A stretch of 64,000 nucleotides of DNA, taken from the NCBI RefSeq assembly GCF_014696315.1, contig NZ_JACJPX010000001.1, forward strand, positions 186,001 to 250,000, given 5' to 3'. Both the position numbers and the translations under genes were made by a program. The notes under the pieces were generated by a model that made no database searches, was not told where the DNA came from, and was given only the letters and a program-made list of their open reading frames with translations. Source of the DNA: Calothrix membranacea FACHB-236. Its GTDB lineage: Bacteria; Cyanobacteriota; Cyanobacteriia; Cyanobacteriales; Nostocaceae. Below, in pieces: positions 1 to 64,000 of the stretch. Every line of letters begins with the position of its first letter. The stretch's first letter is position 1.

Positions 1-462
1 ACCCCACTTTTTAGAACCTAGCAAGACCACACCCATACAGCGATCGCGATAGCGCAGTGGTAAAATCACTGTGCCTTGAATGTGGAATTTTCTGGCTATT
101 TCCTGCAATGTTTCCGAGCGATTTTCTCCTTGTAAATCAGCTATACCCAAGGGACGCTGTTCAATTACTACTTGCTCTAATAAATCTCCAGGGCTAAGAG
201 CTAGCTTTTGATATAAAAAATTACCATCTCTAGTAGGTATAATGCCGCCTTTGCCAAACAATATATGATTCAGGCGATCGTAAAGCGCAATCCACACTAC
301 TTCGTAGGCAAAATGCTCTTTAATATAAGAAAGAGTAATTTCAATCAGATTTTCAAGATTATTTTCTTCCCGGAGTTGTTGTAGGACTCGCCCCAAGGAA
401 AAAATCTGTTTTTCAGCAGCTGTAGGTTTTTCTGGCGGCCCCATCTGATTATTAGTCAACAT
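1..462 (-). CDS. GAF-domain protein, 3' part cut by window edge
   Basis: An open frame of 154 codons runs from an ATG at 462 to the window edge without a stop, so the C-terminus is missing. The protein begins MLTNNQMGPPEKP and reads as one GAF domain from about residue 25. Landmarks are a helix rich in QQLREENNLENLIE, the strand YEVVWIALYDR, the segment LGIADLQGENRS, and VILPLRYRDRCMGVVLLGS, the usual final GAF strand. GAF domains bind small ligands or bilins; no ligand can be named here. The gene is divergent from pyrD with about 145 bp between starts. No clear Shine-Dalgarno sequence precedes the ATG, and no other ATG lies in frame before the upstream stop. It may be a stand-alone GAF protein or the N-terminus of a kinase. 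Confidence 0.7.
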   Translation of the reverse strand, partial: MLTNNQMGPPEKPTAAEKQIFSLGRVLQQLREENNLENLIEITLSYIKEHFAYEVVWIALYDRLNHILFGKGGIIPTRDGNFLYQKLALSPGDLLEQVVIEQRPLGIADLQGENRSETLQEIARKFHIQGTVILPLRYRDRCMGVVLLGSKKWG

Positions 463-606
463 TGCTTTAATATATAAAATGCCCAGAAAAGCACCCTGAA
501 ACTCAGTTGCGTTTAAAAATAGCAGCTACAAAATAGATAGGAGAATGCGGAAAGTTATTTTCTGTTGAAATCTCAAATCCTATTTTTCCTCGCAACCCTC
601 AATTGA

Positions 607-1749
607 ATGGATATTTATCAACTAGCACTTCGTCCACTCTTGTTTAATCTGCTGAAGACAGATCCGGAGTGGCTACATGAACAGGCTGTTCACACTCTCG
701 ATTGGCTTTCTCAAACCAACGATCGCCAACCTGCTAAATTGGTTAATCATGTTCTAACGCAGTCATTGTGCTTACAAGATCCACGTTTAGAACAAACTCT
801 ATTTGGTCTCCACTTTCCCAACCCTTTAGGTTTAGCAGCAGGGTTTGATAAGAATGGCATAGCTGCCAATATTTGGTCAAGTTTTGGCTTTGGTTTTGCT
901 GAATTGGGAACTGTAACATTTGTTCCCCAACCTGGAAATCCTCGTCCCCGCCTGTTTCGCTTACCCTCAGACAAAGCTGTTCTTAACCGGATGGGCTTTA
1001 ATAATGATGGTGCAGCAGCAATGGCAGCAAGGCTAAAACAAGGGCAACAAGAACTCAACTTGCATATCCCCATAGGTATTAATTTAGGCAAGTCCAAGGT
1101 AACACCCTTAGAAGCATCTGCCAACGATTACCTGAATAGTTTTCGTTTACTCAAAGACTTAGGAGACTATTTTGTAGTCAACGTATCTTCTCCAAATACC
1201 CCTGGTTTGCGATCGCTCCAAGATGCAACCATGCTCAGTGCAATCCTAGATTTATTACAACAAGAGAATAAAACACAAAAACCGCTATTTGTCAAGATAG
1301 CGCCTGATTTAGAATGGGAAGCGATCGCCGATATTGTTGCTTTAGCCAAGACCTACCAGTTGGCGGGGTTAATTGCCACTAACACCACTATCCGCCGAGA
1401 TATCCTGAAAACTCAAATCATTGAAAAAACTGGCAACCCTGTAACTGAAGAAGCTGGTGGAATTAGTGGCGCACCATTATGCGATCGCTCCACTGAAGTT
1501 ATTCGCTTTATTTGGCAGCACACCCAAGGAAAATTGCCCATTATTGGCGTTGGTGGCATCTTTACCCCTGAAGATGCTTGGGAAAAAATTACTGCTGGCG
1601 CAAGTCTGATTCAAGTTTATACAGGCTGGATTTATGAAGGGCCATTAATGGTACGCCGCATTCTTAAAGGATTACTTTCCAAGTTAGAACAAAGCGGATT
1701 AACTTCCATCAATGCAGCTATCGGTTTAGAAGCAAAAGTGAAAAATTAA
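607..1749 (+). CDS. pyrD: Dihydroorotate dehydrogenase (quinone), class 2
   Basis: Oxidises dihydroorotate to orotate in pyrimidine synthesis, passing electrons through FMN to membrane quinone. The 380-residue length fits class 2 enzymes. The N-terminal helix [23 protein letters not shown] is the membrane-associated extension that class 1 enzymes lack. Family motifs are [39 protein letters not shown], the catalytic segment [11 protein letters not shown] (Ser base, as in class 2), KIAPDL, NTTI and the FMN phosphate loop PIIGVGGIF. The ATG at 607 gives the expected N-terminus. It appears monocistronic, and a strong hairpin follows. Confidence 0.96.
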
Positions 1750-1776
1750 CAACAGTTATTCTCGAATCAGTTCTCA

Positions 1777-1812
1777 AAGTTTGAGTTGGGATTAAGACCT
1801 CAACTCAAACTT
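1777..1812 (+). terminator. Hairpin downstream of pyrD, possible terminator
   Basis: AAGTTTGAGTTG (1777-1788) and CAACTCAAACTT (1801-1812) are perfect 12-bp inverted arms around a 12-nt loop, 28 bp after the pyrD stop. No T-run follows on the plus strand, so this may be a cyanobacterial hairpin terminator without a U tract, or just a dispersed palindrome. Confidence 0.4.
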
Positions 1813-1935
1813 AAGATAGGTAGAAATGAGGGTATTTGACTAACAAATGCAAAAATCCTCAATGTTCACTGTTGACTGATTGTTGATAATTTTGCCTAGT
1901 TTTTGCCTAGACAAAATAAGAGTAAGTTTTTAGCT

Positions 1936-2676
1936 TTAAGCCTTATCTTCTAAGGGGAAAAACTCTTTGGTTTTTCGAGAAAATGACCAAGCAATACCAT
2001 CAGGATCGCGGCTGCGGCTCCATTCGGGAAAATCAGGATCGTTTCTCCGTTTATATACCGTACTGGAATAAACATTGAGACGTTTGGCTAATTCTGATTG
2101 AATCAGTGAACCAAACACCAATTGTTTTTCCAATGGTATTTTTGGCTCTTCATGGGTTACTGGTGGCAATAATTCATCCTCTGTTTCTTCCTCCTGCTGC
2201 TCCTGTGCTGGTGGTGGTTCCAGTAGCATTTGAGCAGTTTGGACAACTGGTTGTGGAGGAAGTTCCTTTACAGGCGGTTCACTACTTTCGAGTATGCTTC
2301 CCAAGATGGTGGCATTAATAAAGTAATAAACCGGACTTTCATCTTCAGAATTCAGAATACTGGCACCAAATTCGTTGGCTTTAGTATCAAGGTAGCGTTT
2401 GGCTTGGGAGCCAGAAAAATTACCCTTGATTGCCAAGTCCATTGGTGTGACTTTACCCTGAGTTTCCAGAATCAGGCGATTGAAAATTGGATTAACTTGC
2501 TGACACCACTTTTGCCATTGAATACGCTGCCAAGTATTGAAAGCAAAAATCACTAGCATAAAAGCCAGCAAAATTTTCCAGGTAGAAACCAGGAAAATAA
2601 TCAGAAACGAAATCGGCAAAAGCAGAACGAGAAAAGCCTTCCCGCTGCCTTCTAATGTGTTTTCACTCATGCTCAT
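1936..2676 (-). CDS. Two-helix membrane protein with DNA-binding-like C-terminus, unknown function
   Basis: The N-terminus has two closely spaced hydrophobic helices (AFLVLLLPISFLIIFLVST and the following ILLAFMLVIFAF). A soluble segment of about 100 residues follows, then a Pro/Glu/Gln-rich linker. The last 65 residues (LEKQLVFGSLIQSELAKRL, NVYSSTVYKRRNDPDFPEWS, DGIAWSF) resemble a winged-helix or phage-type helix-turn-helix. The longest frame starts at a TTG (2685); I prefer ATG 2676, with ATG 2670 also possible. I do not recognise a characterised family. A membrane-anchored regulator or a structural adaptor are both possible. Confidence 0.65.
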   Translation of the reverse strand: MSMSENTLEGSGKAFLVLLLPISFLIIFLVSTWKILLAFMLVIFAFNTWQRIQWQKWCQQVNPIFNRLILETQGKVTPMDLAIKGNFSGSQAKRYLDTKANEFGASILNSEDESPVYYFINATILGSILESSEPPVKELPPQPVVQTAQMLLEPPPAQEQQEEETEDELLPPVTHEEPKIPLEKQLVFGSLIQSELAKRLNVYSSTVYKRRNDPDFPEWSRSRDPDGIAWSFSRKTKEFFPLEDKA

Positions 2677-3136
2677 GGCCGCCAAGTGAATTGTTAAAAA
2701 ACAAATAATTATTATCTTGGCAAAAATTGTGACATTTTTTTGTATCTTTTGGCAAATTTGTTGGAAAAATATAACATCAGTGATTCTTATACACTGTAAA
2801 TCCTAGAAAAAACTAGCAAAATCTTGAGCTTGAATCGTGCTTATTTCAAAGCTTTTGCCAGGAAAAAACTGTTTTTGCCAATGTTTTAGTGTAGGCAAAT
2901 ATCATTACAATGAGTATCAATTGATACTCATTTAAGCGGGTGCGCTTTATTCTATCTCTTGCAGCAAAGCAGTGGGTAGGAGGAGAGAAGCGATCGCTCA
3001 TCATCAAACTTTCTGTTTTTTGTTCCCTTTGGCAAACAACAAATCCTAATTCTCAAAATAAACTCTTGACACTTTGTATTACACATACTACATTAAGAAT
3101 ACAAGGCGATGTTCCAAAAGGAGTAAGCTTTCAACC
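2677..3136. promoter_or_regulatory. Gap upstream of RNA array with 24-bp perfect palindrome
   Basis: No convincing gene lies in this 460-bp gap. AATGAGTATCAA and TTGATACTCATT join without a spacer at 2909-2932, a perfect 24-bp palindrome about 205 bp upstream of the first tRNA-like RNA. Its size and symmetry suit a dimeric regulator, and the TGA...TCA edges recall Fur-family boxes loosely. It could control the array or the divergent membrane protein gene. The regulator is not identifiable from sequence. Confidence 0.35.
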
Positions 3137-3267
3137 GTAGCGGATAGCTCAAATACCAGAGTGCCCACCTTGCCCCCAAGGGCCGACATATCGAGGGTTA
3201 CCGCAAATAACAGAAAACATCCTTGATGCCAATTCTGGAGGTGCAGGTGAAAATCCTGCTCCGCTAC
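3137..3267 (+). ncRNA. tRNA-like Y RNA candidate Y1
   Basis: The ends pair as an 8-bp acceptor stem, GTAGCGGA (3137-3144) with TCCGCTAC (3260-3267). This equals a 7-bp stem plus a G-1:C73 pair. A D-type arm follows (GCTC/GAGT, 3147-3162) but lacks the GG of a normal D loop. The T stem GCAGG/CCTGC (3243-3259) is perfect, with loop TGAAAAT in place of TTCRAAT. Between the D and T arms lies the shared module at about 3167-3203: hairpin GCCC-CCAA-GGGC, CGA, then GAGGGTTACCG. It is followed by a 40-nt variable stretch. No anticodon arm can be drawn. This is the most diverged of six copies. It cannot be a working tRNA; a Ro-binding Y RNA is the best reading. Confidence 0.72.
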
Positions 3268-3307
3268 ACCTAAACCTAATTTTGAATTTTGAATTTTGAA
3301 TTGTTAT

Positions 3308-3429
3308 GTGGCAGGTAGCTCAGTGGTAGAGCGCTAAACATCCTTTTTCACCCCTTGCCTGCAAAGGCCGACGAATGAGGGTTATCGATTGGGTTCGAGA
3401 GGTCGCAGGTTCGATTCCTGCCCCACCAC
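3308..3429 (+). ncRNA. tRNA-like Y RNA candidate Y2 (Gly/Pro-like)
   Basis: The 5' half is nearly identical to Y5: GTGGCAGG, T8 A9, D arm GCTC-AGTGGTA-GAGC. The T arm GCAGG-TTCGATT-CCTGC (3405-3421) is canonical. The acceptor 3' strand CCCACCA gives two adjacent mismatches (C:A, A:C) with TGGCAGG. The shared module is at 3351-3387. If 3336-3385 is removed, CT and CGA join into an anticodon stem CTCGA/TCGAG with loop TTGGGT, like tRNA-Pro(UGG) but one base short. It therefore looks like a duplicate with a Gly-type 5' half and a Pro-like anticodon arm that has decayed as a tRNA while keeping the module. The spacer before it (TTTTGAATTTTGAATTGTTA type) recurs before Y4 and Y5. Confidence 0.75.
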
Positions 3430-3489
3430 CCAAAATTAGTACTGAGTTTTAAATTTTTTACTCAGAACTCAGCACTCACAGCCTTTCAT

Positions 3490-3653
3490 GTGGCGGATGG
3501 CGAAATTGGTAAACGCACTTGACACAAAAACCTTAATTTATCACCTTGCCCGAAAGGGCCGAAGAGTTGAGGGTTATCGTAATCTAGCAGCCGCAAGGTT
3601 TTGCAGGTACCCTTCGGGAAGCCGCTTTGCGTCTACAAATCCTGCTCCGCCAC
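3490..3653 (+). ncRNA. tRNA-like Y RNA candidate Y3 (Leu-like, class II)
   Basis: Acceptor GTGGCGGA (3490-3497) pairs perfectly over 8 bp with TCCGCCAC (3646-3653). The D arm GCG-AAATTGGTAAA-CGC (3500-3516) is of tRNA-Leu type. The anticodon stem would be CTTGA/TCTAG (3518-3522, 3583-3587; one T:T mismatch). A class II variable arm AGCC-GCAA-GGTT lies at 3589-3600. The shared module at 3543-3579 contains a GCCC-GAAA-GGGC hairpin (GNRA loop) and GAGGGTTATCG. The T stem GCAGG/CCTGC is intact, but its loop carries a 26-bp insertion (3611-3636) flanked by TAC. Removing it restores a 7-nt loop TACAAAT. The acceptor and module are preserved despite the broken T loop. Confidence 0.75.
3611..3636. 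repeat. Small repeat inserted in the T loop of Y3
   Basis: A 26-bp unit containing CCTTCGGGAAGCCGCTTTGC, a common type of Nostocales small repeat, sits between the halves of the Y3 T loop. TAC stands on both sides (3608-3610 and 3634-3636), consistent with a 3-bp duplication. Excision of one TAC plus the repeat gives a normal 7-nt loop. Confidence 0.65.
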
Positions 3654-3686
3654 ACCTAAACTTAATTTTGAATTTTGAATTGTTAC

Positions 3687-3827
3687 GTGGGTGTGTAGCT
3701 CAACTGGTAGAGCAATGAACGGGTTAATCACCCATAGTCCTTGGTTCACAACCTTGCCTGAAAAGGCCGACGAGTCGAGGGTTATCGTCAATTCATCGGT
3801 TGTAGGTTCAAATCCTACCTCACCCGC
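3687..3827 (+). ncRNA. tRNA-like Y RNA candidate Y4
   Basis: Acceptor GGGTGTG (3689-3695) pairs with CTCACCC (3819-3825) with one T:T mismatch, and two further pairs outside extend it. T8 A9, D arm GCTC-AACTGGTA-GAGC, T arm GTAGG-TTCAAAT-CCTAC and variable loop CGGTT are all canonical. Position 26 is A. The anticodon stem ATGAA (3712 on) pairs perfectly over 5 bp with TTCAT (3791 on). The anticodon loop is replaced by about 73 nt: a GGGT-TAATC-ACCC hairpin, then the shared module (3750-3787) with AACCTT pairing to AGGGTT around a GCCT-GAAA-AGGC hairpin. G follows the acceptor, as in tRNA-Asp, but no anticodon with U33 can be assembled. It is the clearest example of a tRNA body carrying the module in place of its anticodon. 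Confidence 0.78.
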
Positions 3828-3848
3828 CAAAATCTAATTTTGAATTTT

Positions 3849-3969
3849 GCGGAAAGTTGCGTGCGGGGGTTCCCCCCGTTGAGGAGGCAGTGCGTTGGGC
3901 GGGTTCCCCGACTTGTAGCAACTGCCGTCAAACTTTCCTTGGCGTAGCCTCTCCCCTTGGGAGAAGACG
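3849..3969. repeat. Palindromic repeat insertion between Y4 and Y5
   Basis: About 120 bp of GC-rich hairpins interrupt the otherwise regular spacer. GGAAAGTT near 3851 and AAACTTTCC near 3930-3938 form terminal inverted repeats around GGGGGTTCCCCCC-type hairpins. A second motif, CCTCTCCCCTTGGGAGAAGA, follows and recurs in variant form near 30195 and 51994. This is a non-autonomous dispersed repeat with no coding content. Confidence 0.6.
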
Positions 3970-3985
3970 AATTTTGAATTGTTAT

Positions 3986-4110
3986 GTGGCAGGTAGCTCA
4001 GTGGTAGAGCGCCTAAAACATCCTTGTTCACCCCTTGCCTGCAAAGGCCGAAGAATGAGGGTTATCGCCTTCCAAGCGGGATGTCGCAGGTTCGAGTCCT
4101 GCCCTGCCAC
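3986..4110 (+). ncRNA. tRNA-like Y RNA candidate Y5 (interrupted tRNA-Gly(UCC) body)
   Basis: Acceptor TGGCAGG (3987-3993) pairs perfectly with CCTGCCA (4103-4109), with an extra G-1:C73 pair. T8 A9, D arm GCTC-AGTGGTA-GAGC (with G18G19) and T arm GCAGG-TTCGAGT-CCTGC are all canonical. The shared module lies at 4031-4067. Removing 4014-4065 (52 nt) joins CC to CGC and gives a perfect anticodon stem CCCGC/GCGGG, loop CTTCCAA (U33, anticodon UCC at 4071-4073) and variable loop ATGTC: a textbook tRNA-Gly apart from the G-1:C73 end. Unspliced, ACATCC (4018-4023) can pair with GGATGT (4079-4084) and replace the anticodon stem. Either a tRNA gene gained a Ro module or the module is removed. A T-rich tract follows at 4111-4121. 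Confidence 0.8.
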
Positions 4111-4118
4111 CTTTTATT

Positions 4119-4147
4119 TTTGCCCGTAAGGGCCGGGAGTTAAAGCT
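4119..4147 (+). promoter_or_regulatory. rsr leader hairpin resembling the Y-RNA module, with RBS
   Basis: Directly before the rsr ATG lies TTGCCC-GTAA-GGGCCGGGAG: a 4-bp GCCC/GGGC hairpin with a GNRA loop (4122-4133), followed by CGGGAG. The first half matches the module of the six tRNA-like RNAs (TTGCC-GNRA-GGCCG), while the GAGGGTTATCG half is absent. GGGAG (4135-4139), 8 nt before ATG 4148, is the likely ribosome binding site and abuts the stem. Rsr binding here could block translation. That is inference from similarity only. Confidence 0.5.
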
Positions 4148-5752
4148 ATGAATTATAATTTCTTTACTAAAAAGAAAACAAATACGCCACAAACTCAGCC
4201 TATCCCCGGACGGGAAGCAGAGATGGTTAAGGGACGTTCCGGTGGGTATATGTTTGAGGCTGGTATTTGGAAAATGCTGCGCCGTTGTCTGTTGATTGGG
4301 ACAGCAAAAAGCACTTACTATGCTGGCAAACAGGAACTAACAGAAGATTTTGTAAATGTTGTTAAGCAAGCTGTAGCAGAAAATCCTGGGCGGGTTGCAG
4401 AAGAAATTCTCTATGCTAGCGATGGCCGCGCCATCAATAACAGTGCGCCTATCTTGGCTTTAGTGTTGCTATCGATGGGTGAAACACCAGAAGCGAAGAA
4501 AGCATTTGGTGACATCTTTGGGCAAGTTGTCCGTACTGGTAGCCACTTCTATGAATGGCTGAACTACACGAAATCGCTGCGGGGATTTGGTAAGGTGGTG
4601 CGCGAAGCTGGTAAAACTTGGCTATCGCGTGAAGATGTCAAAGGTTTGGCTTATCAACTGTTGAAATATCAACAGCGTCAAGGCTTCTCTCACCGAGATG
4701 CATTGCGGTTGTTCCATGTTAAACCACCTACAGAAACTCACCGCGAATTATTTGAGTGGGTAGTGAAAGGTTGGGAAGATTTGCCAGCAGATATACCCTC
4801 AGAAGCCTTAGCGCAGATTTGGTGGTATGAGTGGTTAAAACGCAACCCCAGCGAAACCCACACTGCGATCGCACAAGGTCGTCTCACCCACGAAATGGCT
4901 GCACCTGTGGGTAAAATGGATAAACAAGCTTGGCAGCTACTTTTCCAAGAAATGCCCATCGGTGCAATGCTGCGTAACCTTGGTTCTTTGACAGAACTAG
5001 GCGTGCTACGAGCTGATGAAAGTGCTAATCTTCAGCGAGTAGAAGCAGTTCTCAATCATCAAGAACATCTGCGTAAAGGTCGTATACATCCGATTGATGT
5101 TTTGAAAGCTCTCAAAACCTATCAATCTGGTGGTAGATTAGGGCGCAGCCAGAAAACTTGGGAACCAGTTCCGCGAATTGTAGACATCTTAGAAAAAGCA
5201 CTGGAATTATCTTTTGAGGTCGTGCAACCCACAGGCAAAGTTTTCATGCACGCTGTGGATGTTTCTGGCTCTATGTCTTGGGGTGTGGTGGATTCAGTGG
5301 GTTTAAGCTGCTGTGAAATCGCGACTACAATGGCGTTGGTAACAGCAAAAGCTGAGAAAAACTACATGATTCGTGGCTTTGCAACCGAATTTAGAGAACT
5401 AGGTATCACCGCTAAAGATACTTTTAGTTCTGCACTTCGCAAAGCTAGCAATCAAAACTTTGGTGGTACAGATGCTTCTGTGGCTTACGACTGGATGATT
5501 AAGAACAAGTTCAAAGCGGATGTAGTTTGCTTTTGGACTGACAATGAGTCATGGGCTGGTCATAAACATCCTAGTCAAGCCTTGGCGCAGTACCGCGAGA
5601 AGGTGAACCCTAACGCTAAGGCAGTGTATGTCACCCTTGCACCTTACAACATTACCTTAGTAGATCCAAAAGATCCTCTTTCGTGGGATTTAGCAGGGTT
5701 CGACCCTGGAACACCTCGCATCATCCAGATGCTAGCTACAGGTGAACTTTAA
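4148..5752 (+). CDS. rsr: Ro60 orthologue Rsr (TROVE + vWA domains)
   Basis: Ring-shaped RNA-binding protein of the Ro60 family. In animals and in Deinococcus it binds Y RNAs on the outer surface and 3' ends of misfolded or decaying RNAs in the central hole, assisting exonucleases. Residues about 25-340 form the TROVE/HEAT domain with family motifs MLRRCLLIGT, STYYAG, KSLRGFGK and HRDALRLFHVKP. Residues about 362-530 are the von Willebrand A domain with MIDAS residues D371-S373-S375 (AVDVSGSMSWG), followed by GGTDAS and WTDNESW. At 534 residues it is full length. The start is fixed by GGGAG 8 nt upstream. Five tRNA-like RNA genes precede it and one follows, all co-oriented, as expected for a Y RNA partner locus. 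No RtcB ligase or archease gene is in the window. Confidence 0.95.
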   Translation: MNYNFFTKKKTNTPQTQPIPGREAEMVKGRSGGYMFEAGIWKMLRRCLLIGTAKSTYYAGKQELTEDFVNVVKQAVAENPGRVAEEILYASDGRAINNSAPILALVLLSMGETPEAKKAFGDIFGQVVRTGSHFYEWLNYTKSLRGFGKVVREAGKTWLSREDVKGLAYQLLKYQQRQGFSHRDALRLFHVKPPTETHRELFEWVVKGWEDLPADIPSEALAQIWWYEWLKRNPSETHTAIAQGRLTHEMAAPVGKMDKQAWQLLFQEMPIGAMLRNLGSLTELGVLRADESANLQRVEAVLNHQEHLRKGRIHPIDVLKALKTYQSGGRLGRSQKTWEPVPRIVDILEKALELSFEVVQPTGKVFMHAVDVSGSMSWGVVDSVGLSCCEIATTMALVTAKAEKNYMIRGFATEFRELGITAKDTFSSALRKASNQNFGGTDASVAYDWMIKNKFKADVVCFWTDNESWAGHKHPSQALAQYREKVNPNAKAVYVTLAPYNITLVDPKDPLSWDLAGFDPGTPRIIQMLATGEL

Positions 5753-5827
5753 AAAGGCTCAAGGATAAAGTATAAAGGGTGAAATCCAAAAATTTTCATC
5801 CTTTATTCTTCAACCTTCATACTTCAT

Positions 5828-5934
5828 GGCGGGTTATCCTGGTTCGCAACTTGCCTTTAAAGGCCGAAGAACTTAGGGTTATCGGTTGTATCTCCACCAT
5901 TCTGGGGATAGCGGGTTCAATTCCCGCACCCGCC
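5828..5934 (+). ncRNA. tRNA-like Y RNA candidate Y6 (downstream of rsr, no D arm)
   Basis: Acceptor GGCGGGT (5828-5834) pairs perfectly with ACCCGCC (5928-5934). T arm GCGGG-TTCAATT-CCCGC (5911-5927) is canonical. The D arm is absent: TATCC (5835-5839) can instead pair with GGATA (5906-5910) next to the T arm. An alternative hairpin, ATCTCC with GGGGAT, competes with it. The shared module is at 5848-5884, with a GCCT-TTAA-AGGC hairpin, CGAAGA and AGGGTTATCG. TTTTT follows directly at 5935-5939 and probably ends transcription. It lies 75 bp after the rsr stop. It is the most compact version, acceptor plus T arm plus module. Confidence 0.75.
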
Positions 5935-5951
5935 TTTTTGATTTTTTATTA

Positions 5952-6080
5952 AGGGACTTCCAGAAATTAAATTATTCAATCAACAAGGGGGAAGATATTG
6001 AGCAAATTTTTTTTCTCCCTCTGCACCCCTGCTTCCTCTGCTACCCTAGCGACAGTATATTTTTTTAGTTGGAAGTCCCT
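5952..6080. repeat. MITE-like repeat with AGGGACTTCCA inverted ends
   Basis: AGGGACTTCCA (5952-5962) and TGGAAGTCCCT (6070-6080) are perfect 11-bp terminal inverted repeats of a 129-bp AT-rich element without coding content. A related left end with similar adjacent sequence occurs at 33803-33813. It looks like a miniature inverted-repeat element or solo transposon ends. The rest of the gap to the response regulator gene holds only the palindrome listed next. Confidence 0.55.
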
Positions 6081-6249
6081 GATTACCTTAAATACAGTGG
6101 TATAAAAGAACGTAGTTCACTACCGTAGGCAGCGCTCTTTTTTTATGCATCCTCGCACAAAGAACTCTATTGTCTTGCCTATGATGGCTAACACATAAAT
6201 ATTTTCGCAAGTTAAAGAAGCGTAATGTTGTGGTAGCTTGTTGATAGAT

Positions 6250-6286
6250 TCTCCCGATACAGTTATGACATAACTGTATCGGGAGA
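6250..6286. promoter_or_regulatory. 37-bp perfect palindrome upstream of response regulator
   Basis: TCTCCCGATACAGTTATG (6250-6267), a single A, then its exact reverse complement (6269-6286) form an 18-bp-arm palindrome, 45 bp before the response regulator ATG. It may be an operator, a leader hairpin or a repeat remnant. There is no T-run after it to suggest a terminator. Confidence 0.4.
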
Positions 6287-6331
6287 GTTCCTCCGTAATT
6301 GATTAGGGCAACTAGGGAGGTAGATTTTATC

Positions 6332-6769
6332 ATGGCAAAAAATACAGAGGAACCGCATCCTCAAGAAGACACAAAAAATTTTACATCTTTAGATAACTTG
6401 CGAGTTTTATTAGTAGATGATAACGAAGATAGCCTTTTTCTGACTACGTTTATTTTAGAAAATCAAGGATTTCAAGTAACAACAGCAACATCAGTGACAC
6501 AAGCTCTAGAGACAATAGAAGAGTCGAAATTTGATATCTTAATTTCTGACCTTGCCATGCCAGAAATTGATGGTTATTCGTTAATTCGTAAAATTAGAAA
6601 TAGCACCCTTATGGAACAAAGAGAAATGCCAGCTATAGCGCTAACTGCCCTGAGTTCTGATGAAAGTCGCAGTATGGCTCTAGCATCGGGGTTTCAAAGC
6701 TATGTTAATAAACCTGTAGAACCTACTATATTAATATCAGAAATAAGACGTTTAATTAGCAATAATTAA
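6332..6769 (+). CDS. Single-domain response regulator (CheY-like)
   Basis: A receiver domain without an output domain. LRVLLVDDNEDS carries the acidic pair, LISDLAMPEIDGY the phosphoacceptor Asp, IALTAL the switch Thr and VNKPVEP the conserved Lys. The first 25 residues are a hydrophilic extension. A longer frame opens at a TTG (6299), but GGGAGG about 10 nt before ATG 6332 sets the start at MAKNTEEP (145 residues). It converges on the hybrid kinase gene at 7015-9144, whose own receiver is similar (PEMDGYALL, IALTAFA, SKPINPEE). Partnership with that kinase is possible but not shown. Confidence 0.9.
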   Translation: MAKNTEEPHPQEDTKNFTSLDNLRVLLVDDNEDSLFLTTFILENQGFQVTTATSVTQALETIEESKFDILISDLAMPEIDGYSLIRKIRNSTLMEQREMPAIALTALSSDESRSMALASGFQSYVNKPVEPTILISEIRRLISNN

Positions 6770-6833
6770 ACTACTATATAAATTTAATTTACATACAATA
6801 CACTGTATAAATGCTGAGACGACGGCAGCTTTT

Positions 6834-6862
6834 GATGTGTTACGGCTTACGCCTAACACATC
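6834..6862. repeat. GATGYGTTA-type palindromic repeat
   Basis: GATGTGTTA and TAACACATC flank CGGCTTACGCC, giving an imperfect hairpin. Related copies with GATGCGTTA/TAACGCATC arms occur at 17099, 31649 and 33760. It is a dispersed intergenic palindrome common in Nostocales. Confidence 0.6.
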
Positions 6863-7014
6863 CTACACAAGAATGGCACTTACGGAAGCAAAAGTTGCAG
6901 CCCAGATACCCGAGTTTTTGTAAAAGTCGGGTATCTAAATCTCGCTAAAGTAAGTGATATTCCATTTTACATAATGCTGTATTCATTGAGAATTTTGACT
7001 TCCGCCTTGCGGTA

Positions 7015-9144
7015 CTAGTCCCTATTCTCTATAAGTTTAATAATCCCTGCAACTAACTCTTCTGGGTTAATGGGTTTAGATAAATGCATTTGAAATCCGG
7101 CTTGGAGTGCTTGCTGTTTATCTTGACTACTAGCAAAAGCAGTCAGTGCGATCGCAGGAATTTTTCCTCCTGCTTCTGCTTTTTTAGTTCTCAGTTGACG
7201 CAATAGGGCATAACCATCCATCTCAGGCATTCCAATATCGCTAATTAACACATCTGGCTTTGTCTGTTCGAGAACTTGTAAAGCATTTAGTGCGGAAGAT
7301 GCTGAAATTACTTTAGCCCCATCTTGTTCTAATACAAAAGCTAGAAAATCTCGTGAATCTGCATCATCATCCACAAGTAGAATTTGCACCCCAGGCAGAG
7401 ACAAAGAATTACCAATTAACGAGGAAGGGCTATTTTGTTCATTGATTAAAGCTGGGTTTCTGTTTTGGATTAGCGGTAAATTCACAATAAAAGTTGCCCC
7501 TAGATCGTTACCAGGGCTGGCTGCTGTGACTGTACCACCATGCATCTCGACTATATTACGAACAATAGCTAGCCCTAAACCTAATCCACCAAAGTTTCTG
7601 GTAGAACTGCTATCGGCTTGGCGAAAGTAATCAAACGCATAGGGTAAGAACTCTGCGCTAATTCCCTTACCTGTATCACTAACTATAATTTGAGCATAGC
7701 TATCTATTTGGTTTAACTGTACGTCTACCTTTCCCCCTGGGGGAGTAAATTTAACGGCGTTGGAAAGCAGATTCCAAACAACTTGTTGTAAGCGGGTAGA
7801 ATCGCCCAAAACCATCCCGACATTTGGTGCAAAAATTGTATTGACCTGAATCGACTTAGTTTGTGCAGCTAAGGTTACTGTCTCTATTGCAGATAAGACA
7901 ATAGATTCTAATTTAATACTCTGAGTTTGCAGTGTGAGTTTACCCTGTAAAATGCTAGAAACATCCAGTAAGTCTTCAATTAATTGCACCTGTAACTTGG
8001 CGTTGCGTTCGATTGTTTCTAAGGCTGGAGATATTTTTTCTGGTGCTAATCTGCCGCTTTGCAATAACCTAGACCAACCAAGGATAGTATTTATAGGAGT
8101 TCGTAATTCATGAGAAAGTATAGCTAGAAATTCATCTTTAATTCGATTAGCTGTTTCTGCTTTTGCTCTTGCTGCTTGTTCCAATTCCAGCAACCTAGCA
8201 CGTTCTTGTTGTATTTGTTTTTGTTCTTGAATATCTGTACAAGTGCCAAACCACTTCACTACAATACCTTGTTCATCTTTGAGGGGTAAACCTCTAGCTA
8301 GTTGCCAGCGATAAGTAGCATCAGTAGCTCGTTTAAAGCGGTATTCATTTTCATATAATGTGCCACTATTGACAGCATTTATCCACACATAATATGCATT
8401 TTGTATGTCATCTGGATGTAATGCTGCTACCCAACCAGAACCTAAAGACTCTTCAAAAGTCAACCCCGTATATTCAGACCATTTTTGATTAAAATAATCG
8501 CATTCACCTTGAGCATTAGTTGTCCAAACAAGTTGAGGAATTGCCTCAGCTAAATAACGGTAACGCTCTTCACTTTGCCGTAAAATTTCTAAAATACGCT
8601 GACGTTCAGTAATTTCCTGCTGTAATTGTTTGTTCGTCTTGGTAATTTCATTAGTGCGAACAGTAACCAATTCCTCTAAATCATTCTGATATGTTCTGAG
8701 TTCTGCTTCTATGCTTAAACGCTCTGTTATTTGTCTTTGTAGCTGTTGATTTGCTTGTTCTAATTGGGCTGGGCTAGGAAGCGCTAATGCTTGGGGAACT
8801 AAAGGTACAAGTTGCAGAGCTGTAAATAAAGATATTATGGCAGTTACAGCTTTAATTAATCCCGATAGCCAATAAGTTGGATGCCAAAGCGTCCAAATTT
8901 CCATAAGGTGAGTAGTGCCACAAGCTACTATAAATCCACTAAATAATAGAAAAATCCAGTGAAAAGGCAAATCCTCTCGTTTGCTGACGAAATAGAAAAG
9001 TGTAGCAGGAATAGAGTAATAAGCTAGGGCTATCAGTGCGTCAGAAATTATGTGTAGCAAAACTAAATCAGTTTGCCAAAGATAGCAGTGGCCATGTGGA
9101 ATAAACGGGCCTGAACTAAAAAAAGTGTTCCAAAATTCTGACAT
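7015..9144 (-). CDS. Hybrid histidine kinase with ethylene-receptor-type sensor domain
   Basis: The first ~120 residues hold three membrane helices matching the ethylene-binding domain of plant ETR1 and Synechocystis SynEtr1. SDALIALAYYSIP has the Asp and Tyr of helix 1, and ACGTTHLMEIWT has the Cys and His of helix 2 that hold the copper cofactor. A coiled coil (125-190), a PAS domain (190-312, ending GTCTDIQEQK), HisKA with H-box LSHELRTPIN (about 340), HATPase (NAVKFTPPGG, DTGKGI, GGLGLGLAIV) and a C-terminal receiver (VQILLVDDDADS, ISDIGMPEMDG) follow. The ending in a receiver makes it a hybrid kinase. All catalytic residues are present. Start ATG 9144. Ethylene (or copper/volatile) sensing follows from family knowledge; the output is unknown. 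Confidence 0.92.
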   Translation of the reverse strand: MSEFWNTFFSSGPFIPHGHCYLWQTDLVLLHIISDALIALAYYSIPATLFYFVSKREDLPFHWIFLLFSGFIVACGTTHLMEIWTLWHPTYWLSGLIKAVTAIISLFTALQLVPLVPQALALPSPAQLEQANQQLQRQITERLSIEAELRTYQNDLEELVTVRTNEITKTNKQLQQEITERQRILEILRQSEERYRYLAEAIPQLVWTTNAQGECDYFNQKWSEYTGLTFEESLGSGWVAALHPDDIQNAYYVWINAVNSGTLYENEYRFKRATDATYRWQLARGLPLKDEQGIVVKWFGTCTDIQEQKQIQQERARLLELEQAARAKAETANRIKDEFLAILSHELRTPINTILGWSRLLQSGRLAPEKISPALETIERNAKLQVQLIEDLLDVSSILQGKLTLQTQSIKLESIVLSAIETVTLAAQTKSIQVNTIFAPNVGMVLGDSTRLQQVVWNLLSNAVKFTPPGGKVDVQLNQIDSYAQIIVSDTGKGISAEFLPYAFDYFRQADSSSTRNFGGLGLGLAIVRNIVEMHGGTVTAASPGNDLGATFIVNLPLIQNRNPALINEQNSPSSLIGNSLSLPGVQILLVDDDADSRDFLAFVLEQDGAKVISASSALNALQVLEQTKPDVLISDIGMPEMDGYALLRQLRTKKAEAGGKIPAIALTAFASSQDKQQALQAGFQMHLSKPINPEELVAGIIKLIENRD

Positions 9145-10044
9145 ACACCTCGGATTATGAATTATAAATTATCAATTAAAGGCTAAAATACTGATGCTAC
9201 AGCAAAAACTATCATATATGTACAGATATCTGCTGTTTATATTTAATTGCTATTATTTTTTGAAATGAGCAATTTTTTTATTCCTTATTCTCTATCCTTT
9301 ATACTTGCTTTACTCGATGATTCAGTAATTTTATTGCCCTAAGCTAGCTGATCCGAAAAAGCCATAAACATCAAAAAGCAATTAAATTTATTCATATAGT
9401 TTTTTGGGTATGCAGTTCAAAATGGTTATTTATCCTGAATAGATGGAACAAATAAACCCCACCAGATGGAAAGATGGCAGGGTGATTCGTGGGAAAAATG
9501 TTAATATTTTTAAATCTTTTTAGACATATATCTAAGTGAAAATATTTTTCCCAGTATTGTATCTAAAAGTTGCCAATGAAGTTAGGATTTTGAGATTTTC
9601 TCCCTAAGCTTAGAGGTAAATGCATCTCACTAGGGAGAAGAATATTTAAAATTTTACTACGAGATAAAAGTTTATAGTCTTACGAAAAACCACTGTTGGC
9701 ATTGCGATCGCTAGCAATAGAATTTGTTACAAAATTTAATAATATTGCGAGTATTCACAATAGTGTTATCTCATTTATAAATCAAATTTAAACAAGGAAA
9801 AATCATTGTATAATTTTAAAATTTTTCTATTTCGCCAAATGATTAATCTGCCAAATTCAATACTCTCATTATAAGAAAACATAACTGGGGGAAGAGGAAG
9901 ATAAAAATAATTTTTCAGTACTCTACTTAATTAGTAAATATCTCTATTTAAATGCGTCCACCAACCAGATTTGATTGTAAGTGAACGTAGAGTATTACTT
10001 TGTGGGGATCGAAAAAATTAACAACCGGAAAAGTTTTCAAAGAA
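9145..10044. other. 900-bp AT-rich gap, no gene seen
   Basis: Stops fill all frames on both strands. It holds the promoters of the divergent hybrid kinase and sugar permease genes. I see no hairpin terminator, RNA gene or repeat family member. Confidence 0.5.
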
Positions 10045-11457
10045 ATGGCTTTACAAGGCTCTACTATTAATCAGGGGAAAACAGTTTCCTATGTAATTTT
10101 AATTGCCAGTGCCGCAGCGCTGGGTGGTTTTTTGTTTGGTTATGATACTGCTGTCATTAACGGCGCTGTTTCGGCTCTTTCAAAAGCATATAATGCTAAC
10201 AGCGTGATGACAGGCTTTGCAGTATCTTGTGCATTGCTAGGATCTGCTGTAGGGGCTTTTGTCGCAGGGCCGATCGCAGATCGCTATGGTCGCTTAAAAA
10301 CGATGATGGTGGCATCAGTTTTATTTACCTTAAGTGCGATTGGTTCGGGTATTGCATTTGGGATTTGGGACTTTATTTTCTGGCGGGTATTAGGTGGTAT
10401 TGCAGTAGGGATGGCGAGTGTAATTGCACCCGCTTACATTGCGGAAGTTGCACCAGCTCATTTGCGTGGCAGACTTGGTTCATTGCAACAGCTAGCAATT
10501 GTAGTCGGGATTTTCGTAGCTCTAGTTTGTGACTACTTTATAGCTTTAGGTGCAGGTGGATCGGCGGAAGGGATATTTTGGTTTGGTGTCCCCGCTTGGC
10601 GTTGGATGTTTTGGACAGAAGCCCCAGCAGCAATTATTTATGGATTCGCTGCACTAGTAATTCCTGAGTCGCCACGCTATTTGGCAGCACAGGGACGATA
10701 TACAGAAGCGACTAAGGTTTTAACAAAAGTTATTGGTGGTAATGTCCAGGCCAAAATTGAAGAGATTCGCCAGACAGTTCTGCAAGAACGTCGCCCCCAA
10801 TTCTCTGACTTGCTAAGTCGTAGTGGTGGATTGCTGCCCATTGTGTGGATTGGTATGGGGTTGTCTATCCTGCAACAATTTGTGGGCATCAATGTAATTT
10901 TTTACTACAGCAGTGTATTGTGGCAGGCAGTAGGATTTTCTGAACGAGATTCACTGCTAATTACAGTAATTACGGGAATCGTCAATATTGTCACAACTCT
11001 AATTGCGATCGCTTATGTTGACAAATTTGGTCGCAAACCTTTACTCATGCTAGGTTCCATTGGCATGACGGTGACATTGGGTACGTTGGCTGTGGTGTTT
11101 GCCAACGCAGCTATCGACCCAGCCACAGGTAACCCCACTCTTCCAGGGACATCAGGAATCATTGCTCTTTTGGCAGCTAACTTATATGTGGTCTTCTTTG
11201 GCTTTTCTTGGGGGCCAATTGTTTGGGTGCTGTTAGGCGAAATATTTAATAATAAAATTCGCGCTGCTGCCTTATCTGTAGCTGCTGCGGTGCAGTGGAT
11301 TGCGAACTTTCTAATTTCTACCTCATTTCCGCCTTTACTAAAATACTTTGGTTTAGGTTCTGCCTATGGACTGTATACAATTGCATCGGCAATTTCGATA
11401 TTTTTCGTTGCCTTTTTTATCAGGGAAACCAAGGGCAAAGAATTAGAGGAAATGTAA
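10045..11457 (+). CDS. glcP: Sugar porter (MFS), GlcP-type glucose permease
   Basis: A twelve-helix proton-sugar symporter of the MFS sugar porter family, which imports glucose for photomixotrophic growth in cyanobacteria. Signatures are GGFLFGYDTAVINGAV, DRYGRLK, RVLGGIAVGMASVIAPAYI, PESPRYL, QQFVGINVIFYYSSVLW, DKFGRKPLL and GPIVWVLLGEIFNNKIRAAA. Long stretches match what I remember of the Synechocystis glucose transporter. The frame can be extended to a TTG at 10000, but ATG 10045 (MALQGSTINQ) gives the family's N-terminus, about 470 residues. It stands alone, with a long upstream gap and no sugar kinase beside it. Substrate specificity (glucose versus fructose) is inferred. Confidence 0.88.
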   Translation: MALQGSTINQGKTVSYVILIASAAALGGFLFGYDTAVINGAVSALSKAYNANSVMTGFAVSCALLGSAVGAFVAGPIADRYGRLKTMMVASVLFTLSAIGSGIAFGIWDFIFWRVLGGIAVGMASVIAPAYIAEVAPAHLRGRLGSLQQLAIVVGIFVALVCDYFIALGAGGSAEGIFWFGVPAWRWMFWTEAPAAIIYGFAALVIPESPRYLAAQGRYTEATKVLTKVIGGNVQAKIEEIRQTVLQERRPQFSDLLSRSGGLLPIVWIGMGLSILQQFVGINVIFYYSSVLWQAVGFSERDSLLITVITGIVNIVTTLIAIAYVDKFGRKPLLMLGSIGMTVTLGTLAVVFANAAIDPATGNPTLPGTSGIIALLAANLYVVFFGFSWGPIVWVLLGEIFNNKIRAAALSVAAAVQWIANFLISTSFPPLLKYFGLGSAYGLYTIASAISIFFVAFFIRETKGKELEEM

Positions 11458-11461
11458 TACC

Positions 11462-11673
11462 ATTTTGGATTTTGGATTTTGGATTTTGGATTGGGAATTC
11501 CTTTCTCTGCAAGGTTTCTGCCAATCTATATGTCGCAATCATTTTTTAAATTGGGTAGTCTAAATACCATAATTTATAGGCTGCTCAGTCGTACTAATTT
11601 GAATAAAGAATGCAACGAATCGTTAGGGGTGCAAGGCTATGCGCCCCTACGAATTTATGTGTTGCAAACATGA
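11462..11673. repeat. STRR (TTTTGGA)n and diverged MITE-like sequence
   Basis: TTTTGGA repeats in tandem at about 11464-11492. Further on, a stretch with AATTTGAATAAAGAATGCAA, AGGGGTGCAAGGCTATGCGC and TGTGTTGCAAACAT resembles, at lower identity, the MITE family found complete at 43751-43850. No gene is seen in this gap. Confidence 0.45.
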
Positions 11674-11736
11674 TTTTGAGATTATTAAGTTACGCTAAAT
11701 TACCTGAATATGTAATGCGATCGCCATTTTCCCAGT

Positions 11737-14070
11737 TCATTCTTCCCAAGGTGTAGTCGGAGCGTCTGGATCGTCAATTGCATCTGTCACATCTTTAATA
11801 GGGTTTTGTTCGGTTCTAAAATTCCGAGTTGAAAACCCAATCAACTGTTCTACCGCAACCAATGCTTCTGACGCGGATTGATAACGCTGCTTGTAATCTT
11901 CTAAGACCATTTTACTGAGAATCGCAGCTAAGGCTGGGTTGATAACTGCATGTTCGCGCCATTGCAACTCTCCGTCAGCATCTCTTTCTAGTTCGTGGGG
12001 GGCGATACCAGTCACGGCCCTAATGCCAATCATCCCGACTGCATAGATGTCGCTACTGTATTGGGGACGACCAAAACATTGCTCGTTGGGTGCATAACCC
12101 TTAGTCCCAATCCCAATGGTAAAAGGGGTTTGTTCTTGATTTTCTGTTTGCAGTGTAGAGACCTCTTTCACAGCACCAAAGTCAATTAGTACTAATTTCC
12201 AATCTGAATGTCGGCGGATAATGTTACTGGGTTTAATATCACGGTGAATTACACTGTTTTGATGCACAAATGCCAATGTTTGCAATAAATCCCGTAAAAG
12301 TTCGATAACTGAAGTTTCTAAAAGCGATTGACCTGCTGGTAATTCCCTACTTAAGGGATGACCAATGATAAACTCTTGCACTAAATAAAATTCTTCGTTT
12401 TGTTCAAAATAAGCTAATAGCTGAGGAATTTGGTGATGTTTTCCCAATTTTTCTAAGGTTTGCGCCTCAGAATTAAATAAACGTCTGGCAAGTTGCAATC
12501 CTGTGGCTTTGCTGTTGGCTGGTTTGAGTTGTTTAACTACACATTGTGGGTAACCTGGACGTTGCAAATCTTCTGCAATGTAGGTTTCGCTAAATCCTCC
12601 AGAACCGAGAACTTTGACAATTCTGTAGCGTCCACCGAGGATTTTGCCAGCTACAGCTAAATCGCGTTGTTGCAGTAAATCTTGCAAGTCCTGTTGTTGG
12701 CTGATGATTTCTTGCACAACAGGGGAAGTTTTATATTTTTGAAAGATGTCTACTAGTTGCCGCTTTTTAATGCTTTCTCTCGCGATTTCAGTTCCTAGAT
12801 AGGATAAGCCAATCCAGGCGATCGCTACCATTGGCACACTAGTGGGGTAGATTAACTGGTAATGTACGAATAATACGTAGCTGATGCCTCCCCAAATAGT
12901 GGCACAGCCAATGCTGACAATTAATCTACTGATACCACGCTTGCGTCTAGCACAGACGATGCCGACACCACCAACTAAACCCAGCACAAATACACCTTGC
13001 AGAGGTGAACTGCTAATTCCTTGGGCGATCGCTTTATCTTCTATTAAAGTGGCGATCGCGTTGGCATGAACTTCTACCCCTGACATGCGTTCTGGATATA
13101 GCCAGTTATTACCCGCTACTACTGGATGATAGTCATTCCCTAACTGTGCAGTAGCTCCAATCACTACAATTTTATTTTTGAAAACCTTTCCCTGCTCTAA
13201 ATAATTTTTCCAATTTTGGGGGTCAAGAACGTACCAAAAGGGAATTTGCTCAAATGTGCCGGCTGGCCCCCAAAAATGAATGCGATCGCCTTTTGGTCGC
13301 GAATATTTAATTCTGGCTGCCCTCAGCACTGCTTCGTCAAAGGAAGGCACTTTATCTATTAAGTTATCTTGTGCTAATGACTTATTAAACTCACTTGCTA
13401 AACGATGAATTTTACCATCAACTTCTAGGGGAAAATTTACCGTACCTGTAGATACAGCACCGATACGAAACATCGGCTGAGGCAGCGTTAACTTATTAAA
13501 AGTGCCTTGATGTGACTCAGAGGTTTCATATACAGAAGCTAAGGTAACTTTACTGCCATATTTTTGCAATACTGCTTTGAGTTGGCGATCGTCGGCGGCA
13601 CCATAGGCACTCTCTGTATCAAAAATTACGTCTACTGCTACAGATTTCGCACCAGCCTTCATCAATTTTCTGATGACATCAGCATAAGCAGCACGTTTAA
13701 ATGGAAAAGATTTCAGTGGTTCCAGGTAAGCATACTGTTGTGGATCTGTTTTATAGTACTGTTCAGGGACTGATATAGACTGATTGTCTATGGCCAAAAT
13801 CACAATGTTTTCTGGAGGTGCAATCGGCCCGCGCAGTTGAAAAAACGTAGAAAGTGCCTGACTTTCCATCAACTGCACAATGCCCAAACCAGAACTACTC
13901 AGTAGTGCTGCCCCTATTGCTGAAACACCAGTCAGCAGATGACCAAACCAAGACATTAGTTGGGTATGGTAGGTTAATGCAGTCGAAGTTGCTTTAGTTG
14001 GTTTGCCTAACTGGCTATTGGCAGCAGAGACATATTTTTTAGCTGAGGTAGACGTAGGTTCTTCTGCCAT
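11737..14070 (-). CDS. CHASE2-domain serine/threonine protein kinase
   Basis: The N-terminal helix (HLLTGVSAIGAALLSSSGLG) is followed by an extracytoplasmic CHASE2 sensor domain (about 65-345; NIVILAIDNQSI, PFKRAAYADVI, SVAVDVIFD, KIVVIGAT). Three helices follow (about 355-430), then a cytoplasmic Hanks-type kinase (about 480-740). Kinase motifs are LGSGGFSETYIAED (Gly loop), CVVKQL (Lys), HRDIKPSNII (catalytic loop), LIDFGAVKEV (DFG) and GTKGYAPNEQ (activation loop). Everything needed for activity is present. This architecture is typical of cyanobacteria, in which stimuli for CHASE2 are mostly unknown. Start ATG 14070. It is monocistronic and convergent with glcP. Confidence 0.93.
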   Translation of the reverse strand: MAEEPTSTSAKKYVSAANSQLGKPTKATSTALTYHTQLMSWFGHLLTGVSAIGAALLSSSGLGIVQLMESQALSTFFQLRGPIAPPENIVILAIDNQSISVPEQYYKTDPQQYAYLEPLKSFPFKRAAYADVIRKLMKAGAKSVAVDVIFDTESAYGAADDRQLKAVLQKYGSKVTLASVYETSESHQGTFNKLTLPQPMFRIGAVSTGTVNFPLEVDGKIHRLASEFNKSLAQDNLIDKVPSFDEAVLRAARIKYSRPKGDRIHFWGPAGTFEQIPFWYVLDPQNWKNYLEQGKVFKNKIVVIGATAQLGNDYHPVVAGNNWLYPERMSGVEVHANAIATLIEDKAIAQGISSSPLQGVFVLGLVGGVGIVCARRKRGISRLIVSIGCATIWGGISYVLFVHYQLIYPTSVPMVAIAWIGLSYLGTEIARESIKKRQLVDIFQKYKTSPVVQEIISQQQDLQDLLQQRDLAVAGKILGGRYRIVKVLGSGGFSETYIAEDLQRPGYPQCVVKQLKPANSKATGLQLARRLFNSEAQTLEKLGKHHQIPQLLAYFEQNEEFYLVQEFIIGHPLSRELPAGQSLLETSVIELLRDLLQTLAFVHQNSVIHRDIKPSNIIRRHSDWKLVLIDFGAVKEVSTLQTENQEQTPFTIGIGTKGYAPNEQCFGRPQYSSDIYAVGMIGIRAVTGIAPHELERDADGELQWREHAVINPALAAILSKMVLEDYKQRYQSASEALVAVEQLIGFSTRNFRTEQNPIKDVTDAIDDPDAPTTPWEE

Positions 14071-14794
14071 ATCGTGTTATTGATTGATTTAGGTACAACA
14101 CTTTATATTTATTCAGACCCTATTTGAGCGAACCACATTAAATTAAGAGTTAAATGAAAAACTTATACATTTGTAAACTATCCTTTCTGCTGCAGCGAAT
14201 TTTTATTGATGTGTCTTTACAGGGTCTTGCGATTAAAATACTGCCCAAATTATTCTCCATTAGAAGAGCAATATGTAATTTTGCCACAGAACTAAGCTAA
14301 AGACGCTTTGTTTGTGGATTTGGTTTCGCGTAAGATATACCAAACCCAACAGGTATGCCATCAGTAGAAGGTTTACCAGATTTTTGTTTTGGGCAACTTC
14401 TGTTAATGCTACAACGCTGATATTGTGCAAAAATTGTGTCCTGTTGTTAATGGCAAAATCAAGAGATGGGCATTAGCCTACATTCTACCTGAGAACCAAT
14501 ACCATACCTCTTTAGGAGTAAACTTGACTGTTATACAGTTAGGAATGCTGTTACACAGTCTATTTTATTGGTAGATTTTGATCACAGGCTAACTCTTACA
14601 CTGTCTGGGATGAAAAAGGTTCAGCATCCTGCATCTGCTCTATTGTTTTCCAGATTTTTATGATTTAAAAGAGGTTAAGATAAAAGCTATACATGAAGAT
14701 ATACTTTATAGATATTAGCAAATAGATCATTTGATAATTGCTATAATCTATTGTTCAATCTAAAATTCTTTTCTATTATTAGGTGTATTTTTCT
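14071..14794. other. 720-bp gap, no gene seen
   Basis: AT-rich sequence with stops in all frames and no recognised repeat. It holds the promoters of the divergent CHASE2 kinase and NYN-domain genes. Confidence 0.45.
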
Positions 14795-15316
14795 ATGGGT
14801 TCCCCAATGAATCGTCTGTCTATTTTTGTAGACGGAAACAATATGTTCTATGCTCAACAAAAAAATGGCTGGTTTTTTGACCCACGAAGAGTTTTAGAAT
14901 ATTTTAAACACGAGCAATCAGAAACAACATTAATCAATGCATTCTGGTACACAGGCTTAAAAGACCCACAAGATCAAAGAGGTTTTCGAGATGCTCTAAT
15001 TAGTTTAGGATATACAGTAAGAACTAAAATTCTTAAAGAATATTATGATGATTCATCTGGTCGCTATTCACAAAAAGCTAATTTAGATATTGAAATTGTT
15101 GTCGATATGTTTAATACAGTAGACCAATATGACAGAGTCGTATTATTTAGCGGCGATGGAGATTTTGAGAGAGCAATTGAGTTATTACGTTCAAAAAATA
15201 CACATATTACAGTAGTATCTACAGAAGGAATGATCGCGAGAGAATTACGTAATGCTACTGATAGATATATAGATTTGAATGATATTAGAGACAGAATAGA
15301 AAAAACAGAAGCTTAA
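14795..15316 (+). CDS. NYN-domain protein (LabA/DUF88-like)
   Basis: A PIN-like NYN fold (LabA/DUF88 family). The acidic residues expected at the metal site are present: IFVDGNNMFYAQ, KANLDIEIVVDMF and LFSGDGDFERAIELL. Some family members are RNases, and LabA in Synechococcus influences circadian output; neither is shown here. The frame starts at GTG 14783. AGGTG at 14781-14785 lies about 9 nt before ATG 14795, so I choose MGSPMNRLSIF (173 residues). The gene is 96 bp before leuA on the same strand and may be cotranscribed with it. Confidence 0.85.
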   Translation: MGSPMNRLSIFVDGNNMFYAQQKNGWFFDPRRVLEYFKHEQSETTLINAFWYTGLKDPQDQRGFRDALISLGYTVRTKILKEYYDDSSGRYSQKANLDIEIVVDMFNTVDQYDRVVLFSGDGDFERAIELLRSKNTHITVVSTEGMIARELRNATDRYIDLNDIRDRIEKTEA

Positions 15317-15411
15317 TATGTTAATAATTATTTACAAATCTAAACAGTAAAAAACTTAAGATACAAGGTAGTTATAGCAAAAAGTCAACACTAAACACAA
15401 AAAACAGAACA

Positions 15412-17007
15412 ATGACAACCCAACCAGAGCGAATCATTATTTTTGATACCACATTGCGAGATGGCGAACAATGTCCAGGAGCAACCCTGAATATAGACGA
15501 AAAGCTAGTGATAGCCAAGCAACTGGCGCGTCTGGGCGTGGATGTAATTGAGGCAGGATTTGCCTTTGCCAGTCCGGGAGATTTTGAAGCAGTTAACAAA
15601 ATTGCCCAGGTGGTCGGGACAGAAAATGGCCCTGTAATTTGTAGTTTGGCGAGAGCTAAACATGATGATATTAAAGCAGCCGCTGAGGCGATTAAACCAG
15701 CAGCAAAGGGCAGAATACACACATTTATTGCTACATCTGATATTCATCTGCAATATAAACTGAAAAAAACCAAATCAGAAGTTTTGGCGATCGCAGAGGA
15801 AATGGTTGCCTACGCCAAAACATTCACTGATGATGTAGAATTTTCCCCAGAAGATGCTGGACGCTCCGATCCAGAATTTCTCTACCAAGTATTAGAGAGA
15901 GCGATCAGAGCTGGAGCCACAACAGTTAATATTCCCGATACCGTAGGATATACAACCCCTAGCGAATTTGGAGCAATTATTAAGGGCATAAAAGAGAATG
16001 TCCCTAATATCGATAAAGCAATTATTTCCGTTCACGGACATAATGATTTAGGCTTGGCAGTTGCTAACTTCTTAGAAGCTGTGAAAAATGGTGCTAGACA
16101 ATTAGAATGCACCATTAATGGTATTGGTGAGCGTGCTGGTAATGCCGCTTTAGAAGAATTAGTAATGGCATTGCACGTACGTCGGCAATATTTTAATCCC
16201 TTCTTAGGTAGGCCAGTAAACTCAGAAGAATCATTAACTAATATCGACACTCGTCAAATTTATAAATCCTCGCGGTTGGTGTCCAATTTGACGGGGATGC
16301 TAGTGCAACCAAATAAAGCCATAGTCGGGGCAAATGCCTTTGCTCACGAATCTGGAATTCACCAAGATGGTGTATTAAAAAACAAGCTCACTTATGAAAT
16401 TATGGATGCCCAATTGATTGGCTTAACAGACAATCAAATAGTTTTGGGCAAACATTCTGGCAGAAATGCTTTTCGGACTCGCTTGAAAGAATTAGGTTTT
16501 GAACTGTCAGAAACCGAATTAAATAAAGCATTCGTCAAATTTAAAGAAGTCGCTGACAAAAAGAAAGAAATTTCTGATTGGGATTTGGAAGCGATTGTTA
16601 ATGACGAAATTCAACAAGCACCAGATTTGTTCCGCGTCGAGTTAGTGCAAGTTTCCTGCGGTAGCAATGCCCAACCTACAGCTACAGTGACTCTGCGAAC
16701 TCCAGATGGGGAGGAATTAACCGATGCAGCAATTGGTACAGGGCCTGTAGATGCTGTTTACAAGGCAATTAACCGCGTAGTTAATGTACCCAACCAATTG
16801 ATTGAATTCTCTGTACAGTCAGTCACAGCTGGAATAGATGCAATTGGAGAAGTAACTATTCGCTTACGTCATGAATCGCGCGTATTTTCCGGCCATGCAG
16901 CGAACACAGACATCATCGTTGCATCGGCTCAAGCCTACGTTAATGCACTGAATAGGCTGTATGCATCTTTGCAATCGAAGGAAAAAGAACTGAATCCGAC
17001 ACAGTAG
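15412..17007 (+). CDS. leuA: 2-isopropylmalate synthase
   Basis: Condenses acetyl-CoA with 2-oxoisovalerate, the first committed step of leucine synthesis. The 531-residue protein has the catalytic TIM barrel ([19 protein letters not shown]; metal ligands in [25 protein letters not shown]) and the linker motif HESGIHQDG. The C-terminal LeuA regulatory domain from about 390 ([32 protein letters not shown]) binds leucine for feedback inhibition. Start ATG 15412. All features are of a normal long-form LeuA. Confidence 0.96.
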
Positions 17008-17098
17008 AAGATAGGGGGCTGGGGTAGGGATTTGGTGTTTGTCCCCCTCTGCTTACTCTACTCAAACACATCGCCTTGGAAACTCCAGCTAACAGATA

Positions 17099-17125
17099 GT
17101 AGGATGCGTTAATAACGCATCCTAC
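17099..17125. repeat. GTAGGATGCGTTA palindrome
   Basis: GTAGGATGCGTTA, one A, then TAACGCATCCTAC: perfect 13-bp arms. It is the best-preserved member of the GATGCGTTA palindrome family and lies between leuA and the GNAT gene, where it may also act as a terminator. Confidence 0.65.
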
Positions 17126-17280
17126 CTGCATTTAAACCATCAAATATGAGTATTTTGTATTACAAAGTTGAAACTTTGTTTAATAATATGCAAAATTTAA
17201 TTATGCCCAAAGCTTATAATTCCCATTTATTAGGTGGGAATAAAAATGTTTTTATTGATAAATTTGATAGAAGTTACTAC

Positions 17281-17724
17281 TTAATTTTGATGTTGATAAG
17301 CATTGGGATTAGAACGCATCATCAGTTTTTCTGGTGCTGTAGATTTTTTAAAGCCGTAACGCCGATAAAGTCCATGAGCATCTTTGGTACCTAATAACCA
17401 TTTTTGCACATCTTGGAGTTCTGGATAATTCAGAATAAACTGGACAAACCAAGTTCCTAAACCTTGCCCGCGATAAGGCTCTAAAATAAATACATCTTTC
17501 AAAAAAGCAGAAGTAGCGTAATCAGTAATTACCCTAGCAAACCCAACTTGTTGCTGCTCTTCATAAAGTCCAAAGCATAAAGAATTAGCAATTGATTTTT
17601 CTAAAATGCTCAAAGGAATATTTTCTGCCCAATAAGAATTTCGCAAAAAATCGTGAATCATTGCAATATCCAGCTTAGATTTATCTGTGCTGATATAAAA
17701 TCTGTGTTTTAAATCTTCGTTCAT
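17281..17724 (-). CDS. GNAT-family N-acetyltransferase
   Basis: A single GNAT domain of about 147 residues. The acetyl-CoA loop is EPYRGQGLGTWFVQF (R/Q-x-x-G-x-G/A pattern). The preceding strand is AFLKDVFILE, and the C-terminal part reads DAHGLYRRYGFKKS, usual for the family. The substrate cannot be told from the sequence. The longest frame begins at a TTG (17736); ATG 17724 (MNEDLKHRFY) with GGAT just upstream is preferred. It is convergent with leuA. Confidence 0.88.
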   Translation of the reverse strand: MNEDLKHRFYISTDKSKLDIAMIHDFLRNSYWAENIPLSILEKSIANSLCFGLYEEQQQVGFARVITDYATSAFLKDVFILEPYRGQGLGTWFVQFILNYPELQDVQKWLLGTKDAHGLYRRYGFKKSTAPEKLMMRSNPNAYQHQN

Positions 17725-17843
17725 TTTTTTATCCAAATTACTCGTATTGATGAAATTACTGAACCTGATGTTAAAGAGCAGCAGCTATATTCAAAATCGC
17801 TACTGATTAAATCTGCAAAACAGGGTTATATCTATTATTCATT

Positions 17844-19289
17844 ATGAATCAAGTAGGAACCACATCTTGGAACGCAGTTCTTGCTACTTTTAAGAAAATT
17901 TGGGGTTATGACAATTTCCGTCCCCCGCAGGGTGAAATTGTTAGTAGTTTATTGGCACAAAAAGATGCGTTAATTATCATGCCTACAGGTGGAGGTAAGT
18001 CGATTTGTTTTCAACTTCCTGCGCTGCTGCAAACAGGATTGACTTTGGTAGTTTCGCCGTTAGTAGCGCTGATGGAAAACCAAGTGCAAGAACTGCGCCA
18101 GCTAAACTTGAGTGCAGCACTGCTACATAGTGAACTACCTTCATCCCAACGTCGCTTAACTCTGCAAGCATTGGCACAAAACAAACTCAGATTATTATAT
18201 TTATCGCCAGAAACTTTACTAAGTGCGCCTGTTTGGGAAAAATTGTGTCAACCGCAATTGCAGATTAACGGCTTAATTTTGGATGAAGCCCATTGTTTAG
18301 TGCAGTGGGGCGAAACCTTTCGACCAGCTTATCGCAGATTAGGGGCTGTGCGGGAAGCATTGCTGAAATCAAAACCACCTGGAAGCAAAATTAGTGTGGC
18401 AGCTTTTACGGCGACGGCTGATCCTTTAGCGCAAAAAATTATTGCCACAGTTTTACAATTACAACAACCAGATATTTACCGCCTCAATCCCTACCGCCCA
18501 AATCTGCATCTCAACGTCTGCATCGCTTGGACTCCCAGAGGTAGGAAGCAAAAATTAATCAAATTCATGCAAAAGCGATCACAACAAGCTGGATTAGTCT
18601 ATGTACGCACGCGAAGAGATAGTGAAAATTTAGCAGCGTGGTTAGCAGAGATGGGTTACGCCACAGCTAGCTATCACGCCGGACTTAGTGCCACAGAACG
18701 CCGGGCTGTAGAAACTAGCTGGTTAGGTGGTAAAATTCCATTTGTGGTTTGTACCTGTGCATTTGGTATGGGAATTAACAAGCCAGATGTGCGCTGGGTT
18801 ATTCACTTTCACGCGCCACTACTACTTTCCGAATATGTGCAAGAAATTGGCCGCGCTGGGAGAGATGGGAAACCAGCAGAGGCGCTGACATTGGTAAGTG
18901 AACCTACAGGTTGGCTAGATCCAGAAGATAAACAAAGACAGCAGTTTTTTGAACAACAAATGCGATCGCAACAACAAACAGCGCAGCAATTAGTGAAAAA
19001 ACTGCCGAAACAAGGGGACGTGAATACAGTAGCGCGACAATTCCCCGATGGTGCAATGGCTTTGTCTTTACTCCACAGTAGTGGACAATTAAACTGGCTT
19101 GACCCTTTCCATTACGTCATCAAGCCAGGGTTAGACAAGCAACCAGCAACTCAATTGCAAGCAGCCAAGCACATGAACCAGTATTTGCATACACAACAGT
19201 GTCGCTGGCAGTTTTTGTTAACCGCCTTTGGTTTTGCCCAAGAAGCTGCTAACTGGCGTTGTGGACATTGCGATCGCTGTTCCCCATAA
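17844..19289 (+). CDS. recQ: RecQ-family DNA helicase, short form
   Basis: An ATP-dependent 3'-5' helicase for recombination and fork repair. Helicase motifs are MPTGGGKS (Walker A), SPLVALMENQV, LDEAHCLVQWG (motif II), AAFTATA, GLVYVRTR, YHAGLS, GINKPDVRWVIHF and QEIGRAGRDG (motif VI). The C-terminus has the zinc-binding cluster (C-x-WQFLLTAFG...CGHCDRC). At 481 residues it lacks a clear winged-helix and an HRDC domain, so it is shorter than E. coli RecQ (about 610). Start ATG 17844. The family is certain; whether it is the only RecQ of the genome cannot be told. Confidence 0.88.
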   Translation: MNQVGTTSWNAVLATFKKIWGYDNFRPPQGEIVSSLLAQKDALIIMPTGGGKSICFQLPALLQTGLTLVVSPLVALMENQVQELRQLNLSAALLHSELPSSQRRLTLQALAQNKLRLLYLSPETLLSAPVWEKLCQPQLQINGLILDEAHCLVQWGETFRPAYRRLGAVREALLKSKPPGSKISVAAFTATADPLAQKIIATVLQLQQPDIYRLNPYRPNLHLNVCIAWTPRGRKQKLIKFMQKRSQQAGLVYVRTRRDSENLAAWLAEMGYATASYHAGLSATERRAVETSWLGGKIPFVVCTCAFGMGINKPDVRWVIHFHAPLLLSEYVQEIGRAGRDGKPAEALTLVSEPTGWLDPEDKQRQQFFEQQMRSQQQTAQQLVKKLPKQGDVNTVARQFPDGAMALSLLHSSGQLNWLDPFHYVIKPGLDKQPATQLQAAKHMNQYLHTQQCRWQFLLTAFGFAQEAANWRCGHCDRCSP

Positions 19290-19317
19290 TTGTCTACTAA
19301 TTCGTCATTATTCCAAC

Positions 19318-19602
19318 TCAATAGACTTCATCATGAGTGCCTATATCAATTAGCAAAATTTCCTCTTCACCAGACTCCGGATTTTCCACAAAGTTAAAAA
19401 CAATGCGACAATCATACTCCACTGAACAAGCCCAAGCTCCAGACAACTTGCCTTTGAGCTTATGGGTCTGCAATAGTGGGTCAAATGGATCAACTGCTAA
19501 AAGTGCCAACCGTTCTTGAATTCGCTCTTGTAATTCTGGTTTTCGTCGCACCAATCGCTTAAATGCTCGTTTAAACGATGATGTCAGAACCAGAGTTTTC
19601 AT
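19318..19602 (-). CDS. RelE/ParE-superfamily toxin (YafQ-like)
   Basis: A 94-residue basic protein. MKTLVLTSSFKRAFKRLVRR, LQERIQERLALLAVDPFDPL, LKGKLSGAWACSVEYDCRIV and ILLIDIGTHDEVY are the standard elements of the RelE/YafQ mRNA interferase fold, including the C-terminal GTHDEVY motif. Members cut ribosome-bound mRNA. It overlaps the upstream antitoxin gene by 4 bp (19599-19602), so the pair is translationally coupled. It is convergent with recQ. Confidence 0.9.
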   Translation of the reverse strand: MKTLVLTSSFKRAFKRLVRRKPELQERIQERLALLAVDPFDPLLQTHKLKGKLSGAWACSVEYDCRIVFNFVENPESGEEEILLIDIGTHDEVY

Positions 19603-19814
19603 TTGCTTAACTCATCCATAATTTGATTCAGGTTGCCACGAAAAACCTTCCCAGTTTCGTATTCTACCTGAGCTTGAGCGATATTAACCGCTATTTCAGA
19701 ACGTCGTTTTTCTGCCAGCCGATGACGGATCAGATCAATAAGTGTTTCTTGTTCATCTGCTGACAATTCTTCGATGCTTTCAAGAATTTCACCAAATCTA
19801 GATAATTGAGTCAT
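19599..19814 (-). CDS. Antitoxin of the RelE-type pair
   Basis: A 71-residue acidic protein encoded first in the operon, as is usual. The N-terminal part (ILESIEELSADEQETLIDLI) resembles the short helical antitoxins found next to YafQ/RelE-type toxins in cyanobacteria. The C-terminal part (GKVFRGNLNQIMDELSK) would wrap the toxin. No DNA-binding fold is obvious. It is identified mainly by its position and the 4-bp overlap. Confidence 0.8.
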   Translation of the reverse strand: MTQLSRFGEILESIEELSADEQETLIDLIRHRLAEKRRSEIAVNIAQAQVEYETGKVFRGNLNQIMDELSK

Positions 19815-19913
19815 TAGCGTTAGCTTTGTTGGTCTCCTGTATATGGCTTAGTATTAAATAAAACGCTTGTATGGCAAGTATTTTCACCTGTACAAGCGGT
19901 CTAATTACATTAT

Positions 19914-20906
19914 TTAAAATTGCCGTAAAAAGCGTAAATCGCTGGCATATAAGCGCCGAATATCGTCGATTTGGTGCAGAACCATCGCAAAGCGTTCAAC
20001 ACCGAAACCAGCTGCAAACCCAGTATAAATTTCTGGGTCATAACCAACAGATTTCATCACATTTGGATCGACCATACCGCAGCCCATAACTTCCAGCCAG
20101 CGACCATTCCATTGCAAATCCACTTCGGCTGAGGGTTCTGTAAATGGGAAATAACTAGCACGGAAGCGAATTGGCAAATCGCCAAACATTGCTTGTAAAA
20201 ATACCTTAATTACACCCTTGAGGTCTGTAAATGTCAGTCCCTCATCAATGGCTAGCAACTCGATTTGATGGAAAACTGCTGAGTGGGTAGCATCTACGTT
20301 ATCTCGACGATAAACTCGCCCAGGGGCCACAACCCGAATGGGTGGTTCTTCAGATTCCATATAACGAATTTGCACTGAAGAGGTATGAGTACGCAGAAGA
20401 TTGCCATCTGGCAGGTAGAAGGTATCCTGCATATCACGGGCGGGATGGTCAGGGGGAGTATTCAGCGCCTCAAAATTGTAATAATCTGTTTCCATCTCTG
20501 GCCCTTGAGCCACCGTGTAGCCCATGCCGACAAAGATATCCAGAGCGCGGTCGATGATACCATTTAGAGGATGGATGCGACCTTGGGGGCTGTAGATTCC
20601 CGGCATAGTAACATCCAGAGTTTCAGCCTCTAACTGGGCTTGAATTTGAGCTGCTTCTAGGGCATTACGCTGCTTATCTAAACTATTTTGCAGGGATTCT
20701 TTAACTGTATTAGCGATCGCCCCAATTTTTGGGCGTTCCTCTGCACTCATCTGCCCCATACTTCGCAACAGTGCCCCAAGTTGCCCCTTCTTACCCAGAT
20801 AACCTACTCTGAGTTCTTCTAGGCGTTCTAAGGTATCAGCGGCTGCGATCGCTTTTTCTCCTTCCTGCCGTAGTGCTAAAAGTTGAGCCTCTAAATTGCT
20901 AGTCAT
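19914..20906 (-). CDS. pheS: Phenylalanyl-tRNA synthetase alpha subunit
   Basis: The catalytic subunit of the (alpha-beta)2 enzyme that charges tRNA-Phe. It has an N-terminal coiled coil (residues 1-90, binding the tRNA), then class II synthetase motifs: [45 protein letters not shown] (motif 2 region), [20 protein letters not shown] and motif 3 [13 protein letters not shown]. The 330-residue length is normal. Start ATG 20906. The beta subunit gene is not in the window, as is common in cyanobacteria. Confidence 0.97.
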
Positions 20907-21309
20907 TATTTATTAGTCATTAGTCATTTGTCATTGGTCATTAGTTCCAGAAGTTTGGTACAAATCACCAACCAGCTTAGTAATATGACCTTAACAGGCC
21001 AAAGGTAAGAATCAAAGGAAAGTTGAAGGCTAAAGTATAAAGTCTGAAATTACCCGATGATTCCATAATGGGTGAGGAATCACAAAAATCGATTTTTTGT
21101 CGCATTTGCGGCTCAGGCAGATGCCAATCAGCGATCGCTTCATTCTTCATCCTTCATACTTCTTGAGTCCAAACCTCTGTTTACCAGTTTAAAGGGGATT
21201 CGGTGTGTGAGGATGTTTTTTTTCCCTGCTATTTGTGACGCTCGACATTGACAAATGTCAGATAACAAATAACTAATGACTAATGACCAACGACTAATGA
21301 CCAATAACG
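20907..21309. repeat. Gap with inverted STRR clusters, no gene
   Basis: ATTAGTCATTTGTCATTGGT-type units stand next to the pheS start (20905-20945). Inverted units of AATGACTAATGACC type stand just before surE (21268-21300). The 300 bp between hold no recognisable gene and include the promoters of the two divergent genes. Confidence 0.5.
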
Positions 21310-22107
21310 ATGAAATTACTCATTAGCAATGATGACGGAATTTCTGCCTTGGGTATTCGTACCCTGGCCAACTGCTTGGCAGAGGCAGGTCATGAAGTGA
21401 CTGTAGTATGCCCCGACCGAGAGCGATCGGCAACTGGACATGGATTAACTTTACACCAACCAATTCGCGCAGAAATTGTGGAGTCAATTTTTCATCCCGC
21501 AGTTAAGGCTTGGGCTTGTGACGGCACTCCTTCTGATTGCGTCAAATTAGCGCTTTGGGCTTTGTTAGAAACACCCCCTGATTTGGTGCTTTCTGGCATT
21601 AATCAAGGGGCAAATTTGGGCACGGAAATTCTCTACTCTGGGACTGTGTCTGCAGCTATGGAAGGGGTGATTGAAGGGATTCCTAGCATTGCTTTCAGCC
21701 TTGCTAGCCATACTTCCAAAGAATTTCAAACTGCGGCTCACTTTGCCCAAATCTTAGTAGCACAACTAGCAGCAAAACCTCTGCCAGAGTTAATGTTGCT
21801 CAATGTTAACGTTCCTCCAGTGAAATGGGAAGAAATTGCGGGAGTCACAATCACCCGCCAGGGAGTGCGACGCTACGTTGATGTGTTTGACAAGCGAGTC
21901 GATCCGCGTGGTAAAACCTATTACTGGTTAACTGGTGAAGTTTTGGAAGAAGTAGAACCGCCAGAAGGCTTAAATTTGCCTCAACACATCCCTATAGATG
22001 TGCACGTTATCCGTAAAAACCACATTAGTATTACACCTTTGCAATACAATCTTACTTACGCAACAGGATTACAACAATTATCAGAGTGGGAATTCAAATT
22101 TACGTAA
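21310..22107 (+). CDS. surE: 5'/3'-nucleotidase SurE
   Basis: A metal-dependent phosphatase acting on nucleoside monophosphates and short polyphosphate, linked to stationary-phase survival. The N-terminus [17 protein letters not shown] contains the metal-binding DD pair. [48 protein letters not shown] and SIAFSL are the further family blocks. The 265-residue length is typical. Start ATG 21310. Confidence 0.96.
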
Positions 22108-22402
22108 AAACTTTGTTATTCGAGGAAAAATTTGTAACTTTCGGTAAGGAGTTAAAACATGATCGAAAAATTTAGGCTATAAAGTAGAAACGCTGTTGAT
22201 CTCACTGCTAGATTTAAGCCCAAAGTACTTCAAGCTTTGGCTTTATAATCTCTCACTCTGGTTTAAAAAACCTGCCGGAAAAAGGGTATGCTGTTTTACC
22301 AAGAAATTCCCCTCTACCAAAATGGTAAGACCGCATAAACTGAACAAAAATAAGTAACAATTTGTTTTATTGATCGCACGCTCAGTCCAGAAAGCAACAC
22401 CC

Positions 22403-23299
22403 ATGTCTAGGTTAGAGAACCAATTTACCGTGCAATTTTGGGGCGTTCGCGGCAGCATCCCCAGCCCAGGGCCACACACCGTGCGTTATGGCGGTAATAC
22501 CCCTTGCGTAGAAATGCAAGTGGGCGGTCAACGCTTAATTTTCGATGGTGGAACAGGACTTCATGTTTTGGGGCAATCTTTGTTGCGCCAAATGCCGTTA
22601 GAAGGTCATCTATTTTTCACCCATTCCCACTGGGATCACATGCAAGGATTTCCGTTCTTTGCACCAGGTTTTATCAAGGGAAATCATTTTAAGATTTATG
22701 GCGCAATTGCTCCCGATGGTTCCACTATCGAACAGCGCCTGAATGACCAAATGCTCCATCCAAATTTTCCTGTGCCTTTGCAAATTATGCAGGCAAATTT
22801 AAATTTTTGTGACATTACTGCGGGACAACCAATACACATTAATGACATTACTGTAGAAACAGCACCATTAAATCACCCTGGCGAAGCCGTGGGATATCGA
22901 GTGAACTGGCGTGATGGCGCTGCTGCTTATATTACTGATACTGAACATTTTCCTGACAGACTGGACGAAAACGTCCTCTGGCTAGCGCGTAATGCTGATA
23001 TCTTAATATACGATTGTACTTATACCGATGAAGAATACCATTCACCAACATCGCCGAGAATTGGCTGGGGGCATTCCACCTGGCAAGAAGCGGTGAAAAT
23101 AGCCAAGGCTGCTCATGTCAAAACCCTAGCAATTTTCCACCATGACCCAGCACATAACGATGAATTTTTAGATAATGTGGGAAATCAAGCGGGTGAGGAA
23201 TTTGCGGGTGCAGTGATGGCACGGGAAGGCATGGTACTTCATGTTCCTGTTTCTGCGGCTTTATCAGAATCTTGCCCTGTCGGGAAGTTATCTGCCTAA
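22403..23299 (+). CDS. Metallo-beta-lactamase-fold hydrolase
   Basis: A single MBL-fold domain. WGVRGSIPSPGP at the N-terminus, THSHWDHMQGFPFF (HxHxDH motif), a His in NHPGEAVGYR, DTEH and the late IFHHDPAH are the metal ligands and supporting residues. WGVRGSIP and this layout are typical of a phosphodiesterase-like MBL subgroup related to PhnP and RNase Z. The substrate is unknown. The longest frame starts at TTG 22370; ATG 22403 (MSRLENQF) gives the family's N-terminus. Confidence 0.85.
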   Translation: MSRLENQFTVQFWGVRGSIPSPGPHTVRYGGNTPCVEMQVGGQRLIFDGGTGLHVLGQSLLRQMPLEGHLFFTHSHWDHMQGFPFFAPGFIKGNHFKIYGAIAPDGSTIEQRLNDQMLHPNFPVPLQIMQANLNFCDITAGQPIHINDITVETAPLNHPGEAVGYRVNWRDGAAAYITDTEHFPDRLDENVLWLARNADILIYDCTYTDEEYHSPTSPRIGWGHSTWQEAVKIAKAAHVKTLAIFHHDPAHNDEFLDNVGNQAGEEFAGAVMAREGMVLHVPVSAALSESCPVGKLSA

Positions 23300-23382
23300 A
23301 GTTTGTAGTCGAAGCGATCGCAAAATCTAATCATGGCAACAGATGGATGCAACAATTCCCAATCTAAAATCCAAAATGGTAT

Positions 23383-23830
23383 TAGATTGGTGAAGAGAAG
23401 CTGTCAGCAGGAGAGGTTACTCTTGCGGTAAACTGCAAAAACTGGAGAACACGCTTTGCGAGCTAACCAGGGAAGCACAAATGCCCATAGACTAGCTACC
23501 TTAAGGGCCAAGCAGGTAAAATACTTGCTAAAACCCAAAAGCTTAGCTAAAGCCTCTTTGACTGTGGTGTGGGGTTCTCTGGACTCAGCAAAGATAAATC
23601 AAGCTGATAGACAGCACAAAACACCCTCACTAGCGACTGCCTGTAGGGTATGCTTTGGCTATTAGCCAAAGGGGTGGTAAACGCCGTGGCTACTCCCACA
23701 AGATGTTAAAGTCAGAGTGAAACCGCTCCAGATGAAAACTCTGTGGAGTCGCGGGATGTGCGTCAAGGGTGCCCTCCCAGGCAGTTACCCATAGGGGAAC
23801 TTGTACCTATAGGGGAACTTGTAGCTGATA
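23383..23830 (+). other. Unexplained structured block upstream of ribF
   Basis: This 450-bp stretch is richer in GC and purines than nearby intergenic DNA and has no convincing long frame. Features seen are a perfect hairpin CTTTGGCTA-T-TAGCCAAAG (23653-23671), a GC-rich imperfect hairpin near 23722-23755 (CCGCTCCA with TGGA...GCGG), and a direct repeat ATAGGGGAACTTGTA at 23791-23805 and 23809-23823 (period 18). It does not match the FMN (RFN), tmRNA, RNase P, 6S or SRP RNAs as I remember them. It may be a structured RNA, a group II intron remnant or a decayed transposon end. Strand is uncertain. Confidence 0.3.
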
Positions 23831-23860
23831 GCTCAATAAACCTAAAATCCCAGAATCCAC

Positions 23861-25009
23861 GTGCTAAATTTGTCTCAAAATGGGTGTTCCGTGTCGGTTG
23901 GTTCTTCGAGTGAAAAACTGCTAACACCAACTGCTGTTGCGCTTGGCAAATTTGATGGTATGCACCTTGGTCATCAAAGAGTCATCCAGCCAGTTTTGCA
24001 GCAAGCAAAAAGAGCAGTTACAGGGACTGCGTGCGATCAAAAGTTTGTGGAAGATGAGGGAAATTTACCAGAAAGCTCACTTCAAGATTTCACCACTCCT
24101 GCATCCCAACCAGGAAACCCCACAGCTACAACAAACGAGCATATATACTCTACTGTTGTCACATTTCATCCCCATCCACAGGAATTTTTCTCAGGTCAAC
24201 CCCGTGCTTTGTTAACTCCACTTGATGAAAAAGTGGAACAATTGCGATCGCTAGGAATAGAACAGCTGGTACTATTGCCCTTTGATAAAGAATTATCAGC
24301 TCTATCTCCAGAAGAGTTTGTAGAAAAAATTCTCGTGCAACAACTGCGATGTCAGCAACTTAGCGTGGGACAAGATTTTTGTTTTGGTAAACAGCGCGCT
24401 GGTACAGCTCAAGATTTACAAATACTCGCCGCTAAGTACAATATTCCTGTCACAATCGTTACTTTAGAAACTTATGTAGGTAGCGATAAATTGACAGCAG
24501 ACAGTAATTGTCCTAGTAATCCTCCTACCCAAGCGCCACCAATTAGTACTTCATTAATCCGCCAGACCCTAGAAAATGGCGATGTCAAAAGCGCTAATTT
24601 CCTTTTGGGAAGACCATACACTCTTTTTGGTGTTGTAATTCAAGGTCAAAAACTGGGCAGAACGATTGGTTTTCCTACCGCTAACCTGCAAGTACCAAAA
24701 GACAAGTTTTTACCTCGCCTAGGTGTTTATGCTGTCCGCGTGTTGATGATTGATGAGACCCCAGATACTAAAGCATCAACAATATTAGGCGTAATGAATA
24801 TAGGTAATCGCCCCACAGTTGATGGTACTCATACATCGGTGGAAGTCCATTTGTTTGATTGGTCTGGAGATTTGTACGGCAAAAAGCTGGCTGTACAGCT
24901 AGTGGAATTTTTACGACCTGAACAAAAATTTGACTCTCTAGAAGCCTTGAAAACACAAATTCAACTCGATTGTAATGTGGCGAAAGAAGTTTTGCTCTCT
25001 AAATGTTGA
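23861..25009 (+). CDS. ribF: Bifunctional riboflavin kinase / FAD synthetase
   Basis: Converts riboflavin to FMN and FMN to FAD. The N-terminal nucleotidyltransferase half has ALGKFDGMHLGHQRVI, VVTFHPHPQEFF and QDFCFGKQRAGT. The C-terminal kinase half has GRTIGFPTANL, GVYAVRV, GVMNIGNRPTV and VHLFDW. At 382 residues it is about 60 longer than usual, because a low-complexity insert of about 45 residues follows the first helix (residues 45-95) and a shorter one lies near 205-225. Start GTG 23861. No FMN riboswitch motif is visible upstream, although an unexplained structured block is present there. Confidence 0.94.
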   Translation: MLNLSQNGCSVSVGSSSEKLLTPTAVALGKFDGMHLGHQRVIQPVLQQAKRAVTGTACDQKFVEDEGNLPESSLQDFTTPASQPGNPTATTNEHIYSTVVTFHPHPQEFFSGQPRALLTPLDEKVEQLRSLGIEQLVLLPFDKELSALSPEEFVEKILVQQLRCQQLSVGQDFCFGKQRAGTAQDLQILAAKYNIPVTIVTLETYVGSDKLTADSNCPSNPPTQAPPISTSLIRQTLENGDVKSANFLLGRPYTLFGVVIQGQKLGRTIGFPTANLQVPKDKFLPRLGVYAVRVLMIDETPDTKASTILGVMNIGNRPTVDGTHTSVEVHLFDWSGDLYGKKLAVQLVEFLRPEQKFDSLEALKTQIQLDCNVAKEVLLSKC

Positions 25010-25386
25010 GTTGTGATTGCTGGCTGGGAATACTAAGGACTAGGAATTTTAGATTTTAGATTTTGGATTTTAGATTTAAACTCAATCCAAAAGACGCTCG
25101 CGGACTGGCTAACGCTGCGCTATCGCAAATCCGTCTTGAAAAGTTTGCTAAACGGGGGGAACCCCCCTCCGGGTGAATCCTTCGGATACGCTACGCGAGC
25201 ACCACTTTGCTTATGCCGGGAAACCCGTCCACCGCAAGTGGTTCACCGCACGCAACTTTTGTCTTCTCTACGAGAGGCTGCGCCCGACGCGAAGCGATGC
25301 CGCAGGCTTTACGACACGCTACGCGAACGCAAAATCCAAAATTGAATTGCCCAATCCCCAATACCCAACCCCCAATCCCGTGGTGC
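25010..25386. repeat. Cluster of Nostocales small palindromic repeats
   Basis: (TTTTAGA/TTTTGGA)n units at about 25048-25080 are followed by a run of GC-rich palindromic pieces to 25335, including ACGGGGGGAACCCCCC, GGATACGCTACGCGAGC, CCGGGAAACCCG, AGGCTGCGCCCGACGCGAAG and GACACGCTACGCGAACGC. Open frames through this stretch are accidental: the MoxR frame extends into it only because no stop occurs. Confidence 0.65.
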
Positions 25387-26295
25387 ATGAGAGAAAAACT
25401 TGAGGCTTTAACACATAATCTGTCTCGTACCATCGTTGGTAAAACTGAAGCAATACGTTTGGTACTAGTCGCCATCCTTGGCGGTGGTCATGCTTTATTA
25501 GAAGATGTCCCTGGTGTTGGTAAGACCCTGCTAGCTAAATCATTAGCGCGATCGCTTGATGGTAAGTTTCAAAGGCTACAATGTACACCCGACTTATTAC
25601 CTACTGATATTACTGGTACAAACATTTGGAACCCAAAAAGCGGCGAATTTACCTTTCTTCCTGGGCCTATATTTGCCAATATATTGCTAGCTGACGAAAT
25701 CAACCGTGCTACACCCCGGACTCAGTCGGCTTTGTTAGAAGTGATGGAAGAACATCAGGTAACAGTTGATGGTGTTTCTCGAGCTGTTCCCACACCTTTT
25801 TTTGTGATTGCGACGCAAAACCCAGTTGAGTACCAAGGGACTTTTCCTCTACCTGAAGCGCAGATGGATAGATTTATGCTGTCCTTGAGTTTAGGCTATC
25901 CTTCAGAGACAGAAGAACTCCAGATGTTGCAAAACCTGACAGATGGTATCAAGGTAGCTGATTTACAACCTTGTATTACGTTGGAAGAAATAGCTCAATT
26001 ACGCCAACTCTGTTCTCAGGTAAGAGTGGAAACGCCTTTGCAACAATACATTCTGGACTTAGTGCGGGCGACAAGACAGGATGAAGAAATTTCTCTTGGT
26101 GTCAGCCCTCGCGGTACAGTAGCTTTACAAAAAGCTACCCAAGCCCTTGCTTTTATTTTTGGACGGGATTACGCCATTCCCGATGATGTGAAATTTCTCG
26201 TTCCTCACGTTCTTTGCCATCGCCTCATCCCCAGAGGAGGACGCAGCGCCAGAACTGTTGTTGAGCGATTGTTGCGCTCTGTTAATATTCCCTGA
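25387..26295 (+). CDS. MoxR-family AAA+ ATPase
   Basis: A chaperone-like AAA+ ATPase of the MoxR group, which usually activates metal-containing or VWA-domain partner proteins. It has DVPGVGKTLLAKSLA (Walker A), ADEINRATPRTQSALLEVM (Walker B with the MoxR signature), ATQNPVEYQGTFPLPEAQMDRF (sensor 1 and Arg finger region) and SPRGTVAL. The frame is open from 25207, but that part is repeat DNA; ATG 25387 (MREKLEALTHNL) is the real start, giving 302 residues. The DUF58 and VWA genes that often accompany moxR are not adjacent. Confidence 0.92.
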   Translation: MREKLEALTHNLSRTIVGKTEAIRLVLVAILGGGHALLEDVPGVGKTLLAKSLARSLDGKFQRLQCTPDLLPTDITGTNIWNPKSGEFTFLPGPIFANILLADEINRATPRTQSALLEVMEEHQVTVDGVSRAVPTPFFVIATQNPVEYQGTFPLPEAQMDRFMLSLSLGYPSETEELQMLQNLTDGIKVADLQPCITLEEIAQLRQLCSQVRVETPLQQYILDLVRATRQDEEISLGVSPRGTVALQKATQALAFIFGRDYAIPDDVKFLVPHVLCHRLIPRGGRSARTVVERLLRSVNIP

Positions 26296-26305
26296 TGAGG
26301 AAGTA

Positions 26306-26350
26306 GGAGAGATGAGGGAGATGAGGGAGATGAGGGGTATGAGGGAGCAG
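26306..26350. repeat. GGGAGATGA tandem repeat
   Basis: Imperfect 9-bp units (GGGAGATGA) run after the moxR stop. The same unit recurs at about 26838-26868 and in a longer array at 36577-36626, each time directly beside a gene end. Confidence 0.7.
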
Positions 26351-26407
26351 GGGAGAAATTCCTATTACCAATTACGCATTACCTATTCCCCAATCCCCTA
26401 AAAAACT

Positions 26408-26761
26408 TTAGCCAAAAGTTGAGCCATTCCAACCCCACATTGCACCTTTAGCATCTGCAAATTCTATATAAATCCGATTTTTGGCTACACCTAAAACTTG
26501 GTTAATCTGCTGACAGAAATCCTGACTCATAGTCGCCGTTTGGTCAGGTTTCATAGTGCCGATACTTTTAATTTCAATGTAACAAACTGGGTCTGTTGTA
26601 CCAGCAAAAGTCATAGGAACATCCGGCTCGAAAGCAGTCATAACATAAGATTCTGGTTTGCCTAAATGCTTGGCTAACTTAGCAGATAGGCTTTTCAGCA
26701 AGCTTTCAATTTCAGTTCTTTCAGGCGCAGCAACAGAAGTTTGTACTTTAATTAATGGCAT
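26408..26761 (-). CDS. MIF / phenylpyruvate tautomerase family protein
   Basis: A protein of about 117 residues from the tautomerase superfamily, of the macrophage migration inhibitory factor type. The mature N-terminus would be Pro (MPLIKVQTSV), the catalytic base of the family. Further MIF landmarks are LAKHLGKPESYVM, CYIEIKSIGTM (compare SIG of animal MIF), RIYIEFADAKGAMWGWNGSTF (compare VGWNNSTF). A longer frame starts at TTG 26767, but only ATG 26761 puts Pro at position 1 after Met removal. The physiological substrate in cyanobacteria is unknown. Confidence 0.9.
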   Translation of the reverse strand: MPLIKVQTSVAAPERTEIESLLKSLSAKLAKHLGKPESYVMTAFEPDVPMTFAGTTDPVCYIEIKSIGTMKPDQTATMSQDFCQQINQVLGVAKNRIYIEFADAKGAMWGWNGSTFG

Positions 26762-26925
26762 AGTCAAAAATTTCAGATTGAAAAAGAGTCAAAAAAGAAC
26801 GTTGGCAATTTCCAGATTAATTTTACCGAAGCGCAGGGAGATGAGGGAGATGAGGAGATGAGGGAGGGGAAAAACACCCATTACCAATTACCCATGCCCA
26901 ATGCCCTATGCCCCATGCCCAATAG

Positions 26926-27735
26926 CTATTGATGCGACGAGCGAAATAGATGATTATGTTCAGGATGATATAAACGCGATCGCGCTGTTGCTTGTAAGAG
27001 TGCTGGACTAATTACATAAAGTGTGGTGCGAATCAACTGTTCTGTCTGGGTACAGTCAGCCATTTCGCTCAGGGGAACAACCCGAATTTTCTCATCTGGC
27101 CAGCCGATGCGAAAGCAAATCGCTACTGGGGTATCAGCTGGGTAGTGTTCTAATAATTTGGCTTGGGCTGTTTCGACATGGCGCGCACTCAAATATAAGC
27201 AAAGACTAGCTTGGTGTGCTGCTAGGGTTGCTAGTTCTTCGGTGGCGGGGACTTCTGTACGTCCGCTAATGCGCGTCAAAATGATAGTTTGCACTAAGTT
27301 GGGAACAGTTAATTCTACTTGCAGTTTGGCGGCTGCGGCTTGAAAGGCGCTGACACCTGGGATGACTTCAAAGGGGATTTCTGCTGCTTTTAACAGCTGC
27401 ATTTGCTCTTGGGTAGCGCTGTAGAGGCTGGGATCGCCAGAATGGAGACGAACGACTGATTTGTGCGATCGCACTCTTTCTATCATCAGCGGTACAATCT
27501 CTTCTAAAGTTTTACTGGCAGTGCGAATAATTTCTGCCTCTGGGCGACAAAGATTTAAAATTTCTTCAGGCACTAAAGAATCGGCAAATAAAATTACATC
27601 TGCCATAGCTAGCAGTTTTTGTGCTTTAACCGTTAATAAATCAGGATCTCCAGGGCCTGCCCCCACAATGTAAACCTTTGGTTCTACAGGGTATAACAAT
27701 TTTTTGTCACATAATTCTTCTGTATATTCACTCAT
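26926..27735 (-). CDS. cobM: Precorrin-4 C11-methyltransferase
   Basis: A SAM-dependent methylase of cobalamin (B12) corrin-ring synthesis. VYIVGAGPGDPDLLTVKA is the N-terminal SAM/porphyrin methylase signature. DSLVPEEIL, VRLHSGDPSLYSATQEQM, EVIPGVSAFQAAAA and the C-terminal TTLYVISPAL complete the CobM/CbiF pattern. The 269-residue length is typical. Start ATG 27735. It lies 196 bp downstream of lgt on the same strand. That gap contains a terminator-bearing candidate small RNA on the opposite strand. No other cobalamin genes are in the window. Confidence 0.94.
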   Translation of the reverse strand: MSEYTEELCDKKLLYPVEPKVYIVGAGPGDPDLLTVKAQKLLAMADVILFADSLVPEEILNLCRPEAEIIRTASKTLEEIVPLMIERVRSHKSVVRLHSGDPSLYSATQEQMQLLKAAEIPFEVIPGVSAFQAAAAKLQVELTVPNLVQTIILTRISGRTEVPATEELATLAAHQASLCLYLSARHVETAQAKLLEHYPADTPVAICFRIGWPDEKIRVVPLSEMADCTQTEQLIRTTLYVISPALLQATARSRLYHPEHNHLFRSSHQ

Positions 27736-27779
27736 TGCAGCACAAAAAATAATTTATTAAAAAAAATTTTGGTAATTTT

Positions 27780-27880
27780 TCCGTGTCTTTCCGGATAACC
27801 TCTATTTCCCTAGTAGAGAGTAATGGTAGATGCACCCTGGTTAAGCCCTGGAGATACTCTCTGGGGCATTTTTTATTTTT
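27780..27880 (+). ncRNA. Candidate small RNA with intrinsic terminator
   Basis: On the plus strand, antisense to the lgt-cobM transcript, a hairpin CTCTA/TAGAG (27800-27818) is followed by GCCCTGGAG-ATACT-CTCTGGGGC (27845-27867; 9 bp with two G:T pairs) and then ATTTTTTATTTTT. This is a classical rho-independent terminator. No plus-strand coding sequence precedes it, since cobM and lgt are both on the minus strand, so it must end a short non-coding transcript. The 5' end is a guess. I do not recognise the family; it lacks the core motif I remember for Yfr1. Confidence 0.5.
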
Positions 27881-27931
27881 GGGTAAATGATATTTCTCCC
27901 CTGCTCCCTCATCCCCCCAATCCCCAGTCCC

Positions 27932-28807
27932 TCACCTTTCTATCGCTCCATTACCCTTCGGCGTGGAAATAACATCTGGTAAAGGGCGTTTAGCTATGTA
28001 AAGCCAAGCTAATCCAGCTAATCCTAAAATAATTCCGATTAAGCTCACAACCTGAGCCATTCTGAGGGGCCCTAGCATTAGGCTATCAGTACGAAAACCT
28101 TCTATCCATAAGCGTCCCAGGCTGTAGGCTGCTAAGTAAGTCAGAAACAGCGTACCTATCTTGAGACGTGGTTTACCTTGCAAACTACGTAAAAACAGCG
28201 TAATCAACAAGGCAAATACCATTAAATCCCAGAGAGATTCGTAGAGAAAAGTAGGATGAAAATACTCAAAATTAACTAACTCGGGCGGACGGCGATCGAG
28301 TGGAATATATAATTTCCAAGGTAAATTGGTAGGATCGCCAAAAGCTTCTGAGTTAAAGAAATTACCCCAACGTCCGATCGCTTGCCCTAAAATCAGCGAA
28401 GGTGCTACTAAATCTGCTAGTTGCCAAAAAGAAACTTGCTTGAGTTTGGCAAAAATTAGCGCAGCTACCAGTCCACCTAAAATTGCTCCATGAATTGCAA
28501 TTCCCCCTTGCCAAATCGCAATTATGCGGTCTGGGTGCTGGGCATACTCTGACCATTGAAATAAAACGTAATATAGTCGGGCGGCGGGAATTGCGCCAAT
28601 TACCAGCCAAATTGACAAATCGCTAAGTAAGTCTGGGTTAACGTTACGGCGCTTGGCCAAATACTGAGAAAGACTGACTCCGATTAAAACTGCTGTGGCG
28701 ATTAATAAGCCATACCAACGGATTGTTATCGGCCCTATTCTCCACAGAATCGGGCCGGGAGAAGTAAATTGAAATGCCAAAGGCAAAGTGGAAATATCCA
28801 GCGCCAT
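27932..28807 (-). CDS. lgt: Phosphatidylglycerol:prolipoprotein diacylglyceryl transferase
   Basis: An integral membrane enzyme that attaches diacylglycerol to the lipobox Cys of prolipoproteins, including the lipoproteins predicted at 33000 and 37433. [38 protein letters not shown] (catalytic His-Gly region), [17 protein letters not shown] (Lgt signature), [10 protein letters not shown] and [14 protein letters not shown] are present, with about seven membrane helices. The 291-residue length is normal. Start ATG 28807. Confidence 0.96.
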
Positions 28808-28978
28808 GCAAAAGTACCTAAATAACTTAATTATTAATTAGCATTAGCAGCTCCCAATCATAGGACAAGAAGCTTAAGGCTAGGAGTATATAAACAATTA
28901 GAGCAGGTTTTGTTTTTTGGGGATTGGGTAATGGGGACTGGGAGGACAAGAGAGATAAATGACTCTTGACTCTTGTAC

Positions 28979-28998
28979 AGACGCGATTAATCGCGTCT
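28979..28998. repeat. AGACGCGATT palindrome
   Basis: A perfect 20-bp palindrome, AGACGCGATTAATCGCGTCT, of a dispersed family; a second member is at 34573-34592. The remaining 270 bp between lgt and the Tab2 gene show nothing else and hold their divergent promoters. Confidence 0.6.
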
Positions 28999-29145
28999 CT
29001 GCCACTTTTGGCTCTTAACTGTTGATTTACTCGTAAGCTGTAATAGAAACTTTGTGTTTTAACTTCTTGATGTCTGTTGCTGCCCCAAGACTCGTATGAT
29101 CAGAATATCAGGAACATAATAACAGCCAGATTTTTACCGGAAAAC

Positions 29146-30009
29146 ATGGGCAGTATTTGGGAAATTGATTTTTACTCCCGTCCAATTTTGGACGACAATC
29201 AGAAAAAAGTTTGGGAAGTATTAGTTTGCGAAAGTCCCTTAGATGTCCGCGCAAAAACAGATTCACTGTTTCGTTATGCTAAATACTGTCCCAGTACGCA
29301 GGTAAATTCGGGTTGGTTGCGGACGGCGTTGCAAGAGGCTATTGCCGAAGCTGGAGAAGCACCAATTAAAATCCGCTTTTTCCGCCGCCAAATGAATAAT
29401 ATGATTACCAAAGCCTGCGAGGATGTAAGTATTCCAGCTCAAGCTAGCCGTCGGACTTTGATGCTTAACCAATGGCTAAAACAGCGAATCGAGGAGGTGT
29501 ATCCTAAGGAACCAGGCTATCAAGGGGGAACTAATCCCTCGGTGCGTTTGGAAAGTCCTTTACCCCAACGGTTACCTGATGCATTGGAAGGTAAGCAATG
29601 GGTATTTGTGTCTTTAGAAGCTGCTGATTTAATGGATATGCCAGATTGGGAAATTGGTTTTGGTGAAGCTTTTCCTCTAGAGTTGGCGCAAGTATCACCT
29701 CAAACCCGTATTCCTGGGATTTTGATTTTCTCACCCAGGGCCTTGCCGATCTCAGGCTGGATGTCTGGTTTAGATTTAGCTTATTTAAGATTTGACACGA
29801 GTGTCGGCACAAGATTACTGTTAGAAACTGGTGTGACAGAAAGCTGGATTTTGGCTAACATCAAAAATCCTCAAACATTGGCAGAAGCCAAAGGATTTGA
29901 AGAAGCCAAGCAAAAAGCCAATGGAGTGCATTTTATCGGTGTACAGTCAGATCCTCAAGCACAATCGTTTGCCGGATTTTGGCTGTTGCAAGAGGTCAAT
30001 CTGCCGTAA
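29146..30009 (+). CDS. Tab2/Atab2-family RNA-binding protein
   Basis: A cyanobacterial homologue of Chlamydomonas Tab2 and Arabidopsis ATAB2, which bind the psaB leader and promote photosystem I protein synthesis. The N-terminus MGSIWEIDFYSRPILD, KIRFFRRQMNNMI, GYQGGTNPS and the C-terminal GVHFIGVQSDPQAQSFAGFWLLQ are family hallmarks. A longer frame starts at 29077, but ATG 29146 gives the standard N-terminus (287 residues). A role in photosystem translation is inferred from the plastid homologues. Confidence 0.88.
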   Translation: MGSIWEIDFYSRPILDDNQKKVWEVLVCESPLDVRAKTDSLFRYAKYCPSTQVNSGWLRTALQEAIAEAGEAPIKIRFFRRQMNNMITKACEDVSIPAQASRRTLMLNQWLKQRIEEVYPKEPGYQGGTNPSVRLESPLPQRLPDALEGKQWVFVSLEAADLMDMPDWEIGFGEAFPLELAQVSPQTRIPGILIFSPRALPISGWMSGLDLAYLRFDTSVGTRLLLETGVTESWILANIKNPQTLAEAKGFEEAKQKANGVHFIGVQSDPQAQSFAGFWLLQEVNLP

Positions 30010-30302
30010 ATTAATGGCATATTCATGAGGGGAATCGGTATGAGGATCAAAGGAAAAAGCCATAAGACTTTTGACGAATGATTATTAATCACCGAGCTAA
30101 TCATCAATGAATCACCCAAAAGGGCAACGGCTGATACATATCGATGATTTGGGATAATGATCTGCGCGGCAGTAGCTTCTCCCTGGGCGCTAGCCTCTCC
30201 CTTTGGGAGTAGTGGAGACGTTAGGCAATAAGTCTGGCGACCGAATGCACTGCCTTATCCATTCGCGGTTCAAAATCCACAATCCATAATTTACCAAGGG
30301 TC

Positions 30303-31616
30303 ATGGGTTCTGAAAATTTGTCACAAGATACGCTAGCAGAACATCTGCTGGAACTAGCGATTAAGTCTGGAGCAGAAGCAGCTGAAGTGTATCAGTCGCG
30401 ATCGCTTTCTCGACCAGTGTTTTTTGAGGCTAATCGCCTAAAGCAACTCGAAACTAGTCAATCTGAAGGGACAGCACTGCGGCTATGGCGCAATGGCCGT
30501 CCGGGGCTGACTGTGGCTTACGGTACTGTGGAACCGCAAGCGATGGTAGAACGCTCTCTAGCGTTGAGTAAACTCAATCAACCAGAACCAGTAGAGTTGG
30601 GACGCAACTTTAAGCCATCTTACCCGGACTTAGGGAAAAGCGTGCCTATTGAGGTTTTGGTTAACTGGGGTAAAGAAGCGATCGCTTTGATTCGAGATGC
30701 ATATCCCGATGTACTTTGCCATAGTGACTGGGAATGTGATGTGGAAAATACTAGGCTTGTCAACACAGAAGGTCTAGATTGCTACTATACAGACACAACA
30801 CTTAGCTGTTATATGTCGGCTGAATGGGTCAGAGGCGACGATTTTTTAAGTGTTTCCGACGGACAAACCCAACGTGATGAACTCGACCCGGAGAAACTCG
30901 CTTACCAAATTTTACAAAGGTTAATGTGGGCAAGAGAAAACGTCTCACCCCCTAGTGGTCGCGTACCTATTTTATTTACCTCGAAAGCTGCTGATATGCT
31001 TTGGGGTACAGTGCAAGCTGCATTAAACGGCAAACGCGTCCTTGAAAAAGCTTCGCCTTGGGCAGACCGTTTAGGCAAACCAGTCATTGCACCCAGTCTC
31101 ACCCTCTATCAAGAACCGCAAGCTGGGCCTTACAGTTGTCCTTTTGATGATGAAGGCTGCCCTACCAATACGATTGTCTTTATTCAAAATGGAATCTTAC
31201 AGCATTTTTATAGCGATCGCACTACTGCACGACAATTAGGTATGAGTAGTACAGGTAATGGTTTTCGCCCTAGTTTAGGTAGCTATCCTACCCCTGGATT
31301 ATTTAATTTTTTAGTTCAGCCCAGTTCTCTATCCCTACAAGATTTGATTCAACAAATTGATGATGGTTTGATTGTTGACCAAATGCTAGGTGGTGGTGGC
31401 AGTATTTCTGGCGATTTTTCCATCAATATAGAATTGGGCTACCGCGTGCAAAATGGGGAAGTAATTGGGCGTGTTAAAGATACAATGGTTGCCGGCAATA
31501 TCTACACAGCCTTGAGACAATTAGTAACCCTAGGTGGTGATGCTGATTGGAACGGCTCATGTTATACACCCTCACTCATAGTTGACGGACTATCAACTAC
31601 AGGTAGGAATAATTAA
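30303..31616 (+). CDS. TldD/PmbA-family protein (TldE-like subunit)
   Basis: A 437-residue member of the metalloprotease-related TldD/TldE (PmbA) family, which processes peptides and modified microcins in E. coli. VFFEANRLKQLETSQSEGTALRL at the N-terminus and the C-terminal GCPTNTIVFIQNGILQHFYSDRTTARQLG are typical. VKDTMVAGNIYTALRQL is the usual end block. The zinc motif HExxxH of TldD is absent, so it is the TldE/PmbA-type partner. The TldD partner is not adjacent. Start ATG 30303. The 290-bp gap upstream holds short repeat pieces only. Confidence 0.9.
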   Translation: MGSENLSQDTLAEHLLELAIKSGAEAAEVYQSRSLSRPVFFEANRLKQLETSQSEGTALRLWRNGRPGLTVAYGTVEPQAMVERSLALSKLNQPEPVELGRNFKPSYPDLGKSVPIEVLVNWGKEAIALIRDAYPDVLCHSDWECDVENTRLVNTEGLDCYYTDTTLSCYMSAEWVRGDDFLSVSDGQTQRDELDPEKLAYQILQRLMWARENVSPPSGRVPILFTSKAADMLWGTVQAALNGKRVLEKASPWADRLGKPVIAPSLTLYQEPQAGPYSCPFDDEGCPTNTIVFIQNGILQHFYSDRTTARQLGMSSTGNGFRPSLGSYPTPGLFNFLVQPSSLSLQDLIQQIDDGLIVDQMLGGGGSISGDFSINIELGYRVQNGEVIGRVKDTMVAGNIYTALRQLVTLGGDADWNGSCYTPSLIVDGLSTTGRNN

Positions 31617-31648
31617 AAATTCTCCTAAATATTTCTGAGTATTTGTAG

Positions 31649-31678
31649 GATGCGTTAGGCGGAAAGCTTTAACGCATC
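31649..31678. repeat. GATGCGTTA palindromic repeat
   Basis: GATGCGTTA (31649-31657) and TAACGCATC (31670-31678) around GGCGGAAAGCTT, another copy of the family seen at 6834, 17099 and 33760. Confidence 0.6.
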
Positions 31679-31818
31679 TCTGTTTGAATATATATGGTGC
31701 GTTATATCGAGTTTGGTTAATTGTTGACGCTCTAGGGTATTTCGTTTTTCCTATTACCAATTACCCATTACCCATTACCAGCCTACACGACAGTATAAAT
31801 GTTCCAGCGAACAAAAAT

Positions 31819-32409
31819 TTATTTTTTGCTATTCTCTTGAGCAGATTTCTTACTTGCTGAAACAAACTGTACCAAGAGATATCCGCTTAGGTCTAACAAT
31901 TGATCTAATAAACTACCAATTACACCAATATAGATGATTGCCTGAATAATATAATTGATGTTGCTAGCTTTATAAGCATCCCAAGCCAGTGAGCCTAAAC
32001 CCTTTGTGCCTACCAACATTTCTACCGCAATAACTGTAAACCATGCGACCCAAATGCTAACTTTTAAAGCATGAAATGTATGGAAAATAGCAGCACGGAA
32101 GTGATTATACTGCCTGTAAAAATGTCGCATACCAATAGCAGTATTCACAATCATTGTCCACAGGGTAGCAGTGAAAATTACTATTGCGATTGCGGCTTCG
32201 CTTTCTTGAAAGATAATAAGCGCAATAGGTAGCAATGCTATAGGGGGGACACTATGGGGTATCTGAAATATCCGCCTGCATATCTGATAAATGGTGCCAT
32301 TGATACCAATTAAGTAGCCTATGAAACCACCTAAAATAGCGGCTGGAATATAGCCTACAAATAATCTTTGTAGGCTAGATAAAACATCTAAAAATATATT
32401 GTGTTCCAT
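31819..32409 (-). CDS. NrtB/SsuC-type ABC permease, shortened and orphan
   Basis: A 196-residue membrane protein resembling the permeases of nitrate, bicarbonate and sulfonate ABC importers. It starts in the middle of the usual domain (LSSLQRLFVGYIPAAILGGF) and contains VPPIALLPIALIIF, LWTMIVNTAIG and AVEMLVGTKGLGSLAWDAY. Full NrtB proteins are about 280 residues. Here the N-terminal helices and part of the segment before the ATPase-contacting loop (between FHALKVS and VIAVEML) are missing. No ATPase or binding protein gene is near. It may be a degenerating permease or an adaptor that uses another system's ATPase. Start ATG 32409. Confidence 0.75.
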   Translation of the reverse strand: MEHNIFLDVLSSLQRLFVGYIPAAILGGFIGYLIGINGTIYQICRRIFQIPHSVPPIALLPIALIIFQESEAAIAIVIFTATLWTMIVNTAIGMRHFYRQYNHFRAAIFHTFHALKVSIWVAWFTVIAVEMLVGTKGLGSLAWDAYKASNINYIIQAIIYIGVIGSLLDQLLDLSGYLLVQFVSASKKSAQENSKK

Positions 32410-32999
32410 GCCTCAGCTATCATTTGGCAAGTTTAGGGAATACTGCGGCAATTGCAAAAAATATTGAATATACGAAAATGGAAAGGTGTGAAATGATGAT
32501 GAATTTTATTATAACAAAAACTGCAAGCTAAGTTAATAAATTAAATACAATTTCAATGATTGATATTTTAGTATTAAATGTACCAAATTTAAGCAGTGAG
32601 TTATGGATAAAAGCTAATTTATGACGCAAATTTATGCATTAACAGCACCGTAACACACCCTACAAAATTTTATTTTTACTACAAAATTTAATGTTTACTT
32701 TATACCTAACCTAAGCGGGGGTTAAAAAAAAGAATGCGAAAAATATTGAATCTAAAGCGCAAAGCTTGTTGACCCTACAAATGATTGATCGTTGAACTAC
32801 ATTACTGCGATCGCCTCTGTCTTGTAGTATCCCATTAGGTAGAAGCTAAATTATATCCTAATAACTTAATCTAAACATATTCAGGTAATACTACCTTTTT
32901 TTCTCTAGCTAAAAGGTGCGGCATGAGATGTTCTTAAGTCTCAAATGCTAAATACTTTCATGGCTAAATAAACTCAATATTAACCATATCAATAGTCAA
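32410..32999. other. 590-bp gap, no gene seen
   Basis: AT-rich divergent promoter region between the orphan permease and the lipoprotein gene. Stops fill all frames. No repeat family member or hairpin stands out. Confidence 0.45.
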
Positions 33000-33617
33000 A
33001 TGTATAAACAAAATTACAGTTTCAGCAAGATACAAAGTCATGGTAATCTGGTCAGTAAAAATTCATGGCTGAATAAAGCAACACTTTTCACCCTGCTAGT
33101 AACTGGAATTACGGCTTGTGCTACTGAACCCAAGCAACCTGATGTTGTTGTCGTTCCTACACCACAAGCAACGGTTACCGTAACCGCTACACCACAAGTA
33201 ACAACTACTGTTGTTGTCACTCCTACGCCACAACCAACCACTATTGTTCAGACACAACCAATAACAGATGTATTAGTAATTACCAACGCTAATAAACAGA
33301 CACTTGTAAATAGACCTGTGCAGTTTACAAATGTTAATGTTCAAAGTGTAGTAGGCGATCGCACTTTTTGGGTTGGTTCCAGTAATACTCAACGAGTATT
33401 TGTGGTTTTGGCTCCCAATCTAGATGCGGGAACTGCTGAAAATAAAGTTGTTGTGAAACCAGGACAAACCATAGATTTAGCAGGTTTGCTCAAACCAGTA
33501 CCCAGTGTAAAACAAGCACAGCAGCAGTGGAAGGGTTTAACGGCTACTGAAGCTCAAGGACTAAAAAACCAAGTAATTTATCTAGAAGCAAGTCAAATTA
33601 GGTTTAAGCCCAGCTGA
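33000..33617 (+). CDS. Lipoprotein with Thr/Val/Pro-rich linker, unknown function
   Basis: A predicted lipoprotein: a basic N-terminus, hydrophobic stretch ATLFTLLVTGITAC and lipobox I-T-A-C at about residue 40. A linker of repeated VVTPTPQ/TVTVTATPQ units (about 46-85) probably spans the periplasm. A globular domain of about 110 residues follows (ITDVLVITNANKQTLVNRPV, VGDRTFWVGS, VVVKPGQTIDLAGLL, NQVIYLEASQIRF). The domain looks like a small beta-rich fold but I do not recognise a characterised family. Start ATG 33000. A strong hairpin follows the stop. Confidence 0.75.
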   Translation: MYKQNYSFSKIQSHGNLVSKNSWLNKATLFTLLVTGITACATEPKQPDVVVVPTPQATVTVTATPQVTTTVVVTPTPQPTTIVQTQPITDVLVITNANKQTLVNRPVQFTNVNVQSVVGDRTFWVGSSNTQRVFVVLAPNLDAGTAENKVVVKPGQTIDLAGLLKPVPSVKQAQQQWKGLTATEAQGLKNQVIYLEASQIRFKPS

Positions 33618-33655
33618 TAATTTAGATATTTCAAAACTGCCATAAGGTAAATTTT

Positions 33656-33683
33656 TAGGGGGTGCAAGACTTTGCACCCCCTA
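33656..33683 (+). terminator. Hairpin after the lipoprotein gene
   Basis: TAGGGGGTGCAA (33656-33667) and TTGCACCCCCTA (33672-33683) form a perfect 12-bp stem with loop GACT, 39 bp after the stop. No T-run follows, so termination is likely but not certain. Palindromic and MITE-end repeats (33760-33813) follow. Confidence 0.5.
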
Positions 33684-33759
33684 ATACCAATTCTCAAAAA
33701 TTTTGATAAATATAACTTTTTGGTAGGGGTTTAACTGCTAAACCCTTACAAGCGTTGAT

Positions 33760-33813
33760 GATGCGTTACGGGCTTCGTAACGCATCCTAAAAATATTGGT
33801 TTAGGGACTTCCA
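33760..33813. repeat. GATGCGTTACG palindrome and MITE end
   Basis: GATGCGTTACG-GGCTT-CGTAACGCATC (33760-33786) has perfect 11-bp arms and belongs to the dispersed GATGCGTTA family. AGGGACTTCCA at 33803-33813 repeats the inverted end of the element at 5952-6080; a matching right end is not seen nearby. Confidence 0.55.
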
Positions 33814-33913
33814 GATCCAGAAAATAAATTATCCAATTTACTCAGATCATATTTTTATTTCTCTCCTGCCCCCTTGCCTACACAAAAGTGGGAGATTTGT
33901 TGCTATAAATGAC

Positions 33914-34489
33914 TTATTTCCCCATCTGACGTTTCAATTTTTCCAACTCATCTTGAGTTTCCCAGCGGCGAAACTTTTCTTCTAAGTCATCAAAACTACT
34001 GGAATAACTACTAGTTGAATTTGACCAACCATTAGTTTCTAAACGCTGTTGGGATTGTGCTTTAGCGCGTACTGTCTGTGCTTCGGTTGCTTTAGCTTGT
34101 ACTTCTTGCCGTCGCGCCTGTATTTTTTGTAATAGTTCCTTAGATTGGTTAATGCGTTCTTTTAACCCTTGCATATGTCCCCAGCGCTGGTTACCTTCGC
34201 GCAATAAAGCGGCTTCTCTCTCTTGCGCCGCCGCCGCTAAATCCTCTCTACCAGCAGATTTTGCCTTTTGTACACGGATATGCCAACGCTGGATTTCTTG
34301 AGCTGTAGCTAAAATTTCCTCTTGCGATCGCTTCTCTTGTAATTGTAAATCTGCAACTAGCTTTAAGGTATCTTCTTCTTGTTCGCGTAACTGTTCTAAC
34401 AGCGCTTCTAATTCCAAATGAGGATTATTACGCAAGAATTCTTCTAAACGGTTTTCCAGAAACCGACTTAAATCATCAAATAAGCCCAC
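33914..34489 (-). CDS. Coiled-coil protein, TIGR04376-like cyanobacterial family
   Basis: A mostly helical protein: GLFDDLSRFLENRLEEFLRN NPHLELEALL, then a long coiled coil rich in Glu, Gln, Lys and Ala (residues 25-140), a Ser-rich linker, and a conserved-looking end FDDLEEKFRRWETQDELEKL. The layout resembles PspA/IM30-like helical proteins, but the N-terminus matches a cyanobacterial family of unknown function. The longest frame starts at GTG 34498. GGAG 8 nt before GTG 34489 favours the start MGLFDDL (191 residues). Confidence 0.78.
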   Translation of the reverse strand: MGLFDDLSRFLENRLEEFLRNNPHLELEALLEQLREQEEDTLKLVADLQLQEKRSQEEILATAQEIQRWHIRVQKAKSAGREDLAAAAQEREAALLREGNQRWGHMQGLKERINQSKELLQKIQARRQEVQAKATEAQTVRAKAQSQQRLETNGWSNSTSSYSSSFDDLEEKFRRWETQDELEKLKRQMGK

Positions 34490-34572
34490 GGCCAACACTC
34501 CAGAGTCAGGTGTGTGACTTTATTGTAGTAATTATTCACGTAGAGGGAAAGGAAATGAGTGCTGAGTAGGAG

Positions 34573-34592
34573 AGACGCGATGAATCGCGTCT
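34573..34592. repeat. AGACGCGAT palindrome
   Basis: AGACGCGAT-GA-ATCGCGTCT, a second copy of the palindrome at 28979-28998, in the gap between divergent genes. Confidence 0.55.
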
Positions 34593-34756
34593 GTACAAGA
34601 GTGTTGAGTGGTAAATCGCTCAAATTTATTCTCCCTCTGCGCCTCTGCTCCCCAAAGCAATTAATTATTCGCTCAATATTTTGTAACCCTCAGTCTCCTG
34701 GTATCTAGGCAATATTGGTGAGCGATCGCGGGTGTTTTCACGCTATAAAAAGAATA

Positions 34757-36577
34757 ATGAAGACTAAAAAGAACCGAAACACTCTGCGGCAATCACTGGC
34801 AGTTTTCCGTTATAGCGGACGAGCTATTGGCTTGGTTTGGACTACTAGCCGTGCTTTGACGATTATTCTTGCTACTTTAACTTTAGTAGCTGGTCTTTTA
34901 CCAGCTGCGATCGCTTACATTGGTAAGTTAATTGTAGATGCGGTGGTATTATCTGCCCAAGCTGGTGCAGATGGTGATATTTCTCGTCCTTTAATGTATG
35001 TAGGATTAGAAGCGATCGCAGTCATTATATTAGCCGGTAGTCAACGGGGTTTGACTATTTGTCAATCGCTGTTGCGGGCGCTACTAGGTCAGCGAGTAAA
35101 TTTACTGATTTTAGAAAAGTCGCTCACTCTCGATTTAAAATATTTTGAAGATTCGGAATTTTATGACAAACTGCTGAATGCGCGACGAGAAGCTTCAGTT
35201 CGTCCGCTTTCTTTAGTTAACCGCACCTTTGGGTTGGTACAAAATGCCCTTTCACTAGTGACTTACGGTATCTTGCTGGTGAAGTTTTCTTTATGGGCAG
35301 TAATAGTGCTAATTTTAGCAGCTATGCCTGCATTTATTGGCGAAACAAAATTTGCTGGTCAAGCCTTTCGCCTATTTAGTTGGCGTGCGCCAGAAACCCG
35401 TCAACAACATTATTTAGAGAATCTTTTAGCCAGAGAAGATTTTGTTACCGAAGTTAAACTTTACCAATTAGGAGAAATGCTGCTAGGACGATACCGCCAG
35501 CTATTTAATAACCTTTATGGTGAAGACCGTGATTTAACTTTGCGGCGGGGATGGTGGGGTTATCTTTTAAGTTTGGTAAGTACTACAGCCTTTTATTTAG
35601 CATATGGTTGGATTGTCATCGAAACAGTATTAAGTAAAATTTCCTTGGGAGATATGACGATGTATCTCACAGTATTTCGCCAAGGACAATCAACTTTTTC
35701 TGCAGCTTTAACTTCCATTGGTGGAATGTACGAAGATAATCTTTATCTTTCCAACCTTTATGAATTTTTAGAAGAGCAAACACCACAACCCTGGGGTACA
35801 GCTACTAAAGGAATAAATCCCAAAGATGGGATTAGATTTGAGAATGTATCTTTTACTTATCCAGGAAGTTCCCAACCCGCCTTGCAAAATATTTCTTTAC
35901 ATTTAACACCAGGAGAAAAATTAGCAATTGTCGGTGAGAATGGTTCCGGTAAAACTACTTTAATTAAATTACTCACCCGACTTTACACTCCAGATTCCGG
36001 CAGAATTCTACTTGATGGTTTAGATTTACAAGAATGGGATATAGAAGTATTACACCGTCGCATTGGTGTCATTTTCCAGAACTTTGTGCGCTACCAATTC
36101 ACCGTCGGAGAAAATATTGGTGTTGGTGATGTGGAATATTTAGAAGACACAAACCGCTGGCAAAAAGCTGCTCAAAAAGGCATGGCACAACCTTTTATTA
36201 ATGAATTACCTAACAGTTTCCAAACTCAACTAGGGCGTTGGTTTAAGGGAGGGCAAGAACTCTCTGGAGGACAGTGGCAAAAAATTGCCCTCTCCCGTGC
36301 TTTTATGCGAAGCCGCGCCGATATTTTAGTATTAGACGAACCAACATCAGCAATGGATGCTCAAGCTGAATTTGATATTTTCAATCATTTTCGCACTGTC
36401 ACAAAAAATCAAATGGTATTTTTAATTTCTCATAGGTTTTCCACAGTTCGTATGGCTGACAATATTATGGTTATTGAAAGTGGAAAAGTTGTAGAACAAG
36501 GAACTCACGAAGAATTATTAGCCACAGGCGGACAGTATGCGAAGCTGTTTTTATTGCAAGCAGCCGGGTATCAGTAG
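34757..36577 (+). CDS. ABC exporter (fused permease-ATPase)
   Basis: A half-transporter with an N-terminal six-helix exporter domain (about 25-330) and a C-terminal ATPase (about 355-600). ATPase motifs are VGENGSGKTTLIKLL (Walker A), GVIFQNFVRYQ (Q-loop), LSGGQWQKIALSRAF (signature), ADILVLDEPTSAMD (Walker B) and ISHRFSTVRMAD (H-loop). It functions as a dimer. The substrate is unknown; lipid, peptide or drug export are all possible for the family. A longer frame begins at 34715; ATG 34757 (MKTKKNRNTLRQ) is preferred (606 residues). Confidence 0.92.
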   Translation: MKTKKNRNTLRQSLAVFRYSGRAIGLVWTTSRALTIILATLTLVAGLLPAAIAYIGKLIVDAVVLSAQAGADGDISRPLMYVGLEAIAVIILAGSQRGLTICQSLLRALLGQRVNLLILEKSLTLDLKYFEDSEFYDKLLNARREASVRPLSLVNRTFGLVQNALSLVTYGILLVKFSLWAVIVLILAAMPAFIGETKFAGQAFRLFSWRAPETRQQHYLENLLAREDFVTEVKLYQLGEMLLGRYRQLFNNLYGEDRDLTLRRGWWGYLLSLVSTTAFYLAYGWIVIETVLSKISLGDMTMYLTVFRQGQSTFSAALTSIGGMYEDNLYLSNLYEFLEEQTPQPWGTATKGINPKDGIRFENVSFTYPGSSQPALQNISLHLTPGEKLAIVGENGSGKTTLIKLLTRLYTPDSGRILLDGLDLQEWDIEVLHRRIGVIFQNFVRYQFTVGENIGVGDVEYLEDTNRWQKAAQKGMAQPFINELPNSFQTQLGRWFKGGQELSGGQWQKIALSRAFMRSRADILVLDEPTSAMDAQAEFDIFNHFRTVTKNQMVFLISHRFSTVRMADNIMVIESGKVVEQGTHEELLATGGQYAKLFLLQAAGYQ

Positions 36578-36630
36578 GAGATGAGGGAGATGAGGGAGAT
36601 GAGGGAGATGAGGGAGATGAGGGAGATTAG
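36577..36630. repeat. GGAGATGAG tandem array
   Basis: Six near-perfect 9-bp units (GGAGATGAG) begin at the stop codon of the ABC exporter gene. Same unit as at 26306 and 26838. Confidence 0.75.
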
Positions 36631-36683
36631 GGGGACAAGGAGAAATTACTATTACCTATTCCCCATTCCCCATTCCCCATTCC

Positions 36684-37433
36684 CTACTTCCTCGGAATCT
36701 TATTAAACGGCGCATCCATCACAGCATATTTGTCCCAATCTGGTGCATCAAAGTGCCACCATTCTGTTGCTAAACCTGTAAATCCTCGCTTTCGCATTGC
36801 ATCTTCTAGTGTTTGACGATTTTTGCGAGATTGTACGCTGCCGCCACTATAATTTCTATGAGAAGCTGGTGTAAAAGCATCAAAGGCGCTAGGCATTTCT
36901 AATTCTTTGCCATTACTATCAATTAATATCAAATCTACTGCTGCACCGCGATTATGTCGGGAACCTTTAGCAGGATTACCAACATATCTTTCATCAGGTA
37001 GGATTTTCCACATTTCTTTTTGTACAGAAAGTGGCCTGTAGCAATCATAGACTTTTAAACTTAATTTATTTTTGGCTAAATCTTGTTGTACTAATGAAAG
37101 TTGTTTGGCGGCTCCATAGCGTAATACACATCTAGCTTCAGGATATAATTTCTTTTTCAAGAAGTTATTTGGTGTGGCATAACGGATATCCAGCGCAATA
37201 TTTTTATTGATTGATTGAATATCAACTAGACGTGCATCTGCTGCTGTGATTGCAGTTTGCTCATTTAAATTAGTTTCTGAATTTGGCGAAGCGCTAGGAG
37301 AGATTACTTGATTTGGTTGATTTTGTGAGTTGGCAACGGCATTGTTGTTAGCTACTTTTGCCCCATCGCAAGCAATTATGAGCAAGAAGATACATATTAT
37401 TAAGCTGATAAATTTCGATTTATGATTAATCAT
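36684..37433 (-). CDS. D-Ala-D-Ala dipeptidase (VanX-type, M15D), lipoprotein
   Basis: A zinc dipeptidase of the VanX/DdpX family acting on D-Ala-D-Ala from cell-wall turnover. Zinc ligands lie in GSRHNRGAAVDLI (His and Asp) and EWWHFD (catalytic Glu and His). DIRYATPNNF, VYDCYRPLSVQKEMW and FDAFTPASHRN are the remaining family blocks. The N-terminus is a lipoprotein signal (ICIFLLIIAC, lipobox I-I-A-C) followed by an Asn/Gln/Ser-rich spacer, so the enzyme is envelope-anchored. No VanA/VanH genes are near, which argues for peptidoglycan recycling rather than glycopeptide resistance. Start ATG 37433. Confidence 0.9.
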   Translation of the reverse strand: MINHKSKFISLIICIFLLIIACDGAKVANNNAVANSQNQPNQVISPSASPNSETNLNEQTAITAADARLVDIQSINKNIALDIRYATPNNFLKKKLYPEARCVLRYGAAKQLSLVQQDLAKNKLSLKVYDCYRPLSVQKEMWKILPDERYVGNPAKGSRHNRGAAVDLILIDSNGKELEMPSAFDAFTPASHRNYSGGSVQSRKNRQTLEDAMRKRGFTGLATEWWHFDAPDWDKYAVMDAPFNKIPRK

Positions 37434-37844
37434 TAGTTGATAAGTTGAGCAATGATAGTCAATAGCATTATGTAGTCAGTTAATATACACTAAATTTCAA
37501 CTTCGTCAAGTAGATATTATTGCCAGGACACAACAATTTTGTGGCGCTATATGTATACTTCATTTACCTGAAAAACCCTGTATTAGTTATTGGATAAATG
37601 ACTTTGTTAATGCAACGTCAAGTTTAAATCATTTACTACGTACTAAAGCAGCTTGAAAATAAAAAGTAAACTTGATTTTAGAAAGCTTTTTGCTGTACGC
37701 TGTGCAGTCAACTAACTTTGGTTAACTTTTCTGTATTACTCTAGATACAGAGCTAAAAAACTGTGTTTATCACAGGTTATACCGTAAAATCGCCAAGAAA
37801 ACAGAAGCTCGTTACAATCAAGGTTAGGCGTTAAACATTCCAAC
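37434..37844. other. 410-bp gap, no gene seen
   Basis: AT-rich divergent promoter region between the VanX-type gene and the metallophosphoesterase gene. Nothing recognisable beyond possible promoters. Confidence 0.45.
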
Positions 37845-39416
37845 ATGAGATTGATATCCGAACCACCAATTCCCGTAAAAATTCAAAAAATGCAGGAACG
37901 GGTGCGTTGGCTTCATCCCCAGATTGTGCAGCGAGGAATCGACCAAACCAGTATGGTTGTGGACGATAACCAGGATGAGAATCCGGAATTTTCTTTTATG
38001 GTTATCGGTGATAGCGGGACAAAATCCCATTTCGGATACCATCCCCAACGACAAGTAGCTGAACTCATGCTTGCTCATAAGGATGATTGCCGTTTTGTGT
38101 TACACACTGGTGATGTCATTTATGTGGTGGGTTCCCATGAATATTACCCGGCAAATTTTATCGAACCTTACCGGGAATTTTTGGTAGGTGGAGAAAATCC
38201 TCAGAAAATTGCCTACGATCGCATGGTGTTTAATCTGCCATTTCTGCCAGTACTAGGCAATCACGATTACTATGATGTGCCTTTGATGTACCGTCTGCTG
38301 ACAGGTAGCACATTACGGCTACGGCGGATGCTACGTTATAAAGATTTTGAAATTGGTTGGCATGGTTCCAATCAAGGTGATGCATTCTCACGGGCTTTTC
38401 TCGATTATCTAGCAGCAGTTGCATCTCCCGAAGAATTAACGCAGCACTTAGACAGTCACTATACTGCTAAAACCGACAATGGGCGATGTTTGCGTTATCA
38501 ACCAGGCGTTTTTACCCGCATACCCAACCGCTATTACACTTATAGATATGGCGGTATAGATTTTTTTGCCCTTGATTCCAACACCTTTAACGAACCTTCG
38601 CCTTTACCTACCACTCAAGAGGGAGAACTGTATCGGCGGGAATTGCAGAAGCGTCGCCAGCAAATTGATCAAGAAGAAGTGCAGATTTTGGAAATGAGCG
38701 ATCGCCTCAATCCAGATAACCCTGAGGAAGCGGAACAATTAGACGACCTTAGTGCCAAATTAGACCAAATCAATGAAGTCAAAATTGACATTGAAAAACA
38801 ACTTTCCTCCCACAGCGCACCTAAGATTGACTTTGAACAACTAGACTGGTTGCGTAGTCGGCTGATTGAATCTTGGAATAACCCCGAGGTGCGCGGACGG
38901 ATCATTTATCTCCACCATCCCCCATATGTAACAGAAGCTACTAAGTGGCATCAAGCCCAAACCTTAGCAGTACGTTATCGGCTGCGTTGGGTATTTGAAC
39001 AAGTAGCGGAAAGCCTGGGTTCTTTAGTTAAAGAGCGTCCGCTAGTAGATTTAATCCTCAGTGGTCACGCTCATTGCCTAGAATATCTCCGCACCGTTGA
39101 CACTGGTTATGCTGACTCCCATATCAACTACATTATCTCTGGTGGTAGCGGTCGTCGTCCCCGCCGCCAGCGCTCAGAGGGAACTGAACTAGAGGAGACT
39201 TTTACCGACAGTTCCGGTAGTTCAACCCGCAAAGTTGCTGATTCGTTATTATATGTAGGACGCACTGGCTACAGTTCGCAAAAGCGGTTACCTTATTCAT
39301 GTGTGCGGATTGATGTTCATAATGGCACCCCACTTAAATTTACAGTCAAACCATTAGTTGCAGAGCGTGTTGGTGAATATTGGTTTAATAATCAATTTGA
39401 CCCGTTTGTAATTTAA
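37845..39416 (+). CDS. Calcineurin-like metallophosphoesterase
   Basis: A 523-residue cytoplasmic phosphoesterase. Metal-site motifs in order are FMVIGDSGTKSHFG (D-x-G in place of the usual DxH), HTGDVIYVVG (GD), PVLGNHDYYD (GNHD), a His in IIYLHHPPY and LSGHAHCLEY (GHxH). A coiled-coil insert (about 265-325, rich in Glu/Gln/Leu) separates the halves of the domain. The substrate cannot be inferred. Start ATG 37845. Monocistronic. Confidence 0.88.
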   Translation: MRLISEPPIPVKIQKMQERVRWLHPQIVQRGIDQTSMVVDDNQDENPEFSFMVIGDSGTKSHFGYHPQRQVAELMLAHKDDCRFVLHTGDVIYVVGSHEYYPANFIEPYREFLVGGENPQKIAYDRMVFNLPFLPVLGNHDYYDVPLMYRLLTGSTLRLRRMLRYKDFEIGWHGSNQGDAFSRAFLDYLAAVASPEELTQHLDSHYTAKTDNGRCLRYQPGVFTRIPNRYYTYRYGGIDFFALDSNTFNEPSPLPTTQEGELYRRELQKRRQQIDQEEVQILEMSDRLNPDNPEEAEQLDDLSAKLDQINEVKIDIEKQLSSHSAPKIDFEQLDWLRSRLIESWNNPEVRGRIIYLHHPPYVTEATKWHQAQTLAVRYRLRWVFEQVAESLGSLVKERPLVDLILSGHAHCLEYLRTVDTGYADSHINYIISGGSGRRPRRQRSEGTELEETFTDSSGSSTRKVADSLLYVGRTGYSSQKRLPYSCVRIDVHNGTPLKFTVKPLVAERVGEYWFNNQFDPFVI

Positions 39417-39935
39417 AAGGTAATGAATAAGTAGGTTGGCGAAATTAAAGATAACTGGCTGAGGCTGTCATTGGTCATTGGTCATTGGTAAGGATTTTAA
39501 ACCTATTTACGTGTATTAACATAGTTGGGTTTATTTTTACCAACTTACTTACTGTTGACAGTTAACTGTCAACGGTCAACTAATTGAATAAAATAATTTA
39601 TTTATTGCAAAGATTATTTGAATTAGTATTAGCCTGCTTAATAATATTTAAGCTATTACTATAAAAATTCATACCTCAGCTAGATGACAAAAAAATCAAT
39701 AATTGTAGTAGTTAAAAATCTCAGAAATTTGAGTTTCTGGCGTTAATTTCATCAATAAAAGGGAACTATATACAATGACCATCTTCTCAAAAATGTTTAG
39801 ACCCTGAAATAGGGGACTGGGAATTGGCAACTATTCAAAATTTTGCAGTTTTTTATACTGAAGAGTTTGTAGTTGTTCATTCTAGAGAAGTTTGGGAGGA
39901 AAAATTTTGTTATCAAAATTCCCAAAATCAGAGCC
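39417..39935. promoter_or_regulatory. 520-bp gap with 20-bp palindrome and STRR
   Basis: TCATTGG units stand at 39470-39490. GTTGACAGTTAACTGTCAAC (39554-39573) is a perfect 20-bp palindrome about 360 bp before the five-GAF kinase gene. It may be a regulator site or a repeat. No gene is visible. Confidence 0.35.
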
Positions 39936-42900
39936 ATGACACTTAATTCAACTTCCACGAAAAATGAAATTCTATTGTCAAGTATGGAACTGCAAGAACA
40001 ACTAGAGCAACAAAAAGCCTTAGCTAATGTAATTGTGCGGATTCGGGAGTCACTTGACCTAGAAACGATTTTTCAAACTACTGTGACAGCAGTACTGCAA
40101 TTACTGAATGCAGACCGTGTAGCAGTATTCCAGTTTAATCATCAAATAGAGTGGGAAGGTGAATTTGTTTGTGAAGCGATCGCACCTGGCTGGGACTCGG
40201 TAATAGGAACTAAAGTGCATGGCAACTGTTTTGGAGAAAAATTTGCTACCCAGTATCAACAAGGACAGGTGCAAGCGGTTGCTGATATTTATGATGCAGG
40301 ACTCAATCATTGCTATGTAGAAATCTTCAGTCAATTTCAGGTACGCGCTAACTTGGTTGTGCCTTTATTACAGGAACAAGAAGTGTGGGGCTTGCTTTGC
40401 ATTCATCAGTGCAGCGAGGCGCGTAACTGGAAAGAATCGGAAATTGAATTTATCTATCAAATTGCTAATCATTTAACTGTTGCGATTCAACAAGCAAAAC
40501 ACTTGCATGAAGCACAATTACAAGCCGCCAAATTAGCACAAGCAGCCCAGCGCGATCAAGTAATTGCTCAGATTGTCGATAAAATTCGTTCGCCGTTGGA
40601 TATCGAAAGCATCTTTGCAATGACAACACTAGAAATCCGCCAGCTGCTGCAAGCTGACAGAGTAGCAATCTTTCGCTTCAATGCCGATTGGAGTGGTAAA
40701 TTTGTGGCGGAATCATTTGCGGAAGGCTGGATACCTTTGGTGGGTGTAGAAACTGCGATCGCGGATACTTATTTACAGCAAAATCAAGGGGGACGCTACA
40801 TTAACAATGAAACATTTACTATTAATGATATTTATCAAGCAGGATTATCCGACTGTCACGTTGCGTTATTAGAACAATTTCAAGCAAAAGCTTTTGCAAC
40901 AGCTCCCATTCTCCAAGGAGATAAACTCTGGGGAGTCATTGGCGCTTATCAAAATTCCTCACCAAGAAAGTGGCAATCTTATGAAATTGAATCGCTAACC
41001 AAAATTAGTAGACAAATTGGTTTAGCCTTGCAACACCATCAATTATTTGCCCAAGCTCAATACCAAGCAGAGCAACAAAAGACATTAACCAGCGTCATTA
41101 CTCGCATTCGCGAATCTTTGGATTTAGATATCATCTTCCAAACTACAGTTACACAAGTGCGACAAATGCTACAAGCTGACAGAGTAGCAGTCTTTTGTTT
41201 CGATCCGCAAAAAGATTCCCAAGGAGAATTTATTTCTGAGGATGTTGCACCGAACTGGGAATCAATAATTGCTGCCAAAACCCCAGAAAATTCCTTTGGA
41301 GAACAGTTTACTGCTTATTATCAACAGGGAACAGTCAAAGCGATCGCTGATATTTTCACAGAGAGATTAAGTGAGTCTCATATAGCAATTCTCAGCAAAT
41401 TTCAGGTGCGAGCTAAACTGGTAGTACCTTTACTGAAACGAGGAGATTTATGGGGCTTTTTGTGTGTTCATCAATGTAGTAGTCCGCGCAATTGGCAATC
41501 TTCGGAAATTGAATTTGTCAGCCAAATTGGTGAAAATTTAGGAGTCGCTTTACAACATAACGAACTTTTATTAGAAGCGAGATATCAAACAGAACAGCAA
41601 AAAACATTAACTGGTGTAATTGCCCGGATTCGTGAATCTTTAGATTTGGAGAAAATTTTTCAAACTTCTGTGAGCGAAGTGCGACAGCTGCTGAAAGCTA
41701 GCCGGGTAGGTGTCTTCCGTTTCGATCCTTTATCAGATTGGGCTGGAGAATTTATCTACGAAGATGTAGCTTCCGATTTTACTTCCGCAATCAAAGAAAA
41801 AGTTTATGACCATTGTTTTAGCGAACAATTTGCTTCTCTTTACGCTCAAGGTCGAGTTAATACAGTTGCAGATATTTATCAAGATAAATTTAAAGACTGC
41901 TATATCAAAATCTTAGAAAGATTCCAAGTCCGCGCCAATATGGTTGCGCCTCTATTAAAGCAAGGTGAACTTTGGGGATTACTTTGCATTCATCAATGTG
42001 ACACACCTCGCAATTGGCAAACTTCAGAAATTGAATTTGTAAGCCAAATAGCCGAACAATTGGGAGTGGCTTTAAAACAGGATTCTTACTTAAAGCAGTT
42101 TCAAATGCAAGCTGTGCAGTTAGCAGAAGCTAAAGAACGAGAAAAAGCAATGGAAAGGCAAAAACTGCTAGCTGCAACTATTGATAAAATCCGCCAATCC
42201 CTCGATATTCAAACAATTTTTAAAACTACTACTCAAGCAGTTCTAGAATTACTAGAAGTTGAGCGCATTGCCATCTACCGCTTTAACTCAGATTGGAGTG
42301 GTAAATTTGTAGCTGATTCCTTTAAAGATGGTTGGAAACCGATGACACAAGCCCAACCAATGATCATCGAAAACTTTGCAAGTACAGATGATGATAATGA
42401 ACTCCCTCGTAACGAAACTTTTGTGCCTATTCGTCAAGGTGAAAAATTATGGGGATTATTAGTTGCTTATCAAAATTCGCACCCACGTTATTGGAAAGAC
42501 GAAGAAATTAATTTATTGGCGCAAGTAGGCGTGCAGTTAGGGATTGCACTTCAGCAAGGAGAATTGCTGGAGCAAACCAAACGTCAAACTTTAGAATTGA
42601 CTCAAGCTCTACAAGAATTAAAACAAACTCAATCGCGTTTAATTCAAGGGGAAAAAATGGCTGGGTTAGGGCAACTAATTGCTGGAGTTGCTCATGAAAT
42701 CAACAATCCTGTAACTTTTATTTCCGGTAACCTTGTGCATTTAAATGAATATACTGACGAACTATTGAAAGTTGTCAATCTTTATTGGCAACATGATTCA
42801 TTATTTCCAGAGATTCAGAAACAAATTAATCGCAAAGAGTTGGAATTTATCATCAAAGATTTACCCAAAACTATCGATTCCATGAAGATAGGCACCGACA

Positions 42901-43475
42901 GAATTGACCAGATTGTGCTATCACTGCGAAACTTCTCGCGTACAGATGAAGGCGAATTGAAGTTAGTCGATATTCATGAAGGCTTAGATAGTACTTTGCT
43001 CATCTTAGGACATCGCTTTAAAAATCATAAAGAGCGTCCACCAATTTCAATTGTGAAAGAATATGGTATTTTACCTTTCGTTGAATGCTATCCCGCACAA
43101 ATCAATCAAGTGCTGATGAATCTATTGAGTAATAGTGTTGATGCCTTAGAAGAAAAATTTAATGTCATTAACAAAAGGTATTTACATTCATCAATAAAAA
43201 CCCCAAATACTCCTTTAAATATTTGGATTAGTACGCAAACTTTAAATAGCCACATTATCATTAAAATAGCTGATAATGGCTTAGGCATTCCTGAAGAAGT
43301 GAGGACTCGAATTTTTGAACCATTTTTTACCACAAAAGAGGTAGGAAAAGGCACAGGATTAGGGTTATCTATCAGCTATCAAATAGTAGTTGAAAAACAT
43401 CACGGGCAGATTAGATGTTCTTCCCAACCCGGACAAGGTACAGAGTTTACAATTGAAATTCCCATTAAACACTGA
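39936..43475 (+). CDS. Histidine kinase with five GAF domains (phytochrome/CBCR-like)
   Basis: A soluble 1179-residue kinase. GAF1 spans about 25-185, GAF2 208-366, GAF3 381-541, GAF4 555-715 and GAF5 743-875; the kinase follows, with H-box [12 protein letters not shown] (about 918), [19 protein letters not shown] and [18 protein letters not shown]1-4 are of the phytochrome/cyanobacteriochrome type ([22 protein letters not shown]). The bilin-binding position reads C126-Y in GAF1, C307-H in GAF2 (the classical Cys-His), S481-H in GAF3 and C655-Y in GAF4; GAF5 lacks the segment. GAF2 is thus the best bilin-binding candidate. No receiver or output domain is fused. The frame can be extended to 39873, but ATG 39936 is preferred. 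A light-sensing role is inferred. Confidence 0.9.
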
Positions 43476-43481
43476 CCGAAT

Positions 43482-43525
43482 TTTAGATTTTAGATTTTAG
43501 ATTTTAGATTTTAAATTTTGGATTC
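43482..43525. repeat. (TTTTAGA)n STRR
   Basis: Five or six TTTTAGA heptamers in tandem just after the kinase stop codon, a cyanobacterial short tandemly repeated repetitive sequence. Confidence 0.7.
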
Positions 43526-43750
43526 AATCTAAAATCAAAAATTGATTTACTCGCATTAATGCATGGGGTTAATCCAAAATCCAAAATTGATTGACATTAG
43601 GATTAATGAATTTAGAGCCTTGGTATCTTTGTGTGTAAATACAATTTATTGTGAATTGCAAAGATACCAAGAAAACTCTATAGGATTCATACTTGATTTA
43701 TGAAATATACGTATGGTGTGTTTTCGCGCAGCGCACCATACACATACTTG

Positions 43751-43850
43751 TACCAATTTGAAAAAAGAACGCGACAGATTGTAGGGGCAAGGCACTGCTT
43801 TGCCCTCTAGAATATATTGATGTGTCGCAAACATTATTTGAATTGGTATT
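43751..43850. repeat. MITE copy A, TACCAATTTGAA ends
   Basis: TACCAATTTGAA at the left and TTGAATTGGTA at the right form inverted ends of a 100-bp element. Inside, GCGACAGATT and TGTGTCGC form a second inverted pair around GGGGCAAGGCACTGCTTTGC. Similar elements lie at 49334 (right end altered) and, inverted, at 61566-61668. No coding capacity. Confidence 0.7.
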
Positions 43851-43888
43851 AGATTTTTTCAATAATCAAATCAGATTCCTATATTTAC

Positions 43889-45727
43889 TTACAGATAATA
43901 CCTGACAGTGGTGACAACGCGACTTTTTTTAGCCCTTAAAGCCGTTTTTAAGAACAAGGTTGTTTGGTTATGCAAAATGCTATCCCACCAGTTGCGAGTT
44001 ACAAAAGCGGGAATAATGATTGTTGTGAAAACATCGGGATGGCGTTCTTCAAACTGAGACACAAAATCGACAATGGGAGTAATTACCGAACGGTAGGGGG
44101 AATCGATAATTTCTAAAGGAATATCAGACTCTAATTGTCGCCATTTTTCTTGCAGTTGCTCTCTGTCTGTAGAACCGTTAATATCTACATGGACTGCGAC
44201 AATTTCATCAGCAATTGTGCGTGCATAATCTAAGGCTTCTACGGTTCCTCGATTTAGATGTCCTACTATTACTACAGCTGGGTGAGTAACTACTGCTGGT
44301 TGTGGGCGAGGAATATAGCTGCGAGGTGGTAATCCTTGAAGACTCAAGCGTTCGGCTACGTATTTATAATGACGGTGAATGCTAGAAAATAGCGCCACCA
44401 CTACAGGAATAGCCACTACAACTAACCAAGCTCCTAACATGAACTTTGTGGAGACAATGACTATCAGCACCACTAATGTTGCGATCGCACCCAAGCCGTT
44501 CATGAAAGCGCTAGCACGCCAATTCGGTTCCCGCGATTGGAACCAATGGCGCACCATCCCAGCTTGCGACAGCGTAAAGGAAGTAAATACACCTACCGCA
44601 TACAGGGGAATAACGGCGTTAACTTGTCCTTTGAAGATAATTACTAAAATTCCTGCACACAAGCTGAGGAGAATAATCCCGTTAGAGTAGACTAAGCGAT
44701 CGCCCAACAAAGCTAATTGTCGGGGTAAGAAGCCATCTCGTGCCAAAAAGTAACAAAGTCTAGGGAAATCTGCATAACTGGTATTTGCGGCTAATAGTAA
44801 CACTAGCAAGGTCACAATTTGCACAAAATAATAAAATGCGCCATTTCCTAAAATTTCTCTACCTAAAAGAGAAACCACAGTTTGTCCTTCTTCAGGTACA
44901 ACATGGTACACATTTGATAAATATGTGATACCAATAAACATGAAACCGAGAATACCACCCAAATAAAGCAAGGTAATGCGGGCGTTTTTCCACTCTGGTT
45001 CCTTAAATGCTAAAACACCATCAGAAATTGCTTCTACTCCTGTGAGTGCTGTACATCCAGCCGAAAATGCTCGCAAAATAAAGAACAAACTCAGTCCTTC
45101 TTGTACAGGGATGGGAGGATATTCTGCGATCGCTTGTCCAGTAACCTGCTTGAACAAGCCGATTACAATCAGCACAAAAATACTCACAATAAACCCATAG
45201 GTAGGAATCATAAATATTCTGCCTGATTCCTTCACACCTCTAAGATTTGCCAGCATTAACAAGAAAATGAAAATTAAGCACAGACTGACAGTGAAAGGCC
45301 TGAGCGATGGAATGGCTGAGGTGAGCGCAGCTGTACCCGCAGATATACTGACAGTGACTGTCAATATATAGTCAATCATCAGTGAACCCCCTGCTACTAG
45401 ACCGGGATAAAGACCCAAGTTTTCTCTAGCAACAATATAGGAACCACCGCCTTTAGGATAAGCGCGAATAGTTTGCCGATAGGATAGTACAACTATGCAC
45501 AGCAGGAGAATAATTGCGATCGCGATCGGTAGCGATAAACCAAGTGCGCCACTTCCAGCTGCGACTAAAACTAACAGGATTTCTTCTGTTGCATAAGCCA
45601 CAGAGGAGAGCGCATCCGAAGAAAGAACCGCCAAAGCAGCCGCATTACTCAATCGCTCTTCACTATGAGCGCTGGTTGGTAATGATTTACCGAGTAGAAA
45701 TTGTTTTATCTGTGGGTAGAGGGACAT
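43889..45727 (-). CDS. APC-superfamily transporter, KimA-like
   Basis: A 612-residue protein with about twelve membrane helices followed by a soluble C-terminal domain of about 150 residues (VVIVGHLNRGTVEALDYA, VAVHVDINGSTDREQL). Motifs SSDALSSVAYATEEIL, YRQTIRAYPKGGGSYIVA, DYILTVTVSISAGTAAL and FSAGCTALTGVEAISDGV match the APC group that includes Bacillus KimA (YdaO), a potassium importer. Amino-acid transport was the older annotation of this group. Substrate is inferred. The longest frame starts at 45853; AGGTGG 8 nt before ATG 45727 (MSLYPQIKQF) sets the start. Confidence 0.88.
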   Translation of the reverse strand: MSLYPQIKQFLLGKSLPTSAHSEERLSNAAALAVLSSDALSSVAYATEEILLVLVAAGSGALGLSLPIAIAIILLLCIVVLSYRQTIRAYPKGGGSYIVARENLGLYPGLVAGGSLMIDYILTVTVSISAGTAALTSAIPSLRPFTVSLCLIFIFLLMLANLRGVKESGRIFMIPTYGFIVSIFVLIVIGLFKQVTGQAIAEYPPIPVQEGLSLFFILRAFSAGCTALTGVEAISDGVLAFKEPEWKNARITLLYLGGILGFMFIGITYLSNVYHVVPEEGQTVVSLLGREILGNGAFYYFVQIVTLLVLLLAANTSYADFPRLCYFLARDGFLPRQLALLGDRLVYSNGIILLSLCAGILVIIFKGQVNAVIPLYAVGVFTSFTLSQAGMVRHWFQSREPNWRASAFMNGLGAIATLVVLIVIVSTKFMLGAWLVVVAIPVVVALFSSIHRHYKYVAERLSLQGLPPRSYIPRPQPAVVTHPAVVIVGHLNRGTVEALDYARTIADEIVAVHVDINGSTDREQLQEKWRQLESDIPLEIIDSPYRSVITPIVDFVSQFEERHPDVFTTIIIPAFVTRNWWDSILHNQTTLFLKTALRAKKSRVVTTVRYYL

Positions 45728-46074
45728 ACTGAGTCCACCTGAAAAAGGTTTGTACTCCTGCTTAATTGAACTTAGTAGTCTAACTTGATGTAGAAGTAGG
45801 ATCAAGAGAAAGCAGGAAGAATCAAAGGAATGGAATTTCCCTTTCTCCTTCACCTTTAGCTTATCCCCACCGTTTACAAAAGTATCTTTTGCAAGAGGAC
45901 TAATAAAAACTGAGCTAGGAATATAGCAATTTTTGCAGATTGTTCAGGTATTAGGCTATAGGGGATTGGGGATTTGGTAATGGGTATTTGGTAATGGGGA
46001 ATAAATAAGTGGCTAAACAGAATTATTTACACACATTATTCTTGATTCCCTATTCCATTGGTTCACAAATGCAT
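45728..46074. other. Gap of 350 bp, no gene seen
   Basis: A simple-sequence stretch (GGTAATGGGTATTTGGTAATG at about 45976-46000) and otherwise unremarkable AT-rich DNA. Confidence 0.4.
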
Positions 46075-46962
46075 TTAATGTTGCACAACTAGATGATCGA
46101 GTTCATCTAAAATCTGACTATCTATATCAATATCAAATTTACGCCCAAAATGAGCAGATGATGCCATAATATCAGGCAAATCAGCCATAGATAGTGTTTT
46201 AGGATGAAAATCTCCTTCTAACCAATGTGTGTAGCGTAAGTTATCGTTTTGCAACTTGAGGTGAGGTGCATTGGCAAGTATGGTTTGAAAATACGATTCA
46301 TCTGCACACATAAGGCGGCGATAGTGTTGAGCTAAAGCAGTTTTATTACTATGAAAATCGATAATGTATTCTACTGCTCGACTATTGACGCAAAACCATT
46401 GACTTCCCGCAAAGCAGCGCAGTGTCTTAGAAAAAGGTAGGAAAGGTGTTGTAAATAACGGATGTCGTAGGCGTTTTTTTAGAGTAATTGGGCGTAGTTT
46501 TTTATCCAAGAAGGGAAGCGAAAGCACCGTTGTACAGTATCTATCAAAGCAATTTTTCTGCCAATCACGTTGATAAGCTTTGTACTTAATTTCTTCATGG
46601 TGAATATAAGCATCATAAGGGCTGGATGTTAATTCTGCTAATATTTGAGTTGCAGTTTTTATCGGATAGTCCGATCCACTGAGTAATACAGTCCAATCTG
46701 GCACATCTGCATTTTTAGAGATTAATTGCAAACCCAATAATGTAGCTTCTACTAAAGAAAAATCAGCCCATCTAGTGCGTATGTGTGGCTTTACAAAAGT
46801 AACATTGCTAGGAAGCGTATCTACAGACAAATCACATTTGGAAAAGTCATGATGGCACACAATGGGAGGAGCGTTAAACATACTGTTTAACTTCGCTATT
46901 AGTCGATAAATCTGCTGAGGTTTCGTGTGAGTCAGTAAAACAAAGCCTATTGAGTTACTCAT
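46075..46962 (-). CDS. Glycosyltransferase family 14-like protein (core-2/I-branching type)
   Basis: A 295-residue predicted glycosyltransferase. SIGFVLLTHTKPQQIYRLI at the N-terminus, IVCHHDFSK, WTVLLSGSDYPI, FAGSQWFCVNSRAVEYI and CADESYFQTIL are the blocks shared by GT14 (core-2 beta-1,6-GlcNAc transferase and xylosyltransferase) proteins. There is no membrane helix. Bacterial members usually sit in exopolysaccharide loci; no such genes are adjacent. Donor and acceptor are unknown. Start ATG 46962. Confidence 0.86.
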   Translation of the reverse strand: MSNSIGFVLLTHTKPQQIYRLIAKLNSMFNAPPIVCHHDFSKCDLSVDTLPSNVTFVKPHIRTRWADFSLVEATLLGLQLISKNADVPDWTVLLSGSDYPIKTATQILAELTSSPYDAYIHHEEIKYKAYQRDWQKNCFDRYCTTVLSLPFLDKKLRPITLKKRLRHPLFTTPFLPFSKTLRCFAGSQWFCVNSRAVEYIIDFHSNKTALAQHYRRLMCADESYFQTILANAPHLKLQNDNLRYTHWLEGDFHPKTLSMADLPDIMASSAHFGRKFDIDIDSQILDELDHLVVQH

Positions 46963-47322
46963 ATTTATAGATTTCTGCAGATGCAGTTAATATATCAAAA
47001 AGCGTAGAGATTCAATTTATACTATATTCTTCGTACTAAACACTTGCCTATAGCTAAGGCTGATTAGGCATAATCTATTACTGGATAAGGATTATGTAGC
47101 TAAATATCTCATTCAGCCTATATATTGCTTTTGTAAAAATATTACTGAGTAACAAACCGAAAGGTAGAATGTCAGGGAATGTATATGTATCTTTTGGCAG
47201 TTTAGTCAATATGCTGAAATATTTATTAATATAGAATATAGATTTCAGCGTAAAGAGTGAAAACAGCTCTGAACGTGATTTTGTATCAATGGCTAAATTC
47301 TTCACCAATGGAGTAGAAGACA
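46963..47322. other. 360-bp gap, no gene seen
   Basis: AT-rich divergent promoter region. A minus-strand frame at 47078-47341 has no ribosome site or recognisable protein and overlaps the next gene's start. Confidence 0.4.
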
Positions 47323-47541
47323 ATGAACGACCAGAAACCATCCGACTCTAAAGATGTTCTGGGATATCTCAAGAATGGAATTTGGCTGTTTGGCCTTTCA
47401 TCTTGGGTATTTGGGATTACAGATCGCAGCATTGCTTCATTTGCAGATGGTTATCTATCTGCATTGGATTTAACGCAACTATTTACAGCTGCTACGTTCT
47501 TTGTAGCCTGGATATTTTTAAAGCCAGTACCTAGAGGTTAA
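47323..47541 (+). CDS. Small membrane protein, unknown function
   Basis: A 72-residue protein with two predicted hydrophobic segments (GIWLFGLSSWVFGI and LFTAATFFVAWIFL) separated by a short loop (TDRSIASFADGYLSALD). ATG 47323 is preceded by GGAG about 10 nt upstream. The composition and good ribosome site suggest a real small gene. No family is recognised. Confidence 0.6.
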   Translation: MNDQKPSDSKDVLGYLKNGIWLFGLSSWVFGITDRSIASFADGYLSALDLTQLFTAATFFVAWIFLKPVPRG

Positions 47542-47859
47542 ATCATTGTTTACTGCACTAGTAGTCAGCATTTTAGTGCTGGGAGTTTTAGAAGTATGTA
47601 GAACTTGAAAAGGTTGATTATGTGAGAGAGAACACTTTTCATTCCCATAGAGCGATCGCCAAAAATGACAGCTTGCTATTTTACGCAAAGTTACATTTAG
47701 TTATTTATATTCACAACAGTCAAGGTAATTCTGCAATTGCAGAATTAGCTTAATTTTTAGTGATAAATTCGGTTTTTTCTGTAAATATTTTGATGAAGTA
47801 GCAGAAACTTTTGTTAGGATACATCGGTCTGGTGATTCACAGTATCCACATATCCCTCC
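47542..47859. other. 320-bp gap, no gene seen
   Basis: AT-rich sequence with an AATTCTGCAATTGCAGAATT palindrome near 47730-47749. Otherwise unremarkable; contains the promoter of the next gene. Confidence 0.4.
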
Positions 47860-49254
47860 ATGAATCCTGCTGCTCAAGGTATTCCCGGATTACCTGATTT
47901 AACACATCCTCATGAGTTGGTGCAATTTGGCACCCAAGCACTTAAAGGTTCACTGTTATTTGTATTTTTAGTTATAGCTTTAGGAATTGCGATCGCACTA
48001 GTTAGTGTTTCTCTGCGGCGAAGTTCTCTAGAACAATCAGTTTTCTTTGGCGAATGGTCAATTCGCTACTCTCAACTGTTAAAAGGTCTACAGCATTTAG
48101 CTTTAATTTTAGTTTTAGTAGTTGTCGGGTTTTTTCTATGTACAACCTTAAGCAATCGCTACCATTATTGGGAACAAGCGAGAGTCGCTCAAGTAGCTGA
48201 AAGCGTAGCTGGTGATAAGCTAGAACAAACTGCGCCTCAAGTACGCTACGTTGCGGAAGAACCATACACCTACACAACTCAAGTTAAAGACAAAGTAGTT
48301 AAAGTAAATGATACGCAAAAAGTAAATCGTTATTTAGCACTAGCTGGATCGCAAATTCAGGTAAAGCTAAAGCAAAGCGTAGATGTAAAGGGTCGCAGCG
48401 CTATTTATGTGGTAGATTACACTGCTGTATACAAAGTTATCAACAAACTTTCAAACATTAATAGCTTCTTCTTTGAAGCACCGCCACCTGATGGTTATTC
48501 ACTGCTAGATGGTTACAAAGTAGAACGCGATAATAGCCAATTACCACAAACTAATCCTGGCGATTATGGCTTTCCTTTTCGCTTAGAACCAGGCGCAGAA
48601 ACTACCTTTAAAGTTAGCTATAAAGCCCAAGGTGGGCCGCGTTGGGTTTATAACGCCACTGGACAGTTGCTTTCTAAATTCCGCCTCACCACAATTGCTA
48701 ACTTTAGCCCAGTTGAGTTTGCTAGTGGTGTGATACCAAGCAATACAAAAGTTGAAGGAGATAGCACCCAATTTACTTGGGCATTTGATGAAAATGTTTC
48801 CGTCAAAAATCCTTTTGGCGTGTTTACTAACACTGCACCTGTTCGCAATACGGGCATTATCCCCAGGCTATTATTGTTAGCACCTGCCATATTTTTATGG
48901 TGGATATTATTACTATATTTATCGCTACCAATGCATCTCAAAAATGTGGCGATCGCAGGCGGAATTTTCTTCGCTTGTCTATTGACTTTAACCTATTTAG
49001 GTAGGTTAATTAATCCCCCATTAGTATGGACAATGATTTCCCTTATCTTCTTAAGTTTAATGTGGGGATTAGGGTCAAATCGTCGTGCTTCTTTAGCCGC
49101 TATTATTTGCACAATTGCGGGTGCAGTCATACCAGTATTTGGATTGTTAGTACCATTCAGCGGACTTACCCTCAGCCTAGCTGCTTTACTTTCCGCAGTT
49201 TGGCTAGCAGTACAGCACTGGTATGGCTGGCAAACTTTGCCACAAGAGCGTTAA
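47860..49254 (+). CDS. Large membrane protein, unknown function
   Basis: A 464-residue protein. Two N-terminal helices (SLLFVFLVIALGIAIALVSV; LALILVLVVVGFFLC) precede a periplasmic domain of about 230 residues (110-325) with beta-rich character and Tyr/Val/Lys-rich strands. Five C-terminal helices follow (LLLLAPAIFLWWILLLYLSL and others). The layout of a large exported domain followed by helices recalls E. coli CreD, but I see no diagnostic motif and do not assign it. Start ATG 47860. Confidence 0.7.
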   Translation: MNPAAQGIPGLPDLTHPHELVQFGTQALKGSLLFVFLVIALGIAIALVSVSLRRSSLEQSVFFGEWSIRYSQLLKGLQHLALILVLVVVGFFLCTTLSNRYHYWEQARVAQVAESVAGDKLEQTAPQVRYVAEEPYTYTTQVKDKVVKVNDTQKVNRYLALAGSQIQVKLKQSVDVKGRSAIYVVDYTAVYKVINKLSNINSFFFEAPPPDGYSLLDGYKVERDNSQLPQTNPGDYGFPFRLEPGAETTFKVSYKAQGGPRWVYNATGQLLSKFRLTTIANFSPVEFASGVIPSNTKVEGDSTQFTWAFDENVSVKNPFGVFTNTAPVRNTGIIPRLLLLAPAIFLWWILLLYLSLPMHLKNVAIAGGIFFACLLTLTYLGRLINPPLVWTMISLIFLSLMWGLGSNRRASLAAIICTIAGAVIPVFGLLVPFSGLTLSLAALLSAVWLAVQHWYGWQTLPQER

Positions 49255-49333
49255 AAATCTACCCAGATCCCGGACTTTTTGAAAAACTCCGGAATCTAAA
49301 TATTGCTAAAGTAAACCGCATTGTTTTTTATGG

Positions 49334-49415
49334 TAATACCAAATTGAAAAAAGAATGCGACAGATTGTAGGGGCAAGGCATTGCCTTGCCCTCTAGAATA
49401 TATTGATGTGTCGCT
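49334..49415. repeat. MITE copy B (right end altered)
   Basis: TAATACCAAATTGAAAAAAG at the left, then GCGACAGATTGTAGGGGCAA and the GGGCAAGGCATTGCCTTGCC hairpin as in copy A, ending at TGTGTCGC. The expected right end is replaced by other sequence including TACCACTTCAAATAAT at about 49430-49445. Confidence 0.65.
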
Positions 49416-49674
49416 CTTGGAAAATCTTATACCACTTCAAATAATATTTTGGTTGCCTAAATAGTTCATGAGTAAACAACAATATGCTTATCCTAATTAT
49501 CTCTTACATTTTTGTTTTAAAAATGTTATTAACTTCATTACTCAAAAAGCAGAAAGCAGAGCTTTTGTAACAATAAATTAATTATTTTATATTTATTACG
49601 TCATTTACATCCGTATTTAGCTCAAGATAACTTAAAATCAACTGCATCTAAGCTTCTAATTATTAAAAAGTAAT

Positions 49675-50910
49675 ATGCTAGCAAGAATCCGCCGTCTGCT
49701 GAATCAATTTTTTAATAAATCCAGAACAATCAACAACGAACCACTCAATAAAGTCAGTTTAATAGTAATTATTTTAATTGATATTTTTATATTAATTAAT
49801 GTATTTACAGGACTGGATGATATTAGTAGGTGGCATCTTAGTCCAACTCAGTCATATCCCTGTTATTCAGAATGGCAAAATTACCGGACACAAACTAGTA
49901 AAGATAAAGATTATGAAATTCTCAGACTAGCATTACCATATAACATTAATCAACCTAATTTTCAGCAAACCTATCAACAAGCTGAAACTGGACATTTGGG
50001 TAAAGTTTCTACAACTTGCTTGCAGTATGCTAATGCCAAAGATAAAGTAAAAAATGCAGAAAATCAGCAAACTATCAAAACCATTGACGAGAAACAAGCT
50101 AACATCGGTAGGCTAGAACAGCGCAATCGGACAATTCGTAGTCAATATGATTCAACACTTTTAGAAAAAATTGCTGGACAGCCACGCGAGCAATCAATTA
50201 ATCAAGTTGGTGCGGAAAAAGCCAAACAAACTTTAGAGCAGAATAACCGCCAAATTTCTACTCTAAAAAATGAAATCTCTACTTTAAAAGACGGGCTACT
50301 ATCCAAACCAGAAAGCACTAATTTGCTAACTTTTCTGAAAGATGAAAATAAATTTAGTGAGGTAGAAAAAGGCTACAAGCAAGCATCATTTTGGTATCCC
50401 AGTATCCAGCTTGGTTTTCAATCCCTATTTCTCATACCCCTGATTCTCATTGCTTTCTCAGTTCACAACTTTGCTCAAAATCGCAGATATGGACTAGTTG
50501 CACTTATTAGCTGGCATTTACTAGTCATCTTTTTTATCCCACTAATCCTGAAAATATTTGAATTTCTGCAGGTAGGCGTACTCTTCCAATTCCTCTTCGA
50601 TATTATTAGCGCTATTTTTGGCGGTTTACTGTTCCTCATCAGTTACGTTTATATCTTGCTGATTCCCCTGATTGGTTTTGGAGTTATCAAGTTCTTTCAA
50701 CAAGTTGTTTTCAATGCCAAATTACAAGCAGCTAATAGAGTCCAAAAATCACGATGCGTTAAGTGCGCTAAAAAAATTCGCCATCAAGATAGCCACTGTC
50801 CGCATTGTGGTTATTATCAATATATTGAATGTCAAAACTGCCACAATTTAACTTACAAGCATTTACCCTATTGTAAACATTGTGGATATTTTCAAGATTC
50901 TACTAATTAA
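49675..50910 (+). CDS. Membrane protein with C-terminal double zinc ribbon
   Basis: A 411-residue protein with one N-terminal helix (SLIVIILIDIFILINVF) and an extracytoplasmic part with a coiled coil (about 120-215; Gln/Asn/Lys/Glu-rich). Three or four helices follow (about 255-350). At the C-terminus are two CxxC...CxxC zinc ribbons (CVKCAKKIRHQDSHCPHCGY and CQNCHNLTYKHLPYCKHCGY). The function is unknown. The long upstream gap includes MITE copy B. Start ATG 49675. Confidence 0.72.
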   Translation: MLARIRRLLNQFFNKSRTINNEPLNKVSLIVIILIDIFILINVFTGLDDISRWHLSPTQSYPCYSEWQNYRTQTSKDKDYEILRLALPYNINQPNFQQTYQQAETGHLGKVSTTCLQYANAKDKVKNAENQQTIKTIDEKQANIGRLEQRNRTIRSQYDSTLLEKIAGQPREQSINQVGAEKAKQTLEQNNRQISTLKNEISTLKDGLLSKPESTNLLTFLKDENKFSEVEKGYKQASFWYPSIQLGFQSLFLIPLILIAFSVHNFAQNRRYGLVALISWHLLVIFFIPLILKIFEFLQVGVLFQFLFDIISAIFGGLLFLISYVYILLIPLIGFGVIKFFQQVVFNAKLQAANRVQKSRCVKCAKKIRHQDSHCPHCGYYQYIECQNCHNLTYKHLPYCKHCGYFQDSTN

Positions 50911-51032
50911 GTCATATTGTCCCAGCCATATCAGCCTTGAGGATATTGAAATACAGCCTCCAGAAAGATGAATTAGATTAAATTTCAGCATACAGTGGTT
51001 TGGGATGTCTGTTTAAGCACCAGGATATAAAG

Positions 51033-51055
51033 AGGCTTAGCACAATGCTGAGCCT
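51033..51055. terminator. Bidirectional terminator hairpin
   Basis: AGGCTTAGCA-CAA-TGCTGAGCCT: a 10-bp stem with one G:T pair, followed by TTTTCC on the plus side and CTTTAT on the minus side. It stands between the convergent zinc-ribbon and SDR genes and probably ends both transcripts. Confidence 0.65.
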
Positions 51056-51103
51056 TTTCCTTATGGCAGATGCCTAGGTAAGCCTGTTGCAGACATCGCA
51101 AGA

Positions 51104-51937
51104 TTAAAACTGACTTGATGCATCAGTGGTTAGCTGAGAGAAAAGCTTTTCCCAGTCAATCACAGGAGGCCTTTGTCCCTGATTTGCCAACTCAAACACC
51201 TTTCCTTCAGTCGTTGGGTAAAAAATGCTTTCGACACAAGCTTTAGCCACATCAATTCGGCTAGCATCACCCACAAGTTTATCGCCTTGGCCTAAAATTA
51301 CACCCAATTTACCCTGTGTTTTGGCTTGCAAAAGAGTATTGAGGTCGTAAGAAGTATAAGGGCCATCAATTAAGCGTCCAGGACGAATGATAGTGTAAGG
51401 TAACCCGGAGTTAATAATGGCTTCTTCTCCTTTTTGTTTAGCATCTAGTATGCCAAAGGCATTGAGGACATTAAAAGGAAACTGATTTTTACGCAAAATG
51501 CCGCAAGAAGAGGTAAAAACAAATCGCTGGAGGTTGCGTGGTGCGGCTGCGACTAAATTGCTCACACCAATTGCATCAACTTTTAGCGGACTATTCTTTG
51601 CCCTAGCTTCTAGATGTTTGCGGTCAGTAAGCAGCTGCGCCCATTCCAATAAACTAGGGTTGGGGTCAATATCCCATCTACCAGAAGGAAAGGCAGTAGT
51701 ACCGCTACTACAGATGATATGGGTAACATTCTGCACCGCATCTGGTAGCGTCACTGCGTCGCGGATATCGCCCACAGCAATTTCTACTTGGTTATTAAAC
51801 ATCTTTTGGGCTTTTTCTGCATTGCGTGTCAGAACACGAACTGATAAGCCTTTCTCTAATAGTTCACCTACTACTAGTTGCCCTACTCCACCTGTAGCAC
51901 CAGCAACCAGTACTAAATTTCTAACAGCAGAAGTCAT
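51104..51937 (-). CDS. NAD(P)-binding atypical SDR protein
   Basis: A Rossmann-fold protein of 277 residues. LVLVAGATGGVGQLVVGELL is the TGxxGxxG nucleotide loop, VRVLTRNAEKA follows, and GDIRDAVTLPDAV is the adenine-binding block. RFVFTSSCGIL and LPYTIIRPGRLIDGP are typical of atypical SDRs of the NmrA/Ycf39-like group. The YxxxK catalytic motif is not evident, so a regulatory or assembly role is as likely as an enzyme. Start ATG 51937. Confidence 0.86.
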   Translation of the reverse strand: MTSAVRNLVLVAGATGGVGQLVVGELLEKGLSVRVLTRNAEKAQKMFNNQVEIAVGDIRDAVTLPDAVQNVTHIICSSGTTAFPSGRWDIDPNPSLLEWAQLLTDRKHLEARAKNSPLKVDAIGVSNLVAAAPRNLQRFVFTSSCGILRKNQFPFNVLNAFGILDAKQKGEEAIINSGLPYTIIRPGRLIDGPYTSYDLNTLLQAKTQGKLGVILGQGDKLVGDASRIDVAKACVESIFYPTTEGKVFELANQGQRPPVIDWEKLFSQLTTDASSQF

Positions 51938-52151
51938 AATTGTCCCTAAATATAGCCTATTGCTAATCTAATCAAAAATGCGATCGCCAAGCGTCTCCCC
52001 TTGGGAGAATCGCAGCCATCACTCTGAGGGTAAGCCTGTATAAGCGTCTGGAGAAATAAGGGCAAGGGGGAAGGGGGAATGGGTAAGGGGTAAAGGTTTT
52101 TAGTTTTTTTGCCTTTCCCCAGACTTGCATATTGTGACTTTTTAGGTAGAA

Positions 52152-52166
52152 TGAGAATCGTTATCA
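52152..52166. promoter_or_regulatory. Candidate Zur box upstream of COG0523 GTPase
   Basis: TGAGAAT-C-GTTATCA matches the cyanobacterial 7-1-7 Zur (FurB) consensus TGATAAT-N-ATTATCA at 12 of 14 positions. It lies 29 bp before the start codon. Three more candidates are at 54115, 55401 and 58472. Confidence 0.7.
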
Positions 52167-52194
52167 TTTTATCTCTGGCATCAGCTTAGAATTT

Positions 52195-53274
52195 ATGACT
52201 ACCACAGCCCCAAAGCCAGCAACGAACGATGGATTACTTGATATTCCTAAACGGGGAATGCCAGTCACAATCATTACAGGATTTTTAGGGAGTGGGAAAA
52301 CAACTCTCCTCAACCAAATTCTCAAGAATAAGCATGACTTAAAAGTTGCCGTTTTGGTTAACGAATTTGGTGATATTAATATCGACAGCCAGCTACTCGT
52401 ATCTATGGATGAAGATATGGTAGAACTGAGTAATGGCTGTATTTGCTGTACTATTAATGATGGTTTAGTTGATGCTGTCTATCGCGTTTTAGAAAAAGAA
52501 GAGCGCATCGATCATTTAGTAATTGAAACTACTGGTATAGCCGACCCACTGCCAATTATTCTGACTTTTCTGGGTACAGAACTTAGAGATTTAACTAAGG
52601 TAGATTCTATCATCACCGTGGTAGATTCTGAAGCTTTTACACCTGAGCATTATGAAAGCGATGCTGCATTACAACAAATCACCTATGCAGATGTAGTTCT
52701 GTTGAATAAAACTGACCTCACAACCAAACAAAAGCTAACAGAATTAGAAGCTTATATTCAGGATGTGAAAGCCGGAGCTAGAATTATTCACACGAGATTT
52801 GGTGAAGTAGCTTTACCTTTAATTTTAGATGTAGAACTAACTCCAGTAGATGAGTATATCTCAAAACTAGGAGAAGATAATCATGAGCATCATCACGATC
52901 ATCATGACCATCACGATCATCATGACCATCATGACCATCATAACCATCATGACCACCACCACGAGCATAAACATCATTCTCATCATTTAGAAAATGATGG
53001 ATTTATAGCGATATCATTTCAGAGCGATCGCCCTTTTGATGTGCAGAAATTTCAAACCTTCCTTGCTGACAAATTACCCACAAATGTCTTTCGCGCTAAA
53101 GGTATACTTTGGTTCAGTGAAAGTGAATTAAGACATATTTTTCAACTGAGTGGGGCGCGTTATCAATTAGATGCAGATGAATGGTTTTCTTCACCAAAAA
53201 ATCAGTTAGTTGTAATTGGTAGAAATCTAGATACTAAAAAAGTTACCTCACTCCTGAATGAATGTTTAGTATGA
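52195..53274 (+). CDS. COG0523 G3E GTPase with His-rich metal-binding insert (Zng1/CobW family)
   Basis: A metal-chaperone GTPase. ITGFLGSGKTTLLNQIL (Walker A), VNEFGDINID, SNGCICCTI (the metal-binding CxCC motif), IETTGIADP (switch region) and LLNKTDL (NKxD) are complete. Residues about 228-262 are a low-complexity His/Asp stretch of HHDHHDHHDHH type, a metal reservoir or acquisition arm. The C-terminal CobW domain ends RAKGILWFSES and SGARYQLDADEW. Family members supply zinc to client enzymes during starvation. A Zur box precedes it and FolE follows, both expected for the zinc-linked subgroup. Start ATG 52195. Confidence 0.92.
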   Translation: MTTTAPKPATNDGLLDIPKRGMPVTIITGFLGSGKTTLLNQILKNKHDLKVAVLVNEFGDINIDSQLLVSMDEDMVELSNGCICCTINDGLVDAVYRVLEKEERIDHLVIETTGIADPLPIILTFLGTELRDLTKVDSIITVVDSEAFTPEHYESDAALQQITYADVVLLNKTDLTTKQKLTELEAYIQDVKAGARIIHTRFGEVALPLILDVELTPVDEYISKLGEDNHEHHHDHHDHHDHHDHHDHHNHHDHHHEHKHHSHHLENDGFIAISFQSDRPFDVQKFQTFLADKLPTNVFRAKGILWFSESELRHIFQLSGARYQLDADEWFSSPKNQLVVIGRNLDTKKVTSLLNECLV

Positions 53275-53432
53275 GAAAAACATCTTTACTAATTAAAGAA
53301 TAGGACAGGAAGAGTATTTATTGAGAATTGAATTGCAATTCTCTTATTGAATGAAGCCCTTAAATTTATTCATTAGGTCTTCCCCCTTGCCCCTTGTCCT
53401 CCTTTTTTAGCCCATTTCTAAAATTATTACCC

Positions 53433-54068
53433 ATGACTCTCTCAATTGCTCCAGAAATAATTTCTGTTACCGCTTTACCCAATCAACAATTACCTCATGT
53501 TACAGAATCAGACATGATTCAAGCTGTACGTACTTTGTTAATTGGCTTAGGAGAAAATCCTGATAGAGAGGGTTTAAAAGATACTCCAAAAAGAGTAGTT
53601 AAAGCCCTTCAATTTCTCACCAAAGGATATGATGAATCTTTGGATGAATTATTAAATGGGGCAGTATTTACAGAAGATGCCAATGAAATGGTGTTAGTTA
53701 GAGACATCGATATTTTTAGTTCCTGCGAACACCATATATTACCGATAATTGGTCGCGCTCATGTGGCGTATATTCCTAATGGCAAGGTGATAGGATTATC
53801 GAAAATTGCCCGAATTTGTGAAATGTATGCACGCCGTTTGCAAGTTCAGGAACGCCTGACTATACAAATTGCCGATGCACTGCAAGGTTTACTGAAACCT
53901 CGAGGCGTAGCAGTAGTATTAGAAGCAACGCATATGTGTATGGTAATGCGCGGTGTTCAAAAACCTGGTTCTTGGACTGTTACCAGTGCAATGCGGGGAG
54001 TGTTTGCAGAAGATGTCCGCACTCGTCAGGAGTTTATGAATTTGATTCGGCACAATGCTAGCTTTTAG
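53433..54068 (+). CDS. folE: GTP cyclohydrolase I
   Basis: Converts GTP to 7,8-dihydroneopterin triphosphate for folate and pterin synthesis. The type IA zinc site is intact ([10 protein letters not shown] and [10 protein letters not shown]). [37 protein letters not shown] and TSAMRGVF are further family blocks. It is therefore not the zinc-independent FolE2 type. Its place directly behind a COG0523 GTPase suggests that the GTPase delivers zinc to it; I infer it is a stress paralogue. The longest frame starts at a TTG (53394); ATG 53433 ([10 protein letters not shown]) is preferred, 211 residues. Confidence 0.94.
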
Positions 54069-54110
54069 CTTGAAAATCAGGGCAAGGAATTAGTTGATTT
54101 GCTTTAAACT

Positions 54111-54133
54111 ATTATGATAATGATTATCATAAT
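54111..54133. promoter_or_regulatory. Perfect Zur box upstream of FAD oxidoreductase
   Basis: ATTATGATAAT-G-ATTATCATAAT is a perfect 23-bp palindrome whose core TGATAATGATTATCA (54115-54129) equals the Zur consensus. It ends 12 bp before the ATG at 54146. Confidence 0.85.
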
Positions 54134-54145
54134 CTTTGTGAGCAA

Positions 54146-55387
54146 ATGCAAGATACTCCACCATCAATACCTCAGACAATAGACCTAGCAATTATTGGTG
54201 CTGGCCCTCATGGCTTAACCCTAGCCACTCACCTCCTACAAAAGCGGCAAACTATGCGGAGTAAGTTTTTGGTGTTTGACCCTAGTGGAAGGTGGATGAG
54301 TAATTGGCAGCACCAATTTGCAGCTTTAGAAATTCCTCATTTGCGTTCCCCCGCTGTTCATCATCCTGACCCCAATCCTTTTGCATTGCGGAAGTTTGCT
54401 GAATCTCGTTCTAGTGAGTTATTTGCACCCTATGATTTACCAGGAACTCAGCTATTTGAGGATTTTTGCCAGGATGTAATTTCTCGCTTTTCATTGCCGC
54501 AGCAAGTAGTTCCTTTAAACGTGATTCGCATTGAACCTCTGCGTCATTTGATTCGTCCACGCTTGCGTCTGTGGTTGCAAGATGGACAATCGATTATGGC
54601 GCGGCGGGTAGTATTGGCAACGGGTAGCGCTAAACGAAACTTCCCCGACTGGCTATATCAAATTGAGTCAGAGTATCCCCAAGATAGGCTTTGTCATTCC
54701 CAAGCTGTAGATTTACGGAAGTTGCATTTTCTGGGGGAAAAAGTCTTAATTATTGGTGGCGGATTAACTAGTGGACATTTAGCTATAGGTGCGATTTCCC
54801 GTGGTGCAAAAGTCCATTTAATCATGCGCCGACAATTGCAAGAGAAATTATTTGATGCGGAACCAGGTTGGTTAGGGCCCAAGTATCTTAAGGGATTTTT
54901 TGCAGAACCGAATTATGAACAGCGCTCTACGATGATTAGGCAAGCGCGTAATGGGGGTTCCATGACACCAGCGATGGGAATGCAACTGCGGCGACAAGTG
55001 CGTAGTGGTAATCTCAAAATTGATGAAAACTGTGAAGTAGTAAAAGCTGAGTGGTTGGGTACGAATTGGTTACTTAAATGTAGTGATGGTAGCCAGCATG
55101 AATACAACAGAATTTGGCTTTCTACTGGCACTCAATTTGATGCTACATCTGAGCCATTATTAAAAGAAGTTTTGGCAGCTTATCCAACTCCTATAGTTAA
55201 TGGTTTACCTGTATTAGATGAATATTTACGTATTCCTGGTTCGGAATTATTTATTATGGGTGGGTTAGCTGCTTTGCAAGTAGGCCCAACCGCCAGAAAT
55301 TTGTCAGGTGCGAGAATGGCGAGTGACAAGATTGTTCCGGCAATTGTGAAGCGGAGTCTGGCGCTTTCCCACCTGAGAAGTGCTTGA
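54146..55387 (+). CDS. FAD/NAD(P)-binding oxidoreductase (lysine/ornithine N-monooxygenase-like)
   Basis: A 413-residue flavoprotein. DLAIIGAGPHGLTLATHLL is the FAD GxGxxG loop. NWQHQFAALEIPHLRSPAVHHPDP matches the region following it in N-hydroxylating monooxygenases. RRVVLATGS and VLIIGGGLTSGHLAIGAISRGAKVHLIMR form the NADPH-binding loop. The C-terminal ELFIMGGLAALQVGPTARN is typical of this SidA/IucD-like group. A perfect Zur box precedes it, so it is probably made under zinc starvation, perhaps for a metallophore or a redox step. Substrate unknown. Start ATG 54146. Confidence 0.85.
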   Translation: MQDTPPSIPQTIDLAIIGAGPHGLTLATHLLQKRQTMRSKFLVFDPSGRWMSNWQHQFAALEIPHLRSPAVHHPDPNPFALRKFAESRSSELFAPYDLPGTQLFEDFCQDVISRFSLPQQVVPLNVIRIEPLRHLIRPRLRLWLQDGQSIMARRVVLATGSAKRNFPDWLYQIESEYPQDRLCHSQAVDLRKLHFLGEKVLIIGGGLTSGHLAIGAISRGAKVHLIMRRQLQEKLFDAEPGWLGPKYLKGFFAEPNYEQRSTMIRQARNGGSMTPAMGMQLRRQVRSGNLKIDENCEVVKAEWLGTNWLLKCSDGSQHEYNRIWLSTGTQFDATSEPLLKEVLAAYPTPIVNGLPVLDEYLRIPGSELFIMGGLAALQVGPTARNLSGARMASDKIVPAIVKRSLALSHLRSA

Positions 55388-55400
55388 TTTTTTAAAACCA

Positions 55401-55415
55401 TAAAAACGATTATCA
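55401..55415. promoter_or_regulatory. Weak Zur box upstream of P-loop protein
   Basis: TAAAAAC-G-ATTATCA keeps a perfect right half but a poor left half of the Zur consensus. It ends 8 bp before the ATG, so a bound repressor would also overlap the translation start region. Confidence 0.4.
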
Positions 55416-55422
55416 TTCTGGT

Positions 55423-56193
55423 ATGATACCCATAATTACCGTAGTTGCTGGGCCAGTCGGTTGTGGCAAAACTACTTGGATTGAACAGCAGTTGAGATTA
55501 CAACAGCAAGAAAAAGTACTGTATTTTAGCCCTGGTACAGGTGCTGTTCCCATTGACCAAACGCGCCTAGGTGCTGAATTCCCATTTGTGAAAGTTTTTA
55601 GCGATAGTGAAAGAATTGAGTTTTTGAACCAACTCACAGTAGCGGATGCGGTTTATCTAGAATTGGGATTTTATTTGGAATTAAGCGCAGTAGCCCAAAT
55701 TTTAGATAACTTACAGTACCATGCGATCGCACTTTTACCCCCACACCTGCAGAATTCGGAATGGCACGATTGGGCGAATGAAATTATACCAAGTGTAAAT
55801 ATTCCAAATACTGTGTCACAAGCTAGGCTATGGCGGGCTTCCAGCACTGGTGAAGTTGTTGACGAAAGTAGTTTAGCAGAATTTTGGTATGAATTAACAC
55901 ATTGTGCTTATGGCACAGTTACCCGTGCGAAAGGCATTTTTAATCTTGCTGATGGGCGTTATTTGTATACAGATTATGTTGCTGGTCTTCCCAAAGATGA
56001 TTTTAGGGAATTAAACTTGCCTCGCTATTTAGAAGGAAGGCCACAACGCTTTAGTGGGATAGAAGTTTTTGCAGAAAACTTAGATGAAGTGAATGTAGCA
56101 AAAACATTGCAAGATTGCTGTTTATCAGAAGCCGCTATTTTGCATTATCAAGAACAGACAAAACAATTGTTGGCAGAGGAAATAGAAGCGTGA
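55423..56193 (+). CDS. Small COG0523-like P-loop protein
   Basis: A 256-residue protein with Walker A VVAGPVGCGKTTWIEQQL at the N-terminus, but without the CxCC metal motif or a clear NKxD. The C-terminal part (GTVTRAKGIFNLADGRYLYTDYV) resembles the end of CobW-family proteins. It is thus a reduced relative of the GTPase at 52195. A weak Zur box precedes it, and the stop codon overlaps the next gene's start (GTGA, 56190-56193), coupling it to the phosphoesterase. Function is unknown; a partner in metal delivery is inferred from context. Confidence 0.75.
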   Translation: MIPIITVVAGPVGCGKTTWIEQQLRLQQQEKVLYFSPGTGAVPIDQTRLGAEFPFVKVFSDSERIEFLNQLTVADAVYLELGFYLELSAVAQILDNLQYHAIALLPPHLQNSEWHDWANEIIPSVNIPNTVSQARLWRASSTGEVVDESSLAEFWYELTHCAYGTVTRAKGIFNLADGRYLYTDYVAGLPKDDFRELNLPRYLEGRPQRFSGIEVFAENLDEVNVAKTLQDCCLSEAAILHYQEQTKQLLAEEIEA

Positions 56194-57002
56194 AAATAGC
56201 AGTCATCTCATGTATTCATGGTAATTTTGAAGCTTTAAATGCTGTCTTATTAGATATTGATAAACACAAAGCTGAAAAAATTTTTTGTCTAGGTGATTTA
56301 GTAGGATATGGCCCCTATCCTAATGAAGTTGTAGCTCAAATTCGTTCTTTAGAGATTCCCACTTGTTCTGGTTGTTGGGATGAAGATATTGTTGAAGGTT
56401 TGAATGCTTGTGAGTGCAGTTATCCCTCATTGTTAGCGGAAAAACGGGGACATTTAGCTCATGAGTGGACAAACAAAGAAATTCAGCCAGAAAATCGCGA
56501 ATTTCTCGCCCAACTTCCCTACAGCTTACGTCAAGAAAATTTAGCTTTTGTGCATGGTAGCCCTCACAGTAATCATGAATATTTATTACCTGAATTGGAT
56601 GCTTTTGTTGCCCTAGAAAGGGTAATAGCTGTAGATGCAGATGTGCTATTTTGCGGTCATACTCATGTACCTTATATCCGGAATTTGGATGCAGGTAATT
56701 TAAAAGTTTGCATCAAAACTGAAGATGTAAAAGCCCAAGAAAGGAGTTTTAATACATCTGTAAAACGAATTATTAATGTTGGTTCGGTTGGGGAACCAAG
56801 ACATGGGCGACCCAATGCAACTTATGTAATTTATGACACGGATACTCAACAAGTAATGTTGCGAGAAGTTCCTTACGATTATCAAAAAACTTGCGCGGCG
56901 ATTGTTGAAAAAGGCTTACCTGCTATTTTTGCTTGGCGTTTATCGCAGGGTTTGGAATTTGCGGAACGGGCGGATGATCCGACTCATGTTTGTACGAGGT
57001 GA
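56190..57002 (+). CDS. Metallophosphoesterase with Cys substitutions in the metal site
   Basis: A calcineurin-like phosphoesterase of about 270 residues. Expected motifs align as follows: DxH reads SCIHGN (Asp replaced by Cys), LGDLVGYG keeps GD, GNxD reads GCWDED (Asn replaced by Cys), FVHGSP keeps His and FCGHTHVPY keeps GHTH. Two metal ligands are therefore cysteines. GTG 56190 overlaps the upstream stop (GTGA), and the frame from 56115 is only an overlap artefact. It lies in the Zur island and is followed by a degenerate paralogue. Substrate is unknown. Confidence 0.82.
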   Translation: MKIAVISCIHGNFEALNAVLLDIDKHKAEKIFCLGDLVGYGPYPNEVVAQIRSLEIPTCSGCWDEDIVEGLNACECSYPSLLAEKRGHLAHEWTNKEIQPENREFLAQLPYSLRQENLAFVHGSPHSNHEYLLPELDAFVALERVIAVDADVLFCGHTHVPYIRNLDAGNLKVCIKTEDVKAQERSFNTSVKRIINVGSVGEPRHGRPNATYVIYDTDTQQVMLREVPYDYQKTCAAIVEKGLPAIFAWRLSQGLEFAERADDPTHVCTR

Positions 57003-57003
57003 T

Positions 57004-57066
57004 GGGGAATGGGGAATGGGGAATGGGGAATGGGGAATGGGGAATGGGGAATGGGGAATGGGGAAT
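57004..57066. repeat. (GGGGAAT)9 heptamer array
   Basis: Nine perfect GGGGAAT units between the two phosphoesterase genes, followed by AATCTAA-type units at 57087-57118. Such arrays are typical of Nostocales and prone to copy-number change. Confidence 0.85.
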
Positions 57067-57121
57067 GGGAGAGGGTATCAACAATTGAAAATCTAAAATC
57101 TAAAATCTAAAATCTAAAATT

Positions 57122-57874
57122 ATGATGAAATGGGCTATTTTGAGTGGAATTGAGGGGAATTTGGCGGCTTATGAGGCTGTGATGGCGGATATTAAACGCC
57201 AAAGTCGCTTGATAGAGGCTTTGTATATTCTTGGTGATTTAGTTGGGCCGACACCAGAATCGGAAAAACTGGTGGAACGGGTACGCAAACCTCGGCGCGG
57301 TGAGTTGGAACCTATGGTTTGTAAGGGGTGGTGGGAGGAACAATGTTTGATTTTGCATGGTTTGGCTGCGACAGGAGAACCTACTGAGTTGATGGCTAAG
57401 TATGGCGGAGATACGGCGAAAATGCTTTGGGATAGTGTTTCTCGCCAAACAGTGCAATGGATCAGAAACCTTAATTTTGGTTTTTTTGAACTGGATTGTT
57501 TGCTAATTCACGGGACAACGGTATCTGTGGATGAGGAACTGACACCAGATAGTTCTCCAATTATGATGTGCGATCGCTTGTCACGAATGCAAGCCCATAA
57601 TTTATTCTGCGGTCGCTCTGGTTTAGCTTTTCAATATCAATTACAAGCAGGTTCCATTAATACAGGCGTTACTACCCTGGATAGTAGCGCTGCTTCTCAA
57701 ACGGTTACCATTACCCCAAGTCAAGTGGTGGGCGTAGGTAATGTTGGACGCACCCCAGGAAAAGCAATTTACACTCTCTACAACCCCAGCACAAATGATG
57801 TGGAGTTTAAAACTATTCGTTATGGGGTAAATAAAGGATTTAGCACTAGTGTTCGGTCTACTAAATTGGCATAA
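57122..57874 (+). CDS. Degenerate metallophosphoesterase paralogue
   Basis: A 250-residue relative of the preceding protein (same order of blocks: AILSGIEGNLAAYEAVMADI, YILGDLVGPTPE, LLIHGT, VVGVGNVGRTPGKAIYTLYN). The metal-site residues are mostly gone: DxH reads GIE, GNxD reads GWWEE and GHTH reads GRSG, while GD and one His remain. It is full length with no stop or frameshift, so it is probably maintained as a non-catalytic or altered protein, perhaps a regulatory partner of its neighbour. Start ATG 57122 (or the second ATG at 57125). Function unknown. Confidence 0.75.
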   Translation: MMKWAILSGIEGNLAAYEAVMADIKRQSRLIEALYILGDLVGPTPESEKLVERVRKPRRGELEPMVCKGWWEEQCLILHGLAATGEPTELMAKYGGDTAKMLWDSVSRQTVQWIRNLNFGFFELDCLLIHGTTVSVDEELTPDSSPIMMCDRLSRMQAHNLFCGRSGLAFQYQLQAGSINTGVTTLDSSAASQTVTITPSQVVGVGNVGRTPGKAIYTLYNPSTNDVEFKTIRYGVNKGFSTSVRSTKLA

Positions 57875-57969
57875 TTTACTATTAATCAAACTTGTGAAAC
57901 GCCAAAATCATCCCAATTGAATTTTAAACGGAGTGCGATCGCCCCGTGGTTGATTACGTTATTTGCTCG

Positions 57970-58367
57970 TCACGCTTCTAACCAAGATTGCAGATCTGCC
58001 AAACTCGTAAAATCTAACAGTGCTTCCCCAAGATTTTCTAATTGTTCTAGGGGAAGAGTTGCAACACGCGATCGCACATCTTCAGGTAATTCTCCTACCC
58101 GCCGAGTTAATAGGCGGAAAATCAGCGCTCTTTCTCTTTGTTCTGCTTCCTCTCGTCCTTTTGAAATTGTACCTCGCAAAAATATACAACTCCTGGACTT
58201 TGATTTTCTGGTGGTAAAAATACCCCATCAATTTCAAACTTCGGTTCTTTGACAGCTACAGAGTCAAATTTGTAATCATCTGCATTTGCTGGGGTATTTG
58301 TCAATAATTCAAAGAGTAAATTCGAAGATTGCTGAAATAGTTTGTAAAATATCGAATCGCGCCGCAT
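57970..58367 (-). pseudogene. Broken Rpn-family (DUF2887/DUF4351-type) nuclease gene
   Basis: The N-terminal part reads MRRDSIFYKLFQQSSNLLFE, then EPKFEIDGVFLPP and YFCEVQFQKDERKQ (58367 down to about 58160), the start of Rpn-type PD-(D/E)XK proteins. The reading frame then shifts into the usual C-terminal part RERALIFRLLTRRVGELPED, LENLGEALLDFTSLADLQ (to 57970). About 130 internal residues are missing compared with intact family members (about 270 residues). It is a remnant left by an internal deletion plus frameshift, inserted between two co-oriented Zur-island genes. Confidence 0.8.
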
Positions 58368-58470
58368 TCCAGAGTTTTGCTGATTTTTTCTCTATATATA
58401 TGGCAATCTTATGTGATTTCTAGGCTCAAAGGATTGCGATTTTTGTGGGAAAGTATTTGGAGGTGATGCG

Positions 58471-58497
58471 ATGAAAACGATTATCATTATATTTTAG
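58471..58497 (+). promoter_or_regulatory. Short leader ORF overlapping the hemB Zur box
   Basis: GGAGGTGATGCG (58459-58470) is an excellent ribosome site placed before ATG 58471. It opens an 8-codon frame (MKTIIIIF, stop at 58495-58497) that ends 21 bp before hemB. The frame coincides with the Zur box, so it may be a chance ATG within the operator or a true leader peptide. Confidence 0.35.
58472..58486. promoter_or_regulatory. Candidate Zur box upstream of hemB
   Basis: TGAAAAC-G-ATTATCA: the right half is perfect and the left half shares TGA and the A at consensus position 5. It lies 32 bp before the hemB ATG, a position similar to that of the box before the COG0523 gene. Confidence 0.6.
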
Positions 58498-58503
58498 TGG
58501 TAA

Positions 58504-59520
<1,017 letters not shown>

Positions 59521-59541
59521 TAGCAGCTTTTAGAGAGGATT

Positions 59542-60627
59542 GTGGGCGTGTCTAGTTTAAAAGCAAAAATACAAGGAGACTTTGAGCAGCACTGGCGAGG
59601 GATGCTCTCAGATTATGTCACAGCGATCGCTTGGTCACCTAATGGTCAGATTCTCGCTGCTAGTTCGGCGCAGGGAGAGGTGACTATATGGCGTGTTGGG
59701 GAAACCTTTGATGAAATATCTCTACAACCGGGTAATGGTGAATCTGTAGACTGTTTAGCTTTTTCCTGGGATGGTCAATTTCTCGCTGCATCTGGGCAAA
59801 ATGGAGAGGTAAAAATTTGGCGTTTACAGTCACAACAGCCAGAAATTTTCAGGATTTTGCAAAATTACCATGTTTGGATTGATCGGATGGCGTGGAGTCC
59901 TACGAACAACCAATTAGCATTTAGCTTAGGTCGAATAGTGCAAGTATGGAATGCAGAAATCGGTGAAGTTGAGGCGACGCTAAATTTTGAGACTTCTTCT
60001 GTTCTCGATATTAATTGGCATCCTAATGGCGAAAGTTTAGCAGTTGCAGGTTATCAAGAAGTAAAAATCTGGATGGCGGAAAATTGGGATGATGAACCCT
60101 CTTTGTTACCTGTTGATTCCGCAAGTTTGATGATCTCTTGGTCACCCGATGGTAGATATATCGCTTCTGCAAATATGGATCGTTCGATTACTGTTTTGGA
60201 ATGGGAGAATCCTGACCCTTGGATGATGCGGGGCTTTCCAGGTAAAATTCGCTATTTAACATGGTCGGATACAGTGACAAAATTTGGTGCGCCTTTGTTG
60301 GCTGCTGCTAGTGCAGAAGGGGTAGTAGTGTGGGAAAAACAAAATGATGATTGGGAAGCGCAAGTTCTGCCCACACATCAAGATACAGTGCGATCGCTGC
60401 AATTTCAACCCAAAACTCACCTTTTAGCTTCTGCATCAGAAGATAGTTGTGTATGTCTCTCTAATAGAGGAAAGCGGCTAACTCAAGTTCTTGATGGTGC
60501 AGCTAAAGGATTCTCTTGTCTATCTTGGCATCCACAAGGACATTTATTAGCAGCTGGCGGTAACAATGGTGAATTAATTATTTGGTCAAAGGGTCAGCGT
60601 GGCCAGGGATTTGGCAAAAAGAAGTAA
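59542..60627 (+). CDS. WD40-repeat protein
   Basis: A 361-residue beta-propeller made of about seven WD40 repeats (for example VTAIAWSPNGQILAASSAQG and EVKIWRLQ; SLMISWSPDGRYIASANMDR; SCLSWHPQGHLLAAGGNNG). No other domain is present, so it is a scaffold. It starts 21 bp after hemB (GTG 59542, with AGAGG just upstream; a second GTG two codons later is possible) and is almost certainly cotranscribed with it. Its partner is unknown; a role in zinc homeostasis or tetrapyrrole synthesis is inferred from position only. Confidence 0.88.
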   Translation: MGVSSLKAKIQGDFEQHWRGMLSDYVTAIAWSPNGQILAASSAQGEVTIWRVGETFDEISLQPGNGESVDCLAFSWDGQFLAASGQNGEVKIWRLQSQQPEIFRILQNYHVWIDRMAWSPTNNQLAFSLGRIVQVWNAEIGEVEATLNFETSSVLDINWHPNGESLAVAGYQEVKIWMAENWDDEPSLLPVDSASLMISWSPDGRYIASANMDRSITVLEWENPDPWMMRGFPGKIRYLTWSDTVTKFGAPLLAAASAEGVVVWEKQNDDWEAQVLPTHQDTVRSLQFQPKTHLLASASEDSCVCLSNRGKRLTQVLDGAAKGFSCLSWHPQGHLLAAGGNNGELIIWSKGQRGQGFGKKK

Positions 60628-60759
60628 GAGTCAAGAGTCATTTATCTCTCTTGTCCTCCCAGTCCCCAGTCCCTAATCCCCAGTCCCCGAAATTGTTTAT
60701 ACTGTCCATTAAAACAGCCTAAAAACCTGAAATTTTGACTCATCAGGAATTTCAAAGCT

Positions 60760-61512
60760 ATGGCAGTGAATACAAAAACATCAGAAGCAGCTAAAACAAA
60801 TTTGCGTCAGGCGCTTGCGGCTTCTGGGGGAAATACGAAGGATAAAGAAGTAATAGCAGCGATTGAAAATCTTCAATCGTTGAATCCAATAACAGCACCA
60901 GCTCGTAGTGATACCCTACTGGATAGTAATTGGTTGTTGATTAGTGCGCCCAATTTTCCGGGGGGAGAACAGCTTGCAGATGGAAGCTTTTCTTACACCC
61001 TTGGTCGTCTTGCTTTTAATATGTTTCAACCCACTGGATTAAAAGTTACTCTCCAGAGAGTTTCACAGCCTGTATTTTTGTTGGGTAATGGAGAACAGTA
61101 TAGCCACGATATTGTTGTGGAGTTTACAACAATTGATGAGTCTGTCCCTAAATTAAATGGGATTGTTCGCAATCTGGGAGTTTGCCAGGTTGTTAGCGAT
61201 ACAACACTGCAAGTAGAATTTACTGGAGGAATATTACAGCCACAAGATAACCAGAACCTAGAAGAATGGAAAGCTGTATTTGGTAATCAACAACCTTCTG
61301 CGAGAAGAGGTTTTAAAGAAATTTTGATGTCTGGTTTTTTGAACCTAATGTTTGGTTTAGTTCCTCCCCAAGGAATGAATCCTGATACCGGAGAAATTTC
61401 TTTTACTATGCGTCGTTCCCCGAAAGGGCGGTTAGAAATTCTCTATGTTGATGAGGAACTGAGAATTACTCGAGGGGAACGTGAAACTGTTTTAGTCAGT
61501 GAAAGACAGTGA
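60760..61512 (+). CDS. PAP/fibrillin (plastid lipid-associated) family protein
   Basis: A 250-residue protein of the PAP/fibrillin family, which associates with plastoglobules or thylakoid lipids in plants and cyanobacteria. LLDSNWLLISAPNFPGGEQL, YTLGRLAFNMFQP, VVEFTTID and MNPDTGEISFTMRRSPKGRL, EILYVDEELRITRGERETVL form the lipocalin-like barrel blocks. There is no signal peptide. Start ATG 60760, with AATTTCAAAGCT before it. It probably protects thylakoids under light stress, by analogy. Confidence 0.9.
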   Translation: MAVNTKTSEAAKTNLRQALAASGGNTKDKEVIAAIENLQSLNPITAPARSDTLLDSNWLLISAPNFPGGEQLADGSFSYTLGRLAFNMFQPTGLKVTLQRVSQPVFLLGNGEQYSHDIVVEFTTIDESVPKLNGIVRNLGVCQVVSDTTLQVEFTGGILQPQDNQNLEEWKAVFGNQQPSARRGFKEILMSGFLNLMFGLVPPQGMNPDTGEISFTMRRSPKGRLEILYVDEELRITRGERETVLVSERQ

Positions 61513-61565
61513 ACAATTTCAGAGAATTTCAAATATTGTGATGGTAGATATCCTCATACTATACT

Positions 61566-61668
61566 TATACCAAATCAAATTATGTTTGCTACACATCAAT
61601 ATATTCTAGAGGGCATGGCACTGCCATGCCCCTACCATCTGTCGCATTCTTTTTTCAAATTAGTATTA
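61566..61668. repeat. MITE copy C (inverted orientation)
   Basis: TATACCAAATCAAAT ... TTTCAAATTAGTATTA ends enclose CTACACATCAATATATTCTA, the GGCATGGCACTGCCATGCC hairpin and ATCTGTCGCATTC, the reverse of copies A and B. It lies between the convergent PAP and dehydrogenase genes. Confidence 0.7.
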
Positions 61669-61714
61669 TGAATAAATGTTGATAACAGCAAAATTAATCC
61701 TGGAAGCTTTTTGG

Positions 61715-63193
61715 TCAAAATTGACGTGACCAATCCTTGGGCCAGCGTTCAACTACGACTTTTGTTTGGGTGAAAAATTCTACTGCGTGATTGCTTTGAC
61801 CATGTAAATCGCCAAAAAAGCTTTCTTTCCAACCGCTAAAGGGAAAGAATGCCATTGGTGCAGCCACACCAATATTAATGCCAATATTACCAACCTCAGC
61901 TTCGTAGCGAAACTTACGGGCGGCTGCACCACTGCTGGTAAATAAACAAGCCATATTCCCATATTGACCGCTATTGACGAAGGCGATCGCATCTTCAATA
62001 GTATTGACATGAATTAAGCTCAATACTGGGCCAAAAATCTCGGTACGGGCGATTTCTCCTGCAGGGTTGACGTTTTGCAGAATTGTCGGGCGAATAAAGT
62101 TACCTTGTTCGTAACCAGAAATCTGCGGTTTTCGTCCGTCAACTAAGAGATTTGCACCTTCTTCTACTCCCTGTTGAATTAATTGTTCTATGCGGGTTTG
62201 ACTGCGAAGATCAATTACAGGCCCCATTTCTACACCTTGGTCTAAACCGTTACCGACTACACGCTTTTTGGCAGTTTCGGCCATAGCTTCTGTAAACGAG
62301 TCACGCGCATCTGCAACGGTAACAGCGATAGAAGCCGCTAAACAACGTTGTCCCGCACAGCCAAAAGCGCTATCAGCAGCGATGCGTGTAGTCATTTCGA
62401 TATCTGCGTCTGGTAAAACAATCAAGGGATTTTTCGCCCCACCTTGACATTGCACCCGTTTACCATTGGCTGCGGCGCGACTATATATATATTTAGCTAC
62501 AGGTGTGGAACCAACAAAACTAATTGCCCGAATTTGGGGATGATCTAAAATGGCATCGACCGTTTCCTTTGCACCATTGACGAGATTGAGTACACCTTTG
62601 GGTAAACCAGTTTTTTCCACCAGTCCAAAGATTTTTTGCATTGTCAGCGGTACTTTTTCCGAAGGCTTAACAATGTAAGTATTGCCAGTTGCGATCGCAT
62701 AGGGTAAAAACCAAAATGGAATCATCCCCGGAAAATTGAACGGACAAATCACCGCCGCCACTCCCAAGGGTTGACGAATCATCATCTCATCAATCCCTCT
62801 GGCAATATCTTCTAAATTTGTTCCCTGCATCATCATTGGTATACCACAGGCAACTTCGACATTTTCTATTGCCCGTCGCATCTCCCCTTGGGACTCCGCC
62901 AAAGTCTTACCGCATTCTAAGGTAACTGTGCGCGCCAAATCCTCAAAATTTTCTTCCAGCAGATTTTTGAGTTTGAATAGATACTGCACTCTTTCTGCCG
63001 CTGGTGTGCGCCGCCATGTGACAAAAGCTGCTGCGGCGGCTGCAACTGCTTGATTGACTTCAGATGCAGGTGATACAGGTACTTGAGCTAATATTTCTGC
63101 TGTCGCTGGGTTGATGACATCTAAATAATCTGTAGTATTAGATGCACACCATTGTCCGTTGATGTAGTTAGGTAAGGTGGGGGTTGTAGTCAC
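61715..63193 (-). CDS. CoA-acylating methylmalonate-semialdehyde dehydrogenase-type enzyme
   Basis: An ALDH-superfamily enzyme of 492 residues closest in pattern to MmsA/IolA, which convert methylmalonate or malonate semialdehyde to acyl-Co[72 protein letters not shown] and the catalytic [15 protein letters not shown] (Cys in GQRCLA) are typical, as is the end block [19 protein letters not shown]. The frame is open to a TTG at 63214; GGAG 9 nt before GTG 63193 favours the latter ([11 protein letters not shown]). No valine or inositol degradation genes are adjacent. Confidence 0.9.
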
Positions 63194-63204
63194 GTCGCTG
63201 CGCT

Positions 63205-63240
63205 CCGAATTCAAAATTCAAAATTCAAAATTCAAAATTA
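63205..63240. repeat. (TTCAAAA)n STRR
   Basis: TTCAAAA heptamers in tandem just upstream of the dehydrogenase start. The remaining gap to crcB shows only TTGACTCTTGACACTTGACTC-type short repeats. Confidence 0.65.
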
Positions 63241-63442
63241 AAGAACTCCTCAGGATTGGGGAACTCGAGGCCCCCTCTGGGAATAAGGGGTAATGGGGAT
63301 TAGGGATAAATTACTTCTGACTTTTGACCCTTGACTCTTGACACTTGACTCTTAAATCAGAAGATAGGTGTACCAGTTGCGTAAGTCCTGCATTATTTGA
63401 TTTGGTATAAGTTAATAATTTCATAAATCATTGATGAATATA

Positions 63443-63841
63443 CTATGGCAATAATCTTGCAAAAATTACACCTAACTGAATACAGATAATTCCTAATATG
63501 GCACTACCTGCCCAATAACCAGTTGCAATTAATAAATTACCACTACGGATTAAGCCGATAGTATCTAAACCATAAGTAGAAAAAGTTGTATATGCTCCTA
63601 AAAATCCAGTTGCTACCATTAACTTGATTTCTGGAGAAATAATTTCCACTTTTTCTAGAGTTAAGGTGGCGAAAAATCCCATCGCTAAACATCCGCTAAG
63701 ATTAATAAAAAAAGTCCCATAGGGAAAACTAATGCCAAAGCGATTAGCAAACCACAATGTTAGATAATATCGGCTTAAAGCACCTGCGATCGCACCTAAA
63801 CTAATGGCTATAGGATTACGTAAATTAGGGTCTTGGAGCAT
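63443..63841 (-). CDS. crcB: Fluoride ion channel CrcB/FluC
   Basis: A 132-residue four-helix dual-topology fluoride exporter. [36 protein letters not shown] and [19 protein letters not shown] (the central Phe box and Na+ site TTFSTY) are the family's conserved blocks. The length is normal. Start ATG 63841. In many bacteria two crcB genes stand in tandem; only one lies in the window, and the sequence continues beyond it. No fluoride riboswitch is seen in the 159 bp upstream. Confidence 0.95.
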
Positions 63842-64000
63842 CTTACAAAACTAAGATGTTAAATTAGTAAATATAATTATTTATACATCAAAAGAAAGAA
63901 TTAATTTCATACTTTTAGTAGAAGTAGTGAGTTAGGTAATTTTTTAAGGTATAGCAAAAGCAGCAAAAATACTGCAATTAGAATTATTCATGAATTAAGC

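Follow-up and report, generated by a model that had tools for sequence, protein, structure and literature searches.

In Y RNAs, including YrlA, the 5′ and 3′ ends of the molecule pair with each other to form the Ro60 stem. In animal Y RNAs the letters of this site comprise a CGAAG side with a bulged C and a CUUG side. To our knowledge, Y RNAs are known in a single topology, in which the termini build the Ro60 site and the looped end contacts an effector. The Ro60 site requires a short conserved helix with a bulged C (PMC4726728, PMC4030889), and YrlA matches tRNA in superposition, with its connectivity circularly permuted (PMC11472068).

The locus described here lies in a 64-kb stretch of DNA (the window) and is quite probably an operon of circularly permuted Y RNAs together with their Ro60 partner. 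Its features, with coordinates on the window, are as follows.

3066..3094, plus strand: promoter-like site TTGACA-N17-TACATT at the head of the array (10/12 matches)
3137..3270, plus strand: E1, with an 8-bp acceptor, D arm, short module and a T arm with an unusual loop (R3 31.6 bits, E 3e-6)
3158-3207, plus strand: E1 module (R1 24.1 bits)
3308..3432, plus strand: E2, two mismatches in the acceptor, 88% identity with E5 in the body (R3 115.7 bits; Rfam tRNA 38.9)
3335-3391, plus strand: E2 module (R1)
3490..3656, plus strand: E3, 5′ half closest to host tRNA-Leu CAA, T-loop insert (R3 57.7 bits)
3525-3583, plus strand: E3 module (R1)
3688..3829, plus strand: E4, GCCA end encoded, extra sequence ahead of the module (R3 75.2 bits; Rfam tRNA 51.2)
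3733-3791, plus strand: E4 module (R1)
3986..4113, plus strand: E5, the element closest to rsr (R3 139.5 bits, as a training member)
4015-4071, plus strand: E5 module (R1)
4120..4139, plus strand: rsr leader hairpin UU-GCCC-GUAA-GGGC-C-GGGAG (stem 4122-4133; SD-like GGGAG 4135-4139)
4148..5752, plus strand: rsr, Ro60 ortholog of 534 aa with TROVE and vWA domains (Pfam)
5827..5938, plus strand: E6, 3′ of rsr, without a D arm, running into TTTTT (R3 47.5 bits)
5831-5888, plus strand: E6 module (R1)

Like YrlA (RF02553; PDB 6CU1), these elements combine a Ro60-site stem with a tRNA-like domain, their genes adjoin rsr, and, after an exchange of the ends, their T, acceptor and D arms are arranged in space in the same way. 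Unlike YrlA, they follow the normal tRNA order with open acceptor ends, a loop caps the Ro60 stem, and several units occur in tandem. With the Y RNAs of vertebrates, and with small ones in native order such as that of viral contig L285, they share the Ro60-site strands, namely the CGAAG side with its bulged C and the CUUG side, but the strand order is reversed, a loop closes the stem and a tRNA body is attached. The acceptor stem, D arm, T arm and frequent NCCA end are those of tRNA (RF00005), whereas a module of ~58 nt replaces the anticodon loop, leaving no intact anticodon arm and making decoding impossible in this form. tmRNA, which carries a tag frame and pseudoknots, likewise has tRNA-shaped ends and a non-tRNA insert in the anticodon region; the elements are too short for either of those features, their insert bears a Ro60 site, and their genes lie beside rsr.

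The six elements were delimited with a native-order covariance model of the whole element (R3; 30 training elements, of which the window contributes E5 only). They occupy 3137-5938, all on the plus strand and co-oriented with rsr, at E values of 3e-6 to 5e-34, and apart from them R3 has no match at E ≤ 1 across the 64 kb. The original prediction, made from the sequence alone, was of six co-oriented tRNA-shaped RNAs with one common Ro module flanking a TROVE gene, and the model searches bear this out. The protein encoded between E5 and E6 contains vWA_Ro60 (5.7e-39) and TROVE (1e-18) domains, the pair that identifies Ro60/Rsr, and its profile matches are 1yvp, 2nvo and 9nen. The histidine of the animal Ro60 Y RNA site (H187; position counted by hand) is conserved in Rsr and invariant in 10 of 10. 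In the 8.8-Mb host genome, the module model R1 at E ≤ 1 matches the six modules and one weak site (C4, E 0.028), which lies inside a 468-aa frame reading like a histidine kinase and was set aside as chance. A weak R1 match was also noted at window positions 53768-53805 (17.0 bits, E 0.0085).

The bodies resemble tRNA closely enough that two of the six pass the Rfam tRNA cut-off with a large insert (3689-3826, 51.2 bits; 3309-3429, 38.9 bits), and ARAGORN in intron mode at its default threshold calls E2, E4 and E5 and nothing else in 4.1 kb. Both results would be expected if the modules were introns and the bodies working tRNAs once spliced. Yet intron mode leaves the other three elements uncalled, E6 lacks a D arm, the acceptor of E2 is broken, no intron family exceeds its cut-off in the window, and the genome holds 46 other tRNA matches above the cut-off. 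The intron reading was rejected on the uncalled elements, the missing intron family and the other tRNA matches, and we hold it to be very improbable. Without introns, ARAGORN calls none of the elements.

Instead, each unit is best described as a tRNA in normal order with open ends, carrying a Ro60 site of the form CUUGCC-loop-GGC-C-GAAG that is capped by a small loop. The projecting stem contains a second helix, CCUU/AGGG, followed by UUAUCG. The module alignment (A2) comprises 80 of the 81 modules with a CCTT box, from 96 found; it omits 15 modules that lack this box and one that was badly cut. The GGC-C-GA/UUGCC helix is a covarying stem whose bulged C is kept in at least 90%, so the modules possess the short conserved helix with bulged C of a Ro60 site, and Rsr would be expected to bind the elements there. 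Two dimensions given previously needed revision: the spacing from TTGCC to GGCCGA is 6 nt, not 4, and the conserved module, put at roughly 37 nt, extends to ~58 nt when followed from the upstream CCTT box.

Of the 96 modules, 86 are flanked by an acceptor stem together with D and T arms (score ≥15), compared with 3.5% of 288 random positions. When flanks were swapped between modules, 53% of 272 still scored ≥15, indicating that the bodies are alike in kind. In the window, the acceptor stem has seven perfect pairs in E1, E3, E5 and E6 and mismatches in E2 and E4, and the R3 alignment shows E6 to be without a D arm, both as originally claimed; the same alignment places ~30 extra nt in the T loop of E3. 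For the structural alignments (A3, A4), 30 elements were taken from 46 candidates, themselves drawn from the 86 (score ≥20, CCTT box, length 115-133, non-redundant). Across these 30, 96.3% of pair cells are paired and double changes occur in 19 of 28 pairs, each figure being reached by 0 of 500 shuffles; the acceptor, T and D pairs were partly pre-selected in this test, and the Ro stem and CCUU/AGGG helix were not. For the module alone, the double-change pair count was reached by 31 of 500 shuffles, and the pair-type count was not above shuffles (334 of 500 reach it).

The 5′ and 3′ ends of the elements form an acceptor stem and do not pair into a Ro60-binding stem. NCCA is encoded in 35 of the 86 elements, and 59 extend the acceptor by an eighth pair, of Watson-Crick type, at -1:73. 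Among host tRNA genes, 8 of 45 distinct strings end in CCA, 3 of 45 after N73 (read by eye). The bodies were said to differ from one another, which holds for most comparisons (46-70% identity), but six different bodies was an overstatement given the 88% identity of E2 and E5. Isotype labels (Gly, Asp/Trp, Gly/Pro) find no support in comparison with host tRNAs, and Leu for E3 alone has some: its 5′ half scores 0.85 against host tRNA-Leu CAA with the second-best match also Leu, a value below the maximum of 0.92 (median 0.75) for host tRNAs against other isotypes.

The search of relatives with covariance models, which had been proposed as a check, showed that the module tracks rsr. Among 292 cyanobacterial genomes, modules occur in 23 of 23 with a near-type rsr, 14 of them outside the training set, versus 3 of 269 others. 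In the named loci, the best 80 of 177 relatives, 330 modules adjoin rsr in 79 of 80 loci, and all 330 are on the rsr strand. The closest upstream module starts 111-120 nt ahead of the rsr match in 52 of 78 of these loci. The family is present in Nostoc, Calothrix, Chlorogloeopsis, Prochloron and Picosynechococcus PCC 7002, the last with three tandem elements ahead of rsr on pAQ7 (NC_010474.1, complement strand, about 163298-163425, 163167-163277 and 163019-163145). Modules in unrelated contexts without rsr had been named beforehand as evidence against the reading; the order survey did not overturn it, with matches in 4 of the 117 genomes that lack a full rsr. Two of these (L119, L290) are decayed loci, and the other two (L291, L293), on the opposite strand to a small conserved reading frame, look like chance. 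Weak R1 matches opposite a conserved 71-aa frame (G017, G119) or within a long frame (G337) were taken as chance. One rsr genome (G255) has an additional orphan module far off.

Of the 72 named loci with sufficient sequence (among the best 80 of 177), 68 have a match to TTGAC-N17-19-TANNNT no more than ~300 nt ahead of the first module, as a raw count; the promoter scan as a whole gave 5 sites versus 4.0 expected in shuffles. At the other end of the array, the rsr leader hairpin, which lies directly against the SD, looks like the Ro60 site's capped half. In 97 distinct rsr leaders, with the hairpin chosen automatically, GCC/GGC is present in 75 and TT ahead of the stem in 87. The promoter-like site, the constant co-orientation with rsr and the look-alike hairpin would also suit elements that act in cis, as leader and trailer of the rsr mRNA regulating rsr without being excised as separate RNAs. 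We judge this improbable, as such a leader would not need the acceptor stems, T arms and, in 35 of 86, NCCA ends that are kept unit by unit, and E6, like 56 of the 330 modules at the best 80 of 177 relatives, lies 3′ of rsr. The promoter/terminator scan called no terminator at the TTTTT end of E6. The promoter-like site, the leader hairpin, the longer module and the circular permutation were all absent from the original prediction.

Relative to YrlA, the element RNA is inside out: the tRNA ends are open and the Ro60 stem is capped. This was quantified with R2, a model of the 30 elements un-permuted in silico. YrlA RNAs score 32-55 bits with R2 versus 12-27 bits with native-order R3 (R2/R3 bits at YrlA positions: L140, 54.7/23.1 and 32.0/21.2; L142, 51.1/24.2; L137, 47.7/21.7; L230, 36.4/14.9; L238, 48.8/20.9; L240, 47.6/23.3; L237, 54.1/27.0 and 38.3/12.0). 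On 30 host tRNA loci the R2 maximum is 27.2, and tandem real tRNAs reach up to 29.8 bits. The Rfam YrlA model (RF02553, cut-off 69 bits) is passed by 0 of the 292 cyanobacterial genomes. At E ≤ 0.1 it matches 100 of them, but also 9 of 14 control genomes, so these matches were not used by themselves as evidence of YrlA; some (23-38 bits) lie, by their coordinates, between adjacent modules within a single array, as the alignment also showed in two cases. Since the elements have normal tRNA order and open ends, they are not filed as YrlA.

The order of the Ro60 strands was compared with that in native-order Y RNAs. All six such RNAs are closer to 30 randomly drawn modules un-permuted than in the other order, the mean being reached by 0, 0, 0, 1, 0 and 3 of 200 shuffles and the best score by 1, 3, 12, 8, 0 and 6 of 200. 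The three modules of L284 taken alone show no likeness above shuffles to L287 or Myrna (82 and 29 of 200). HMMs of the half-modules match the YrlA flanks weakly: among seven RNAs, the two best with one half are reached by 1 and 6 of 300 shuffles, and with the other half none is under 22 of 300. Small native RNAs are at 5 and 9 of 500 with one half. An H5 score on L285 (0 of 500 shuffles) was discarded because the match lies just outside the Ro strand.

Could ordinary tRNA genes beside rsr have acquired Ro60-site hairpins in their anticodon loops one by one, with no permutation of YrlA at all? The differences among the bodies apart from E2/E5, the nearness of the E3 5′ half to host tRNA-Leu and the location of distant rsr genes within real tRNA arrays are compatible with such convergence. 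So are the weak half-module matches to YrlA flanks and the R2 scores on YrlA, which are owed largely to the T-acceptor-D core (the L142 match is core only, model 23-104). However, when the two module halves are taken jointly and un-permuted, their likeness to native-order Y RNAs exceeds that of shuffles. Moreover, a viral contig (L285) carries a sister Rsr and, adjoining it, a Y RNA with the same strands, GAGGUUAUCG and ACUUGCUC, in ordinary order; its native label comes from reading and folding its sequence. On the Rsr tree a single change suffices for the permuted state (support 97/99, native-order L285 as sister); this tree leaves out L230, which gave no Rsr protein, and includes four rows without an RNA label and some long outer branches. 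The Rsr protein search of viral contigs gave five relatives, and the exact module pattern has 0 matches in viral contigs. Convergence is thus unlikely in our view, and the elements appear to be homologous to YrlA up to circular permutation, as judged from R2, mostly via the tRNA core, and from the Ro-strand order test.

For the permuted Y RNA operon, the following course of events can be proposed. One promoter (3066-3094) would read through five tRNA-shaped RNAs, rsr and the sixth RNA, each unit folding into a normal-order tRNA body with an open acceptor and a capped Ro60-site stem projecting from its anticodon end. Compared with YrlA, the free ends of the Ro60 stem would have been joined by a small loop and the closed acceptor loop opened; the likely route is that YrlA was duplicated in tandem next to rsr, possibly within a mobile tRNA array, and that the sites of processing then moved. 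The long transcript is likely cut into units by RNase P together with the enzymes that process tRNA 3′ ends. Rsr would hold each unit through its capped stem, and Rsr that is free may repress itself by binding the similar hairpin next to the SD of its own gene.

More tentatively, and with clearly less than even confidence, we suggest that an entire noncoding RNA was circularly permuted in nature, by way of tandem duplication associated with a phage or a tRNA array. The acceptor end would thereby have become free, and cyanobacterial Ro60 would now carry a set of tRNA mimics that differ in their bodies. Through ends that are open and often bear CCA, Ro60 would come within reach of the tRNA machinery (RNase P, CCA enzyme, perhaps synthetases or nucleases), with a different partner for each body, and the leader hairpin would be a feedback copy of the binding site.

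Among the literature records listed, we found no description of cyanobacterial Y RNAs or of an end-swapped Y RNA, though an earlier mention may exist. The elements constitute a widespread family whose topology is opposite to that of known Y RNAs, and the circular permutation of an RNA can here be located on a protein phylogeny, where the sister lineage, from a viral contig, has the native order. What is kept in a Y RNA would be the two Ro60-site strands and the tRNA face, the position of the ends being free. Because the tRNA-type ends are free and several versions occur per genome, the purpose of the tRNA-like domain becomes directly testable.

R3, a native-order covariance model spanning the entire element, recovers precisely six matches in the 64-kb window, and no others at E ≤ 1, although its 30 training elements include only E5 from this array. 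The six tRNA-shaped elements with a shared insert around rsr, as described in the original prediction, are thus present, and the gene between them encodes a Ro60 ortholog, Rsr.

Features of the array in the window
3066-3094, + strand: promoter-like TTGACA-N17-TACATT, from a site scan whose total is no higher than in shuffles
3137-3270, + strand: E1, R3 match
3308-3432, + strand: E2, R3 match with a broken acceptor
3490-3656, + strand: E3, R3 match
3688-3829, + strand: E4, R3 match
3986-4113, + strand: E5, R3 match and R3 training member
4148-5752, + strand: rsr, Ro60 ortholog (Pfam vWA_Ro60 5.7e-39, TROVE 1e-18)
5827-5938, + strand: E6, R3 match

ARAGORN calls none of the six without introns and three in intron mode, and two pass the cut-off of the Rfam tRNA model. 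Across the 8.8-Mb genome, R1, the covariance model of the module (the Ro60-site insert), finds the six window modules and one weak match (E 0.028) within a 468-aa reading frame, histidine kinase-like on reading. The T loop of E3 (3595-3656) contains ~30 extra nucleotides, and a similar insert occurs in L239. Between E4 and E5 (3848-3980) lie pieces 76-93% like short parts of several cyanobacterial plasmids, probably dispersed repeats. Elsewhere in the window, 27824-27875 matches NsiR1 (nitrogen stress-induced RNA 1; Rfam, 51.9 bits).

The conserved module runs from the CCTT box to ATCG as CCUU-RUUC-N-CCUUGCC-loop-GGCCGAAG-AAUUG-AGGGUUAUCG, with the CCTT box in 81 of 96 modules. Run on 80 modules, RNAalifold pairs CCUU with AGGG unprompted, as well as the hairpin stem. 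Statistics for the isolated module are mixed: none of 500 shuffles matches its paired cells or covariation score, whereas 31 equal its double-change pairs and 334 its number of pair types. Across 30 whole elements, pairing holds in 96.3% of cells and both sides change in 19 of 28 pairs, neither value being reached by any shuffle; selection of this set partly favoured the acceptor, D and T pairs, with the Ro stem and CCUU/AGGG helix unselected. Around 86 of the 96 modules lie an acceptor stem, a D arm and a T arm (E2, with its broken acceptor, is outside this group), at a score that 3.5% of 288 random positions attain. Swapping flanks between modules still attains it in 53% of 272 cases, because the bodies are of a similar kind. 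In 59 of the 86, position 73 and the base preceding the acceptor add an eighth Watson-Crick pair, and 35 encode an NCCA end, 14 of these following seven pairs and 21 following eight. By reading, 3 of the window genome's 45 distinct tRNA genes carry CCA after position 73.

The Ro60-bound stem of animal and bacterial Y RNAs is formed by their paired 5′ and 3′ ends (PMC4726728, PMC8394870), and a bulged C within it is the main contact (PMC4030889). The bacterial Y RNA YrlA superposes on tRNA via circular permutation (PMC11472068). In the window, by contrast, the tRNA portion follows acceptor-D-...-T-acceptor with open ends, and the putative Ro60 site, CUU-GCC-loop-GGC-C-GAAG, is closed at its far end. 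Both the tRNA part and the Ro60 site are therefore in reversed order. By the features tested, the window RNAs are not YrlA as defined; as its permuted sister, they should work like YrlA. Among the open-access papers listed in searches, a set without the field's main papers, none describes a cyanobacterial Y RNA or one with such swapped ends, and an earlier mention is possible.

R2, the un-permuted model, was built from 30 elements, each cut in the loop with the halves rejoined in opposite order. On YrlA-type RNAs from distant rsr loci and other cyanobacteria it scores 32-55 bits, versus 12-27 bits for R3.

Scores of R2 and R3 on YrlA-type RNAs
L140: 54.7 versus 23.1 bits; second, 32.0 versus 21.2 bits
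L142: 51.1 versus 24.2 bits
L137: 47.7 versus 21.7 bits
L230: 36.4 versus 14.9 bits
L237: 54.1 versus 27.0 bits; second, 38.3 versus 12.0 bits
L238: 48.8 versus 20.9 bits
L240: 47.6 versus 23.3 bits

R2 exceeds the Rfam YrlA model on L140 (54.7 versus 26.4), L142 and L137, and falls below it on L230 (36.4 versus 47.6). On ordinary tRNAs the higher scores come from R3, up to 54.7 (L231), while the maximum for R2 is 29.8, across tandem tRNAs in L140, and 27.2 among 30 host tRNA loci. A large share of the R2 scores on YrlA comes from the T-acceptor-D core, and the L142 match is the core alone. This dependence slightly weakens the permuted reading and slightly strengthens one of convergence, whereby ordinary tRNA genes beside rsr each gained a Ro60-site hairpin without any permutation of YrlA, which we nevertheless judge unlikely. 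Permutation also leads one to expect YrlA matches across adjacent units, and in tandem arrays some do span two, all below the cut-off (alignment inspected for two). The YrlA-topology RNAs of L237, L238 and L240 (R2 38-54 bits) come from genomes in which the rsr search was empty (G003, G033, G001); L237 and L238 have CCUAA..ACUUG flanks.

Two viral contigs bear on the origin of the permuted order. L284 (Rsr 63% identical) carries three tandem permuted elements (77.6, 74.0 and 68.0 bits), and L285 (Rsr 47% identical) a small RNA with paired ends, which has the L284 strands in opposite order, as GAGC-U-GAAUG..GAGGUUAUCG and CAACUUGCUC. Read from their strands, these contigs mark the permutation step. 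For each of six native-order Y RNAs, 30 cyanobacterial modules are on average more similar when un-permuted than when read in the opposite order; 0, 0, 0, 1, 0 and 3 of 200 shuffles equal the mean, and 1, 3, 12, 8, 0 and 6 the best score. The three L284 modules show the same un-permuted likeness to L285, L286, L140 and L137, and none above shuffles to L287 (82/200) or the phage Myrna (29/200). Half-module profile HMMs were too weak to reveal kinship with native-order Y RNAs. In an Rsr tree of 30 proteins (19 labelled permuted, 7 native; several long outer branches), a single change accounts for the permuted state (support 97/99, 98% of bootstraps), and its sister is L285.

Circular permutation usually arises via tandem copies. 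Distant rsr genes sit within real tRNA arrays with YrlA, two in tandem in L140; ARAGORN counts 8 tRNAs in L137 and 13 in L140. A small native-order Y RNA candidate lies directly before rsr in L286 (2910-2977; GAGCCGAUG..GGUUAUC..AAUUGCUC), a viral contig that also carries a YrlA-type RNA, and another native-order candidate directly before the Ro60 relative of Myrna (L283 2228-2357; R2 26.0 bits). Phage records encoding a Ro60 relative number 353, mostly of Mycobacterium and Streptomyces.

The module is closely tied to rsr. Of 148 genomes surveyed in the order, all 31 with full rsr carry it, a result partly built in, as most of these supplied training loci for R1, and so do 4 of the 117 without. 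The four comprise two decayed loci and two matches (L291, L293) opposite a small conserved reading frame, which look like chance, and the check for modules in unrelated contexts lacking rsr did not refute the interpretation. The decayed modules, in L119 (G084; the element is interrupted in its letters) and L290 (G128; placed by its neighbouring frames at the syntenic site of the window), are fossils of a lost locus. Phylum-wide (292 genomes, strict filters that lose weak matches), modules occur in 23 of 23 genomes with window-type rsr (≥70% identity), 14 of them outside the training set, in 3 of the remaining 269 and in 0 of 7 with distant rsr. Modules occur in 79 of the 80 best among 177 named relatives, which range from Nostoc carneum to Prochloron; all 330 lie on the rsr strand, 274 upstream and 56 downstream. 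The largest array holds 10 under the stricter pattern; a named copy of the same locus has 11. The exception among the 80, a Rhizonema MAG (L215, Rhizonema sp. PD38), has rsr and no module within the stretch examined. Three elements (108.7, 61.6 and 50.4 bits) lie on plasmid pAQ7 of the laboratory strain PCC 7002, whose gene table is without RNA genes of any kind and thus has none at the elements. G255, which has rsr, also carries an orphan module far from it (L289, G255:C3:859300-863500; module G255:C3:861362-861420, − strand, E 2.3e-12) in a third arrangement: D-arm-like stretch, hairpin, T arm, Ro module, hairpin.

In 68 of 72 named loci, a promoter-like site similar to that at 3066-3094 lies ahead of the array (a count without a null). 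Directly before the rsr start, adjoining the Shine-Dalgarno sequence, is a hairpin, UUGCC-NNNN-GGC-Y-GGGAG, similar to the Ro60 site in its capped half. Among 97 distinct leaders, automatic choice of the stem gives GCC/GGC in 75, and the hairpin is visible by eye in others. This likeness, and the persistence of the hairpin at the Shine-Dalgarno sequence in the module-less Rhizonema locus, suggest that Rsr may repress its own translation. The His of the animal Ro60 Y RNA site (H187 of 1yvp, own count) is invariant in 10 of 10 Rsr proteins.

The array is probably an operon of circularly permuted Y RNAs with their Ro60 partner. It would be carried on one transcript, from which tRNA-processing enzymes would excise the units, and the capped stem would be bound by Rsr. 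Modification of the YrlA tRNA-like domain by tRNA enzymes and its contact with PNPase are reported (PMC8394870). By analogy with YrlA, the tRNA body would form the effector face, and the variety of bodies in a genome may correspond to a variety of partners.
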